Origin: a virus
Virus record (IMG/VR): IMGVR_UViG_3300044295_000213
Span: 1-43,489 of that record
DNA: 43,489 nucleotides
Direction: 5' to 3' (one strand)
The translations under genes were made by a program, and so were the position numbers. Positions 1 to 43,489 of this stretch are shown piece by piece; the stretch's first letter is position 1; each line of letters starts with the position of its first letter. The notes beneath the pieces were generated by a model, which saw only the letters and a program-made list of their open reading frames with translations, was not told the origin of the DNA and did no database searches.

Positions 1-26
1 TTTAGTCTATTCGGTTTGTTTACCAT
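1..26 (-). CDS. Start of a gene running off the left edge
   Basis: An ATG at 24-26 overlaps the stop of the upstream gene in a TAATG arrangement and opens a frame beginning MVNKPNRL that leaves the window. The coupling matches the other baseplate genes here, so a further baseplate gene is likely. Nothing more can be said. Confidence 0.5.
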
Positions 27-511
27 TATCTATTCTCTGCTGTTATCTTTCTAATATCTTTGATTGCGGCCACTGAATTGTCTAGAATGGTTTCATACGT
101 GGTAATCAGAGAACGTAATTCGGTTAAGGCTTTAATATCCTGAGACAATCTATCAAGTGTATCATCAGGAACAGAAAGCGTTAGGTCAAATGTTAGATAA
201 CCGAATATCTCTTTACCAAACTTAATAACGTCATCAACCAATAGACCGTATCTAGGCCCTAGCTTTCTCAATATCTTTTCAAGCGTCAACACGTCTTGAT
301 CAATTGGATCAACAGGGGCAGCAAAATCCTTGGCTACTTGAGATATTGCATTCTGTAGATTAGAAGCTCCGACAGCACTTGGAACATTTGGGTTCATCAT
401 TCCCTTTACCTTTTTCAGGTTCTCTAAGAGGTTCAGAGCTTCTTTAATAGCTCCACTCTTATTCTTGGGATTGAGTTTCTTAATATAGGCTGTTGCGTTC
501 TTTCTACTCAT
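26..511 (-). CDS. Hypothetical protein in the baseplate cluster
   Basis: A 161-residue, largely helical, Lys-rich protein with no signal peptide or membrane segment. Residues 20-65 and 110-155 look like amphipathic helices. I do not recognise the family. It lies immediately downstream of the gp5-like gene with a TAATG stop/start overlap, so it is translated with the central-spike and hub genes. A baseplate or assembly role is inferred from position only. Confidence 0.7.
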   Translation of the reverse strand: MSRKNATAYIKKLNPKNKSGAIKEALNLLENLKKVKGMMNPNVPSAVGASNLQNAISQVAKDFAAPVDPIDQDVLTLEKILRKLGPRYGLLVDDVIKFGKEIFGYLTFDLTLSVPDDTLDRLSQDIKALTELRSLITTYETILDNSVAAIKDIRKITAENR

Positions 512-1041
512 TAGGCGTCCCCAAACTTCGTTACCCCAATTGTAAACGTAGTTTCATCGTCATATTCTCTTGTGTGTCTGCGCCCATGAGGATTCGGAAA
601 CTTATCACGAGCATAAACAGTTATACTTTCATCCCCGTATTTCTTTTGATCGGGATCAAAACGATAGTCTCCCCCCTTCTTTGTCTTATCACGGGATATT
701 CTATGAATATCGTGGTTTCTATCTTTACCGATAGGATCGTTAGATTCATCTTCTTTGTTAGAAGCTGCAATGGTTCCTGTAATCATAGGCAACCCATCAG
801 CGGCAAAATAACCAACAACCATTGTGTCTTCTAGAGCACCTGTAGCGAAACCGCCAATACCGCCCATCATCCCCCCCGTAACAGGATAGACAGGATTACC
901 CCATAACGATTCCCCGTCTTGTCCCTGATAACCACCTTGGATTTCAATCTTTAAGCGGCCTCTTTGTTCTTTATCGAAACGATCAACAACCTTTGCAACA
1001 AAGGTTTGGCCATTATGCGAGCCATATGTATTTCTTACCAT
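511..1041 (-). CDS. 5: Baseplate central spike protein, gp5 OB-fold domain only
   Basis: A 176-residue protein matching the N-terminal OB-fold of T4 gp5. The stretch VVDRFDKEQRGRLKIEIQG corresponds to the gp5 'VEDRMDPLKLGRVRVRVVG' region. The later MGGIGGFATGALEDT corresponds to 'MSGIGGSVTGPVEGT' (T4 recalled from memory). In T4, gp5 sits under the gp27 hub and carries a lysozyme domain and a beta-helix needle. Both are absent here, and the C-terminus is a short charged tail. It is coupled by TAATG overlaps to genes on both sides. The needle tip and wall-degrading activity must come from other proteins. Confidence 0.8.
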   Translation of the reverse strand: MVRNTYGSHNGQTFVAKVVDRFDKEQRGRLKIEIQGGYQGQDGESLWGNPVYPVTGGMMGGIGGFATGALEDTMVVGYFAADGLPMITGTIAASNKEDESNDPIGKDRNHDIHRISRDKTKKGGDYRFDPDQKKYGDESITVYARDKFPNPHGRRHTREYDDETTFTIGVTKFGDA

Positions 1042-1568
1042 TATGTCCCTCGTTTTTTAGCTGCTAATCTTGTAGAGCTATCCATATCATATGTTCTTTG
1101 AAATGAAGGTTTCAGTTCTCTGTATTTTTGGTCTGAGCCATTCCATGACTGCATATGGATTCCAGGCATCTTTTGAAGACGCTTCCATACCTTCATTCCC
1201 CCTTCGGATTGCTCATAATCAGAATGAAGATGTATTCCGTGTTGTGTAATTAAGTGATGATAAAAATCATGTGCTTCTACTTTGTTACCCTCAGGTGCAT
1301 ACAAAGAGGTAACGTCAAGTCTATTGCCATTTTCATTTCCATGGACTCTTACATGAACATTTCCACGTCTATCTGCCACAGTATAAGTTACTTTCTTACC
1401 GTCTTCTGTATCTCCTAAATGGTTTTTTAATACGTTATATCCTTTTCCCATTTTGGAGATATGTTCTCCCGATGCGGGAGTGACTTCAACCTGTTTTGGT
1501 TTTCTCTCACTTATTTCATCGTTAATCCAAGGGGCTTCTGTTAATACGTCTCTAAGTTTTCTAGCCAT
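1041..1568 (-). CDS. Hypothetical protein, possible GNAT-like fold
   Basis: A 175-residue basic protein between the gp5-like and hub genes. Residues about 100-140 contain HDFYHHLITQHGIHLHSD followed by QSEGGMKVWKRL. This pattern resembles the C-terminal part of GNAT-like domains found in some phage virion proteins, where a serine/glycine turn precedes a W-x-x-L helix. That resemblance is from memory and weak. The N-terminus MARKLRDVLTEAPWIND could be a short targeting tail. It overlaps the hub gene by 8 bases. A virion-associated role is inferred from context. Confidence 0.6.
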   Translation of the reverse strand: MARKLRDVLTEAPWINDEISERKPKQVEVTPASGEHISKMGKGYNVLKNHLGDTEDGKKVTYTVADRRGNVHVRVHGNENGNRLDVTSLYAPEGNKVEAHDFYHHLITQHGIHLHSDYEQSEGGMKVWKRLQKMPGIHMQSWNGSDQKYRELKPSFQRTYDMDSSTRLAAKKRGT

Positions 1569-2811
1569 TTTGGTTCCCGTCGTCTGAACATTCGAAACAA
1601 GTAAATCCGTTGGTTAAAGTATCGCCAAATGTAAGAGCATGAACAAGAGTTGTAACCATATAAACTCCTGATTGGTCACTACCAGCGTATGTTGATAAAT
1701 CTCCCTGAGGGGCTAATAGTTTAAGACCAACACCTTTACCAACTGTAAGTTTGGTTCCATTATTTATCGGGACCATAACAGTGAAGTTTGTTCCATTTAT
1801 GAATTGAGCTTTATATGCGTTTTCGTCTCTTACCTTTTGAAACTCTTGCTGCTCTTTTGATAGTTTAGATGGATCAAACATAAAGTAATTGGCCCTGCCA
1901 CCATGAGGGGTTCCCCCTCTTATTGCTTGTCCTAGTTGAGAGGTAATCATTTTCTTGGCTTGCAATATAGTATTCTTGGACGATCTAAGATTAAAATGAC
2001 CTACGCCTTGGCTAGAAGCTGCGGCAACCTTATTAGCTCCCTGTCTGCCAGGGTTCGTTTGGTCAACATGCGCTGCTATTTGAGTTATAGTAATCTTGGC
2101 TTTATCAAAGTCCGTTATATAACGTCCTAATGTATTATCCTGGAAAAAGGTCTCTTGAGCCTGTAATTGTTTGAATAATGTTTCTAGAGGGGATAATACA
2201 TAAGAGTTCTGGTCTCTGTAATACATTGTAGTGCCCGTCTTGACACTACCATATGTAGCTCTGGCCATAAGATTTTCTATAGCTTTAAAAGGCTTGATAC
2301 CGAATACTCTATAAGCCTCTTGATCAACAGGGCCAATGCTTTGATCTAGGATTCTTAATGGGGCATCTCCCCCGACATAATTATTATGGATAGATGCCAT
2401 AACCTGAGTTGCGGGAATGAATTGATAAGACTGCTTAACAATACTCTGTTGATCCCTAAACCATGCTGGCCCGATGCCATCAATTACATAGGACGTACTA
2501 CGTAGGTTGTTTTTCTTTTTGTCCTTATCAATACCAGACAAATAAACCTTACCATCATATGGTTGGTTTTCAACAGAGTCGAATGAAAACTCTATTGGGT
2601 CTCCAGGCTTAAGGTCCAGGCTTTTAATCAGTCCACCAGGAACGTTATCCAAAACATCAGCTTGAATGGTAATATATGGCTTGTAAATACTTTCATACAC
2701 GTTAAGGGCTCTAACGTGTTGTTTAATTTCTGCACCCTTTAGTGTGAACCGTGTTAATCTACATTTAGTTGGAAGAATAACACTACTGTCATCAACTCTA
2801 TGTATAGGCAT
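1561..2811 (-). CDS. 27: Baseplate hub protein, gp27-like
   Basis: A 416-residue protein with the layout of a tail hub subunit. Residues 1-120 look like a beta-rich first domain (RLTRFTLKGAEIKQHVRALNVYES). Residues 140-190 carry AYRVFGIKPFKAIENLMARA, typical of hub proteins in which a helix follows the first tube-like domain. It sits directly upstream of the gp5-like gene on the same transcript, the T4 hub/spike pairing. Sequence identity to T4 gp27 is not obvious by eye, so the assignment rests on fold-like patterns, size (T4 gp27 is about 390 residues) and neighbours. Confidence 0.6.
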   Translation of the reverse strand: MPIHRVDDSSVILPTKCRLTRFTLKGAEIKQHVRALNVYESIYKPYITIQADVLDNVPGGLIKSLDLKPGDPIEFSFDSVENQPYDGKVYLSGIDKDKKKNNLRSTSYVIDGIGPAWFRDQQSIVKQSYQFIPATQVMASIHNNYVGGDAPLRILDQSIGPVDQEAYRVFGIKPFKAIENLMARATYGSVKTGTTMYYRDQNSYVLSPLETLFKQLQAQETFFQDNTLGRYITDFDKAKITITQIAAHVDQTNPGRQGANKVAAASSQGVGHFNLRSSKNTILQAKKMITSQLGQAIRGGTPHGGRANYFMFDPSKLSKEQQEFQKVRDENAYKAQFINGTNFTVMVPINNGTKLTVGKGVGLKLLAPQGDLSTYAGSDQSGVYMVTTLVHALTFGDTLTNGFTCFECSDDGNQNG

Positions 2812-3692
2812 TAGGTGTTAGCAGCTTCTTTCATTGTTAGGCGTAGCTCTTCTGAAATGCTTAGAGTATAAGCAGGATCAATAAGCTGAATAAACTTGTT
2901 ACGTTCGTTCTTATCATCTTCCCAATCATAATAGTTAATTGGGGTCCAATATACATATTCGTCTTCTGTTATATTCTCATTCAAGACTAATGAATGAGTC
3001 ACATTACCGTAAGCGTTAGATGTTCTTCCAACCAATACATTATTGGCTGATGTATTGCCTGTAATTTTCTGTATTACAACGATATTATCTATAACACTTT
3101 CAATCTCCCCCGACCCAACTTCAATTGTATCGTTAGTCAGAATACATAGTTCCCCTTCCTGAAAGGTATTATCATTCTGAGAGTCAATTGTTAATTGAAC
3201 AGTTTTATTTGTATTAGTAATCCAATCTTCACGTCTTCTAATATAAGAGACAACCGAAGTCTCAGAACCAAATCTAGGAGTGTAATACTTCTTTAATGCG
3301 CTTGGAAGATTGTTTTCATAGAATGAAACTGAGATTTCATTTTCATCAGAAGTCCAATTCAATTTATAATGACGGATTCTGCGAATAGCATCCTCAACAG
3401 AACCATACTTCTTAATAATGTATGCTTCAAAGTCTTCAACACTCAAATACCATCCATAATAAGGATCAATAATACCATTGGTTAGATATATGATCCAATC
3501 AAGATATGGGTTCTGATAATAGCCATATGAAACTTGATCCGACCTCATTCCAGAATCTAGAGTGAATGGATAAAAGGTTGTGATATTATTTTTCATAGTA
3601 TCAGTTAAACCAACCCGTTTACTTATGTCTAAGCAAATCGTGTTTGAATAAATGATCTTAGGAAACTTTGGAAAATAATCGTCATTTGACAT
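2811..3692 (-). CDS. 53: Baseplate wedge subunit gp53
   Basis: A 293-residue protein whose first 120 residues carry the gp53 signature: FYPFTLDSGMRSDQVSYGYY, then NPYLDWIIYLTNGIIDPYYG, then EDFEAYIIKKYGSVEDA. gp53 is the last wedge protein added in T4 and helps lock wedges around the hub. The C-terminal half is beta-rich and continues to the typical 'YWTPINYYDWE' region. Its start is 5 bases downstream of the gp48-like stop, and its stop overlaps the hub start by TAATG. One of the surest assignments in the window. Confidence 0.85.
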   Translation of the reverse strand: MSNDDYFPKFPKIIYSNTICLDISKRVGLTDTMKNNITTFYPFTLDSGMRSDQVSYGYYQNPYLDWIIYLTNGIIDPYYGWYLSVEDFEAYIIKKYGSVEDAIRRIRHYKLNWTSDENEISVSFYENNLPSALKKYYTPRFGSETSVVSYIRRREDWITNTNKTVQLTIDSQNDNTFQEGELCILTNDTIEVGSGEIESVIDNIVVIQKITGNTSANNVLVGRTSNAYGNVTHSLVLNENITEDEYVYWTPINYYDWEDDKNERNKFIQLIDPAYTLSISEELRLTMKEAANT

Positions 3693-3697
3693 TGATG

Positions 3698-4756
3698 TTA
3701 TTTCTCTGGACTTTTAATATCTTGTCTAATGCCTTCTGTAACGTTGGCAGGATTATTATCTTCTATGAAATCTCCTGCTAACCAATACTCTAATTCAAGA
3801 AATCTAACTTTAATTTCAACACTTTCAGGAGCATTTAATCCACTTGTATTTTCATCAGCCCGCAAAAATCCATTACGGCCAGCGGGAGTATAATTGATAA
3901 CCATATTCTCTAATACCGAAGGTTTCATCTTAAACAGATATTGAGAATTAGGCATAAAGCTAATTGAGAATATGCTTGGGAATGAGAAGAAATACCCTCC
4001 CCCTGTAATTCCAGGGGCCATAGAATTATTCATCAATCTTACAATTTGGTTAATAGCTTTAGCTTCTATAGGAGAACGGGGTGATAATTTCCATGTAAAC
4101 TCATTTCTCTTATACATCGGTCCTTTAAGAAGGATGGTAAGAAACTGGTTTGGAGAATACCCCAACACAACATCTGAAACAGCCCCCGCATTGCCAGCGG
4201 CTTGCCTTGCTTGGGCGGCAGCTAATCCAGGTCCCTGCGTAACTACCCCTTTTACTGCATCAGAGGCCAGCCCTCCTAATTCAGAACCTATCTTTAAGGC
4301 ATAGTCTCCTAAGGATTTAGGATCAGATATACTAGGAGGGGTAGCACTCATGATATTCTTAACTCTATCCTTGACTGCATCAGCCATGTTAGCAACCGTT
4401 CCAAGTGTAGGACCTAATTGCTGTTCCTCATATGATACGCCTTGGTTATCCATTAACTGTAATGGAAGTGGTAGCAATATAAACTTAGAAGGGGTTAAGA
4501 CTGCCCCTCTTGTAGGATTTATTCTAGTGTACTTACTCAATCCCAACCTGATATAATACTTTGGTAAATCTGAGGGGAATTGAAGAGTATCTAATCTTTG
4601 ATCATCAATGAGCCGTTGTCTAATCCATCTAGTAGAAGTAGGAGGGGAATACGGGCCATTACCAACTACGGCAATGTTACCTGTATTAACATTCTCCCCT
4701 GCGTTAGATAAACCGTTCTGTGCATTGATATCTGTATCGATTTCTATTGTTGGCAT
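3698..4756 (-). CDS. 48: Baseplate tail-tube cap, gp48-like
   Basis: A 352-residue protein. T4 gp48 is 364 residues and caps the hub so that the tail tube can polymerise on it. The C-terminal half has a tube-protein-like pattern: FTWKLSPRSPIEAKAINQIV, then GYFFSFPSIFSISFMPNSQ, then VEIKVRFLELEYWLAGDF. The same beta-strand order appears in gp54- and gp19-like proteins. The middle (res 120-190) is Ala/Gly-rich and probably helical. First gene of a minus-strand transcript with CCTAAATA 28 bases upstream. gp54 is the main alternative; gp54 is better matched by 6193-6873. Confidence 0.7.
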   Translation of the reverse strand: MPTIEIDTDINAQNGLSNAGENVNTGNIAVVGNGPYSPPTSTRWIRQRLIDDQRLDTLQFPSDLPKYYIRLGLSKYTRINPTRGAVLTPSKFILLPLPLQLMDNQGVSYEEQQLGPTLGTVANMADAVKDRVKNIMSATPPSISDPKSLGDYALKIGSELGGLASDAVKGVVTQGPGLAAAQARQAAGNAGAVSDVVLGYSPNQFLTILLKGPMYKRNEFTWKLSPRSPIEAKAINQIVRLMNNSMAPGITGGGYFFSFPSIFSISFMPNSQYLFKMKPSVLENMVINYTPAGRNGFLRADENTSGLNAPESVEIKVRFLELEYWLAGDFIEDNNPANVTEGIRQDIKSPEK

Positions 4757-4761
4757 GGCTT

Positions 4762-4769
4762 CCTAAATA
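4762..4769 (+). promoter_or_regulatory. Late-type promoter for gp4 operon
   Basis: CCTAAATA lies 30 bases before the gp4-like start and resembles the T4 late -10 element TATAAATA. It faces a second copy on the other strand 15 bases away, so the short gp48/gp4 gap carries two divergent promoters. No -35 is expected for this promoter class. Confidence 0.6.
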
Positions 4770-4784
4770 TTCTTTGTTTCAAGC

Positions 4785-4792
4785 TATTTAGG
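4785..4792 (-). promoter_or_regulatory. Late-type promoter for baseplate operon
   Basis: CCTAAATA on the minus strand, 28 bases upstream of the gp48-like start at 4756. It is the mirror partner of the plus-strand copy at 4762-4769. Both drive virion structural genes, as a late promoter should. Confidence 0.6.
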
Positions 4793-4799
4793 CCATAAA

Positions 4800-5285
4800 A
4801 TGAAAGCGAACCGAGGTAGAAAAACCCTACAAGGAACATATAAACCAATACACCCCCTTAAGTATAAAGGTAACATTTCAAATATAGTATACCGAAGCTC
4901 TTGGGAATTGAAGTTTATGTATGATTTAGACAAAAACCCTAATGTATTAGAATGGTCATCAGAAGAACACCCTATTCCATATCGCTGTCCTATAAAGAGA
5001 AAAATCAGACGCTATTTCGTTGATTTTTGGATGAAATGGAAAGATAAGAACGGGACTATAAGAGAAGCTTTTGTTGAAATCAAACCATTTAAGCAGACCA
5101 TTCAACCCGTCCAAGGAACCAAACACAAGAAAACATTTCAAAAAGAAGTAATTACTTTCGCTAATAATAAAGCAAAGTGGGATGCCTGCACAAAATATTG
5201 TCAAGGCAAAGGTATTGAGTTCCTACTTTTAACAGAGAATGATCTAGGTATTAGAACACCAAAACCTAAAAAGGAGACCGTATGA
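4800..5285 (+). CDS. 4: Head completion protein gp4
   Basis: A 161-residue basic protein of the gp4 (gp50) head-completion family, with a nuclease-like fold. Key stretches are YRSSWELKFMYDLDKNPNVL, WSSEEHPIPYRCPIKRKIRRY, YFVDFWMKW and EAFVEIKPFKQ. The D(36)...E-x-K pattern resembles PD-(D/E)XK nucleases. In T4 gp4 is added after DNA packaging, before tail joining. It opens the plus-strand late operon and overlaps the next gene by 4 bases. The start has only a weak AGG ribosome site, taken from the end of the opposing promoter motif. Confidence 0.85.
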   Translation: MKANRGRKTLQGTYKPIHPLKYKGNISNIVYRSSWELKFMYDLDKNPNVLEWSSEEHPIPYRCPIKRKIRRYFVDFWMKWKDKNGTIREAFVEIKPFKQTIQPVQGTKHKKTFQKEVITFANNKAKWDACTKYCQGKGIEFLLLTENDLGIRTPKPKKETV

Positions 5286-5521
5286 TTATTTATTTATCTG
5301 AGGGAATGTGGGCCAAGATTAAAAATGCTATGCAAGCAAATCCAATGTTAGGAAATAGAGGGCACTTAGCTCCTATTTCACCCGACGCCCAAGAAAAGAA
5401 CATGAAATCATTTTCAAATTTCATAGATGATAATCACGAAAAGCAAAAAGTAATGGATGCCAAATACGGCAACAAGAAAATTGGCCAAAGATTGAGAACT
5501 AGATTAGGAAGCAAAAAATAA
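5282..5521 (+). CDS. Hypothetical protein between gp4 and gp2
   Basis: A 79-residue, strongly basic, hydrophilic protein ending RLRTRLGSKK. It overlaps the gp4 stop by ATGA and ends one base before the gp2-like ATG, so it is clearly part of the translated late operon. I do not recognise it. Its place between two head-completion proteins suggests a small structural or assembly partner. Confidence 0.75.
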   Translation: MIIYLSEGMWAKIKNAMQANPMLGNRGHLAPISPDAQEKNMKSFSNFIDDNHEKQKVMDAKYGNKKIGQRLRTRLGSKK

Positions 5522-6193
5522 ATGGCAAGTTATATTTTCCAGAGAATGTCTGATCGTGCGGCTTCTCTTGGAATTGATATTAATTCAAAGTCAAAAGAGG
5601 CCATGGATTGGCTAAGAAAAACCGCTAGAGTATTTCGTAATGTTAACGCCAGCGAGTTAATGAGAGAAGCCAATCCAGATAGGTTCATTAAGACAGGACG
5701 TATTACCCAAGGTTCTATTGGTAAGATGGTCATGTTCTTTTATGATCCAAAAACAAAAGCCAAGCTGCCATACTATGACAGGTTCCCTGTTATATTCCCT
5801 ATAGAAGTGAAGGCGCGTGCTGGAACCGAGGGAGAAGCAGGGTTTCTTGGAATTAACATGCATTACCTCTCCCCTACTATGAGAGGTAAGCTAATGGCTG
5901 CTCTATACACTACATTGAACAATAAGGCGTATGATGAAAACAAGAGGCTTAAAATCTCTTATGATATTCTGAAACAAGCCACCAAGTTCAAGCTATTCAG
6001 ACCATGCATTAAGCATTACCTCTATAAATACGTTAGATCACGTTTTCTCATTGTTAGCTATGAAGAATGGGATACAATTCTATTTCTTCCAACTGAAAGA
6101 TTTGAAAAGGGAGGCCGAAATAATGGCGGTAAGTTCGGAGCACCTATTGCACGTCAGACAGTATGGACAGACAGTATGCGTAAAGTAAGGTAA
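5522..6193 (+). CDS. 2: DNA end protector protein gp2
   Basis: A 223-residue protein matching the gp2 family as seen in T4-like cyanophages. Residues about 65-85 read MVMFFYDPKTKAKLPYYDRF followed by PVIFPIEV, then GFLGINMHYLSP, LKISYDILKQAT and WDTILFLPTERF. In T4, gp2 binds the ends of packaged DNA in the head and protects them from RecBCD when injected. It follows gp4 closely, as in other T4-like genomes where genes 2 and 4 are neighbours. The stop overlaps the next start (TAATG). Confidence 0.8.
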   Translation: MASYIFQRMSDRAASLGIDINSKSKEAMDWLRKTARVFRNVNASELMREANPDRFIKTGRITQGSIGKMVMFFYDPKTKAKLPYYDRFPVIFPIEVKARAGTEGEAGFLGINMHYLSPTMRGKLMAALYTTLNNKAYDENKRLKISYDILKQATKFKLFRPCIKHYLYKYVRSRFLIVSYEEWDTILFLPTERFEKGGRNNGGKFGAPIARQTVWTDSMRKVR

Positions 6194-6873
6194 TGCCAGT
6201 AATAACATCTAATAATCCAAGTCAAAGGCAATCGGGAGAAGGATTCAATATTGAGTCCTTCAACGCCAAGATAGAACAATTTCAGGGTCTACAAAAGACT
6301 AACAAGTTTTTTGTAAGAATATTCCCCCCTGCTTTAATGGCAGGGGACACTATTTTAAATGTGGCATCTAGAATGTTAGAGTTCTGGTGTATGGCAGTAC
6401 CGTTACCAGGATATACAGTTGCTACACATGACATTTTACGTTACAGCTATGGTCCTATTGAGAAAAAGCCGTTTACTCCAATATTCACTGATATTACGTT
6501 AGTGTTTTTAGCTGATGCCCAAGGGATCATCAAAAAGTATTTTGACACATGGCAAACTTGTATCATCAATAAAGACTTCCGAGAGGGTGATATAAAGGGG
6601 ACTAGTAGTGAAATCACAGCTAGAGGGGCAGGGGGTAGTAGGCTCGATCCTTTTGAAATATCATATAAGAGTGACTATGAAACTGTAGTAGAAATAACGA
6701 CCTTTACCGATGCAGGGGAAAAGTCCTCTGTTTATATTCTACAGGAAGCATACCCTATAATGGTATCTGACATACAATTGAATTGGGGAGAAATGAACAA
6801 CATAATGGCAGTGCCAGTTACATTCACATTCTTCTCATGGTTTAATCAAGATTTATCAATGTCTACACGATAA
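6193..6873 (+). CDS. 54: Baseplate tail-tube initiator, gp54-like
   Basis: A 226-residue tube-fold protein. NKFFVRIFPPALMAGD, ILRYSYGPIEKKPFTPIFTD, FLADAQGIIKKYFDTWQTCI and PIMVSDIQLNWGEMNNIMAV follow the strand order of tail-tube proteins (gp19/gp54 family). The N-terminal region NIESFNAKIEQFQGLQKTN is typical of the initiator. T4 gp54 (about 320 residues) is longer and gp19 (163) shorter, so an alternative is the tail tube itself. Its placement with gp26- and gp48-like genes favours gp54. Confidence 0.65.
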   Translation: MPVITSNNPSQRQSGEGFNIESFNAKIEQFQGLQKTNKFFVRIFPPALMAGDTILNVASRMLEFWCMAVPLPGYTVATHDILRYSYGPIEKKPFTPIFTDITLVFLADAQGIIKKYFDTWQTCIINKDFREGDIKGTSSEITARGAGGSRLDPFEISYKSDYETVVEITTFTDAGEKSSVYILQEAYPIMVSDIQLNWGEMNNIMAVPVTFTFFSWFNQDLSMSTR

Positions 6874-6885
6874 GGAAAACGAATA

Positions 6886-7596
6886 ATGAAAACTATCCAT
6901 CCTACAAGTGAATTAGAGATTCCTTCTACTCAGAAGAAAATCCATGTAAGGCCAATTACAGGTAAAGATGAAAAACTACTTCTAATGGCCAAGCAAAGCG
7001 GGGAAATCAAAGAGATACTATCATCAATTAAACAGGTTGTCGATAATTGTATTATTGATGAAAAGTTTGATGTAAACTCTCTAACTATTTTTGACCTAGA
7101 ATGGATGTTTTTACAACTATGGGGTATATCAGCAGATAACATAATCAAAGTTAGTTACAATGACAATGAGGACAATAAAGAATATGATTTTGAAATCAAC
7201 ATAACGGACATAAAGGTTGATTTCCCTGAAAACATCAGTTCTAAGATTGTTATTGATTCTGACCAATATATTAAAATGAAATGGCCTAGTGTTATATTCT
7301 ATACAGACGTAAGTATGTTAGGAAAGCCTAATATAGAAATCGAAGACGAAATGATATTCCGTCATGTGGATTCTTTAGTCACTAAGAAGAATGGTCAAGA
7401 GACTGTGCAGCCTTTCTTGACAAAAGAAGACACAGTTAATTTCATTGATGGCTTACCATTGAAAATCAAAAAGCAAGTACGTGACTTTATGGATTCCGAC
7501 CCTTCTATGATTTATAAGATATCTTATACTAATTCAAAGGGAACAGAAAGAGTTATTAATCTGTCATCGTTAGCTGATTTTTTTATCTTTGTCTAA
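6886..7596 (+). CDS. 26: Baseplate hub assembly protein, gp26-like (zero frame)
   Basis: A 236-residue protein of the T4 gp26-type baseplate family: TSELEIPSTQKKIHVRPITG, then KDEKLLLMAK, SLTIFDLEWMFLQLWG and a C-terminal ISYTNSKGTERVINLSSLAD. In T4, gp26 and gp51 are needed to assemble the hub but are not major virion parts. A good ribosome site (AAGGAAAACG) precedes the ATG. The last codons are GAT TTT TTT ATC TTT GTC TAA. The run of seven Ts at 7578-7584 is an ideal -1 slippery site, and the -1 frame stays open to 7799 (see next entry). Confidence 0.75.
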   Translation: MKTIHPTSELEIPSTQKKIHVRPITGKDEKLLLMAKQSGEIKEILSSIKQVVDNCIIDEKFDVNSLTIFDLEWMFLQLWGISADNIIKVSYNDNEDNKEYDFEINITDIKVDFPENISSKIVIDSDQYIKMKWPSVIFYTDVSMLGKPNIEIEDEMIFRHVDSLVTKKNGQETVQPFLTKEDTVNFIDGLPLKIKKQVRDFMDSDPSMIYKISYTNSKGTERVINLSSLADFFIFV

Positions 7597-7799
7597 CAGG
7601 ACAGGACCTACTAAACTTTTATAAAACCATCTTCGTTATGAAAAAGCATCATTCATTTAACATAAATGAAATTGAAAACATGTATCCGTATGAACGTAAC
7701 GTATATTATGACTTTATTCGTGGAGAACTACAAGAAAAGGCACAATCAAGTCAGAATGAAAAACATGTATTCACAGACCCTAAAGACGTTCCATGGTAG
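7584..7799 (+). CDS. 51: gp51-like extension reached by -1 frameshift from gp26-like gene
   Basis: From T TTT TTT at 7578-7584, a -1 slip continues as TAT CTT TGT CTA ACA... and stays open for about 70 codons to the TAG at 7797. The extension contains DLLNFYKTIFVMKK, then FNINEIENMYPYERNVYYDF. This resembles gp51 of T4-like phages and downstream tail-chaperone products, with an 'ExxxhxPWE/YER' motif (from memory). The only ATG in the extension (7638) has no ribosome site, so independent translation is unlikely. It overlaps the next gene by 7 bases. The layout mirrors the lambda G/GT arrangement placed before the tape-measure gene. Confidence 0.65.
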   Translation, partial: YLCLTGQDLLNFYKTIFVMKKHHSFNINEIENMYPYERNVYYDFIRGELQEKAQSSQNEKHVFTDPKDVPW

Positions 7800-10700
7800 A
7801 TAAATCAACAGCTAGCAAACTTTCAGAAGCATTACAATCCACTGTTAAATCAGAGGCATCTTCTCCAAAAACCTCAGGGGCTCCTACGTGGAGAGATTGG
7901 AGAGATACCACTAATAATATGACTTTTGGTCAAAGATCAAAAGGGGCTCTATACGAGACTATTGAAAGAGAGACTTTGGGTAATATGGGCTCATTTGGAG
8001 AAGCGATCCAAATGTGGCGGACTGGTCAGTTTGGTTTAGGAGAAGCATTCAAAAGAGTAGGATTAGATATCCTCAAAAGAGAGACCCTTGGGAACATGGG
8101 TATCTTTGGAGAACTATTGAATGCTCATTATAAACTAGATGGTATTAAGGATATCATTGATAAGTCTGCTATTGAGCCAAATAGAAAGTTTAAGGCCTTT
8201 GAAGATTTGGTACAGGGTCTTAAAGATGTTGATGAACATGCTCAAAAAATGAGTAGAGAATTATTAAAGAATGATAAACTATTAGCAAAGAATGTTGAGA
8301 AGGCTGTTAAGGAATTAGACAGCAGGTCTGAAAAAAGATTTGATACGCTGTCTAAGAAAATAGCAACTAATTTTATGAAGTTATCAGAAAAGATAACCGA
8401 AGCTGCTAAGGTAAAACAATCTCCCACTTTCTCAGGGGGAGAAAGAACCAATTCAACTAAAAAGGTCAAATCATCTATTAAAGCTCCAATGTCACCATCT
8501 GAGGCATTTGGAAAAGCATCAACATATAAAAAAGCAGAATTACCCTCAATTCTTAGTAAACTGCCAGGAGGGGCAATCCCTGCTATTGCAGGTGGCATTG
8601 GTATTCTAGGCAGTCTTGCTGGATTACTTACGATAGGTTCTGGTAATTCAACCATTAACGACGCATTAGGCATTACTCCTGATATGACTCAGGAAGAAAT
8701 ATCAAAGCGTAAGAAATGGTTTAACTCTATGAGAAAAGACCCTAAAATAGGATATGACGGGGCCTTAAAGAAAGCTCAAGAGAAGTTCAAAAATGGCAAT
8801 CCTCAAAATGATACAATAGTTACTCCTAAAGCTCCTAGTAAGCTAAAAGGATCATCGGGAGAAGATCGTCTCCAAGAGGAAGGTGATATTAAGAAGATTG
8901 AAGATTGGAACGTCTATTCATCTCAACATATCAACATTGAAGCCCAAAAGATACTTACGTTAAAAGCATCTAGCATTATATTAGATACTCCGACATTGAA
9001 AATGCCTGATTCATTTTGGGATCAGGTTTCTGAAACTGCTAGTAAACTTATGGTTGCTGATGCCGAAGATACAGGAGAGTCGGGAGAAGGTGACGGACAA
9101 GCAGTAAAAAATAGAAGAAAGCAAAAGGGTCTGAGTCCAATTCAACAACGGATGAAAATGGGCCAAGGGCTTTCTGTTCCTTATACGTCTAATTATGGAA
9201 TACCTTCAACAACACATACTCCGTTTACCCCTTCTAATCCTAATGTTCCCTATGATGGATGGGCAATTGATCCGTCTGGGCAACCTTCTGGCCAACCGCA
9301 AGGTTCCCCAGGAGGTACGGGCGGAAACGTGCCTTATTCTTCTAATTACGGAAGTCCTGAAAGACGGGCGGATGGTCCTAAAGAAAAAACTATTGACGCA
9401 TCTGGCGTTGGAAAATTATATGCTCCTGAGGGGCAAAACACAGATGACCTAAGTGATATCGATGCAAATCAATTAAAGTTTGTCCGAGCTATTGCCCAAT
9501 CAGAAACGAATTGGGATAGAAAAGAAGCATACACTGATAGAAACAATGTTCCTAATGACGTTTGGGATGGCAAAAGACTTATTAAAAAAGGTAATGCTAA
9601 TGTAAGAAATGCTATGGCTCGTGGTATGTCTGAGGAAGAGGCTAAAGCCGAATATGGCGATTATGGCCATTTCCAGATGAACAGACATGATGTGAATGAG
9701 GCGATTAAGAAATATGGCCTTGATCCTAACATAGCCAAGCATCTTTATGGGGGAGGGGCAGGAGGAAACTCGACTCCTCAGGAACAAACTAGGGCAATGC
9801 ATCATTATTTGTCTAAGCGTTACCCTGAGATATATGAACGGTTAAAGACTGGCGATCCTAAGGCTTATGAAGATGCCAGAAATGCTATGTCTGGTATGTA
9901 TTTTGGTTTAAGAAATCATTGGGAAAGAAGTGATGTTCAAGCTGCATTAGGCGGTAAAGTTACCCCTGGAATGTTAGGAAATGGGGCACCATCTCTTGGA
10001 AAATCGTCTTCTATGTCTGATCTGAATAATGCTCAGAAATATCTTGAAGGCCAATTAGCAAAAGCTCCCGATGGTGATAAAGAAGCTATTCAAAAGCAGC
10101 TTGATCAAATCAAAGAATTACAAACTAAAATGGCGTCTAACCCTACGCCTCAAACTGCAACGGAATCTGCGGTAAAGGTTTCAAACCAGCAACAAGTAAC
10201 GAGACCAGATTATGTAAAAGGCAAATTGACAGTTGAAGATAAAGTTTATGATTATGGGACAGGGGCTCCAGGCGCATATAATAGAGATATGCATAGAGGT
10301 TCTATTCCATATGGTTCTTTCCAAATAGAATCTGGATTGCATTCTTCTAATAACCCGCGATTTAACAATAATTCGTTTGGGGTTAAGAATATGTATGACC
10401 CAAAATGGGGCACGGATAGGCAAGGTATATTATTACACTCTGCAAGAGATTTAGACAAACTTTATAGTGCAGGGTGTCTTGCAGTTAGAAAAGACCAATG
10501 GCCAGCTTTTAAAGCTCATATGTTAGATATGATGAAAAGAAATGGCGGTAAGTTGACATTGAATGTTAATCCAGATGGATCAGCGTCAATTGTTCCTAGT
10601 AACGCAACGGTTAAAACAACAACTACTGATAACTTTGTTGAACAGCAAAAAGATAAAGATGCTCTATTGGGAAAAACAAATGTTACACCTGATAATAAGC

Positions 10701-11050
10701 AAGCTGACTCTAATTCTCCATCAAATCAACAACAACCCCCACCTAATCAAAACAGGCCAGCCGATAAAATTGTTCCCCCGTCTCAGTCTTCTGATACGAG
10801 TAAGGAAGGTCCTAAGGTTCCTCCTGCTCCCCCTGCTCAGAATGATAACAGCGGCCAACAGCAAGCTAACGAAGCGGCTGCTAGATCAGGTCCTAATCCC
10901 AATGCAACTGATAATAAGACCAGTAGCAGCAATGAAGAACCTGAACTTAAGATGCCATCGACTCAGCACAACCCCGATAAACATAAAGGGGGTCCTGCCG
11001 ATAAATCCAGAGGCGAAAATGAGGAAGACGATTTCTCCCTCAACATATAA
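7793..11050 (+). CDS. Tape-measure/hub protein with transglycosylase and L,D-transpeptidase-like domains
   Basis: A 1085-residue protein. Residues 1-215 are helical with repeated ETLGNMGxFGE segments and a coiled coil. About 258-284 is hydrophobic and Gly-rich, a likely membrane-inserting segment. About 540-720 resembles a lytic transglycosylase/goose-lysozyme core (RAIAQSETNW with a candidate catalytic Glu; GDYGHFQMNRHDV). About 805-922 carries an L,D-transpeptidase (YkuD)-like motif: LLHSARDLDKLYSAGCLAV, with His and the S-x-GC cysteine. The tail from 930 is Pro/Gln/Asn-rich. Following the frameshifted gp26/51 pair, it holds the tape-measure position. Roles in measuring the tail and opening the cell wall during injection are inferred. 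Confidence 0.7.
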   Translation: MVDKSTASKLSEALQSTVKSEASSPKTSGAPTWRDWRDTTNNMTFGQRSKGALYETIERETLGNMGSFGEAIQMWRTGQFGLGEAFKRVGLDILKRETLGNMGIFGELLNAHYKLDGIKDIIDKSAIEPNRKFKAFEDLVQGLKDVDEHAQKMSRELLKNDKLLAKNVEKAVKELDSRSEKRFDTLSKKIATNFMKLSEKITEAAKVKQSPTFSGGERTNSTKKVKSSIKAPMSPSEAFGKASTYKKAELPSILSKLPGGAIPAIAGGIGILGSLAGLLTIGSGNSTINDALGITPDMTQEEISKRKKWFNSMRKDPKIGYDGALKKAQEKFKNGNPQNDTIVTPKAPSKLKGSSGEDRLQEEGDIKKIEDWNVYSSQHINIEAQKILTLKASSIILDTPTLKMPDSFWDQVSETASKLMVADAEDTGESGEGDGQAVKNRRKQKGLSPIQQRMKMGQGLSVPYTSNYGIPSTTHTPFTPSNPNVPYDGWAIDPSGQPSGQPQGSPGGTGGNVPYSSNYGSPERRADGPKEKTIDASGVGKLYAPEGQNTDDLSDIDANQLKFVRAIAQSETNWDRKEAYTDRNNVPNDVWDGKRLIKKGNANVRNAMARGMSEEEAKAEYGDYGHFQMNRHDVNEAIKKYGLDPNIAKHLYGGGAGGNSTPQEQTRAMHHYLSKRYPEIYERLKTGDPKAYEDARNAMSGMYFGLRNHWERSDVQAALGGKVTPGMLGNGAPSLGKSSSMSDLNNAQKYLEGQLAKAPDGDKEAIQKQLDQIKELQTKMASNPTPQTATESAVKVSNQQQVTRPDYVKGKLTVEDKVYDYGTGAPGAYNRDMHRGSIPYGSFQIESGLHSSNNPRFNNNSFGVKNMYDPKWGTDRQGILLHSARDLDKLYSAGCLAVRKDQWPAFKAHMLDMMKRNGGKLTLNVNPDGSASIVPSNATVKTTTTDNFVEQQKDKDALLGKTNVTPDNKQADSNSPSNQQQPPPNQNRPADKIVPPSQSSDTSKEGPKVPPAPPAQNDNSGQQQANEAAARSGPNPNATDNKTSSSNEEPELKMPSTQHNPDKHKGGPADKSRGENEEDDFSLNI

Positions 11051-11054
11051 CGAC

Positions 11055-11080
11055 AAAGGGGGCTCTGAGCCCCCTTTTTC
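11055..11080 (+). terminator. Rho-independent terminator after the late operon
   Basis: The arms GGGGGC and GCCCCC form a hairpin at 11058-11074 followed by TTTTT. The upstream AAA makes it usable in the opposite direction as well, fitting the convergent gene at 11081. Confidence 0.9.
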
Positions 11081-11395
11081 TTATCGATTCGTTACCTTGT
11101 AGGTCAGGCAAGGCTTAGGAACGTAATACTTGTCATAAAGAGCCTGCCCAAAGTCGCGAATGAAGGCATCCTTATCGAACCCCATCCGCTCCTCTTCCTC
11201 AGCGGTGACGATGAAAGACTTGCTCTTGAAGGAAGTCTTTTCAGCCGATGCGAAGAACTTTTTCGCGGCATTGACCTTTCGCTTTCCCTCGTTACTCAGC
11301 TTCCGACCCTCAACAAAAGAGTCAACAATCTGAGCCTCGATATCCTTCTTAGAGAGCTTGGAAGCAGAAGCTACCGAATCAGCCATCTTAGCCAT
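11081..11395 (-). CDS. Hypothetical early-type basic protein
   Basis: A 104-residue Lys-rich protein (MAKMADSVASASKLSKKD...) with no recognisable domain. Codon use is GC-rich and unlike the late genes next door. It is monocistronic, with its own sigma70-like promoter at 11424-11452, a GGGGAA ribosome site and a strong terminator downstream. This pattern is shared with other small GC-rich genes here and suggests early, high expression. An internal ATG at residue 4 is an alternative start. Confidence 0.75.
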   Translation of the reverse strand: MAKMADSVASASKLSKKDIEAQIVDSFVEGRKLSNEGKRKVNAAKKFFASAEKTSFKSKSFIVTAEEEERMGFDKDAFIRDFGQALYDKYYVPKPCLTYKVTNR

Positions 11396-11423
11396 TGTGT
11401 GGTTCCCCGTGTTTGATGACTCT

Positions 11424-11452
11424 CTTATAGCAAATGATTCGGCCTAGGTCAA
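11424..11452 (-). promoter_or_regulatory. sigma70-like promoter
   Basis: On the minus strand TTGACC, 17 bases, TATAAG, located 28 bases upstream of the start at 11395. Host-type early promoter; spacing is identical in seven others listed in this window. Confidence 0.7.
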
Positions 11453-11656
11453 GGGCTCCCAAACATATTTTTCACAAACCTCTCTCCCCAATTCGGTAAG
11501 GAAGTAGAGATTGTTACAGCCCAAGATTGTTGGTTGCCAGGATACCCAACCCATCTTTTCTAGATCGTCTTTCTGTTCTTTTGATAACTGAACAGAATGG
11601 GTTTCCCTTCTAAAGAAGGAAAGACAGTGAAGTTGAAAGGCAGTTGGGGGAACCAT
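11444..11656 (-). CDS. Hypothetical small protein, winged-helix-like pattern
   Basis: A 70-residue protein. HCLSFFRRETHSVQLSKEQK, then DLEKMGWVSWQ, NNLYFLTELGREVCE has the helix-helix-strand pattern 'L..mGwv......yfLTelGre' seen in small winged-helix proteins. That is a weak resemblance. Last gene of a four-gene, end-to-end minus-strand operon that begins at 12509; its start abuts the previous stop. Confidence 0.65.
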   Translation of the reverse strand: MVPPTAFQLHCLSFFRRETHSVQLSKEQKDDLEKMGWVSWQPTILGCNNLYFLTELGREVCEKYVWEPLT

Positions 11657-11857
11657 TTATTTTATTCTATACTTGCGCATAAGACAAACATCAGAATCGA
11701 ATGCATGTAAAACATAATACCCCTCAGTCTTTTCTATAAGGTTCTTTTCACGTCTTATAGAAGACGCCATGGTTATTTTCCATGGCATCCTCTTAACTAT
11801 TGTTTGAAGGCCCTGAGGAGTTCGTACTTCAAACTCAATCTCTACTTCCTTACTCAT
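11657..11857 (-). CDS. Hypothetical small protein
   Basis: A 66-residue beta-rich protein (MSKEVEIEFEVRTPQGLQTI...) with no recognised motif. Third gene of the 12509-11444 operon; its ATG overlaps the stop of the HTH gene (11854) by 4 bases, showing coupled translation. Confidence 0.65.
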   Translation of the reverse strand: MSKEVEIEFEVRTPQGLQTIVKRMPWKITMASSIRREKNLIEKTEGYYVLHAFDSDVCLMRKYRIK

Positions 11858-12270
11858 GCCACAACCTTACCACCATGAATGACGGTAAGCTTGGCAGAAT
11901 CCTTCTTGGGTTTCAGCTTTACATAATTCCCAATCTTCTTAGTCTTGATTGCGAGGGGCGCGGGGAGATTTTCAGGAAGCTTCCCCGTTGTAAGCGTCTC
12001 GTTGAATTCCTTCATACGGCCTGAGGCCATAGCAATGATGAAGGCAGTCTTGATACTCGGGTAAATCGTGGTTCCGTTCCTGAGGTTACGAAGAGTCGAA
12101 ACGGAAAGAGAAAGGTCCTTTCTCTTGGGGAGGGCTTTCATTACCTGCGTTGCAGGAACACCAGCCGTCGCATTCAAGATCAGGTGGAGAAGATTATTCA
12201 GTTCCACAATCCGACGCTTGGGATTATTCTGGACTGAATACCTAGCTGCTTTTGTCATAAGACTCGTCAT
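11854..12270 (-). CDS. Putative helix-turn-helix DNA-binding protein
   Basis: A 138-residue basic protein. The centre (about res 50-85) reads KDLSLSVSTLRNLRNGTTIY followed by PSIKTAFIIAMASG. This matches the recognition-helix and following-helix pattern of Cro/C1-type domains (S-x-S-T-hydrophobic-x-x-hydrophobic-x-x-G...P). Residues 100-138 form a Lys-rich tail. GC-rich codons. It overlaps both neighbours by 4 bases. A regulator of phage or host transcription is likely; it sits back to back with the H-NS gene. M5 is an alternative start. Confidence 0.65.
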   Translation of the reverse strand: MTSLMTKAARYSVQNNPKRRIVELNNLLHLILNATAGVPATQVMKALPKRKDLSLSVSTLRNLRNGTTIYPSIKTAFIIAMASGRMKEFNETLTTGKLPENLPAPLAIKTKKIGNYVKLKPKKDSAKLTVIHGGKVVA

Positions 12271-12509
12271 CCTTGTTTAGATAGCCACGTTGATAAATGG
12301 TTAGTAATACTAATCCCCGCATCTGTCAAGGTATTAAACCTTACAGGATGCCCCTTTTCCATGATGGAAGCACCTTTGTACCTGAGGAACCAACCACCCC
12401 CTTGCTTATGCAATGTAAGGGCAGACTCTATAGTCTTAGTGGGCATCTCAAACACCACTATCCTAGAAGTACCCTTACCGAGTCTCAGAGAGACGTTGTT
12501 AACCCGCAT
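12267..12509 (-). CDS. Hypothetical protein, first gene of early-type operon
   Basis: An 80-residue basic protein (MRVNNVSLRLGKGTSRIVVF..., ending HLSTWLSKQG). The GGGWFLRYKGASI stretch followed by the FNTLTDAGISI helix is a common form in small phage proteins, but I cannot name the family. First gene of a four-gene operon; its stop overlaps the HTH gene start (ATGA). Confidence 0.65.
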   Translation of the reverse strand: MRVNNVSLRLGKGTSRIVVFEMPTKTIESALTLHKQGGGWFLRYKGASIMEKGHPVRFNTLTDAGISITNHLSTWLSKQG

Positions 12510-12535
12510 GGTTTCCCCTCGTGTTGAGTTGAGTC

Positions 12536-12564
12536 ACCGTAGTATAGTACCATTTGCATGTCAA
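12536..12564 (-). promoter_or_regulatory. sigma70-like promoter for 12509-11444 operon
   Basis: On the minus strand TTGACA, 17 bases, TACGGT, 26 bases upstream of the operon start. The -35 is perfect and the -10 is weak (TAnnnT). A TATACT nearby is at the wrong distance from the -35. Confidence 0.5.
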
Positions 12565-12643
12565 GAGGGTAGCCGAAAAAAAGTTGTTCTGAATGGACCA
12601 ACATTATAGTTTAAAAAAGTGTAGGTTCCGATGAAAAAAAGTA

Positions 12644-12672
12644 TTGCAAAATGGTTTGAGTTGGCTTATACC
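12644..12672 (+). promoter_or_regulatory. sigma70-like promoter for hns
   Basis: TTGCAA, 17 bases, TATACC. Transcription would begin near 12680, giving a leader of about 60 bases before the hns ATG. The A-rich run at 12632-12640 just upstream could act as an UP element. Confidence 0.65.
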
Positions 12673-12742
12673 TATGCTGGTAAGGGCGAGATGCCCGAAC
12701 ATACAACGACTAGACCAAACACATCTTTGAAAGGAACACAAC

Positions 12743-13147
12743 ATGGCTTCTAAGACAACCAAGACGACTGAGACCAGCATTGAGACCGTTTCCAGCGGCG
12801 AGATCATGTCGAAACTCCCGACTCTGGACTATGCTTCTCTCATGGCATTGCAGGCCAAGATCGCGGAAGAGACGGCGGGAAAGAAGGATCAGGCCTTGGC
12901 GCAGATGCGGGCCAAGTACAATGAGTTCTGCGGCAAGCTGAGTGCTGAAGGTGCCGTTCTCGGTTTCAGCCTGGATGACATTATGGGGACCACGATCCTT
13001 CCGAAGTATCGGAACCCTGCCGATCCCTCGGAGACTTGGGCAGGTCGCGGGCGTAAGCCGAAGTGGTTGGAGGCTCAGATTGCCATCGGGGCCAAGCTCG
13101 ATGACTTTCTGATCAACAAGGACGATGCGGACCAAGAGGCGGCGTAA
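12743..13147 (+). CDS. hns: H-NS family nucleoid-associated protein
   Basis: A 134-residue protein. Residues 25-75 form the helical oligomerisation region. Residues 88-110 are the H-NS DNA-binding domain: KYRNPADPSETWAGRGRKP followed by KWL, with the diagnostic TW-x-GRGR-x-P loop. H-NS proteins bind AT-rich DNA and silence it. Carried on an AT-rich phage, this one could silence phage genes early, compete with host H-NS or counter host silencing. ATG follows an AAAGGAACACAAC ribosome site. GC-rich codons. Monocistronic, with its own promoter and terminator. Confidence 0.9.
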   Translation: MASKTTKTTETSIETVSSGEIMSKLPTLDYASLMALQAKIAEETAGKKDQALAQMRAKYNEFCGKLSAEGAVLGFSLDDIMGTTILPKYRNPADPSETWAGRGRKPKWLEAQIAIGAKLDDFLINKDDADQEAA

Positions 13148-13154
13148 TACAGAA

Positions 13155-13187
13155 AGAAAAGGGGGGCGATTTGCCCCCCTTTTTCTT
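13155..13187. terminator. Bidirectional terminator between hns and gp32
   Basis: GGGGGGC and GCCCCCC (13161-13179) form a 7 bp stem with a 5-base loop. T-rich tracts flank it on both strands, so it ends both convergent genes; the gp32 stop is 8 bases away. Confidence 0.9.
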
Positions 13188-14156
13188 TTACCCTGCATTG
13201 ATTTTTGAAAATAGCTCTTTCAGCTTCTTATCTTCATCTGACATTTCTACATCAGGATCAAACGGAAGATCGTTAGAGTTATCTTCAACTTGATTTGAAA
13301 CTGATCTAGGCTGGTTACTATCCAGACATAGAACCTTTCTCATTCTAGCTTCTAATTCCTCAAAGCTCTTGAATGTAGAGGGGTTAGTAAACTCTGACAG
13401 ATCATAAGTCTGTTCAAAGATTTTACCGACCATTTCATCATTCCCGCCTAGGAATTGAGAAGGCTTCTCAAACTTTGAGTCGACATACGTAGGCCACGGC
13501 TTGCCACCTTTTCTTTTAGGACGATTGCTATCCTCATCATTAGGACGAACCTTAATGAGGAAGTTTGCACCCCCCTGTAAGTCATGAGGAATAAATCTAA
13601 CCTTATCCTCTAACTCAGCCTCGGATAAGATTTCCTCAGTCTTCTCTTCCTTTTCAGTCTTCTTATTGAAAGGGAGAACTTTTTCAATAATACCTTGAAT
13701 CTGAGGACCATAACGGAACAGCTTAACCTTTCCGTCATTCTCAGGCTTTGCAGGGTCTCTAATAACATAGATATTGGTTACATAACGGACGCCTCTCTTA
13801 CGAGTGCGAACGTCGGCCTCATTTCCTGCATCCCACTGCTCCGAATTATACTTTGCAACGGGATCGGACTTACCAATTGTCACAAGAGACTTTTCTTTAT
13901 AGAATAGTCCAGTAGGTCCTGTAAAGTCATAAACCCAATAACGGACCCAAGACTTACCTAAATCATACTGATTGGGGAGGAATCTAATGAGAGCACGGCC
14001 ATTGCCGCTATCATCAATCGTAGGGAACCAAAAGCGATCATCTGCATCTTCATATGTCTGAGATGGCTTAGCATTCTGCTTTTCAAGTTCTGCGGCGAGC
14101 GCATCAGCATAGTTTTCACGGTTCTTCTTAAAATCTGCGTAGCTTAGTTTCGTCAT
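13188..14156 (-). CDS. 32: Single-stranded DNA-binding protein gp32
   Basis: A 322-residue gp32 homologue (T4 301). Order: basic N-terminal segment for cooperative binding (res 1-20); OB-fold core with DDRFWFPTIDDSGNGRALIR followed by FLP, SWVRYWVYDFTGPTGLFY and IYVIRDPAKPENDGKVKLFR; acidic C-terminal tail DVEMSDEDKKLKELF that docks gp59, gp43 and the primosome in T4. I do not see the T4 zinc-finger cysteine/histidine set in the ~70-130 region, so it may lack zinc. Neighbours gp59 and gp33 follow T4 order. Upstream TCTAAATA suggests late transcription. Confidence 0.92.
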   Translation of the reverse strand: MTKLSYADFKKNRENYADALAAELEKQNAKPSQTYEDADDRFWFPTIDDSGNGRALIRFLPNQYDLGKSWVRYWVYDFTGPTGLFYKEKSLVTIGKSDPVAKYNSEQWDAGNEADVRTRKRGVRYVTNIYVIRDPAKPENDGKVKLFRYGPQIQGIIEKVLPFNKKTEKEEKTEEILSEAELEDKVRFIPHDLQGGANFLIKVRPNDEDSNRPKRKGGKPWPTYVDSKFEKPSQFLGGNDEMVGKIFEQTYDLSEFTNPSTFKSFEELEARMRKVLCLDSNQPRSVSNQVEDNSNDLPFDPDVEMSDEDKKLKELFSKINAG

Positions 14157-14227
14157 TATCGTATCCTTCGTGTTAGCGTATTAATCGACATAATGTAAAG
14201 TAGGCGACAAGAATCTTGTCCCTGTTT

Positions 14228-14235
14228 TATTTAGA
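14228..14235 (-). promoter_or_regulatory. Late-type promoter motif upstream of gp32
   Basis: TCTAAATA on the minus strand, about 70 bases before the gp32 start. Longer leader than other copies of this motif, leaving room for a regulatory leader; in T4, gp32 autoregulates through its own mRNA leader. Confidence 0.5.
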
Positions 14236-14243
14236 TGCGTTTC

Positions 14244-14816
14244 TTAGCCTTGGAACCTCTCTAGTAGTAATTTTGTAAACTTTTGTTTAGGATAAGAAAG
14301 GAATGGAGAATACTTAACAAGCTTCAAGGAAATCTCTTTCCACACAAAATCATCACAAAGTTGCTTGTCAAGATAGTCTCTCATTCCCGTCAACTCTGTT
14401 ACGATCAACAGAGTCTCTAGGCTAATTTTCTTAGCCATATACAAACGTAAAATTGGAGGATGATTTAACCCATCAGTCTTAAAGTTTTCTAAAGCATTGG
14501 GCTCTAAGAGCTTCAATTCTTCATTAAACATATACGATAATGTATCAAGCCTTCGTTTCCAATCTTGATATATTTTCTTAGCTTCCTCGGATTTAAGGAA
14601 GCCTATCCAATAATCTTTTTCAAGGAAATTAGCAATTAAAAGCCCCTCAGGATCATGGTGACGGGCCAAAGTCTTAAACATATCCTTGTCATTACGTTTC
14701 AGATATGTATCAGGAGTAATGAGTTTGCTTTTTCCTTTATACTTAAATATATCATAGCTTGAGTAGAAATGCAACTTCAAAGATACATAAGCTTTATAAG
14801 CGTCAAAACCATTCAC
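14244..14816 (-). CDS. 59: Replicative helicase loader gp59
   Basis: A 190-residue helical protein (T4 gp59: 217). The N-terminus GFDAYKAYVSLKLHFYSSYD followed by IFKYKGK is the family signature ('DAYKxYLxLKxHF...YDYFKYNGK'). gp59 loads the gp41 helicase on gp32-covered forks and recombination intermediates. Located between gp32 and gp33 as in T4. The start overlaps the gp33 stop by 4 bases. Shorter than T4 at the C-terminus. Confidence 0.88.
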   Translation of the reverse strand: MNGFDAYKAYVSLKLHFYSSYDIFKYKGKSKLITPDTYLKRNDKDMFKTLARHHDPEGLLIANFLEKDYWIGFLKSEEAKKIYQDWKRRLDTLSYMFNEELKLLEPNALENFKTDGLNHPPILRLYMAKKISLETLLIVTELTGMRDYLDKQLCDDFVWKEISLKLVKYSPFLSYPKQKFTKLLLERFQG

Positions 14817-15049
14817 TCTAACCTATCCGTTTTTGGGAGTAAATTAAGAATCTCCCCCTCCTCTTGAATCTTAGACATGAGGAAGGGGATTTTCTTTACA
14901 GCTTCGGCAACAGCCTCAACTTCAACGTCTATAGTCTTGGCGTATTCAATTACAGCCTCGATATAGGTTAACCCTTGTTCATCAACAAGACGTTGAACTT
15001 CACGTGATACTGTTGCCTGAAACGAAAACTTATCTCTTAGAGGAAGCAT
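14813..15049 (-). CDS. 33: Late transcription accessory protein gp33
   Basis: A 78-residue acidic protein. FSFQATVSREVQRLVDEQGL followed by TYIEAVIEYA, then FLMSKIQEEGEILNLLPKTD matches gp33 of T4-like phages, including the C-terminal LNLLPK element that contacts the RNA polymerase flap. gp33 links the gp45 clamp to polymerase carrying gp55 and enables activated late transcription. T4 gp33 is 112 residues, so this is a short form. Gene order 32-59-33 is conserved. It fits the repeated yCTAAATA motif in this genome. Confidence 0.8.
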   Translation of the reverse strand: MLPLRDKFSFQATVSREVQRLVDEQGLTYIEAVIEYAKTIDVEVEAVAEAVKKIPFLMSKIQEEGEILNLLPKTDRLE

Positions 15050-15410
15050 ATGTTGAATTAATAAACTTTGCGTGTTTTACAAAATCCCAATCATCATTGA
15101 AAATGGAATTGGCATCATTCATTGACAGCTTAATTGTAGGGGTTACTATCTGACTGAATACATTAATCATATTGTCATATTCCTTATCTTTAAGGATAGG
15201 ACGTGTCAGACCAAAATCAGCTTTAACCTCTGGAAATTCAGTGTGAGAAATGGCGTCTGAAACTTTACGAGCGGCAGCAATATATTGTGTTTGAAACTCT
15301 TTCACCGCAATATAATACTGCTCAATATGGGCATCTCTGAAAGATGCTAAAGTTCTCTTAATAGTCGAAACATCATACTCAGCTTCGATACCGTGCAAAC
15401 CACTTATCAT
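15030..15410 (-). CDS. Hypothetical protein upstream of gp33
   Basis: A 126-residue mostly helical protein (MISGLHGIEAEYDVSTIKRT...). I do not recognise it. Where T4 has dsbA after gene 33, this gene holds that place, but I see no sequence match to DsbA. Overlaps the gp33 start by 20 bases. A role linked to replication or late transcription is possible from position only. Confidence 0.65.
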   Translation of the reverse strand: MISGLHGIEAEYDVSTIKRTLASFRDAHIEQYYIAVKEFQTQYIAAARKVSDAISHTEFPEVKADFGLTRPILKDKEYDNMINVFSQIVTPTIKLSMNDANSIFNDDWDFVKHAKFINSTYASSKR

Positions 15411-15421
15411 AAGGGTTCCTT

Positions 15422-15715
15422 TCAGTTACCAGGGGGGACAAAGAAACAAATAAGAATCATTTGTTCCACGGAAGGATCGTATCTCATACATGCGTGCATT
15501 CGAGAGTCTTGGGATTCTTTTCTTTCGAAGTCCTCATTAACGACTGCGATCCCATGTTTTGTGACAACTTCTAGTTTACCGCCTTCAAGCATAATAACAC
15601 TTGTGACAGGAGCACAGTCATTATCACTACAACAAATCCAAGGATACCATGAATGAGCCAAAACTTCAATCGAAAAACAGATAACAAATAGAATTGCGAG
15701 ACCTAGTTGTTTCAT
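15422..15715 (-). CDS. Exported Cys-rich periplasmic protein
   Basis: A 97-residue precursor with a clear signal peptide (res 1-20, LAILFVICFSIEVLA, cleavage before HSWYP). The mature part has HSWYPWICCSDNDCAPV, a central strand region, MHACMRYD and a C-terminal FFVPPGN, with six cysteines likely in disulfides. This 'H-x-WYPxxCCSxxDCxPV ... FVPP' arrangement is one I associate with small exported proteins frequent in rhizobia and relatives. It suggests capture from an alphaproteobacterial host. Function unknown. Its start overlaps the kinase stop by 4 bases. Confidence 0.75.
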   Translation of the reverse strand: MKQLGLAILFVICFSIEVLAHSWYPWICCSDNDCAPVTSVIMLEGGKLEVVTKHGIAVVNEDFERKESQDSRMHACMRYDPSVEQMILICFFVPPGN

Positions 15716-16191
15716 GTTCTATAGATTCCTATTTCATCAAACCCTTCACTTTTCTCGGGCATTTCAAAACTTTTCTCCATATCCTCTAATACCTTTAAGG
15801 GGATATGTTTTCCTTTTCGGCTCTTACAGCGTTCAAGCCATTTGAATCTGTCCTGACACTGAACAACCACGGCAACCCTACGGTAGGCAGGGTCAACCTG
15901 AGACATTTTAGCCTTACGAGACTTCCTTGTCAAGTTGGTTTGATCCCAAAAAATAACAGGAACATCATCCGTTTGGGCTATACCTAATTGATGATTACAA
16001 ATCCGTTTGGCTAGGTCAATCGCTTGCTTAAAGATGAAATCGTAATCAACCTTGTAAAGAGACGCGATATTATCAATTACGTGATCAGTTGAATAGGTAT
16101 AACACCTTTCATTCCGTTGCTGATAATCAACCCAAGTTGACTTGCCTGATCCAGGCAAGCCAACCATCATGAACAAAGTCTTTTCTGTCAC
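15712..16191 (-). CDS. Polynucleotide 5'-kinase-like P-loop protein
   Basis: A 159-residue P-loop kinase. Walker A GLPGSGKST at res 11-19; YSTDHVID corresponds to the T4 Pnk 'SRDDxR' substrate-binding region; VPVIFWDQTNLTRKSRKAK contains the 'D-x-TN-hydrophobic' motif with lid arginine. It equals the T4 Pnk kinase domain without the C-terminal phosphatase, which is encoded alone at 20177-20683. Expected reaction: ATP-dependent phosphorylation of 5'-OH RNA/DNA ends. With the two RNA ligases here it would heal cut tRNA. Confidence 0.75.
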   Translation of the reverse strand: MTEKTLFMMVGLPGSGKSTWVDYQQRNERCYTYSTDHVIDNIASLYKVDYDFIFKQAIDLAKRICNHQLGIAQTDDVPVIFWDQTNLTRKSRKAKMSQVDPAYRRVAVVVQCQDRFKWLERCKSRKGKHIPLKVLEDMEKSFEMPEKSEGFDEIGIYRT

Positions 16192-16517
16192 TTATGATAT
16201 TCTCTCGTAACATCAACTGCATTGACCACCTTATTAAAACGTTGCCAAAAATCCCAAACATAGGCAGCGTCGTTATTAGGATCGCAATGATAGTTTTTGA
16301 CCAATCTATATTTGCGGCCTTTACAGGTTGTGCAAGTATAGGTTTCAGGATCGAAATCAATGATTGCAGAACTAACCCTACCCTCTTGCTCGGTTAGGTT
16401 ATAGCCAACAATATGCCGCTGTTTCGTTCCATCTTCAAACTCAGCCTCATAGACTTTCCAGGCTCCTACATCAATTGCAGGAGTCTGTTCAATTGGAGAG
16501 GGTTTCCAAACGCTCAT
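16188..16517 (-). CDS. Hypothetical accessory protein
   Basis: A 109-residue protein: WKVYEAEFEDGTKQRHIVGY, then NLTEQEGRVSSAIIDFDPET, C-T-T-C, GRKYRL, AAYVWDFWQRFN. I recall this 'RHfVGYN...GRVSSaI..fdp.T' pattern from small proteins in alphaproteobacterial genomes and mobile DNA. Function is unknown. Overlaps the kinase by 4 bases, so they are co-translated; overlaps the previous gene by 29. Confidence 0.65.
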   Translation of the reverse strand: MSVWKPSPIEQTPAIDVGAWKVYEAEFEDGTKQRHIVGYNLTEQEGRVSSAIIDFDPETYTCTTCKGRKYRLVKNYHCDPNNDAAYVWDFWQRFNKVVNAVDVTREYHK

Positions 16518-16863
16518 TTACATTATCCTTTTCATCTTCAACAGGTCTAACATCGTCTAAAAATATATGAAGAACTACACGCCCATCATTAAATTGTAAA
16601 GTATTTAAAAATATAGCTCCAATGGACGGGTTATCACTAGCAACAGGCAAACTACCACCAGTTCCAACGGAACTAACCCATGTAGCTAAATCTTGGGGCT
16701 TTCTTGGATCAGTTACAAACCATGCGGTTGGAACTTCATTCTGATTTCCTACTGACAGTAAATAACCATCATCAGAATGCTTTACTTGAGCTACATATAC
16801 CCCATTTTTCATTTCAAATTCTAAGGTCTGTTTCCATATTTTCAAATGTTTAAGATCATCCAC
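16489..16863 (-). CDS. Hypothetical protein
   Basis: A 124-residue beta-rich acidic protein (WKQTLEFEMKNGVYVAQVKH...). No recognisable domain, signal or membrane segment. The 29-base overlap with the next gene is long, so the last residues or the downstream start may be set differently in vivo. Part of the accessory operon between the RNA ligase and the replication genes. Confidence 0.6.
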   Translation of the reverse strand: MDDLKHLKIWKQTLEFEMKNGVYVAQVKHSDDGYLLSVGNQNEVPTAWFVTDPRKPQDLATWVSSVGTGGSLPVASDNPSIGAIFLNTLQFNDGRVVLHIFLDDVRPVEDEKDNVNERLETLSN

Positions 16864-16866
16864 GTT

Positions 16867-17082
16867 TTATACACCTTTTACTGTTGTGAACATAGCCAGA
16901 TTATAACGCTTACCAGGGAATTCTTCTAACTCAATTAGAGTCTTACCCCCACCAAATACCCAACTCTTTACTGTGTAAATATCTCCTACTGTTAGAGTTT
17001 CAATTGCTTCTGTTAGCTCAGTTGGAGAAACGTCGTCTCCAATCATCATTACTCTTTGACCAACCTTCACATACATTATCAA
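16867..17082 (-). CDS. Hypothetical small beta-barrel-like protein
   Basis: A 71-residue protein starting YVKVGQRVMMIGDDVSP, with LTVGDIYTVKSWVFGGGKTL and a final strand. This is the spacing of a small SH3/KOW-like barrel found in many phage host-interaction proteins. Pattern only; family not identified. Overlaps the metallophosphoesterase stop by 4 bases. Confidence 0.6.
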   Translation of the reverse strand: MIMYVKVGQRVMMIGDDVSPTELTEAIETLTVGDIYTVKSWVFGGGKTLIELEEFPGKRYNLAMFTTVKGV

Positions 17083-17675
17083 TACCTCTCTTTTCTTTCC
17101 TTAATTCTAGCTAACAGATAATCGAACGAAATGGGCGTATAGTCAATTCGTTCAACGCTAACATTGAAATATCTGGCGTCAGGAACAGTTTTCTTTGTCG
17201 GACCAATTTGACCTAGATCGCAATATATCTCTGTTGTGATTTCCTTTTCATGGATATGACCATGGACACAGATAGGGCTATTAGGATAATTAGCATCGAT
17301 ATGCAGCGGGTAATGACAGAGCATTACTCCATCGGGGCCAAGGTCTTTTCTGTATCTGGCTGAATAGATGCTCTTGAAATACTTATAGTAGTCATCCATT
17401 CTCAGCTTGTCATGATTACCTAGAATCAGAACCTTTCTTCCATTAAGCCTTGGCATAACAGCATGTAGATCGGTAGCTTTAAAAGCAACATCACCCAAAA
17501 AATAAACCTTGTCATTCTTACCTACGACTTGATTATGCCGTCTGATCATTTCTTCGTTCATATGTTCAACCGAAGAAAACTCAGGTCTAACAGGCGTTCC
17601 GTCTATTCTTCCAAACTTCAAGATATTTTCATGACCGAAATGATGGTCACTTATTACAAACTCAGTCATTTCCAA
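17079..17675 (-). CDS. Calcineurin-like metallophosphoesterase
   Basis: A 198-residue phosphoesterase with all metal-binding motifs: SDHHFGHENIL (res 8-18), YFLGDVAF, ILGNHDKL, MLCHYPLH and CVHGHIHE. Proteins of this size act on phosphodiesters or phosphoproteins. The substrate cannot be read from sequence, but its place next to RNA ligase and kinase suggests nucleic-acid end or nucleotide processing. One of two such enzymes in the window (the other at 37089-37931). The first ATG is followed by a second at res 3. Confidence 0.85.
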   Translation of the reverse strand: MEMTEFVISDHHFGHENILKFGRIDGTPVRPEFSSVEHMNEEMIRRHNQVVGKNDKVYFLGDVAFKATDLHAVMPRLNGRKVLILGNHDKLRMDDYYKYFKSIYSARYRKDLGPDGVMLCHYPLHIDANYPNSPICVHGHIHEKEITTEIYCDLGQIGPTKKTVPDARYFNVSVERIDYTPISFDYLLARIKERKERY

Positions 17676-17905
17676 CCTTTATATTTGATTCCAATGTAAC
17701 TACCAACAAATGCTCCTAATGCAACTGGAATGATTAAGGCATGGTTGGCTGTATAGTTAATAATGATTATAGCTGATATCAGGTAATAGGCTCCTGAACA
17801 CAAACCACCTTTCAGAGCACTATCTTGCCCAATTGCTTTCACGAAATGAACATAAAAGAAATCGGTTATCATTACTCCAAAAAATGCTATTAAATATTCT
17901 ATCAT
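17666..17905 (-). CDS. Small integral membrane protein
   Basis: A 79-residue protein with two or three hydrophobic segments (about res 2-18, 38-52 and 55-75), joined by HFVKAIGQDSALKGGLCSGA. Ends in the charged tail KYKGWK. The layout is typical of small phage membrane proteins found in T4-like genomes; a holin is one possibility but nothing proves it. Overlaps the RNA ligase stop by 4 bases and the phosphoesterase start by 10. Confidence 0.65.
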   Translation of the reverse strand: MIEYLIAFFGVMITDFFYVHFVKAIGQDSALKGGLCSGAYYLISAIIIINYTANHALIIPVALGAFVGSYIGIKYKGWK

Positions 17906-19170
17906 TCATTCATCACTTTGAAACTCCAAACCGCATTACCCCATATATGACGTGTCTTATCGATCTTGGCTTGGCTTGTTAACGACTTCTTAACTACCTC
18001 TAACACTTCCCCCTCAATATGCTCTACTCCCTTATCCCAACATGAGAATATGATTGAGGCATAGCAACCAGGGATATCCTTACCAAAACCAAGAGCGAAG
18101 TCTTTACGACTCATTGATTTAGCCTTGGGATAGTAATGGTGTATGAGAAGCTTTTTCGTGGCATCCAGACCGTTTACAAACGAGGTTCGATAGGCATCTA
18201 GCCTGTCTCTGTCCTCAGGGTCTAGGAAGCCTAGAACATCGTCAACCTTATCCTCTAGAATAAGCTCAACAACTCGCTTCTCATGTAAGAGGTTGTCCTT
18301 TGCTCTATGAATGGCAACATACCATAGAGTCTTAACTTTGACCATATGTCCATTATCAAACCTGACAACAACACCCTCTGTGTCAGAAGTGTTCTCTATT
18401 TTCTTTATAATGTCGTCTTCAAGAAATGAGCTTGATCGATAAACGTCATTGACATGAGGAATATTCCAATACTTGGCATTGATAAGCATTTGGAAATATG
18501 GAAGGTATTCCCCCGTAATCTGATTGCGAATAGCAGTCAGAATAAGGTTCGGTTCCTTATGATGTATGACAATTCGAGTCTCAGGAGAAACATACTCAAA
18601 GATTGGCATTAGGCCTTGGGCGTGGCACAACTCCATAAACTCTTTATACCAAGGCTTATTGGCAATGAAAACTTCGGCTTCCATTGACACATCTGTAATG
18701 CCTGCCTTTGTGGCTAAGCGGAGATGTAATGCCCCTCGGGTTTCATCGGGTAGGAACAATGGAGTTACCATTGATCCGTCAAGCTTCTCCATAATCACAT
18801 GAGGAGTTGAGAAGTCCACATTATCTAATAAGGTCTCTTCTCTCTCATTGAGATTGAAAAACTTGTGATAGGCTCTTCTGATAAGATTGCCGTCATCATT
18901 AAAGATCAGACCACGACATTCTCTCCTGACAGCGGAATTAAACAAGTCTTGCTCAGGAGTAATTGCATGAACATACATTCCGTCAGGAGTTGTATTAGCC
19001 CATACAAACGGCTTATCTGACATTGCTACTTTAGGAAATGTTGAGGAGCTAGCAAGGTTGTAATTGATAACCTTGTAACCTTCCTTTTCGGTTACTCGAA
19101 AATCATCAGAACCTTTAATCGCTTCTAATACAGGTTCAATTCTTGTTATCTGAGGAAACTTGTAAAACAT
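17902..19170 (-). CDS. rnlA: T4 Rnl1-type RNA ligase
   Basis: A 422-residue ATP-dependent RNA ligase (T4 Rnl1: 374). Nucleotidyltransferase motifs are in order: motif I MEKLDGSM with adenylated Lys129; upstream RRECRGLIF and YHKFFNLNE; motif III FEYVSPETRIVI; motif IV EGVVVRF; motif V MVKVKTLWY. The C-terminal 150 residues form the Rnl1-specific helical domain. In T4, Rnl1 with Pnk reseals host tRNA cut by anticodon nucleases. Kinase and phosphatase partners are encoded at 15712 and 20177. High confidence in family. Confidence 0.9.
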   Translation of the reverse strand: MFYKFPQITRIEPVLEAIKGSDDFRVTEKEGYKVINYNLASSSTFPKVAMSDKPFVWANTTPDGMYVHAITPEQDLFNSAVRRECRGLIFNDDGNLIRRAYHKFFNLNEREETLLDNVDFSTPHVIMEKLDGSMVTPLFLPDETRGALHLRLATKAGITDVSMEAEVFIANKPWYKEFMELCHAQGLMPIFEYVSPETRIVIHHKEPNLILTAIRNQITGEYLPYFQMLINAKYWNIPHVNDVYRSSSFLEDDIIKKIENTSDTEGVVVRFDNGHMVKVKTLWYVAIHRAKDNLLHEKRVVELILEDKVDDVLGFLDPEDRDRLDAYRTSFVNGLDATKKLLIHHYYPKAKSMSRKDFALGFGKDIPGCYASIIFSCWDKGVEHIEGEVLEVVKKSLTSQAKIDKTRHIWGNAVWSFKVMNE

Positions 19171-19348
19171 CTATCTCTTTCACGAATATCTTCAACGTTC
19201 TGCCATCATCTTGATAACTAAACTCAATATTAAATCGATTGCCTTTAGAAGCATATCTAACATATTGCCTACCAGGGTCCTTAACCTGATGGTCAATTAA
19301 TTCAACTCTTGTTATACCACTAGCGGGTTTTGCATCATTTCTAGCCAT
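19136..19348 (-). CDS. Hypothetical small protein
   Basis: A 70-residue beta-rich protein (GITRVELIDHQVKDPGRQYV, RYASKGNRFNIEF..., FVKEIDVLQV). No recognised motif. It overlaps the ParB-like gene by 37 bases and the RNA ligase by 35. Such long overlaps on both sides lower confidence in the exact ends, but protein-like composition supports a gene. Confidence 0.5.
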   Translation of the reverse strand: MARNDAKPASGITRVELIDHQVKDPGRQYVRYASKGNRFNIEFSYQDDGRTLKIFVKEIDVLQVSSDNKN

Positions 19349-19623
19349 TCGTCAGTTCCCCAAATCTCTTCGAGGAATTCCCTGCTATGTATTTCAACTG
19401 GTATAAGAATATCAGCCTTGATTGCTGCATTCCAACGATGGGTTCCTGAGATTAACTGTATTTTTTTATCATCGTCATTAATATCCCAATATCCAATTAA
19501 GGCAGGAAACCCCCTACCCCAATTATTATTTTTAAACTCTTCTACTAAATCTTGGAACTTTTCGGGATGCGTTAGCCTATGAGGAGGCAAGCACGCCTTT
19601 GGATCAACCCATGTGATAGTCAT
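19312..19623 (-). CDS. ParB/Srx-fold domain protein
   Basis: A 103-residue protein with the ParB-like core: PPHRLTHPEKFQDLVEEFKN, then FPALIGYWD, then QLISGTHRWNAAIKADILIP. The last contains the box-II 'G-x-HR-x-x-A' motif that binds nucleotide in ParB, sulfiredoxin and related phage proteins. No HTH domain follows, so it is a stand-alone domain. Stand-alone phage forms are of unknown role; nuclease, CTPase or ATP-dependent activities are known in the fold. Lies just downstream of tRNA-Trp. Confidence 0.75.
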   Translation of the reverse strand: MTITWVDPKACLPPHRLTHPEKFQDLVEEFKNNNWGRGFPALIGYWDINDDDKKIQLISGTHRWNAAIKADILIPVEIHSREFLEEIWGTDEWLEMMQNPLVV

Positions 19624-19640
19624 ATTTTATCATAATAGAA

Positions 19641-19716
19641 TGGCACGGGAGAAGGGATTCGAACCCCTGATCGCGGTTTTGGAGACCGCTGCTTTAGTCC
19701 ACTAAGCTACACCCGT
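19641..19716 (-). tRNA. tRNA-Trp (CCA)
   Basis: A 76-base cloverleaf with encoded CCA. The anticodon stem GCGGT/ACCGC encloses CTCCAAA, anticodon CCA. The acceptor stem has one T-T mismatch at pair 6, otherwise paired; T loop TTCGAAT. It stands alone, apart from the cluster of five at 28.3-29.3 kb. Confidence 0.9.
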
Positions 19717-19723
19717 ATTGCTG

Positions 19724-19891
19724 TTACATATTTAGATGTTTCTTCATCCTATCATCATATCCACGTTTATATTCAGGCGAGTTCCAATACCGAGATAGAT
19801 GATAAGTCCAAAGAATACCAAATAACGGATTATCTATTATATTATATCCTTCGTGATAATCAGGAGATATCTCCGTTTTCGACCCATTCAT
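19724..19891 (-). CDS. Hypothetical 55-residue protein
   Basis: From the ATG at 19891: SPDYHEGYNIIDNPLFGI, then YWNSPEYKRGYDDRMKK. The 'EGY...NP...S.EYKRGYDDRM' pattern recalls ribosome-modulation-factor-like small proteins common in phages; the resemblance is by eye. It overlaps the end of the 19860-20156 gene by 32 bases in another frame and lacks a clear ribosome site, so it may rely on coupling. A longer frame to 20050 only runs over that gene. Confidence 0.45.
   Translation of the reverse strand: MNGSKTEISPDYHEGYNIIDNPLFGILWTYHLSRYWNSPEYKRGYDDRMKKHLNM
19729..19736 (-). promoter_or_regulatory. Possible late-type promoter before tRNA-Trp
   Basis: TCTAAATA on the minus strand, 12 bases before the tRNA 5' end; it also contains the stop codon of the preceding small ORF. 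It may be a real promoter or simply a stop-codon context, because TCTAAAT recurs at gene ends here. Confidence 0.3.
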
Positions 19892-20156
19892 CAATTTCGG
19901 ACATGAGTTCTGGATAATCGTCCCAGTATCTATTGATTTTTTCACAAGAGGAGATTGCGGCCTCAATGTCTTCCGCCGTAACTTGTCTAACAATCTCTTC
20001 ACTGAGGTCCAACAACTGTGAAATGATTTCAGCATCATCCTCCCTATCAAGCCTTGTAAGCTTTTCTATGACTGATTTCATTTCACTTTGTATTTCAACT
20101 TGTTCAGATATGATATAATTAAACATTGGATCATTTACTAATGCGCGTTTAAACAT
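19860..20156 (-). CDS. Hypothetical acidic helical protein
   Basis: A 98-residue, very acidic protein (about a quarter Asp/Glu), probably all-helical: YIISEQVEIQSEMKSVIEKL, then DREDDAEIISQLLDLSEEIV. No known motif. Strong GAGGAAAAC ribosome site before ATG. Acidic small phage proteins often mimic DNA or bind host factors, but nothing here proves that. Confidence 0.65.
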   Translation of the reverse strand: MFKRALVNDPMFNYIISEQVEIQSEMKSVIEKLTRLDREDDAEIISQLLDLSEEIVRQVTAEDIEAAISSCEKINRYWDDYPELMSEIDEWVENGDIS

Positions 20157-20176
20157 CTTGTTTTCCTCTATTTAGC

Positions 20177-20683
20177 CTAAAAGTCTCCAGGGGCCACTTG
20201 TAAGCAGCGTAATCCAGCTTCCCGCCAGATTTTAACAACACGGTCTCTATCGTCTAAGACCATAACAGGATCATAACCATCATTCCTTATTTCGTCAAGT
20301 AATTCTCTTTTAACAATGCTATCATCTCTATAATCCTTTTCTCCTCGCATATAGATTTTCTCATAGATACCTTCCAAACCAGCTTTCTTATCCAGCCAAT
20401 TCTTTGTGACTTCCCGTAAATCATCAGTGCGAGCGGTGCAAATCAAAATACGGCAACCAACCGAATGGAATAGACGAGCTAGCCAAACAATATCCCAATG
20501 AACGGAATCATCCCCAATAGTGGAATTGAAAGCTTTCCAATTACGAGGCTTTGATCGGACGAAATGCTGTCTATGTTCACAATTTGCAAGCGTTCCATCT
20601 ACGTCAAATATGATATCTCCTAATGGGGGAATTGCAAGTCTAGTCTCACAAAAATCCATAGTTACTTTTTCATCTAACTGCAT
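20177..20683 (-). CDS. Pnk-type polynucleotide 3'-phosphatase (HAD)
   Basis: A 168-residue HAD phosphatase that matches the C-terminal domain of T4 Pnk alone. DVDGT at res 27-31 holds the nucleophile/acid pair; CRILICTARTDDLREVTKNW follows; RGEKDYRDDSIVKRELL, then VLDDRDRVVKIWREAGLRCL ending QVAPGDF. T4 Pnk ends 'CWQVASGDF' (from memory). It removes 3'-phosphate or 2',3'-cyclic phosphate from cut RNA. In T4 it is fused to the kinase; here the kinase is separate 4 kb downstream. Confidence 0.85.
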   Translation of the reverse strand: MQLDEKVTMDFCETRLAIPPLGDIIFDVDGTLANCEHRQHFVRSKPRNWKAFNSTIGDDSVHWDIVWLARLFHSVGCRILICTARTDDLREVTKNWLDKKAGLEGIYEKIYMRGEKDYRDDSIVKRELLDEIRNDGYDPVMVLDDRDRVVKIWREAGLRCLQVAPGDF

Positions 20684-20694
20684 TTGTCTCTTTC

Positions 20695-20702
20695 TCTAAA
20701 TA
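20695..20702 (+). promoter_or_regulatory. Late-type promoter for endolysin
   Basis: TCTAAATA on the plus strand, 29 bases before the endolysin ATG. Matches the motif and spacing at 4762 and 40483. Late transcription fits a lysis gene. Confidence 0.6.
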
Positions 20703-20731
20703 TTACGATATAACATTAATGGAGTTTTAAA

Positions 20732-21904
20732 ATGCCAACACCAATAGTTGCAGACATTTATCATGGCGATGTAGTTACCTCATTCGAGGAAGCCTACAAA
20801 GACGGTATAAGAGGTATTATACACAAAGCTACACAAGGCGCAACATTACAGGATAAAAAGTATAAAGCTAGACAACCACAAGCAATTGATGCTGATTTAC
20901 TTTGGGGGGCTTATCATTTTGGCACTGGTGAAGATGTTGATGACCAAGTTAGTAACTTTCTAGACACTGTTGGAGATACCAAAGGCATTTTATTAGCATT
21001 AGATTTTGAAGCTAACCCCAATGGCAAAACAATGAGCCTGAAACAGGCTAGACAATTCTTAGAAGCCGTTTATGATAAGACTGGTCAAAGGCCAGTATTA
21101 TATTCTGGAAATCTAATCAAAGAACAATTAGAAGATGACTCTGATGGTTTTTGGGGAAAGCATCGTTTATGGCTATGTCAATATGGCCCTAAAGCCAAGC
21201 TCCCCGATGCATGGGATTCGTATTGGCTATGGCAATATACAGGAGATGGTGTAGGCCCTGATCCTCATGGGGTGCGGGGGATACAGGGTGATGTTGATTT
21301 AAACGCCTATGATGGCTCAGAAGACGATTTAAAGGCACAATGGACAGGAGTTTCAGCGGATACCCCTGTTTCAACGAATGCTGAAACTACCGATTCCAAT
21401 GAAAAGACGGACGATCTACCTTGGATGATAGTAGCAAAAGCTCTAATTGGAGTCAAGGAAGAACCAGGGGATGAAGACAATCAAGATATAATTAAGTGGG
21501 CTAGATCATTAGGATTAATTAATGATTATAACCACGATTCAATTCCATGGTGCGGATTGTTTATGGCTCATGTCATGAGTGAAGCAGGGGAAGACGTTCC
21601 TGATTCGCCTCTATGGGCCTTATCATGGAAAGCATGGGGAAGCCCCGTTCAAGACTCAGCCTATGGGGCTGTTCTAGTTTTCAAACGCCAAGGGGGCGGA
21701 CATGTCGGATTATATGTTTCTGAGGACGATGATTATTACCACGTCCTAGGTGGAAATCAATCTGACATGGTTTGTGTTAAGAAGGTATCAAAGGCCAACT
21801 GTGTTGGTATGCGCTGGCCTTCTGATAAGATGGACTTATTGAAGATTGGTGCCATCGAAAAGGAACTAGACGAAGATATTATCTCTAGTTCACAGATGAC
21901 TTAG
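20732..21904 (+). CDS. Two-domain endolysin: GH25 muramidase plus NlpC/P60-like domain
   Basis: A 390-residue lysin. Residues 1-210 are a GH25 muramidase: VADIYHGD opening, GAYHFGTGED, LLALDFEAN (catalytic D-x-E near res 90), VLYSGNLIKE and LWQYTGDG. After an acidic linker, res about 230-375 form a TIGR02594-type cysteine peptidase/amidase-like domain with IPWCGLFMAHVM (Cys near 272) and GGGHVGLYV (His near 322), then VLGGNQSD. Two cutting activities on one polypeptide are unusual for T4-like phages. No signal peptide, so a holin is needed. Ribosome site TGGAG before ATG. Confidence 0.88.
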   Translation: MPTPIVADIYHGDVVTSFEEAYKDGIRGIIHKATQGATLQDKKYKARQPQAIDADLLWGAYHFGTGEDVDDQVSNFLDTVGDTKGILLALDFEANPNGKTMSLKQARQFLEAVYDKTGQRPVLYSGNLIKEQLEDDSDGFWGKHRLWLCQYGPKAKLPDAWDSYWLWQYTGDGVGPDPHGVRGIQGDVDLNAYDGSEDDLKAQWTGVSADTPVSTNAETTDSNEKTDDLPWMIVAKALIGVKEEPGDEDNQDIIKWARSLGLINDYNHDSIPWCGLFMAHVMSEAGEDVPDSPLWALSWKAWGSPVQDSAYGAVLVFKRQGGGHVGLYVSEDDDYYHVLGGNQSDMVCVKKVSKANCVGMRWPSDKMDLLKIGAIEKELDEDIISSSQMT

Positions 21905-22178
21905 TTTTCTGAAAGCCTTGACCTAATAAGGCTCCAAGTTGTTGGGCAATAATAAATCTCGGGTCATTGCCCAATCTCATTGTTTCTTCGGTTGTCGGCT
22001 TTCTCAGGCTCAAATCCTTATCAAATATTGCCCAATGCATACAGTGAAGGCAAACACTGATTGATCCAGGCGTAGGCTTATGGTTATGCATTGCAGCAGC
22101 CATATCCGTAGTCTCATTGCAATACGGACATTTGGTAGGCTTATCTAGCTCTTGCTGCTTAATCTCAATGGTCTGCAT
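21885..22178 (-). CDS. Zinc-ribbon-like small protein
   Basis: A 97-residue protein with CPYCNETT near the N-terminus and CLHCMHW about 25 residues later, a two-CxxC zinc ribbon. The ATG at 22178 is preferred (AGGGTGAAG upstream); an in-frame GTG 3 codons earlier is possible. Ends antisense to the last 20 bases of the endolysin gene. Such proteins often bind nucleic acid or a protein partner; role unknown. Confidence 0.65.
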   Translation of the reverse strand: MQTIEIKQQELDKPTKCPYCNETTDMAAAMHNHKPTPGSISVCLHCMHWAIFDKDLSLRKPTTEETMRLGNDPRFIIAQQLGALLGQGFQKTKSSVN

Positions 22179-22204
22179 ACTCTTCACCCTACGGTTTGAT
22201 ACGC

Positions 22205-22774
22205 CTACTTTTTGGCTTGGCCAGCGGCAGACGATTCTCCAATAACCAACAGCGGCTCTACAGTTGGCCTGAAAGGCTTGTCGCTGTAGATGTATTGCAT
22301 ATTGGTCTGGAAATACTGCCCTGTAGGGGCTCTAAAGAATATGTATTCGTTAGAGCTTCCCCAGGTTCCTTCATCCGATGGGGCAGCAGTTATGTCATCA
22401 CATGATGATTCTCCGCAATCCCTTTGTGTATGGGACACTTGAAACGGAGGGGTAAGCCTTTTACCTCCTGAGGTAACTTTTCCCTGGACAGGAGTGTATA
22501 AGGCGATCTGCCCTACATTATTGACCAGGGCAATAAACCCTAGTAGCGAGGGCTGAGCCGTCAATTCGAGCCGATGTTTGATGTTATCAATTTCGGCATT
22601 GTCAGAAAAGTTCAGATGCTTGGCGGCTTCCGAAGCTTTTTTAGCCTGTTCCTGTTGAACCGTTGGAGGCCGATTTGCATTAGGGTCAACACAAGTATTA
22701 CCAGTGAGACCCAACACAATTGCCAGACAAATCCCCAATGCGGGGATAGCTTTCATACCTATAAAGCGAACCAT
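22205..22774 (-). CDS. Exported prophage-type protein
   Basis: A 189-residue protein with an N-terminal signal (KAIPALGICLAIVLGLTG). The following NTC is not a classical lipobox but lipid attachment cannot be excluded. Then PPTVQQEQAKKASEAAKHLN, a helical part, and a long beta-rich domain with C-GESSC. I recall pairs of this exported protein with a membrane protein like 22847-23278 in many prophages; function unknown. AGGGG precedes the ATG at 22774. GC-rich codons. Overlaps the 28-residue membrane peptide by 16 bases. Confidence 0.7.
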   Translation of the reverse strand: MVRFIGMKAIPALGICLAIVLGLTGNTCVDPNANRPPTVQQEQAKKASEAAKHLNFSDNAEIDNIKHRLELTAQPSLLGFIALVNNVGQIALYTPVQGKVTSGGKRLTPPFQVSHTQRDCGESSCDDITAAPSDEGTWGSSNEYIFFRAPTGQYFQTNMQYIYSDKPFRPTVEPLLVIGESSAAGQAKK

Positions 22775-22845
22775 GCGATTGCCCCTATCATAACAATACA
22801 CCACACTCCCGTGAAGATCGCCCCCAGAAGGCTTTCTTTATCCAT
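22759..22845 (-). CDS. 28-residue single-pass membrane peptide
   Basis: MDKESLLGAIFTGVWC followed by IVMIGAIAWFAL. A charged N-terminus is followed by about 22 hydrophobic residues, with no space for anything else. Its ATG lies one base after the stop of the upstream membrane protein, and its end overlaps the start of the exported protein, so the three form a tight translated set. Could be a holin/pinholin-like or accessory membrane subunit; no family recognised. Confidence 0.55.
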   Translation of the reverse strand: MDKESLLGAIFTGVWCIVMIGAIAWFAL

Positions 22846-22846
22846 T

Positions 22847-23278
22847 TTATTGCTCACATGTTGAAATTTCTAATTTCTCAGGAGCTTCCCGACCCATGAA
22901 AATAGATCGATTGGTTTTGGTGGCATTTGCATTATATCGGGTCACGATATCTCTGCAAGATTGTCTTATGGCTGAGAGTTCCTGAGCCAGCCGAACTTTC
23001 TCAGTGTTGTTGACTTCCCCCAGGTCTTTTATCATAGCCTTCTGGCTAGATATCTGATTGATTCTGGACTTGTATTGTCCATTGAAATCATGAAACCATT
23101 CATAATTATGAATGATGTTATCAGGATCGAGCGTCTTGGAAACGATCTTTCCAGGCACAGAAGCGAGATTGATAAACCACGCTAGGCCAGAGAAAACCGT
23201 GATGAAAAGGAAAATCCAAAACGTCCATTTCCAAAGGTCCGATCTTAAATCTTTATCGGAATTAAAACTGCCTGACAT
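22847..23278 (-). CDS. Membrane-anchored prophage-type protein
   Basis: A 143-residue protein with one membrane segment (res about 15-40, WKWTFWIFLFITVFSGLAWF). A periplasmic helical part follows: VPGKIVSKTLDPDNIIHNYE followed by WFHDFNGQYKSR, then QSCRDIVTRYNANATKTNRS. This 'VIxKTLDxDNIIxNYEWFHD...RYNANAxKTNRSIF' sequence is widespread in prophages in my memory, of unknown function, often beside a partner like 22205-22774. A role at the envelope, such as lysis or exclusion, is plausible. Confidence 0.75.
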   Translation of the reverse strand: MSGSFNSDKDLRSDLWKWTFWIFLFITVFSGLAWFINLASVPGKIVSKTLDPDNIIHNYEWFHDFNGQYKSRINQISSQKAMIKDLGEVNNTEKVRLAQELSAIRQSCRDIVTRYNANATKTNRSIFMGREAPEKLEISTCEQ

Positions 23279-23292
23279 AGTTAACTCCTGTT

Positions 23293-23526
23293 ATGATAAG
23301 ATAAAGGGCTTCCACCTTTTTCATGGCTGTTTAACCACTTGCGGTCTTTACCTCAGCACCCGCACAAAATGCTAAGGATGGTTGTGCACCAGGAGAGGAT
23401 TGGGCGTGCTTCTATTTGGCTGGGGATACGGGGGGATCGGGCCAAGTAGTAAGCACATGTGAAGCCTATAACGTGAGGGTAACGCCAAGCTTCTACAGAT
23501 TTATCACCCAAACTCATGGAGACTAG
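23293..23526 (+). pseudogene. Possible decayed gene for a small exported protein
   Basis: In one frame the plus strand reads MIR, stop, RASTFFMAV, stop, PLAVFTSAPAQNA, then about 55 further codons including KDGCAPGEDWACFYLAGDTG and EAYNVRVTPSFYRFITQ to a TAG. If the two TAA codons are ignored, the first part is a near-perfect signal peptide with an APA cleavage site and a Cys-containing mature domain. No start codon follows the second stop until mid-domain. There is no ribosome site or promoter, so it is either decayed or chance. Confidence 0.35.
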
Positions 23527-23580
23527 ACTACACTGTATAAAACAGTTTTCAAGTGGAGCAACTTGCTTAGTCTAGTCTCT
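23518..23580. ncRNA. Three-way-junction RNA structure
   Basis: GAGACTAGACTA (23519-23530) pairs perfectly with TAGTCTAGTCTC (23568-23579). Inside are two further hairpins: ACTGT/ACAGT (32-36 with 42-46, 5-base loop) and CAAGT/ACTTG (50-54 with 61-65, 6-base loop GGAGCA). All 22 pairs are Watson-Crick. There is no T-run, so it is not a normal terminator; it is not a tRNA. It lies 6 bases past the stop of the minus-strand gene at 23587. Strand unknown. Confidence 0.5.
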
Positions 23581-23586
23581 ATTCGA

Positions 23587-23925
23587 TCAAAGAATCACGG
23601 TGTTTGAAGACGATACACCATGCTCTTTCGCCATTGCATCATAATCCGATTTTTTGACTGATGCAAGAGCCAAATAGCTAGTCATCTTCATTATGTGATC
23701 CTCAGCGTCCTTTCGCAACCCTTCTCTTACTTCCGAGGGGAATGAAGTCCAATTCTCGCGAGCAAAGGGACCGATCATCATTCTCCAATCGGACAATGCT
23801 CTAGGATCATTCCAATTGGGATTATAGGTATTATCACCCTGTAAGCGGTTCAAAATATCATTCGCTTTCTCGGGCGACCCTAAGAATTCACCCAGTAGTC
23901 TACGAACGTTATCGCTAACCGCCAT
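23587..23925 (-). CDS. Hypothetical protein
   Basis: A 112-residue hydrophilic helical protein: VRRLLGEFLGSPEKANDILN, WNDPRALSDWRMMIGPFARE, then KKSDYDAMAKEHGVSSSNTV. No recognised family. GC content is intermediate. Lies between the DUF932 terminator and the three-way-junction RNA. Confidence 0.65.
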   Translation of the reverse strand: MAVSDNVRRLLGEFLGSPEKANDILNRLQGDNTYNPNWNDPRALSDWRMMIGPFARENWTSFPSEVREGLRKDAEDHIMKMTSYLALASVKKSDYDAMAKEHGVSSSNTVIL

Positions 23926-23948
23926 TTTATGTATCCCGTCTTTTGTGA

Positions 23949-23978
23949 AAACTGAGAGGGCCTAAACCCTCTCAGTTT
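23949..23978 (-). terminator. Terminator downstream of DUF932 gene
   Basis: A 12 bp stem AAACTGAGAGGG/CCCTCTCAGTTT-type with a 6-base loop, followed on the minus strand by a T-rich stretch. It would end DUF932 transcription before the next gene. Confidence 0.65.
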
Positions 23979-23993
23979 CTCCAGGGAGGAAAC

Positions 23994-24027
23994 CAGCCGC
24001 TAGACCCAATCACCTAACTAGCGGCTG
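23994..24027. other. 10 bp inverted repeat
   Basis: CAGCCGCTAG and CTAGCGGCTG with a 14-base loop, in the 3' untranslated region of the DUF932 gene, just before its terminator. No T-run. Possible RNA-stability hairpin or protein site. Confidence 0.5.
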
Positions 24028-24060
24028 ATGTGGTTGTTCTACCCTACTACTCATACCCTG

Positions 24061-25056
24061 TCAAGCGGAAACTTTCTCCAAATCTCCGCTAAGGGCCGCA
24101 TACTCCGTGGCCAACTGCATCGCCTTGATTTTGCGGGTCCTTTCCGAACCATACCAAGAGTTCCACAGACGATTCTCAGGAGTCTTGCCTAGAGTGTGAT
24201 CCGTGGCATATGTTACAGAGTTGAAAACCTGCCACCACGAACCACGGGCAAACTCATTTCCAGGCTGAGTCTCAATCGTCTCCATTACCTGAGCCCCAAC
24301 CTTGGACATTTCGGTTGTGGCCTTATCCCTGCTGGTATGCGGGAAAATGCGAGTGAAATACTCCACCACACTTTCTTTCTCTGCTTTCTTGGAACCCAAA
24401 AGCTTAGCCATGTCGCGATACTCAACAAGTCGCTCATGGGCAATCCCAAGGGCCTCTTTAACCATCTCAGGATCGAACTTCTTACGATGGCTGAGCTTGA
24501 TTTGCAGATCACCTTTCGTTGCGAGGGCCAACGTCAAAGTGTTGTTGCAGACGACGCGAACGGGAGTGAAACGAATGTCGATTCCCTTACCGTATTCGTG
24601 CGGGTTGGAAAACAGCATATAGCTATCCACCCTGTCATGACCAAAAACCTCGAAAGATTCCGAGACCTTGGCCATAGCCCAAACCATTTTGCCATCACGG
24701 AGTGAACCTCCCGTCTCCATAGTCATATCGCCAGCGGCGACAAACTCATTGAAGAAATCGAAGGCTTCCGAATTCTGAACGGGGAACCACGTCCCTGAAA
24801 CGTTCGTGAGAACCTTTCCGTCCGTCTCGCGCACCAAGGCTTGATCACCCGTCGCAATCGTGCGGGGATACTCGTCACTCGGACCCTTGAACGTGATGAA
24901 CGAGGGGCGAAGAACCACCTTCCAATCAAGACCAGCTTTCTTGAGAAAGTCAGCGGGGGGCGTATCGGGATGGCACTGCGTTCCGAAACCGTGCCACGGA
25001 ATATCAGCATTCGTGCCACGATAAGCGTAAGCCATGGTTTCAACAAGCGCGGCCAT
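24061..25056 (-). CDS. DUF932 phage/plasmid-like protein
   Basis: A 331-residue protein of the DUF932 (TIGR03299) family. Features: IPWHGFGTQCHPDTPPADFL, LVRETDGKVLTNVSGTWFPV followed by QNSEAFDFFNEFV, FTPVRVVCNNTLTLAL and NRLWNSWYGSERTRKIKAMQ. Widespread on phages and plasmids; function unknown. Start chosen at 25056 (TTGAGGAG upstream), not the longer frame to 25152, which runs through the promoter. GC-rich codons and a strong promoter imply high expression. Confidence 0.88.
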   Translation of the reverse strand: MAALVETMAYAYRGTNADIPWHGFGTQCHPDTPPADFLKKAGLDWKVVLRPSFITFKGPSDEYPRTIATGDQALVRETDGKVLTNVSGTWFPVQNSEAFDFFNEFVAAGDMTMETGGSLRDGKMVWAMAKVSESFEVFGHDRVDSYMLFSNPHEYGKGIDIRFTPVRVVCNNTLTLALATKGDLQIKLSHRKKFDPEMVKEALGIAHERLVEYRDMAKLLGSKKAEKESVVEYFTRIFPHTSRDKATTEMSKVGAQVMETIETQPGNEFARGSWWQVFNSVTYATDHTLGKTPENRLWNSWYGSERTRKIKAMQLATEYAALSGDLEKVSA

Positions 25057-25101
25057 TTTTATCTCCTCAATTGTTAGAGTAGTGCGTCTCTGGTGACAAC
25101 T

Positions 25102-25130
25102 CTTATACCCTAACCTAGGACAGGATGCAA
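25102..25130 (-). promoter_or_regulatory. sigma70-like promoter for DUF932 gene
   Basis: TTGCAT, 17 bases, TATAAG on the minus strand, 45 bases upstream of the ATG at 25056. Its position decides against the upstream start codon. Confidence 0.7.
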
Positions 25131-25150
25131 CAACTTTTTTCACAAGAGAC

Positions 25151-25183
25151 AAAAAAGTTTAGGGCCAGCCTTTCGGCCAGCCC
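25151..25183 (-). terminator. Terminator after the 25422 gene
   Basis: On the minus strand GGGCTGGCC, loop GAAA, GGCTGGCCC: a 9 bp stem with two central G-U pairs and a GNRA loop, then a run of six Ts. Confidence 0.8.
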
Positions 25184-25215
25184 ATCTGGTATGCTCAGAC
25201 TGTTGTGATCAGAGC

Positions 25216-25422
25216 CTAGTTGCGAATCCTGACCACGATATACTGATTCGTGTCCGCAACCTGAGCGTTGGCCTGAGCGGCATTGAGAGCCGACGCCAGA
25301 GCCGAATACTCCTGCTTATCCCCGATCAAATCGAGGAACTTCACCACTTCGGCCCGAGTCGCATCGATCAGCGACGACTCTTCCAACTCATTCGATTGGA
25401 TTCCACCCTCAGCAAGCTTCAT
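25216..25422 (-). CDS. Hypothetical early-type small protein
   Basis: A 68-residue acidic helical protein (MKLAEGGIQSNELEESSLID followed by ATRAEVVKFL...), ending in a beta segment NQYIVVRIRN. Start at 25422 with GGAG upstream; the longer frame to 25455 overlaps the promoter. GC-rich codons, own promoter and terminator: a monocistronic, probably early and abundant product. Family not recognised. Confidence 0.7.
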   Translation of the reverse strand: MKLAEGGIQSNELEESSLIDATRAEVVKFLDLIGDKQEYSALASALNAAQANAQVADTNQYIVVRIRN

Positions 25423-25455
25423 GGTAAATCTCCTATTTGCCCTAATGGCAAACAC

Positions 25456-25484
25456 GTCATATCACAGCTTAGGCCAGTTGTCAA
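25456..25484 (-). promoter_or_regulatory. sigma70-like promoter
   Basis: TTGACA, 17 bases, TATGAC on the minus strand, 33 bases before the ATG at 25422. Perfect -35; overlaps the end of the gene at 25481. Confidence 0.7.
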
Positions 25485-25711
25485 CAAGGATCGATAACAA
25501 TAATCGAAGTCCCTACTTTAAACTGATTCATTGCCATCTTCTCTAAATCGAATAGTTTTGCCTCGTAATTCGCATCATCAATTGAGTCGAACTTTTTCAC
25601 GGCATCGATATTCCGTTTCCCCATATCGGGAACCCATCGATTATGATTACCCCATAAGTAAACAGCTTGACTATTTGCCAGTTTGGCTTTGATTGTCCAC
25701 TTTTGAACCAT
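25481..25711 (-). CDS. Hypothetical small protein
   Basis: A 76-residue basic protein (MVQKWTIKAKLANSQAVYLW..., ANYEAKLFDLEKMAMNQFKV). Alternating strands and one helix; no family recognised. GAGGTAAT precedes the ATG. Own promoter at 25746-25774. Confidence 0.65.
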   Translation of the reverse strand: MVQKWTIKAKLANSQAVYLWGNHNRWVPDMGKRNIDAVKKFDSIDDANYEAKLFDLEKMAMNQFKVGTSIIVIDPC

Positions 25712-25745
25712 ATTACCTCAAAAATACGCAATTGTTGGTTTTTCC

Positions 25746-25774
25746 AGGCTAGTACGGTAAACTCACACTGTCAA
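25746..25774 (-). promoter_or_regulatory. sigma70-like promoter
   Basis: TTGACA, 17 bases, TAGCCT on the minus strand, 34 bases upstream of 25711. Confidence 0.6.
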
Positions 25775-25881
25775 GCAAACAATTTAGTTGAATATGATTG
25801 AAAATTGTAGCATATATCTTAACGAAGGTTGCTACTGGATAGAACCTTCCTTAAGGTTGTCATTGTGTGACGAGGTTCAAG

Positions 25882-26175
25882 ATGCTTCTACAATTCCCTC
25901 TTGCCATTCTTGGGCATCTTCGTAGCGGTTCCGTTAATATCGGAAAAGAGATTCTGAACACTTATCAGAATATCCGTAACGAGATTGTGGCTCAGTATGC
26001 GGCAATGAAGCATAGCCTAGATCATCACACTAAGGTTCTTCATTGCTCACATGGAATCGCCCATGCGGCATATCTATCTGCGGTTTTCATCGAAGGCCAC
26101 GGAATGTATGCGGCTGTAGCTGGCGTCCTTCTTGTAATAACTGTTGCCACCTATATCAGCAACGGATTAGAGTAA
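25882..26175 (+). CDS. Hypothetical protein with C-terminal membrane segment
   Basis: A 97-residue protein. A short hydrophobic N-terminus (MLLQFPLAILGHL) precedes an amphipathic helix NIGKEILNTYQNIRNEIVAQ and a His-rich centre (SLDHHTKVLHCSHGIAHAAY). The C-terminal membrane segment is YAAVAGVLLVITVATYI. ATG at 25882 has GAGG upstream; the earlier GTG at 25867 is less likely. Paired with the next two-segment membrane gene and closed by a terminator, a bicistronic unit opposite in direction to its neighbours. Possible envelope or lysis role, not proven. Confidence 0.6.
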   Translation: MLLQFPLAILGHLRSGSVNIGKEILNTYQNIRNEIVAQYAAMKHSLDHHTKVLHCSHGIAHAAYLSAVFIEGHGMYAAVAGVLLVITVATYISNGLE

Positions 26176-26186
26176 TGAGGTTTGTT

Positions 26187-26369
26187 ATGAACCTGCCTGT
26201 CAATTTAACCCATCGCGGCTACCAGATAATAATCACTTCTGGTATAATTTCAGCGGGCCTTATGCAAGTAATGGTCCCCCATCTACAAAACACATGTGTA
26301 GTATTTGGGGTGATAGTTAACTTGATATGGGTTTGGGAGAACACAGAAAAGGCAAAGGGGAAGCTTTAA
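26187..26369 (+). CDS. Small two-segment membrane protein
   Basis: A 60-residue protein with two hydrophobic stretches (QIIITSGIISAGLMQVM and TCVVFGVIVNLIWVW) and a charged C-terminus ENTEKAKGKL. That is the form of a small class II holin. Start at 26187 has GAGG at good distance; an ATG at 26175 overlapping the previous stop is possible. Candidate holin for the endolysin at 20732, though not adjacent to it; other small membrane proteins here compete for that role. Confidence 0.55.
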   Translation: MNLPVNLTHRGYQIIITSGIISAGLMQVMVPHLQNTCVVFGVIVNLIWVWENTEKAKGKL

Positions 26370-26384
26370 GCTCCCCCTTTTTTT
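26355..26384 (+). terminator. Terminator after membrane gene pair
   Basis: GGGG-a-AGCT, loop, AGCT-c-CCCC, followed by seven Ts. Stem starts inside the last codons of the upstream gene. Confidence 0.8.
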
Positions 26385-26386
26385 GC

Positions 26387-26617
26387 TCATTTAGATGTGT
26401 GGAAGATGAATCTCTTTTTATCTTCTCTGGACATATTGTGATCTATCAGGGCGATGCGGCTCTCTAGAGCTTTTATCAAAACAGTGTTTGATAAAGCGTA
26501 TGAGTCTAGGAATGCCGTTATATAATCCAATGCGAAGCGTATCGCTTCTTCATCCGTTTTACCTTTTTGCTTCTGGATGAAGACGATTCTATCTCTTAAC
26601 TGCTTAGCTCTTGTCAT
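26387..26617 (-). CDS. Hypothetical small helical protein
   Basis: A 76-residue protein: RAKQLRDRIVFIQKQKGKTD, then EEAIRFALDYITAFLDSYAL and a third helix. Likely a three-helix bundle; family not recognised. Convergent with the plus-strand membrane genes across the shared terminator. Promoter at 26684-26712. Confidence 0.65.
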   Translation of the reverse strand: MTRAKQLRDRIVFIQKQKGKTDEEAIRFALDYITAFLDSYALSNTVLIKALESRIALIDHNMSREDKKRFIFHTSK

Positions 26618-26683
26618 GGCTCAGGTCTCACAAGAGAGTGACGAGTCAGGCTACCTGCTGCTCCCCACCCTCTTACTATTTAA

Positions 26684-26712
26684 GAGTTAGCACGTGTCCC
26701 CTTTCTGGTCAA
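26684..26712 (-). promoter_or_regulatory. sigma70-like promoter
   Basis: TTGACC, 17 bases, TAACTC on the minus strand, 66 bases upstream of 26617. Good -35, weak -10. Confidence 0.5.
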
Positions 26713-26869
26713 GAGAGCCAGGGGACATTAAGGATGATTCTTCCCTATTATTTTCGTTGTCATGCTGCGTCGTCTTCTCCAACGAACTATGCCACTTCTC
26801 TAGATTGATGGCCTCTTGATTCAGAGTATACACATCATCCGTTAGCGGTTTTGTTTCGTGGCCGCTCAT
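26687..26869 (-). CDS. Hypothetical small hydrophilic protein
   Basis: A 60-residue very hydrophilic protein (MSGHETKPLTDDVYTLNQEA..., ending GSLDQKGDTC). GAGGGATTACGC before the ATG gives some support. Overlaps the upstream ORF by 35 bases and contains a promoter near its end. Coding status uncertain. Confidence 0.4.
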   Translation of the reverse strand: MSGHETKPLTDDVYTLNQEAINLEKWHSSLEKTTQHDNENNREESSLMSPGSLDQKGDTC

Positions 26870-27029
26870 TGCGTAATCCCTCTTCGACTTTTTCAGCTTT
26901 CACCCTAAGTCGTCCACATGAGTAAGAAGGGATTAAAGTGTTCGTAACCTCCTGATTCGTGGTTTTAATTGTGGCTATGGCTACATTCATTTCGTTATAG
27001 ATTGTAATAGTCGTTAGCACACTACTCAT
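26835..27029 (-). CDS. Hypothetical small protein
   Basis: A 64-residue protein, beta-like N-terminus (SSVLTTITIYNEMNVAIATI) and a basic C-terminus. GAGGAGC upstream of the ATG at a slightly long distance. The 94 bases before it are very AT-rich with a TATAAG but no good -35. Family unknown. Confidence 0.45.
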   Translation of the reverse strand: MSSVLTTITIYNEMNVAIATIKTTNQEVTNTLIPSYSCGRLRVKAEKVEEGLRNERPRNKTANG

Positions 27030-27123
27030 GTGTTAATGCTCCTCTAGCATATAATCTTATAGTTGTAAAGAAAAAAATTAAATTTAATGGAACTTTTTTA
27101 AAAGTTGTGTTGCCGAAACAACT

Positions 27124-27297
27124 CTATCGTATGTCGATTACGTGACCCTGCGAGTCTATTGCTCTACAGCGTCGTTTATACATACGAGAAACCGTATCGA
27201 GAGTTCTCGCAAGAGAAATCATCTCGTTATGGGCATGTTGAACAGTTACCCAATTTCCTATCTTGTCTTGTATTTGAATTAATACGGTTCTAATCAT
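27124..27297 (-). CDS. Hypothetical small protein
   Basis: A 57-residue basic protein (MIRTVLIQIQDKIGNWVTVQ followed by HAHNEMISLA..., ending GHVIDIR). The pattern of a strand, loop and long helix with R-x-x-DSQG-x-hydrophobic-hydrophobic-D recalls small phage proteins with a beta-alpha-beta fold. ATG at 27297 chosen because AGGAGT sits directly before it; the earlier ATG overlaps that site. Confidence 0.6.
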   Translation of the reverse strand: MIRTVLIQIQDKIGNWVTVQHAHNEMISLARTLDTVSRMYKRRCRAIDSQGHVIDIR

Positions 27298-27301
27298 ACT
27301 C

Positions 27302-27490
27302 CTATTTAGATTCAAAATCTTTTAATGTGAGAAGTCTCCCATCATCTGTTAGATATCCACTGAACGGCCCACCACACATGCATAAACCGTAAATACTGGA
27401 AGATGGGTCTGCTATCTTCCAGCATTTGCGGCAGACATTACATATATAAGATACGGGAGGTAAATCAGGGTCTCTCTTTTTCTTCGTCAT
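27302..27490 (-). CDS. Zinc-ribbon-like small protein
   Basis: A 62-residue protein with YICNVCRKCW and LCMCGG, a C-x2-C...C-x-C zinc-binding layout. Highly charged N-terminus MTKKKRDPD. Its ATG overlaps the stop of the next upstream gene; unknown role, probably nucleic-acid or polymerase binding. Confidence 0.6.
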   Translation of the reverse strand: MTKKKRDPDLPPVSYICNVCRKCWKIADPSSSIYGLCMCGGPFSGYLTDDGRLLTLKDFESK

Positions 27491-27888
27491 TCTAAATGAA
27501 CCTTATAATATGGCATTTCCCCATAGAGAGTGCTCCACTCAGACCTTGGATATGGGCAAGTTATATAACCCAAAGCCATACCAACACACATAAGGCACTC
27601 CACGTCAAAGTGTTCTCCCCAGATAACCCCATTTTTGTCCTTTGCTCCATTGAGAAAGGTATCTCCATTTTCGTTCACACGAAAGGTTTCTGGTAATTCT
27701 CCCAAGATGCCTTTCACTTCATTTTTAAATCTCTTAACCCTGTCAGGATTAAAGCCAAACATATTAACAATGCCTTCAATCATGATGGCATTCTCTGGCT
27801 TATCCCCAGGCTTGTAATCATCTGGCAAGTCAGATTGATGATAAATGCTACCTTTAGTTATTTCTCTAACTCTCTCAGCGCTTATCAT
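27487..27888 (-). CDS. Conserved phage hypothetical protein
   Basis: A 133-residue protein. LPETFRVNENGDTFLNGAKD followed by KNGVIWGEHFDVECLMCVGM and a C-terminal YPRSEWSTLYGEMPYYKV match a family I recall in many unrelated phages ('sFlnac.d..G.qWgEH...e.LL.lG.al......PR..W..lpggmPY'). Function unknown. Start at 27888 has GGAG upstream; the ATG 4 codons earlier has none. Confidence 0.7.
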   Translation of the reverse strand: MISAERVREITKGSIYHQSDLPDDYKPGDKPENAIMIEGIVNMFGFNPDRVKRFKNEVKGILGELPETFRVNENGDTFLNGAKDKNGVIWGEHFDVECLMCVGMALGYITCPYPRSEWSTLYGEMPYYKVHLE

Positions 27889-28087
27889 AACCGACTCCAT
27901 TGTAGTTATCTTCGATTGCCCATTTCATCTTGATTAGCCAACTTATAGATACAAAGATAGGCCAGAAGAAACAGAGGAAATAGAAACCACAAACTACCCA
28001 TATATACGAATACCTAAATGTATCAGCATATTTGATAAAATTGTAGACAACAGATATCAAATAAGCAGTAATGAATATTTCCCACAT
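27875..28087 (-). CDS. Small membrane protein
   Basis: A 70-residue protein with two aromatic-rich hydrophobic segments (ITAYLISVVYNFI and YIWVVCGFYFLCFFWPIFV followed by SISWLI). The C-terminal part is charged, IEDNYNGVGYDKR. Its start overlaps the previous gene's stop by one base. Family unknown. Confidence 0.65.
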   Translation of the reverse strand: MWEIFITAYLISVVYNFIKYADTFRYSYIWVVCGFYFLCFFWPIFVSISWLIKMKWAIEDNYNGVGYDKR

Positions 28088-28302
28088 TATTTCTTCTCCT
28101 GAGATATTTTTTCCTTATTGGATTTAGGTTGTCCTAGAAAAGAGGCTATTCGGTTTCTCTCTTGAACAAGGGTTCCCAATGTCTGCCTGTTTGTCAGTTT
28201 GGTATTGATGGCAACCCCGTGTTGATCTAGGTCCGTTGCGGCACGAATGAATTCGTCAATCGCCCATAGGATTTCTCTTCGTGCCCATGCGGTCTGGCTC
28301 AT
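28087..28302 (-). CDS. Hypothetical small helical protein
   Basis: A 71-residue protein: RREILWAIDEFIRAATDLDQ, RQTLGTLVQERNRIASFLGQ, basic tail. Probably a helical hairpin; no family recognised. Located directly downstream of tRNA-Arg on the same strand, so likely on one transcript with it. Confidence 0.6.
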   Translation of the reverse strand: MSQTAWARREILWAIDEFIRAATDLDQHGVAINTKLTNRQTLGTLVQERNRIASFLGQPKSNKEKISQEKK

Positions 28303-28321
28303 GACTACCCTTTTGATGTAA

Positions 28322-28397
28322 TGGCGATCCCAGCAGGATTCGAACCTGCGACCCTCTGCTTAGAAGGCAGATGCTCTATCCACTGAGCTATGGGACC
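28322..28397 (-). tRNA. tRNA-Arg (UCU)
   Basis: A 76-base cloverleaf with encoded CCA. The anticodon stem TCTGC/GCAGA encloses CTTCTAA, anticodon TCT, reading AGA/AGG. Acceptor GGTCCCA/TGGGATC. The first 10 bases overlap the end of the preceding gene, whose TAG stop lies inside the tRNA. Confidence 0.95.
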
Positions 28398-28612
28398 GTT
28401 TCTTTTTTGACGAGCTTTTTTAACTCGTCAATTTCGGCATTCAATGAGTCAAGGCATGTCTCATAGCCTATCATCACTGGATCAGTTTTCGGATCGAAAT
28501 CAGGCTCTAGAATACACTCACGATAGGGCCTATTATTTTCCAGATAGGTTATAGCAGCGTCAAGCTGAGCTATCCGAATTAAGGCAGCATTCACTCCAGG
28601 CCTGATTTTCAT
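28388..28612 (-). CDS. Hypothetical small helical protein
   Basis: A 74-residue protein: NAALIRIAQLDAAITYLENN, MIGYETCLDSLNAEIDELKK. Two amphipathic helices; unknown. Its last codons (GTC CCA TAG) are the 5' end of tRNA-Arg, so RNase P cutting to make the tRNA would destroy the stop codon on the mRNA. Confidence 0.6.
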   Translation of the reverse strand: MKIRPGVNAALIRIAQLDAAITYLENNRPYRECILEPDFDPKTDPVMIGYETCLDSLNAEIDELKKLVKKETVP

Positions 28613-28614
28613 TG

Positions 28615-28908
28615 TTATTTCTCTAGGGCTGCTAGGATCATGGCAATCTTGCTTTCGACTGATTGACTGTTATTGAACTTCTGTAAAGAAGTAACAACGT
28701 CAATTATCAAATGTTTCATGGGAATGTTGGCGGCGGGTTCCCCATTATTATTGAATAGTTGTTCTAAGTCCACGTCCTGAATTATACGAAAAACCTTAGG
28801 GGCATTTATTTTGATATTACCTAATCTAACCTCACTCCCAGATATTATGTATAAATCACGTTTTACGTCCCTGACGATTCCTTGATCAATTTCCCAGGGC
28901 TTTGTCAT
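28615..28908 (-). CDS. Hypothetical protein
   Basis: A 97-residue protein: IVRDVKRDLYIISGSEVRLG followed by NIKINAPKVFRIIQDVDLEQ; a C-terminal helix QSVESKIAMILAALEK. Family not recognised. Lies between tRNA-Arg and tRNA-Lys on the same strand, so co-transcribed with the tRNA array. Confidence 0.6.
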   Translation of the reverse strand: MTKPWEIDQGIVRDVKRDLYIISGSEVRLGNIKINAPKVFRIIQDVDLEQLFNNNGEPAANIPMKHLIIDVVTSLQKFNNSQSVESKIAMILAALEK

Positions 28909-28937
28909 TTATAATCCCTTCCGCTGCCTTTTGTGTT

Positions 28938-29013
28938 TGGTAGACTCGATGGGAATCGAACCCATAACCTTCCGATTAAAAGTCGGACGCTCTAACCGTT
29001 GAGCTACGAGTCC
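28938..29013 (-). tRNA. tRNA-Lys (UUU)
   Basis: A 76-base cloverleaf with encoded CCA. The anticodon stem TCCGA/TCGGA encloses CTTTTAA, anticodon TTT. Acceptor GGACTCG/CGAGTCT with a G-U first pair. Confidence 0.95.
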
Positions 29014-29015
29014 AT

Positions 29016-29092
29016 TGGTAGGCACAACAGGACTTGAACCTGTAACCAGTCCGTTATGAGCGAACGGCTCTAACCAATTGAGCTATGTGCCT
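29016..29092 (-). tRNA. tRNA with CAU anticodon (Met or Ile2)
   Basis: A 77-base cloverleaf, CCA encoded, acceptor AGGCACA/TGTGCCT. The anticodon loop CTCATAA is shared by elongator tRNA-Met and lysidine-modified tRNA-Ile2. The D loop looks Met-like and the T arm Ile2-like. Not an initiator (first pair A-T). Two bases separate it from tRNA-Lys. Confidence 0.9.
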
Positions 29093-29094
29093 AT

Positions 29095-29181
29095 TGGTGC
29101 TCCTAGTAGGACTCGAACCTACACGCCCTTTCGGGCACTGGAATCTAAATCCAGCGCGTCTACCAATTCCGCCATAAGAGC
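29095..29181 (-). tRNA. tRNA-Leu (UAG)
   Basis: An 87-base class II tRNA with a long variable arm (TGCCCGAAAGGGCGT) and encoded CCA. The stem CTGGA/TCCAG encloses TTTAGAT, anticodon TAG, reading CUA and CUG. Confidence 0.95.
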
Positions 29182-29187
29182 TATATG

Positions 29188-29272
29188 TGGTGCTCACAGC
29201 AGGACTCGAACCTGCACTCCCGAAGGAAGGGGATTTTAAGTCCCCCGCGTCTACCGATTCCGCCATGCGAGC
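29188..29272 (-). tRNA. tRNA-Leu (UAA)
   Basis: An 85-base class II tRNA, encoded CCA, variable arm TTCCTTCGGGAGT. The stem GGGGA/TCCCC encloses CTTAAAA, anticodon TAA, reading UUA and UUG. First tRNA of the array. Confidence 0.95.
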
Positions 29273-29278
29273 CTGAAA

Positions 29279-29315
29279 GTAGCCTGTAACTTTTGTCATA
29301 AGAGTTGTAGGCTAC
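29279..29315 (-). other. Long hairpin just before the tRNA array
   Basis: GTAGCCT...AGGCTAC plus an inner paired region gives a stem of about 16-17 bp (some wobble) with a 3-base loop, ending 7 bases before the first tRNA. In the array transcript it may guide processing or protect the 5' end. Confidence 0.5.
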
Positions 29316-29356
29316 CCCTTTCTTTAACGCTGTGTCTGGACACTCTTTGACCAGCG

Positions 29357-29385
29357 ATGCTACCTTAGAACGGCCCGCAAGTCAA
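29357..29385 (-). promoter_or_regulatory. sigma70-like promoter for tRNA array
   Basis: TTGACT, 17 bases, TAGCAT on the minus strand, 85 bases before tRNA-Leu(UAA). It lies within and just after a coding-like fragment (29360-29467). Confidence 0.65.
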
Positions 29386-29467
29386 GAGGCCTGATGTTCG
29401 TGGCCTCTGCGTTGATGAAGTTCAGAACATCAAATTTCTGACGCTCTGTCAAGTCTTGAAGTATGCA
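29360..29467 (-). pseudogene. Coding-like fragment downstream of and in frame with 29468 gene
   Basis: After the TGA of the next gene upstream, the same frame stays open for 35 codons: CILQDLTERQKFDVLNFINA followed by EATNIRPLDLRAVLR, then TAG. The sequence is protein-like and more GC-rich than the gene before it. It has no start codon. It resembles the C-terminus of AAA-type ATPases ('F-x-VLxFIN...IRxLxLRAVL', from memory). A gene remnant or a readthrough extension are both possible. Confidence 0.35.
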
Positions 29468-29662
29468 TCACCACAACAACAATTGACTAAGTTCAATTAA
29501 TGTAAAACCTTTATACTCATCTACTATGTCAAACTTAAAATTGAGGGCCTTGTCAGTAACATCAAAAGAAAACACCAAGTTCGTAATCTTTTTCTCTTGA
29601 TATAGTTTCTCTAAGACTTTAACTGCCTCTGTTGCAGTTAGTTTCAATTGGAATTGCATCAT
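29468..29662 (-). CDS. Hypothetical small protein
   Basis: A 64-residue protein: QLKLTATEAVKVLEKLYQEK followed by KITNLVFSFD, FKFDIVDEYKGFTLIELSQL. One helix and several strands; family unknown. Overlaps the RecB-like nuclease stop by 4 bases. Last gene of the minus-strand transcript before the tRNA array promoter. Confidence 0.6.
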   Translation of the reverse strand: MMQFQLKLTATEAVKVLEKLYQEKKITNLVFSFDVTDKALNFKFDIVDEYKGFTLIELSQLLLW

Positions 29663-30288
29663 ATACCTTTTATGAATAGTTGTTCAACATAGGGCTTGTA
29701 ATTATCGACCTTTCCATAATAAAGCATTGGAGTCGAATATTTGTTTGCCATCACGATAACAAAGTCCTGAATATCGGTATTATGTAATTCATTATACATC
29801 ATAGCATAACAGGACGCTTGTAAGAAATAGGGGATGATATCAGCCCGTTTCTTTTCCTTCTTTGAAGTTTTGAAATCCACCACCATAGGAATACCATCCC
29901 ATTTACCTATCAGGTCTACACGTCCTGCCGTATTCAATCGGAATGAGTAAAGGATTTCTTCTACTGTAATAACTTCTCCTAAATGATCATCCAAGAGAGG
30001 AGTAATCATATCAAAGTCATCTAAAACCATAGGGTTCTCTTGACTTCTGTCTATGGGTTCTTTCTTAACATACTTTTCAAGTAACGCATGAAAAGCGGTT
30101 CCTTTGTCTTTGGCTCTTTGAGAAACCTCGTCTGCTTCCTTTTCCCCAACACGTTCTCTCCAAGTCTCAATGGCGTCTTTTGTGAGCTTGGAGAGAACTG
30201 TTGTGACCGAAGGAAAGTATACCTTTAGACCATCGTCTTCTAGACAATATACACGGCCTGTAGGTAAATCCTTAGAATAAATGAGCAA
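29659..30288 (-). CDS. RecB-like PD-(D/E)XK exonuclease
   Basis: A 209-residue nuclease. FPSVTTVLSKLTKDAIETWR leads into the helix KGTAFHALLEKYV, whose His is typical of RecB/Cas4-like nucleases. The catalytic core is NTAGRVDLIGKWDGIPMVVD followed by FKTSKK (D...D-x-K), then the QASCYAMMYNE motif. No iron-sulfur cysteines are seen, unlike Cas4. Role: DNA end resection or recombination. Overlaps the PhoH gene by 17 bases. Confidence 0.82.
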   Translation of the reverse strand: MLIYSKDLPTGRVYCLEDDGLKVYFPSVTTVLSKLTKDAIETWRERVGEKEADEVSQRAKDKGTAFHALLEKYVKKEPIDRSQENPMVLDDFDMITPLLDDHLGEVITVEEILYSFRLNTAGRVDLIGKWDGIPMVVDFKTSKKEKKRADIIPYFLQASCYAMMYNELHNTDIQDFVIVMANKYSTPMLYYGKVDNYKPYVEQLFIKGI

Positions 30289-31021
30289 CTAAGCCTTTAT
30301 CCTCTAGAATGGTTCTGGTCATAATGTATTCCTTGACGAATGAGCTTCTAACAATATCCTCTAAACCAAACTCAATGAAATCGAATGACTTCATCTCTTT
30401 GATAATTTGAATAAAGTCTGCAATACCGCTAAGCTCTTTCTTACGGTTCAAATCGCACTGTCTCATATCTCCCGCCACAATCATGCGGCAGTTTCTTCCG
30501 AGACGAGTGATTATAGTATTACATTCAGCAGATGTAAAATTTTGGACTTCATCAACAAATACAATGGCGTTAGATATGGTAACACCACGGTTAAAAGATG
30601 TAGGTAGGAAATCCACAACTTGTTTGTCTTTAAGCAATCGGTAGGCATCTTTTTTGTCAAATAACTCTTCACATATGATATGATATGGCTGTTCATACTC
30701 TTTGGCTTTCTCTTGCATATTGCCAGGAAGGAAGCCAATATCTCTAGATGGAACGATACTTCTAACGATAACCAACTTATCATATGTTGTTAGGTCAGAA
30801 AGAATACTTTCCAAAGCTAGGTATATGGCCAGAAAGGTTTTGCCCGTTCCTGCAACTCCATATAGGAATAAATTTTGATCCTCCGCAAACGAACGATAGA
30901 CCCTATGTTGAGTCTTAGTTAATGGCTTGAAGGATTTTATTTTAAAGCAACCGTTTTCTTGTTTCATGTCTTCGATCTTCAAATGGCGTTTTTGTTTCTT
31001 GCTAAGTTTTTCAACAGCCAT
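30272..31021 (-). CDS. phoH: PhoH-family ATPase
   Basis: A 249-residue P-loop ATPase. KPLTKTQHRVYRSFAEDQNL, Walker A LYGVAGTGKTFLA, VIVRSIVPSRDIGFLPGNMQ, Walker B NAIVFVDEVQNFTSAE, then TRLGRNCRMIVAGDMRQCDL. PhoH proteins are RNA-helicase-like ATPases common in T4-like marine phages. Start at 31021 is favoured by AAAGGAAATAT; a longer frame to 31069 only overlaps the neighbour. Confidence 0.9.
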   Translation of the reverse strand: MAVEKLSKKQKRHLKIEDMKQENGCFKIKSFKPLTKTQHRVYRSFAEDQNLFLYGVAGTGKTFLAIYLALESILSDLTTYDKLVIVRSIVPSRDIGFLPGNMQEKAKEYEQPYHIICEELFDKKDAYRLLKDKQVVDFLPTSFNRGVTISNAIVFVDEVQNFTSAECNTIITRLGRNCRMIVAGDMRQCDLNRKKELSGIADFIQIIKEMKSFDFIEFGLEDIVRSSFVKEYIMTRTILEDKGLVAHLF

Positions 31022-31058
31022 ATATTTCCTTTTTATCTGACGACTTTGAAATGACCTT

Positions 31059-31295
31059 CTAATGAACATTAATAGAGTTTTTCTTGCCTGACCCCTTTTT
31101 AATGCTCTTTAGCATATCGGTATAATCACCAGGGACTTTCATATGAGTGCCCACACCAGAAACTATAGCGGGGCATCCATTAACAAGTCTTTCAACATGC
31201 GGGTTAGATTTCAGGTATTCATCACATTCAGTGATACCCATTAATTCAACCCATTCTTTACCTGTATTCTTGTTCAGAAATCTATATGTAGGCAT
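31059..31295 (-). CDS. FmdB-like small protein of T4-like phages
   Basis: A 78-residue protein: MPTYRFLNKNTGKEWVELMG followed by ITECDEYLKSNPHVERLVNG, then IKKGSGKKNSIN. The start resembles FmdB-type zinc ribbons, but the CxxC pairs are missing. Near-identical layouts occur in T4-like cyanophages (from memory). Function unknown. Upstream of phoH on the same strand. Confidence 0.75.
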   Translation of the reverse strand: MPTYRFLNKNTGKEWVELMGITECDEYLKSNPHVERLVNGCPAIVSGVGTHMKVPGDYTDMLKSIKKGSGKKNSINVH

Positions 31296-31301
31296 GGGTA
31301 T

Positions 31302-31487
31302 TTACCATTTTCTGTTTGTATAATATGTATCATCTGCTTCATAATTAACCCCGTCATCATCAGCAATTTGATATTGACGGTCGCGGCGATTTTGCTTTTC
31401 TTTTCTCTGCAATCTAGTATCTTTTTTTCTAACTGTTTCATAATCAGAAAAATCACGATTATATTTTGTATTTCGGCTTTTACCCAT
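31302..31487 (-). CDS. Small highly charged protein
   Basis: A 61-residue protein (MGKSRNTKYNRDFSDYETVR followed by KKDTRLQRKEKQNRRDRQYQ), rich in Lys/Arg and Asp. Probably disordered or RNA-binding. Chosen over the overlapping frame 31274-31456 because it fits between neighbours without overlap and has the charged composition of small T4-like proteins. Confidence 0.6.
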   Translation of the reverse strand: MGKSRNTKYNRDFSDYETVRKKDTRLQRKEKQNRRDRQYQIADDDGVNYEADDTYYTNRKW

Positions 31488-31499
31488 GGCTGTTATATT

Positions 31500-31916
31500 T
31501 TACTTACTCCCTTCTAGTTCTACTGCTTCTGACTTCCCAAGTGCATACATCGCTGTATGGCTATCATAATTTGTCTCGGAAATATAGGTCTGCCAGTCTG
31601 TATAATTGACAGGCTGAGCGGCTGTTAGTTTGGTTGCATCAACGCCAGCAACAGTATTGACTGATGATGTTCCGTTCTGTAATAGTATAGTGCTAGAGCC
31701 TTTAATATCGGCAGTTATAGAAGACGAACCAATTCCGTATGTTGTCCATGTATATGGTCTAGAATACCAACGATCAACATATTCGCGATAGACGATTTCC
31801 TTACCGTCAACAGCCTCAATCTTTTCCTTGATACGATCCCATTGCTTCTTATTGGGAAGGCCTTCGATACTCTCAGTAAAACCTTCAAACCAAGCCTTAA
31901 ACTCACTTACCTTCAC
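31500..31916 (-). CDS. Phage protein with helical N-terminus and Gly/Ser/Thr-rich body
   Basis: A 138-residue protein: MKVSEFKAWFEGFTESIEGL followed by PNKKQWDRIKEKI is a small helical motif I recall from other phage proteins. Then a Ser/Thr-rich, beta-like region (YGIGSSSITADIKGSSTILL). May be a virion decoration or small structural protein. Overlaps the next gene by 14 bases. Confidence 0.6.
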   Translation of the reverse strand: MKVSEFKAWFEGFTESIEGLPNKKQWDRIKEKIEAVDGKEIVYREYVDRWYSRPYTWTTYGIGSSSITADIKGSSTILLQNGTSSVNTVAGVDATKLTAAQPVNYTDWQTYISETNYDSHTAMYALGKSEAVELEGSK

Positions 31917-32352
31917 TTACAATCTCCTCTTTCGTTTCCTCATCAATAAGGCCTGGAAATACTTCCTTGACCAATTTCTTTGTGATCTTTTTATATGGTA
32001 GTTTCTTATCTTTAACTTTTAATAATAGTTCTGCATCAGCGGGGGCTATATTCTCAAGTAAACGAATGAATAGCTTCTTTCTCTTTTCATCTGTCAATAA
32101 ATTGTTACCACCTTCAACAAAAAGATATAACAATCTTGCTTCTGAATATAGAAGGTGTTCTAAATCTACCAATTGGTTTTTTTGATATTCATACTTTCCA
32201 GTAGGAAGTACAAACTTTATGGAAGGACAATAAGCATGTTTAAGGACTGATTGTAGCACTCTTGAATTATAATTCAATAGAATTTCTTTGCGGTGCTCTT
32301 CTGTCTCTGCCTTATCGGCCATCTCAAGTATTTCACTGATTCCTAATTTCAT
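31903..32352 (-). CDS. DUF6433-like conserved phage protein
   Basis: A 149-residue protein. YNSRVLQSVLKHAYCPSIKF followed by VLPTGKYEY, DLEHLLYSEARLLYLFVEGG, KLFIRLLENIAPADAELLLK, ITKKLVKEVFPGL. Strong match in pattern to a family found in T4-like cyanophages that I know as DUF6433. Function unknown. Starts 4 bases inside the preceding gene. Confidence 0.75.
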   Translation of the reverse strand: MKLGISEILEMADKAETEEHRKEILLNYNSRVLQSVLKHAYCPSIKFVLPTGKYEYQKNQLVDLEHLLYSEARLLYLFVEGGNNLLTDEKRKKLFIRLLENIAPADAELLLKVKDKKLPYKKITKKLVKEVFPGLIDEETKEEIVSEGK

Positions 32353-32585
32353 GTGCTAATTGATTGCAGTCCTTTCCTACCCGCTCTTTCTGTGTCTTTG
32401 ATTTCCTGTAGTGGCATAGATGGCTCTGTTACCACACAGACATTCCATAGACCCTCTTCACCCTTAAGCTCTACACGATATCCAGATACCGCTGCTTTTT
32501 CAGGAATCCATGCAACAACCTCAGCGATTGTACCATCTGGTTGAAGTTGCCTCAATCTACATTGTTTATGTAATTTATTATCCAC
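32349..32585 (-). CDS. Conserved small phage protein
   Basis: A 78-residue protein: KQCRLRQLQPDGTIAEVVAW followed by IPEKAAVSGYRVELKG..WNVCVV. The 'WIPEKfA..G..l.l......W.V' pattern recurs in T4-like marine phages in my memory. The start is a GTG that overlaps the stop of the small membrane peptide, with AAAGGG upstream. Confidence 0.65.
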   Translation of the reverse strand: MDNKLHKQCRLRQLQPDGTIAEVVAWIPEKAAVSGYRVELKGEEGLWNVCVVTEPSMPLQEIKDTERAGRKGLQSIST

Positions 32586-32700
32586 TGTATATCCCTTTGA
32601 CTAGAAACCCTTGTAAATGAATTACAAAATCACCAAATACTACACCTAAACCTAGTAGGGCTATCATTAATGCAAAGATAACCCATAATTTAAAACTCAC
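32578..32700 (-). CDS. 40-residue single-pass membrane peptide
   Basis: From a GTG at 32700: SFKLWVIFALMIALLGLGVV followed by FGDFVIHLQGF..., ending GIYSG. One clear membrane helix. Strong AGGAG 7 bases upstream, inside the end of the RNase H gene. The stop overlaps the next GTG start. Translation is thus well supported; function unknown. Confidence 0.6.
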   Translation of the reverse strand: MSFKLWVIFALMIALLGLGVVFGDFVIHLQGFLVKGIYSG

Positions 32701-33568
32701 TGATAGCTCCTACAAGCTGATTAAGATCGTGTTCAAGAAAGTATTCGAGTAGGTTCTTTTTGGGCTTCTGCTTTTGCCGTTCATACTCGTCTAATATTTC
32801 TTGTTGAATTGTTTTAGGGATTTCCATTAGATCGATAAGGGCTCTATTACGATGCCAGTTTCTAAGCATCTCCCCCTCAAATAATTGGGAAGCTGGATAA
32901 TCTTTCGAGCCTGGATCAGTGGAATTATCGAGTGCTATAACCCAACGCTCAAGATCAGTCTTGGCTAGGTTGAATTGCCTCTTACCATCTACAAAGGTGT
33001 TATCGGGGCTCTTTATATTAGGAATACCATCGCCTCTATCACCACGAATAATATGCTCAAATAGATACATTCGCGGGGTATCTGACTTAACTTCTTTTTT
33101 ACGGATAGGATCATATTGTCTTACGTTGCCGCATACTTGTAACTGAACGAAATCACCATCGGCTGATAGGATCATAATTGGCTCACGATTATTTAATGTG
33201 AGTGTCGCAATAATATCATCGGCTTCAACATGGAGAAGGTTGATAACAGGATATGGAAACCATTCTTTAAGCTCATCTCTAATCTTATTAATGCTGTTAT
33301 AAACAAGAGCCCAATCAATATCATCCTTGTCTCTTTGATCTTGACGTTGCCACTTGTAATTAGGAAATAAATCTTTCCTCCAATATTTATAACCGTCCGA
33401 AGCTATAACTAAGTTACCATATGTTCCTCGAAACTTCATTAGATTTGATCTAATAGACTTTAATACCATATGTCTAAAAAGATCATCATCAAATCCGTTA
33501 ATCTTATATTTTTTTACCCCAATCATAAAGTTTGACAACATTATCTGTTGTAAATCAAGTATAATCAT
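32690..33568 (-). CDS. rnh: RNase H (FEN1-type 5' nuclease)
   Basis: A 292-residue homologue of T4 RNase H (305). It opens MIILDLQQIMLSNFM (first metal Asp), then VIASDGYKYWRKDLFPNYKW, HVEADDIIATL, PIMILSADGDFVQLQ and IIRGDRGDGIPNI with the helix-hairpin-helix-like turn. These are the acidic clusters of the FEN1/T5 exonuclease family. It removes RNA primers during lagging-strand synthesis. In T4 it lies near gene 33; here it is 18 kb away. Confidence 0.88.
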   Translation of the reverse strand: MIILDLQQIMLSNFMIGVKKYKINGFDDDLFRHMVLKSIRSNLMKFRGTYGNLVIASDGYKYWRKDLFPNYKWQRQDQRDKDDIDWALVYNSINKIRDELKEWFPYPVINLLHVEADDIIATLTLNNREPIMILSADGDFVQLQVCGNVRQYDPIRKKEVKSDTPRMYLFEHIIRGDRGDGIPNIKSPDNTFVDGKRQFNLAKTDLERWVIALDNSTDPGSKDYPASQLFEGEMLRNWHRNRALIDLMEIPKTIQQEILDEYERQKQKPKKNLLEYFLEHDLNQLVGAISEF

Positions 33569-33978
33569 TATTCCTCATCATAAAACAATTCTTCACTTGA
33601 AAACACAATAGGCCCAGAGGTCCCATCATTCCATGAAACCATTCCATCCTCTTGCTTAAATAAAGAATTTGTAGTGGTTTGTAATGGATGCTCGAATGAG
33701 TAATAAGCGTACAACATGGAACGAATAGATTCAACCACCAATGTAATATTCATTAAATTATCAGTGGTGTTTATTTGAAAGCCACCTTGTACCATTCGCT
33801 CAATTAAAAAGGGAATGATATATGCTAAAGTTTCTTCTACGTGAAGCAACTTTATTTTATCAACATTAGATTTTATATCTAATTCTGTTGATGGTTCTTT
33901 AGGGCGATCTGTTTCGCGTTTTGGAAATTGAATAACGTTCGACTGACCATCTTTAACTGCTTTAACTTCATCTGTCAT
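33568..33978 (-). CDS. Conserved phage hypothetical protein
   Basis: A 136-residue protein: HVEETLAYIIPFLIERMVQG, FQINTTDNLMNITLVVESIR, SMLYAYYSFEHPLQ, acidic C-terminus SSEELFYDEE. Similar to a helical protein I recall near rnh in T4-like cyanophages ('HETLmyIvPmlf..l...GF.i...'). Function unknown. TAATG overlap with rnh; late-type motif upstream. Confidence 0.65.
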   Translation of the reverse strand: MTDEVKAVKDGQSNVIQFPKRETDRPKEPSTELDIKSNVDKIKLLHVEETLAYIIPFLIERMVQGGFQINTTDNLMNITLVVESIRSMLYAYYSFEHPLQTTTNSLFKQEDGMVSWNDGTSGPIVFSSEELFYDEE

Positions 33979-34016
33979 TAATAGCTAGCCATCCTCCTAT
34001 AAGACTTGGCACGTAT

Positions 34017-34024
34017 TATTTAGG
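34017..34024 (-). promoter_or_regulatory. Late-type promoter motif upstream of 33978
   Basis: CCTAAATA on the minus strand, 38 bases before the start at 33978; it includes the stop codon of the glycosyltransferase gene. Confidence 0.4.
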
Positions 34025-35051
34025 TCTTATAGACAAACTGGCCAGGATTTTGAGGGAACCTAGCAGGAGCTTCTATGGTTTCGGTATCAATTACGTTATT
34101 TAAGAGTTGAATCCACTCTTTTTCGGCTCTAGCCCATTCATAATGAGTGATAGCATGAGATGCTGTTTTCACTATATCATCAACGGATATATCTGCAAAA
34201 TTGCTAACAACGTTCTTCAATGCCATATAGAAAGCGTCAACGTGCTCATTAAAGCCTTCTGTATATGGGTACATACAGGTCATTTTAGCTGAGGTTTCAG
34301 GAAGGGCAGCTAAATCAGAGTGAACACATATACACCCTGCCTGCATTGCCTCCATAAGGGCCATACAGCTTGTCTCTGGCCATGTGGATGGATAGGAAAA
34401 GATATGCGTATAGGACAGCGCATTTCTTAATTCATCATTTGGAATAACGCCATGGTAAGTCATTCCAGGATGGGCTTTGATTTCATCAAATATAAGCTTG
34501 TCTTGGGTTCTATCATCCCAACCATAAATCTGAAATGAAGAATACACATTTAAGTGAAGTCGATTAGGATACTCTTCATATAGTTTCTTGAAAGCCTTAA
34601 CCAACACATCTAACCCTCTCTGTGGAGTGCTAGTATAAGCAAGGCTTATTGTGTTAGTATTAGAGGCCATATACTTTTCGGCTATCGTATCCCCGAAATA
34701 CTGGCCAGTGAACTTGTAAGGGACAGCGTTTCTAATGACAGCCGTCTTGAAGTAAGGGATACCATAACGCATCATATAGGCCTGTCTCTGCCAATAAGAG
34801 ACAAACACAATACGATGAAACTTATTCCAACCACTGTTGGCTAGATGCTTTGATTCTGGATCATCGGGAAGGTCATGAACCCAAAGCACACGATATTTGT
34901 CTTTGGCTAAATCTCTAACTCTAGACGGAATAATTTGAAACTTATCAAAAGTCTCGGGTATTAAACGCTGCATAGACTGCTCTAAACGTCTAGCAATCAA
35001 TTCTGTACCACCATTAGACTTCTCTGAGATTTCATTCCATGCGATACCCAT
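34020..35051 (-). CDS. GT4-like glycosyltransferase
   Basis: A 343-residue GT-B glycosyltransferase. N-terminal GIAWNEISEKSNGGTELIAR, HDLPDDPESKHL, VFVSYWQRQAYM; linker ISLAYTSTPQRGLDVLVKAF; C-terminal sugar-nucleotide site PSTWPETSCMALMEAMQAGC with the E-x7-E motif, then SDLAALPETS. Could glycosylate phage DNA bases, virion proteins or host surface sugars; the target cannot be told. Start at 35051 (second Met) preferred. Confidence 0.88.
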   Translation of the reverse strand: MGIAWNEISEKSNGGTELIARRLEQSMQRLIPETFDKFQIIPSRVRDLAKDKYRVLWVHDLPDDPESKHLANSGWNKFHRIVFVSYWQRQAYMMRYGIPYFKTAVIRNAVPYKFTGQYFGDTIAEKYMASNTNTISLAYTSTPQRGLDVLVKAFKKLYEEYPNRLHLNVYSSFQIYGWDDRTQDKLIFDEIKAHPGMTYHGVIPNDELRNALSYTHIFSYPSTWPETSCMALMEAMQAGCICVHSDLAALPETSAKMTCMYPYTEGFNEHVDAFYMALKNVVSNFADISVDDIVKTASHAITHYEWARAEKEWIQLLNNVIDTETIEAPARFPQNPGQFVYKT

Positions 35052-35074
35052 AATCAAACCTTTTTATTATTAGA

Positions 35075-35112
35075 CAAAAATAAACCCAAAGGGGAGATTA
35101 AGCCCCTTTGGG
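35075..35112 (-). terminator. Terminator downstream of DUF2693-like gene
   Basis: CCCAAAGGGG and CCCCTTTGGG form a 10 bp stem with an 8-base loop, followed on the minus strand by TTTATTTTT. It separates the glycosyltransferase unit from upstream genes. Confidence 0.8.
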
Positions 35113-35129
35113 ACTAGGCAGGCCTAGTT

Positions 35130-35387
35130 TTAGACCGTGAACTTCTTTAGGGCATCGACATGATACGAACGCCACTGATTCTTATCAAGATCGAAAACAG
35201 CAACCACGTCCTTATTCTCTCCGCCAGCCTTACCAGAGTAGGTAGGAACTAGCGTTGGCATAAGGGTGCAACGCATCGTTCTCAGAGCACGCTCATTGGA
35301 CTTCTTAAACTTAATAGTCACAATGTTCTTCTGTAGAAGACGAATCTGCTGCGAACGGTTCGGAAGATCGTTATTCATATCACTCAC
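35130..35387 (-). CDS. DUF2693-like small protein
   Basis: An 85-residue protein: LLQKNIVTIKFKKSNERALR followed by TMRCTLMPTLVP, then VAVFDLDKNQWRSYHVDALK. The 'V.F.K..G..R.M.CTL.p...P......vvvwDl.k..WRsfrvdsi' pattern is that of DUF2693 in T4-like phages. Function unknown. Slightly GC-rich. Ends before a strong terminator. Confidence 0.75.
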   Translation of the reverse strand: MSDMNNDLPNRSQQIRLLQKNIVTIKFKKSNERALRTMRCTLMPTLVPTYSGKAGGENKDVVAVFDLDKNQWRSYHVDALKKFTV

Positions 35388-35402
35388 TGTAAATACTCCA
35401 TT

Positions 35403-35636
35403 TCAAGGGTTCAAAAAATCTATTAGTTCGCCGTAACCACCAATAGATTTACCATTACTATCCAACATATACGGCAGACTTTTCACCATCGGGAAGAGGT
35501 TTATAAACTCTTCTCTTGTCACATCACCTTTGTCATTATCTATCATTATCTCATGATAATTTACTCCCTTACTTTTAAGTAGTTCTTTAGCTTTGATGCA
35601 CCATGGGCATCCAGGCTTAGTATACAGAGTTATCAT
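35403..35636 (-). CDS. nrdC: Glutaredoxin
   Basis: A 77-residue glutaredoxin: LYTKPGCPWCIKAKELLKSK with the C9-P-W-C12 active site, cis-Pro loop SLPYMLDSNG and GGYGEL. Phage glutaredoxins reduce ribonucleotide reductase or host proteins. No reductase is in the window. ATG overlaps the previous stop. Confidence 0.9.
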   Translation of the reverse strand: MITLYTKPGCPWCIKAKELLKSKGVNYHEIMIDNDKGDVTREEFINLFPMVKSLPYMLDSNGKSIGGYGELIDFLNP

Positions 35637-36142
35637 TTAGATGCAAGGTCTTTTGTTGCATTTAAATATATGTTGTTATCTTTTACGGGTTCCGTCTTTA
35701 GACTTGAACAACCAGCATAAACTAAACTTCCACCGCCCCCAGAACCACCATAAACATTAACTGCTTTGATAGTGCCAGACTTAAAATTATCATAATAAGG
35801 CGGGGCATCTTTGATCGGGGTATAAATGATATTCACCGTAGCCTTGTTCTGGTTTACATCAATACCAGCATTGTAAAGGCGTGTTTCTATATCAGCCTTG
35901 GCTCTATCCCAAACGCCATGAACGATCTTCTGGATAACATCAATTTCATGGTCAGTCATTTTGACCCCTGGAAACGTGTTCTCCCACTGTGAATAGTAGA
36001 CCGAACAATTATCGATTAAGATATCTAATTCTCTACCCTTAAGACGTTCTTTAGCGGCTTCATACGTCTCCATAAAGCCTTCATATTCGGCCATTAAGCA
36101 AGAAATCTTCTTAGCATTCTGTAAGGAAATCTTATCTGTCAT
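35633..36142 (-). CDS. Hypothetical protein
   Basis: A 169-residue protein: helical first 100 residues (NAKKISCLMAEYEGFMETYE..., DVIQKIVHGVWDRAKADIET) then a Gly-rich NVYGGSGGGGSLVYAGCSSL. Not recognised. ATGA overlaps with both neighbours place it in one operon with glutaredoxin. Confidence 0.65.
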   Translation of the reverse strand: MTDKISLQNAKKISCLMAEYEGFMETYEAAKERLKGRELDILIDNCSVYYSQWENTFPGVKMTDHEIDVIQKIVHGVWDRAKADIETRLYNAGIDVNQNKATVNIIYTPIKDAPPYYDNFKSGTIKAVNVYGGSGGGGSLVYAGCSSLKTEPVKDNNIYLNATKDLASK

Positions 36143-36453
36143 TTCTGTTCCTCATTCATTAATTCAAACCATGTATTATCTTTGAAGTCTTCGATAATAC
36201 AAACTCCGTATTCAGTTTGGGCAGTGTCGTCTTCAACAACAGCAACCGTAATTGCTGTATCAAAGTTATCATAAACTTCCTTGTCTCCAAATGCCGCAAA
36301 CCTAGCTTGTGGATCATTATAAATGTTATCTACAGCCATTAAGCGGCATATTCTATACTCAAATCCGTCTATTGGATGCTTGGTTTTGAGTACGTATATT
36401 CCATCATCACTTGAAATTGTATATCTCCTAACATCGATTGTTGATGAAAGCAT
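36139..36453 (-). CDS. Hypothetical protein
   Basis: A 104-residue beta-rich acidic protein (STIDVRRYTISSDDGIYVLK...). Not recognised; no signal or membrane segment. Overlaps the next gene by 4 bases. Confidence 0.6.
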   Translation of the reverse strand: MLSSTIDVRRYTISSDDGIYVLKTKHPIDGFEYRICRLMAVDNIYNDPQARFAAFGDKEVYDNFDTAITVAVVEDDTAQTEYGVCIIEDFKDNTWFELMNEEQK

Positions 36454-36496
36454 GATATACTAATTTCAAAATCCTGCAATAATCAATATGATAATA

Positions 36497-36859
36497 TTAA
36501 ATGTACCCGTATCCTGAACTATCTGTTTCAGGTAATTCTTCCTCCTCATGCACGGCATAAGGTTTTACTTTATCGATAAAGGCAACAATCTTTTCTTCAA
36601 CTCCAGCCTTTATATTATATCGTTGCATTTCTAATAATAAATCAAGTAAGTCTTTACATTCTTCATTTGATAAATCGCACATAGCACCTTTCTTAGTTTT
36701 CTCCCACAATGCTTTTAAATGTATTCTATCACTGTATTCAAAAGCATAGTAGCCTGTACCATCACTACGACATATCATATAATTATTATTATATATTTTA
36801 TCACCGTCTATAATAAACGTATCAGTCTTAAGATCATAATAGATTCCTTCGTAAGACAT
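36497..36859 (-). CDS. Hypothetical protein
   Basis: A 120-residue acidic protein; N-terminal strands (YEGIYYDLKTDTFIIDGDKI), then helices (SNEECKDLLDLLLEMQRYNI) and an acidic tail. Not recognised. Preceded by a good ribosome site (AAAGGAACG). Confidence 0.6.
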   Translation of the reverse strand: MSYEGIYYDLKTDTFIIDGDKIYNNNYMICRSDGTGYYAFEYSDRIHLKALWEKTKKGAMCDLSNEECKDLLDLLLEMQRYNIKAGVEEKIVAFIDKVKPYAVHEEEELPETDSSGYGYI

Positions 36860-36865
36860 TATTTA

Positions 36866-37129
36866 TCACGTTCCTTTTGTACTATTTCTAGAATTAAATA
36901 CTCTTAAGGCTTTTAGTATAACCCCCAGAGAAACAGTTTTCGGGTTCCAATTTGGCCACATAAAAGCTAGCGCAGTATTAATAGCTCTAAAGGGAGAACA
37001 ATTCGGTTCTCTCACCATAGATATTATTAATTGCTGTATAACGTCTTGTTGTAAAACAGATAATTTAGACCAAGCCTCTTTAGTTTCATCAGCTAATATC
37101 ACGGTCGGAACTTTCGGGGTCCTGCACAT
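36866..37129 (-). CDS. Hypothetical protein
   Basis: An 87-residue helical protein (TKEAWSKLSVLQQDVIQQLI followed by ISMV..., NPKTVSLGVILKALRVFN). The phrase 'W.k.S.lQq..i.qLi.......' is not one I can place. It overlaps the phosphoesterase gene by 41 bases, so a later start is possible. Confidence 0.5.
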   Translation of the reverse strand: MCRTPKVPTVILADETKEAWSKLSVLQQDVIQQLIISMVREPNCSPFRAINTALAFMWPNWNPKTVSLGVILKALRVFNSRNSTKGT

Positions 37130-37931
37130 CTAGATATACCCTCTGTACCTTAAAGTTGCGATATGAGACTTCGTGGTTATAGCCGCATTGATTAGCTAAC
37201 ACCCTTGTGTTAAAGCACATGTAATCAAAGTTTTCATGGGTATGTCCATGGAACCACATGCTGATTTGAGGGTGCTCCTCAATGAATGAGGATAGGTCAG
37301 AAGCAAAGGCCGCGTCAAGTCCGTTGCCCACATGAGCACTGGCCAGAGATTTTAAAGTAGGAGGATGATGGGTTATGAACACAATTTTTTGATCACCAAA
37401 TACATTGATATCCATCAGACAATCCATAAGGTCTAATTCATTGTAATGAACTTGGATTATATCAAGAGGAGTAATAGGCTTGTCATCAATTCTTCCGATA
37501 CAACGGTAATCATTCATGAATTGTTGACAAATTGTCATTTCTAATTGATTGCCCCTCATATAGTTAGTCCAAAGGGTTGCCCCAATGAAAACTACATTTT
37601 CAAAGACATATTTTTCACCATGTAACAATTTGAAGTTTGGGCAATCTTTATGGAAGTCTCGGATGAACTCTTCTGTCTGAGAAAGATAGCTTCCATAATG
37701 CTCATGGTTCCCCATGACAGCTAGAACTAGCTTATACTTGGGGAACACTTTATCGATTAGATACTGAGCATTCTTCTTATGTTTACGCGAGTTTGCATCA
37801 TTAGCTACAGACCGCAATCTCCAACCATTCCAAACATCACCAGCTAATATAAGAACATCAGCCTCAGGCCATTTACATCTCGGTTTGCCATTGATTTCCA
37901 TGTGCAAATCCGACGCATAAGCAATAATCAA
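37089..37931 (-). CDS. Calcineurin-like metallophosphoesterase
   Basis: A 280-residue enzyme with all motifs: IIAYASDLHMEI, LILAGDVWNG, VMGNHEHYG, VFITHHPPTLKS, MWFHGHTHENFDY. It resembles cytosolic phosphoesterases of the 'serine/threonine phosphatase-like, phage and bacterial' type. Substrate unknown. Second such enzyme here, not closely similar to the 198-residue one. Confidence 0.85.
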   Translation of the reverse strand: MIIAYASDLHMEINGKPRCKWPEADVLILAGDVWNGWRLRSVANDANSRKHKKNAQYLIDKVFPKYKLVLAVMGNHEHYGSYLSQTEEFIRDFHKDCPNFKLLHGEKYVFENVVFIGATLWTNYMRGNQLEMTICQQFMNDYRCIGRIDDKPITPLDIIQVHYNELDLMDCLMDINVFGDQKIVFITHHPPTLKSLASAHVGNGLDAAFASDLSSFIEEHPQISMWFHGHTHENFDYMCFNTRVLANQCGYNHEVSYRNFKVQRVYLDVQDPESSDRDIS

Positions 37932-37942
37932 AATACATAATC

Positions 37943-38518
37943 CTATTTACAAGATTTAGGTTTGTCTTCACTCTTAACTGATTTGTCTTCTAGTGTAGCC
38001 ATCCAAGGTGTAATTATAGCATTGTGATGCGCAGTTGACTGAGGCTTTAGCTTTCTTGTTACATAGCTAGCCTTGGTATGAATATCTTGTAGTCTTGCCT
38101 TTGGCAATTTTAATAGCTTATCATTCGTTGTAAGCTTTGCTAGATCATCTAACACACATTTAGCAAGATCAGGGTTTTGATCGGCAACCGCTTTATCTGC
38201 CATATCAACAATAAAGTTTAGCAGATCACCCAATAAGTCTTCATCTTTGGAAGCCGCTTTAATAGGCATTCTGTTTGGACAAATGAATGGTGGAGGGGGC
38301 GGCGGGTCCTGCTTAACCACGACTGGTGCGGGGGTAGGAGTTGGGGTAGGGATTGGGGCAGGGGTTGGCTTAACGTCAACGGTTTTGGTGTCACAATTAC
38401 AGGGTTGTGAAAACGAAGGCACGTGGTCTAACACGGCATCCTTATTTACCCACGCTTGCCAACCACCAACTAAAAACCCTGGAATTACTAACCAGTGTAG
38501 CCATCTACTCTTTAACAT
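37943..38518 (-). CDS. Membrane-anchored Pro-rich periplasmic protein
   Basis: A 191-residue protein. The N-terminal membrane anchor (WLHWLVIPGFLVGGWQAWV, res 6-24) is followed by CNC, a Pro-rich rod (PTPAPIPTPTPTPAP then DPPPPPP, res 52-77) and a helical C-terminal domain ending KSCK. Type II topology with a Pro-rich spacer and periplasmic helices is reminiscent of spanins, but no partner is evident. It may instead be an envelope-modifying protein. Confidence 0.65.
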   Translation of the reverse strand: MLKSRWLHWLVIPGFLVGGWQAWVNKDAVLDHVPSFSQPCNCDTKTVDVKPTPAPIPTPTPTPAPVVVKQDPPPPPPFICPNRMPIKAASKDEDLLGDLLNFIVDMADKAVADQNPDLAKCVLDDLAKLTTNDKLLKLPKARLQDIHTKASYVTRKLKPQSTAHHNAIITPWMATLEDKSVKSEDKPKSCK

Positions 38519-38528
38519 GTAACTACCT

Positions 38529-38729
38529 TTATTCTAATAATAATTTTGGTTGATTTGGATCAGTGCTTTCATTCTTAGGAGGAATACACTTAGGACATTC
38601 CTTTACCTCAGGTGAATATATAGTTTCACAAGTCGGGCACTTCCAACCTAATTTAATTGGTGAATTGGCATCTTTCATTGAATTAATATCTACCTTCCAT
38701 CCTCGGTTTCTGATAACATATGTGGGCAT
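38529..38729 (-). CDS. Zinc-ribbon protein
   Basis: A 66-residue protein: MPTYVIRNRGWKVDINSMKD, then WKCPTCETIYSPEVKECPKC, a full four-Cys zinc ribbon. The N-terminus recalls the FmdB-like gene at 31059, which lacks the cysteines. Probably a protein- or RNA-binding module. Late-type motif 22 bases upstream. Confidence 0.7.
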   Translation of the reverse strand: MPTYVIRNRGWKVDINSMKDANSPIKLGWKCPTCETIYSPEVKECPKCIPPKNESTDPNQPKLLLE

Positions 38730-38751
38730 AGTTTCCTCGCAAAATCTATAC

Positions 38752-38759
38752 TATTTAGA
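38752..38759 (-). promoter_or_regulatory. Late-type promoter for zinc-ribbon gene
   Basis: TCTAAATA on the minus strand, directly after the stop of the 30-residue membrane peptide and 22 bases before the start at 38729. Confidence 0.5.
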
Positions 38760-38852
38760 TTATTTGTCATCAGGGGGGAGAACCTTGGCATATAACACCA
38801 AGGCTCCCACCACAATAAGGACCATAACAATACTGCCTATTATATCACTCAT
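38760..38852 (-). CDS. 30-residue single-pass membrane peptide
   Basis: MSDIIGSIVMVLIVVGALVL followed by YAKVLPPDDK: one membrane helix with a short charged tail. The start overlaps the end of the RNA ligase gene (TGATGAGTGA), so it may be translated by coupling; ribosome site weak. Function unknown. Confidence 0.5.
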   Translation of the reverse strand: MSDIIGSIVMVLIVVGALVLYAKVLPPDDK

Positions 38853-39951
38853 CATATTTCAGTAGATAATCTGGATTAATAACCTTGAAATTGAAGTCCG
38901 ATTTACCGTGTTTGAATACAACACCTTCTCTGTATCCAGACCCGTTCATCATCGGACCTTTAGATGCAGCAATAAGGCTCTGCATCAACTCTTGGCGATT
39001 GGTTGGGTTTTTTAGGAACGTGGAAAGCTTTTGAGTTGATACTATCGGAGCATGATTGATATCGATCTTAAGAAATGACTTGATACCTGACACTAAGGCC
39101 TGTCTTTCAGCGGGGGTTAGATACCGCTTCAAGGTGATATCATACACATTAAAGAGATAGAAATCAAGCTCTGTTAGCTTTTCTTTGTTCTTTTGAACCC
39201 CAGGACCAACTAATTCTCCCTGGAATGCTAACTGAGCCCCTGAGGGGGTATGAAGCTGTAACAGAACATCAATAATATTTTTAGCTCTAGCACACTTCCA
39301 AAAGGCGTTTGTATCGTCTTCTGTGATGTTATAGTTGCGGGAACAAACGCCAATCTCGGGCTCAGACAAATCAGGATGGGAACGACAATAGACAGTCATT
39401 GAAGAACCGTCTAGCTTTGTTGTTATCTCAAAATCATCATCTAATAAAGGCTCAATATGCTTTAGAAGGTTTTGGGCTCTTTCAGAATCAGTCTTGGGAA
39501 TGAATGACGGGAAATTACCTTTGACCTTACCAGCTAACTGAGCGGGGATTGGCTGTTCATACTTTTTGATACCAAGATAAGCTGTTAGGTCTGCCCCTTC
39601 CTCTTGTAATAATGGGGCATCATCCCCCGCATTTAGAAGTTTAGCTATTTCAGGAACAGGAAGGGCTAACCCCTGAGAAACCTGCCCCTTAAGCTTTATT
39701 GTCTTGATCCTAAAGCCTTCTCCTAGGTTCTCAGTATTCTTGTAGCAACCCTTCCGAAGAAACTCAAACTGAGGTATTACGGGAAGGAATGAATCAATCT
39801 CAAAGTAAACAACCAAATCGCCAACTTTAAAATTATTACTCTTTTGTGTAACCAATTCCCATCCATCCACCCGTATCATTTCTATGTTATCTGCCCCTGG
39901 AATAGGCTCAACAGATTCAATACGGCGAATAGAAGCTAACTTTCTTTCCAT
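38845..39951 (-). CDS. DRB0094-type (Rnl5) RNA ligase
   Basis: A 368-residue RNA ligase of the Deinococcus DRB0094 (Rnl5) family. The N-terminal OB domain includes LASIRRIESVEPIPGADNIE, WELVTQKSNNFKVGDLVVYF and GFRIKTIKLKGQVSQGLALP. The ligase domain has motif I TTKLDGSSMTVY (Lys179), FQGELVGPGVQKNK and GVVFKH. Known members seal 3'-OH RNA to 5'-phosphate, in nicked duplexes. Start at 39951 with TTGGAG upstream; the TTG frame to 39963 would put the start on that site. Second RNA ligase of the window. Confidence 0.9.
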   Translation of the reverse strand: MERKLASIRRIESVEPIPGADNIEMIRVDGWELVTQKSNNFKVGDLVVYFEIDSFLPVIPQFEFLRKGCYKNTENLGEGFRIKTIKLKGQVSQGLALPVPEIAKLLNAGDDAPLLQEEGADLTAYLGIKKYEQPIPAQLAGKVKGNFPSFIPKTDSERAQNLLKHIEPLLDDDFEITTKLDGSSMTVYCRSHPDLSEPEIGVCSRNYNITEDDTNAFWKCARAKNIIDVLLQLHTPSGAQLAFQGELVGPGVQKNKEKLTELDFYLFNVYDITLKRYLTPAERQALVSGIKSFLKIDINHAPIVSTQKLSTFLKNPTNRQELMQSLIAASKGPMMNGSGYREGVVFKHGKSDFNFKVINPDYLLKYDE

Positions 39952-39963
39952 AGTATACTCCAA

Positions 39964-39987
39964 TAAAAAAGGCTGGTAAAACCAGCC
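39964..39987 (-). terminator. Terminator after 40016 gene
   Basis: GGCTGGT, loop AAA, ACCAGCC on the plus strand; on the minus strand it is followed by TTTTTTATT. It lies upstream of the RNA ligase start, isolating the two units. Confidence 0.8.
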
Positions 39988-40015
39988 CTTTAAATGGAGT
40001 TAGTTTTACCAATTA

Positions 40016-40450
40016 TTAAGGTTCTTTGAAATAATCAGAGGCGTCAAAATCAACATCGTCTGCTTTCTCAGGCTCAACTTGTTCAGATGCAGCCAGCTTT
40101 TTAGACACGTCAATCATTAACTTAAGAGACCGCCCACCACGAGCGATATCTTCTTCCGACAAATCAGATTCTAACTTAGCTTTGATTGCCATCATAGCAG
40201 GAGATAGCTGAGGCTTATCCGTGCCGTGGCCCTGGATTGTCTGAATTAAAGGATACGCAACCTTTGCTACCTTTAATAGAGACTGAATAATAGCAACAAA
40301 TCCGCTCAATTCAGGAATTGATAGAACTAGATTACTAAAATCATCAACTAACTTATTGTAATCGTCCTCAGTCATTTGGCCATCTAAACAGGCCATAATG
40401 TCACCACCAACAGTGAAAACTTGAGGAATTAAGAATAACAAATTAAACAT
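40016..40450 (-). CDS. Hypothetical acidic protein
   Basis: A 144-residue protein: MTEDDYNKLVDDFSNLVLSI, LSGFVAIIQSLLKVAKVAYP, LESDLSEEDIARGGRSLKLM, acidic C-terminus. Helical; hydrophobic segments are too short for sure membrane spans. AGGAG precedes ATG; late-type promoter upstream; own terminator. A monocistronic late product; possibly a virion or lysis-timing protein, not recognised. Confidence 0.65.
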   Translation of the reverse strand: MFNLLFLIPQVFTVGGDIMACLDGQMTEDDYNKLVDDFSNLVLSIPELSGFVAIIQSLLKVAKVAYPLIQTIQGHGTDKPQLSPAMMAIKAKLESDLSEEDIARGGRSLKLMIDVSKKLAASEQVEPEKADDVDFDASDYFKEP

Positions 40451-40482
40451 TAGAAACTCTCCTAAAGAAGCATATACTCTTC

Positions 40483-40490
40483 TATTTAGG
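40483..40490 (-). promoter_or_regulatory. Late-type promoter for 40016 gene
   Basis: CCTAAATA on the minus strand, 32 bases before the ATG at 40450, immediately after a terminator hairpin. Spacing equals that at 4762 and 4785. Confidence 0.55.
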
Positions 40491-40492
40491 AG

Positions 40493-40527
40493 AATTAAAA
40501 GGTGTAGGAGATTAACCCCCTACACCT
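40493..40527 (-). terminator. Terminator overlapping the stop of 40512 gene
   Basis: AGGTGTAGG and CCTACACCT pair in a 9 bp stem that includes the final codons of the gene; TTTTAATT follows on the minus strand. Confidence 0.7.
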
Positions 40528-40802
40528 ATATTGTCTTTCTCTTTTAACGAACGAAAGAATGCAAATCCTTCAAACGTTAGCCACTCATTACCATACTCGG
40601 CTAACAAATCATGGGCTCCCTTATGTCCCTTGGCCTGGATTAGGTTTAGGACATAGACAGGTTTAATTAAACACTTAACCCCACCTATCCTTTCTCTTGC
40701 GTGGTCATACGATTCAGCAGTGACCATCTGAGCCTTAGGTTCTGTAAAGCATACATACAGAGCATAAGGCCAGCCTGTAGGGTGTCTTAACTGTATTCTC
40801 AT
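40512..40802 (-). CDS. Hypothetical protein
   Basis: A 96-residue basic protein: HPTGWPYALYVCFTEPKAQM, SYDHARERIGGVKCLIKPVY, NEWLTFEGFAFFRSLKEKDN. Not recognised. Follows the 30-residue basic peptide on the same strand and ends in a terminator. Confidence 0.6.
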   Translation of the reverse strand: MRIQLRHPTGWPYALYVCFTEPKAQMVTAESYDHARERIGGVKCLIKPVYVLNLIQAKGHKGAHDLLAEYGNEWLTFEGFAFFRSLKEKDNIGVGG

Positions 40803-40815
40803 AGTACCTCAACTC

Positions 40816-40908
40816 TTACTTTAGTTTCCTAGCCCGTCTTTGGCGGCGTTTTTTACTGCCAATTTTTCGTCGGCCCGTCCTAGGCCTATGTTTATGAGGA
40901 TGGGGCAT
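40816..40908 (-). CDS. 30-residue Arg/Lys-rich peptide
   Basis: MPHPHKHRPRTGRRKIGSKK followed by RRQRRARKLK: about half Arg/Lys plus three His. The ATG overlaps the previous stop as TAATG, so it is probably translated by coupling; it is not in any frame of a larger gene. Arg-rich peptides of this size can bind RNA (compare lambda N-type boxes) or act in the head. The GC-rich Arg codons (CGA, CGC, AGG) are unusual here. Confidence 0.55.
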   Translation of the reverse strand: MPHPHKHRPRTGRRKIGSKKRRQRRARKLK

Positions 40909-41351
40909 TACTTATTATCTAACTCCATTAACTTAGCCTTATCCAAAACCGTGGTATTCAGTCTAAACCTTTTAGCTATAGCCCTTAACTCATCATCAAA
41001 CCTAGCAAATCCCTTATCAGAAGAGTTGTCATGAGCGTCCTGTAAGGCAGTCAAAAAATCAATGTTACGGCGATCTAAAACAGGATGGAGAGAAAACTTA
41101 TCATTACCCTTGTTAGTCTCTTTTAGGAGACGAACCATATCCTTTACCAGACCACCATTCGTAAACTTGTTACCAATTATCCACTTCTTACAATAGGCCT
41201 TTCCTAGAAGTAAACCTACCGCACACATATTTCCTGTATCTTCATTAAGATACGTGCATCCTCCACTTGGAGAAGCCCCAAAGGCCTTCTGTCTCTTAAC
41301 ACCCTTAACAAGGGCGTCAAAGATTTCCTGTTTCGTCGTCACACTTGTCAT
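40908..41351 (-). CDS. Conserved phage hypothetical protein
   Basis: A 147-residue basic protein: EIFDALVKGVKRQKAFGASP, GGCTYLNEDTGNMCAVGLLL, then HPVLDRRNIDFLTALQDAHD followed by FARFDDELRAIAKRF. The 'C.Y....G..CavG.ll' plus 'L..LQ.aHD' combination is frequent in phage proteins of unknown function (from memory). TAATG coupled to the basic peptide. Confidence 0.7.
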   Translation of the reverse strand: MTSVTTKQEIFDALVKGVKRQKAFGASPSGGCTYLNEDTGNMCAVGLLLGKAYCKKWIIGNKFTNGGLVKDMVRLLKETNKGNDKFSLHPVLDRRNIDFLTALQDAHDNSSDKGFARFDDELRAIAKRFRLNTTVLDKAKLMELDNK

Positions 41352-41357
41352 AAGACT

Positions 41358-41552
41358 TCACTCCACTTTCGCTTTAGTTCTCACTAGTTCCCCTGTAGCA
41401 GGGTGATTAAAGTATATGTATTTGAACTTACCAGATGGATCAAATACTATCCTTTCAGGTCGAATAGCAAATAGATCATAGTTATCTATTATGTCTTGTT
41501 TCTCCTCTTTAGTTAGCTCTCTGACGGGATCAACATCTCTAAGGCTTTTCAC
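41358..41552 (-). CDS. Hypothetical small protein
   Basis: A 64-residue protein: TKEEKQDIIDNYDLFAIRPE followed by RIVFDPSGKFKYIYFNHPAT. Helix then beta hairpin; not recognised. GTG start with GGGG upstream. TTGACA...TAACAT (16 bases apart) just upstream would start transcription inside the gene, so its promoter is unclear. Confidence 0.55.
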   Translation of the reverse strand: MKSLRDVDPVRELTKEEKQDIIDNYDLFAIRPERIVFDPSGKFKYIYFNHPATGELVRTKAKVE

Positions 41553-41591
41553 GATGTTACCCCAGTTGGTGAAACTGTCAAGCTAGCTAGA

Positions 41592-42113
41592 CTAGCCATG
41601 CCAACGAATCGTTGCATCATGTTCTATGGTCACTTTCATATCTCCCAGTGCAGTGTGCAGGGTAGCTAGTGTAGGCAGCTTGGTCCCCATAGGGACGAAG
41701 AACGAAAACTCATCAAGATTATACATGCAATGAACCTTCACGTCATTAGCGTTTATGATATTCTGTGAAATTCGTATGGTATGGGTTAAATGAGGATAGG
41801 TTAGCCAACGAAACACATCGGTATATGGTTTAGAATTATATGTGTCTCTCTTGTGTTGTCTACTCTCATTTTGAAAAGTCCAGTGAAACATATTATCATG
41901 AGATTTTGGTTTAGACTTTTCTTTCGGCTTCCGTTGGATATGATTCTTTTTCATCCAATCATAAGCTTCGATTATCCTTCTTAGCTTATCAGTTGCCTCA
42001 GGGGAATGATTAATATCAGGATGATAAAGCTTTGCTAGCTTTCTGAAAGATGAAGTTATATCTTCAAGAGTTTTAGTATCATCAATTTGTAATAAGAGAT
42101 AATATTCTTTCAC
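41592..42113 (-). CDS. J-domain protein
   Basis: A 173-residue protein. Res 3-70 form a J domain: YYLLLQIDDTKTLEDITSSF followed by RKLAKLYHPDINHSPEATDK, with HPD intact. A Lys-rich linker and a beta-rich C-terminal region (VHCMYNLDEFSFFVPMGTKL) follow. It could recruit host DnaK to phage assembly or replication complexes. No zinc finger. Overlaps the GIY-YIG-like gene by 32 bases. Confidence 0.85.
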   Translation of the reverse strand: MKEYYLLLQIDDTKTLEDITSSFRKLAKLYHPDINHSPEATDKLRRIIEAYDWMKKNHIQRKPKEKSKPKSHDNMFHWTFQNESRQHKRDTYNSKPYTDVFRWLTYPHLTHTIRISQNIINANDVKVHCMYNLDEFSFFVPMGTKLPTLATLHTALGDMKVTIEHDATIRWHG

Positions 42114-42510
42114 GGTTTTTATCTAAATGCTTCCTATGGACTCGTGTACCTACAAACGAGTTGTAGTAGCTTGATGATAGGACAACATCATGCATCATTT
42201 GTTCTCTAAGTTCAAGATAATTCATTTCACTTTTAGATTTACACAAATGAATTATTTGACGATAAAATTGAGTTGGTCCTAACTTTTCAAAGTCTTCCTG
42301 TAACTCTTTACAGGAACCATAATAATTTTGCCAGTCGCTTTCGACTCTTGTCTTTTTCTTTTTCTTATTCTTTTGAAAAGTTTTTGACTTATGAAAGTTT
42401 TTCTTACCGATATATTTCATATGATTAGAAAGGTTCGTAATTTGATATACGAACCCTTCGTAGTCTTCTATCTGCTCAGGAGTGAAGGCATAACCTTTGT
42501 AATACCACAT
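42082..42510 (-). CDS. GIY-YIG-like putative endonuclease of T4-like phages
   Basis: A 142-residue basic protein: EGFVYQITNLSNHMKYIGKK followed by NFHKSK fits the 'hVYxITN...kYIGkk' version of the GIY-YIG motif. RVESDWQNYYGSCKELQEDF, then MNYLELREQMMHDVVLSS, YYN follow, with a possible catalytic Glu in YLELREQ. T4-like phages carry similar proteins annotated as endonucleases. Free-standing; not inside another gene. Confidence 0.7.
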   Translation of the reverse strand: MWYYKGYAFTPEQIEDYEGFVYQITNLSNHMKYIGKKNFHKSKTFQKNKKKKKTRVESDWQNYYGSCKELQEDFEKLGPTQFYRQIIHLCKSKSEMNYLELREQMMHDVVLSSSYYNSFVGTRVHRKHLDKNRERILSLITN

Positions 42511-42525
42511 AACAAATATTCAGTA

Positions 42526-43489
42526 TTACGTGTTAGCTGCTGGTTCTGTATTCGCTACAGGGGCAGTATTCGCGTCTGTAATTACTGTGTTGGCATCAAT
42601 ACTAACGTTTGCCTGCACACTAACATCAGCAGTGTTAGCATCCGTTACTGTGTTAGCAACCGTATCAACTACAACTATAGTGTCCGATACTGATGGAGTA
42701 TCTGGCATCACATTGGCGGTTACGTCATTGACGACGGGCGCAGACTCATCTACAGTAGGAGCTACGACAGGTTCAACAGCAGGGGATACGGTAGAATCAC
42801 TTATTACAGAAGAAACATCAGAAACAGGAGTTACTAATGGAACTTGATCCGAAGACGAATTCTGAACGGATGGCTCTGATGGAGATACTACGTCCGCAAC
42901 TGGATCAACTGAAACAGTCGTTGCTTGGTCTAGAACCTGCGGTTGAGGCTGAACAGTTGTGTCCTGACTGTTTGGCAAATCTGTCTGTGGTGTCACATCT
43001 GACACAGTTGATAGGTTCGATAAGTCTGATGACGGCGGCGGCGTCACTGGCTCAACTGGATTCGGGGTCGGCTGATTATCAGGAGAAACTGAATCACTCG
43101 GTAACACATTCACTGCATCAGGCGTTGGAAGCGGCTGAACTGGCTCGGGAGTTGATGGTGCCACTTCTCCAGGAATCACATCAGGAGACACGTCAGGAGA
43201 CACATCAGGAGACGCTTCCCCAGAAGTCACGTTTTCACTAACAACATTACCACTTGTAATAACAGGAGAAACCACTAATGGGTCAGGGACGTTATTTGAA
43301 ACTGGATCAGGCTGAACAGGCTGAACAGGCTCAGGAGTCGGGACTACGTTATCCATTGGCTGAACAGGAGGTTCAACTACTGGATTCGTCTCAGGCTGAA
43401 CCTGAGGAACAGGATCAGGAGTTATTACAGAAACTGGCTCAGGAACAACTGGTGCAGGCTGAGGATCAACCTGAACAGGAGGAGATGAC
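42526..43489 (-). CDS. Pro/Val/Thr/Asp-rich low-complexity protein, 5' end outside window
   Basis: At least 320 residues with no stop to the window edge; the ATG at 43356 is internal. It consists of degenerate P-x-P-V and S-P-D-V-S-P-D-V repeats, no cysteines, few aromatic or basic residues, and a C-terminal VSIDANTVITDANTAPVANT region. DNA repeats underlie it (CAGGAGACAC units near 43183-43210). Likely an extended, acidic, unstructured protein or linker of a virion or surface protein. The antisense ORFs here are shadows of the repeats. Confidence 0.7.
   Translation of the reverse strand, partial: SSPPVQVDPQPAPVVPEPVSVITPDPVPQVQPETNPVVEPPVQPMDNVVPTPEPVQPVQPDPVSNNVPDPLVVSPVITSGNVVSENVTSGEASPDVSPDVSPDVIPGEVAPSTPEPVQPLPTPDAVNVLPSDSVSPDNQPTPNPVEPVTPPPSSDLSNLSTVSDVTPQTDLPNSQDTTVQPQPQVLDQATTVSVDPVADVVSPSEPSVQNSSSDQVPLVTPVSDVSSVISDSTVSPAVEPVVAPTVDESAPVVNDVTANVMPDTPSVSDTIVVVDTVANTVTDANTADVSVQANVSIDANTVITDANTAPVANTEPAANT

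Follow-up and report, generated by a model that had tools for sequence, protein, structure and literature searches.

The Microprotein Gene and Its Genomic Setting

The window, i.e., the whole stretch of DNA that was analysed, is a virus record of 43,489 bases with T4-like genes, including those for head closure, DNA end protector, tail tube, baseplate, single-strand binding protein, two RNA ligases, and PhoH. The nearest relatives found for its head-closure protein are at most 52% identical. On the minus strand, at positions 40816..40908 (stop included), lies a gene recognized as an open reading frame (ORF) and through its relatives, which starts with ATG and encodes a microprotein of 30 aa, MPHPHKHRPRTGRRKIGSKKRRQRRARKLK, with a Lys plus Arg share of exactly 50%. 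Codons 12-22 (40843..40875, minus strand) encode the core GRRKIGSKKRR, delimited by pattern search and relatives, and codons 1-11 (40876..40908, minus strand) encode the N-terminus MPHPHKHRPRT, which lies outside the search pattern. The gene is coupled to its upstream neighbour by a TAATG overlap (40906..40910, minus strand), in which the ATG of the microprotein and the TAA of a 147-aa gene (40908..41351, minus strand) have one base in common. On the other side, 13 nt separate its stop from the next gene (start at 40802, minus strand), which encodes a 96-aa protein with no family in the library search (40512..40802) and whose ATG is preceded by GAGG. A GGAG word is found 14 nt before the microprotein ATG, and the gene lacks a good Shine-Dalgarno sequence of its own. 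The first-pass annotation had described a 30-residue peptide, about half Arg/Lys and coupled by TAATG, and this is borne out; its mention of a further ten basic residues was loose, as Lys or Arg occupies seven of the last ten positions.

The composition of this ORF stands out in the window, where it is the most basic among 598 ORFs of at least 20 aa, the runner-up having 35% Lys/Arg. In particular, 20 windows generated by a first-order Markov model contained a mean of 0.1 ORFs with at least 40% Lys/Arg (two ORFs, both in the same window), and none of at least 28 aa with 50%.

The 147-aa protein belongs to phrog_17693 (unknown function; E 3e-12), a family with conserved Cys, Tyr, and Gly together with LQ..HD residues, which occurs as adjacent duplicate copies in Synechococcus phage BUCT-ZZ01 and twice inside a single protein of Pseudomonas phage pf16. 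The microprotein is absent after the distant relatives of the 147-aa protein in three loci (L008, L090, and L091). Further upstream, a gene at 42082..42510 (minus strand) encodes a SegE-like GIY-YIG endonuclease (PF19835, E 6e-36). PHROGs (phrog_447) and many phage records call the SegE-like family 'NAD synthetase', whereas a GIY-YIG SegABCDEFG domain is noted in the phiM12 record; the label 'NAD synthetase' is likely a mislabel that has spread. Other features of the window include a 173-aa phage protein (41592-42113, minus strand) with an N-terminal DnaJ J-domain (PF00226, E 1.6e-12), two RNA ligases assigned to separate families, phrog_968 and phrog_562 (38845-39963 and 17902-19170, minus strand), a 1085-aa ORF (7793-11050, plus strand) with no PHROG match at E 0.001, a 276-aa repetitive protein rich in Pro, Val, Ser, and Asp (42526-43356, minus strand) with no family and with open frames on the opposite strand, and six tRNA genes (Arg, Lys, Met, two Leu, and Trp; 28322-29272 and 19641-19716, minus strand).

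A Nameless Family Widespread in Uncultured Phages

Ten members of the family had no match in Pfam or NCBIfam at E up to 10, a result to which the HMMER filters may contribute, and none was significant in PHROGs, where two members had weak matches to phrog_7519 (E 0.7 and 1.1 in a search at E up to 10). The family matched none of the PDB chains, the family profile giving 0 matches, and the strings KIGSKKRR, RRKIGSKKRR, and GRRKIGSKK were not found in the open-licence literature. A tblastn search of a phages collection with the window peptide at E 10 gave no match, a search made uninformative by low-complexity filtering; a plain protein search of 50 records, not chosen as carriers, gave none either, and none of 21 named phage records (T4, HTVC008M, cyanophages, Melnitz, and others) had the family. 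A weak match in Caulobacter phage Cr30 (E 0.02) reads RKIGSCKRIPISQ and falls outside the family.

Searches through the neighbouring genes (the 147-aa, RNA ligase, and 96-aa proteins) found no close viral relatives, and a scan was therefore made with a degenerate DNA pattern encoding the core GRRKIGSKKRR. The pattern occurred in at least 118 stretches of viral contigs, as compared with 0 viral matches for the same residues in permuted order. The 118 viral matches listed are nearly all stand-alone ORFs of about 27-35 aa and comprise 56 distinct peptides (e.g., MPHPHKNRPRKGRRKIGSKKRRSRNMRKK), among which the identical 11-aa core is written by 59 different codings; as the relatives were retrieved with the core pattern, the identity of the core is partly by construction. 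In a second scan, GRRKIGSK was found in 278 stretches, 153 of which tblastn confirmed as relatives. Together, the viral loci number 198, with contigs found by both scans counted twice, and encode 96 distinct peptides. Most (126 of 198) form a window-like subgroup A with the common N-terminus M[PA]HPHKNRPR[KT], which lies outside the search pattern. Subgroup B (M[GA]YPKKH) accounts for 25 loci and subgroup C ([MV][GS]S[VI]LKK) for 31, duplicates included and with a GTG start in one peptide; subgroups D and E have 6 loci each, and 4 loci are of other kinds. Subgroup C has the same core as the other subgroups, and one of its members, MSSVLKKKKHKGRRKIGSKKRRNRRRIRLRLRVRK, has most of the C-terminus of subgroup B. 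Large uncultured phage contigs, selected for carrying the family, had one copy each (13 of 13).

Shine-Dalgarno-like words precede 29 of 33 distinct subgroup A peptides and, among the matches listed, 67 of 118 viral and 103 of 120 cellular ones, compared with 14% of random windows. Loss of the frame or frequent stops in relatives had been named in the first-pass annotation as what would speak against the peptide, and the opposite was found, since the frame is conserved. Translation, which had been argued from the overlap with the preceding stop, is well supported by deep conservation, synonymous changes, tight packing, and the Shine-Dalgarno-like words in relatives. A chance ORF or by-product of composition, which the very small size and the lack of a good Shine-Dalgarno sequence of its own might suggest, is contradicted by the conservation, the many codings, the Markov windows, and the permuted pattern, and its probability is negligible. 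Thus, the microprotein ORF is a gene under protein-level selection, in a family without a name that is widespread in uncultured phages.

Chromosomal Occurrence in SAR11 and Some Planctomycetota

The core pattern is also present in bacterial genomes, in at least 120 stretches; judged by record title, the 120 matches listed include 112 from SAR11 and 6 from Planctomycetota. A 3.3-kb contig of a betaproteobacterial MAG (L328) is probably phage, as a SegE-like gene adjoins its microprotein gene, and a match on an Enterococcus contig is a chance-like open frame of 25 residues. The SAR11 protein is MGYPKKHRGRRKIGSKKRRARKRNKKK. Its identical peptide is encoded at 66 loci by 62 DNA sequences, with 6, 0, and 21 variable columns at the three codon positions, which indicates strong selection on the protein. 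The family profile found a match in 63 of 79 Pelagibacteraceae genomes of unstated completeness (62 at E 1e-4 or less; one match partial, 16 genomes without a match) and in 59 of 117 genomes of the SAR11 order, also of unstated completeness (one match weak and with an internal stop, 58 genomes without a match). Apart from the SAR11 centre, a spread of 349 Pseudomonadota yielded two weak matches and no others. Of 11 alphaproteobacterial matches, 5 read as family, and the other 6 were dropped. In Planctomycetota, the profile had 18 matches in 149 genomes. Fifteen of these read as family, with variants such as MAKPRRRRKIGSKKRRARWKVRNKIT, and two of the 15 carriers (G050 and G055) are ones found earlier; the remaining three (L344, L346, and L348) do not read as family and were dropped.

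The cellular microprotein genes are stand-alone. In the three SAR11 loci that were read, an mnmA-like tRNA-thiolation gene, recognized by eye, adjoins the microprotein gene, and no ribosomal family is among the 25 most-matched families of 54 cellular neighbours. In SAR11 and some Planctomycetota, then, the microprotein is encoded by a conserved chromosomal gene that stands alone. A close chromosomal homologue, as would be looked for in the case of a phage-encoded ribosomal protein, is thus on record in SAR11 and Planctomycetota.

The presence of the gene in cells argues against two of the roles that had been put forward for it, those of an antitermination-type factor and of a DNA-condensing internal head peptide. 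Lambda N-like antiterminators combine an arginine-rich motif with a region that binds NusA or RNA polymerase and are known only from phages. The window peptide is arginine-rich and, at about 30 aa, of a size that recalls them; unlike them, however, it consists of 30 aa only, with no part beyond the basic stretch to bind RNA polymerase or NusA, and the same protein is conserved in SAR11 chromosomes, where the mnmA-like gene adjoins it in the three loci, and in some Planctomycetota. An antiterminator of the lambda N kind is therefore very improbable, and the earlier suggestion is left unsupported.

Gene Order in Phages

Of the 198 viral loci, many of them short, 59 include a SegE-like relative. 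It lies upstream of the microprotein gene on the same strand in 58 of these, which is the order seen in the window, and in 51 loci, with 28 distinct peptides among them, it lies within 1.5 kb. Packing is tight: within 12 nt of the microprotein stop, the next gene begins on the same strand in 20 of 34 distinct loci from subgroup A and its near variants. Among 117 flanking phage proteins, and considering the best 25 of 82 families, phrog_11311 (unknown function) was matched by 8, phrog_447 (SegE-like) by 5, and homing endonucleases by 3-5; head maturation proteases, with 2 of the 117, were the sole head family. An exonuclease relative lies 1.4-3.4 kb downstream of the microprotein in 25 of the 198 loci.

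These surroundings bear on the proposal that the peptide binds or condenses DNA, being nucleoid-associated in cells and an internal head peptide or genome condenser in phages. Its 50% Lys/Arg and the two flanking head maturation proteases would agree with such a role, but condensation needs charge rather than a constrained 11-residue core, the families that most often flank the gene are those of unknown function, SegE-like, and homing endonuclease type, with the exonuclease relative downstream, and the gene is conserved in free-living SAR11. Moreover, an internal head peptide would be sought in the head module and in phages only, and this is a cellular gene. A DNA-condensing peptide is thus unlikely, and for the internal head peptide of the first-pass annotation we find no support.

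Comparison with bS22 and Other Small Ribosomal Proteins

Small, highly basic proteins are known at one site of the ribosome, and the closest known counterparts of the microprotein are among them: bS22, eL41, and mS38, the last with its basic domain, are described as occupying a pocket between helices h27, h44, and h45 of 16S rRNA, where they touch 23S rRNA (PMC10618245, PMC10085706, PMC7005279, PMC6582356). The bS22 of Borrelia, with 61% Lys/Arg, escaped annotation until density for it was observed, and the authors expected more such proteins in other species (PMC10618245). The resemblance of the microprotein to bS22/mS38 (AURKAIP1, COX24; PF08213, COX24_C) lies in a length of about 30 aa (bS22), in a Lys/Arg share of 50-60%, in the ability to escape annotation, and in a hydrophobic residue within the basic core, which is M, V, or I after Lys/Arg in bS22 and part of K-I-G in the family. 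At 30 aa and 50% Lys/Arg, the window peptide falls within the size and composition of bS22 (28-33 aa in solved structures from the PDB; at least 50% Lys/Arg). In contrast, the core of bS22 differs from GRRKIGSKKRR, and the family has no PF08213 match over the cut-off: hmmscan at E<=10 gave none in 10 family members, and PF08213 exceeded its cut-off in 0 of 10 carrier genomes. Separately, bS22-type (PF08213) genes over the Pfam cut-off are found in 8 of the 149 Planctomycetota genomes (L361-L368). These 8 and the 15 genomes with the microprotein family do not overlap, which is not significant, as about 0.8 shared genomes would be expected.

The N-terminus is more informative. With bS22 reference letters taken from the PDB and from Planctomycetota genomes, all 10 actinobacterial and Planctomycetota bS22 sequences start with M[GS]S[VL][IL]K (one with GTG), a beginning that the bS22 of Bacteroidota and Borrelia lacks. 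The window peptide (MPHPHK) lacks it as well, and subgroup C has one of the same kind, M[GS]S[VI]LKK. The signature M[GS]S[VIL][VIL]K was chosen after the sequences had been viewed; elsewhere in the viral loci (L010-L210), none of the 9425 other open frames that begin with ATG and reach 20 aa or more fits it.

Pairwise scores against bS22 discriminate poorly, and M. smegmatis-F. johnsoniae, a true pair, gives a z of 0.4; 7 of 60 tests had p <0.05, with 3 expected, and the best was a Planctomycetota member against F. johnsoniae (z 3.7). Profiles were also used, in shuffle tests of which 10 of 57, dependent on one another, fell below 0.05, with about 3 expected. Three members of subgroup C matched the pooled bS22 profile (p 0.006, 0.010, and 0.001; 1000 shuffles) and, more weakly, the actinobacterial-type profile alone (p 0.009-0.022), with no signal against the Bacteroidota/Borrelia profile (p 0.28-0.54 by the HMM test, 0.67 by hhalign). 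Some Planctomycetota members were marginal against the pooled profile (p 0.015, 0.040, and 0.067), and two gave p 0.008 and 0.007 against the Bacteroidota/Borrelia profile. No signal was found for the window peptide against the three bS22 profiles (p 0.33, 0.36, and 0.56, the first being the pooled one), for the SAR11 peptide against the pooled profile (p 0.35), or for most other members; the z values of subgroup A and the SAR11 peptide by the HMM test lie between -0.1 and 0.7. The single-sequence shuffle test itself gives p 0.004 to 0.46 for true bS22 across lineages and misses some, as with M. smegmatis (p 0.41) and C. acnes (p 0.46) against the Bacteroidota/Borrelia profile.

Profile-profile comparison by hhalign gave a similar picture. 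Its control, actinobacterial/Planctomycetota against Bacteroidota/Borrelia bS22, had a z of 4.3 and beat 120 of 120 permutations. Subgroup C beat 150 of 150 column permutations against pooled bS22 (z 3.1) and 147 of 150 against the actinobacterial type, with no signal against eL41 or THX. Against bS22, subgroup A had a z of 0.6 (p 0.26) and the cellular group one of 0.3, and the whole family gave nothing; no signal beyond composition was found against eL41 in four groups, nor any against THX in the two comparisons made (subgroup C and the whole family). As judged from sequence, phage subgroup C resembles actinobacterial-type bS22 beyond composition, and this signal probably stems from the N-terminus MGSVLKK. 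The window subgroup has neither a bS22-type N-terminus nor an order-specific likeness, and the family is therefore not filed as bS22. Since the chain from bS22 to the family is only one subgroup wide, the wording that it perhaps works like bS22 is preferred to the wording that it is bS22.

Other small ribosomal proteins offer likenesses of a more general kind. eL41/aL41 proteins have 25-37 aa, are highly basic, and sit in the same pocket as bS22 (PMC7005279, PMC10085706), but the family shares no sequence signal with them beyond composition; bTHX (S31) has 27 aa, is basic, and belongs to the small subunit. Phages are also known to carry small ribosomal-type proteins (bS21, bL12, and others), which the family would resemble if its putative ribosomal identity is correct. 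Among these, bS21 is also carried by a SAR11 phage (PMC9723584; phage bS21, PMC6375957), and phage bS21 is described as entering E. coli ribosomes, with ribosome activity falling to about 5% (PMC6375957). The main text of that report makes no mention of bS22, and none of the papers listed by a literature search for bS22 with phage has a title on a phage bS22.

The same comparisons leave room for a peptide that binds rRNA or other RNA in a way that is not of the bS22 type, either as an undescribed ribosomal protein at another site or as a ribosome-assembly or RNA-chaperone peptide of SAR11 and some Planctomycetota that phages have borrowed. The core constrained beyond mere charge, the stand-alone gene in cells, and the main subgroups, which lack an order-specific match to bS22 or eL41, would all suit it, as would the absence of a THX match for the whole family; against it, subgroup C ties the family to actinobacterial-type bS22. 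On balance, we regard such a peptide as somewhat unlikely.

A Putative Ribosomal Role

A constrained basic core around one isoleucine, present both in free-living cells and in phages, points to a structured nucleic-acid target that is common to many hosts, and ribosomal RNA would be the obvious one. RNA binding, which the first-pass annotation had also proposed, is plausible, and a ribosomal role would fit the microprotein better than that of an antiterminator or a head peptide. We thus tentatively favour, at a probability just short of even, the reading of the family as ribosomal-protein-like, 16S rRNA-binding peptides of the bS22/eL41 pocket that phages may load onto host ribosomes.

According to this reading, the microprotein would bind 16S rRNA as a ribosomal-protein-like peptide, most likely where h27, h44, and h45 leave a pocket facing 23S H67/H68, the seat of bS22 in bacteria, mS38 in mitochondria, and eL41 in eukaryotes and archaea. 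In SAR11, it may be a constitutive small-subunit or bridge protein. The housekeeping-like distribution in cells counts in favour of this reading, as does PF08213, which exceeded its cut-off in none of the 117 SAR11-order genomes; the lack of a ribosomal family among the 25 most-matched of the cellular neighbours counts against it. During infection, the phage copy would be loaded onto host ribosomes, either displacing the host copy, as in SAR11, or filling a vacant pocket, and initiation or subunit joining might then be biased towards phage mRNA, or host translation damped. Precedents exist in phage bS21 and in the in vitro data of PMC10085706, in which the statement on '...coli translation in vitro' gives effects by 80% and 65% at 80 uM; thus, a phage peptide at the decoding centre could replace a host copy or fill a vacant pocket. 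That a large overlooked family of phage microproteins seizes host translation through the decoding-centre pocket used elsewhere by bS22, mS38, and eL41 is an appreciable possibility, which we hold with real doubt.

That the family exists is the claim we make most firmly; the ribosomal role that we infer for it is testable. Even if the microprotein is not ribosomal, the family is new and tractable, with a single question to be asked, namely what the target of GRRKIGSKKRR is. If the decoding-centre pocket reading is true, this would be a ribosomal protein very easily overlooked by annotation. If the microprotein is ribosomal, the ribosomes of SAR11 would hold a component that has never been described, and many phages would encode a translation factor that may escape gene callers.
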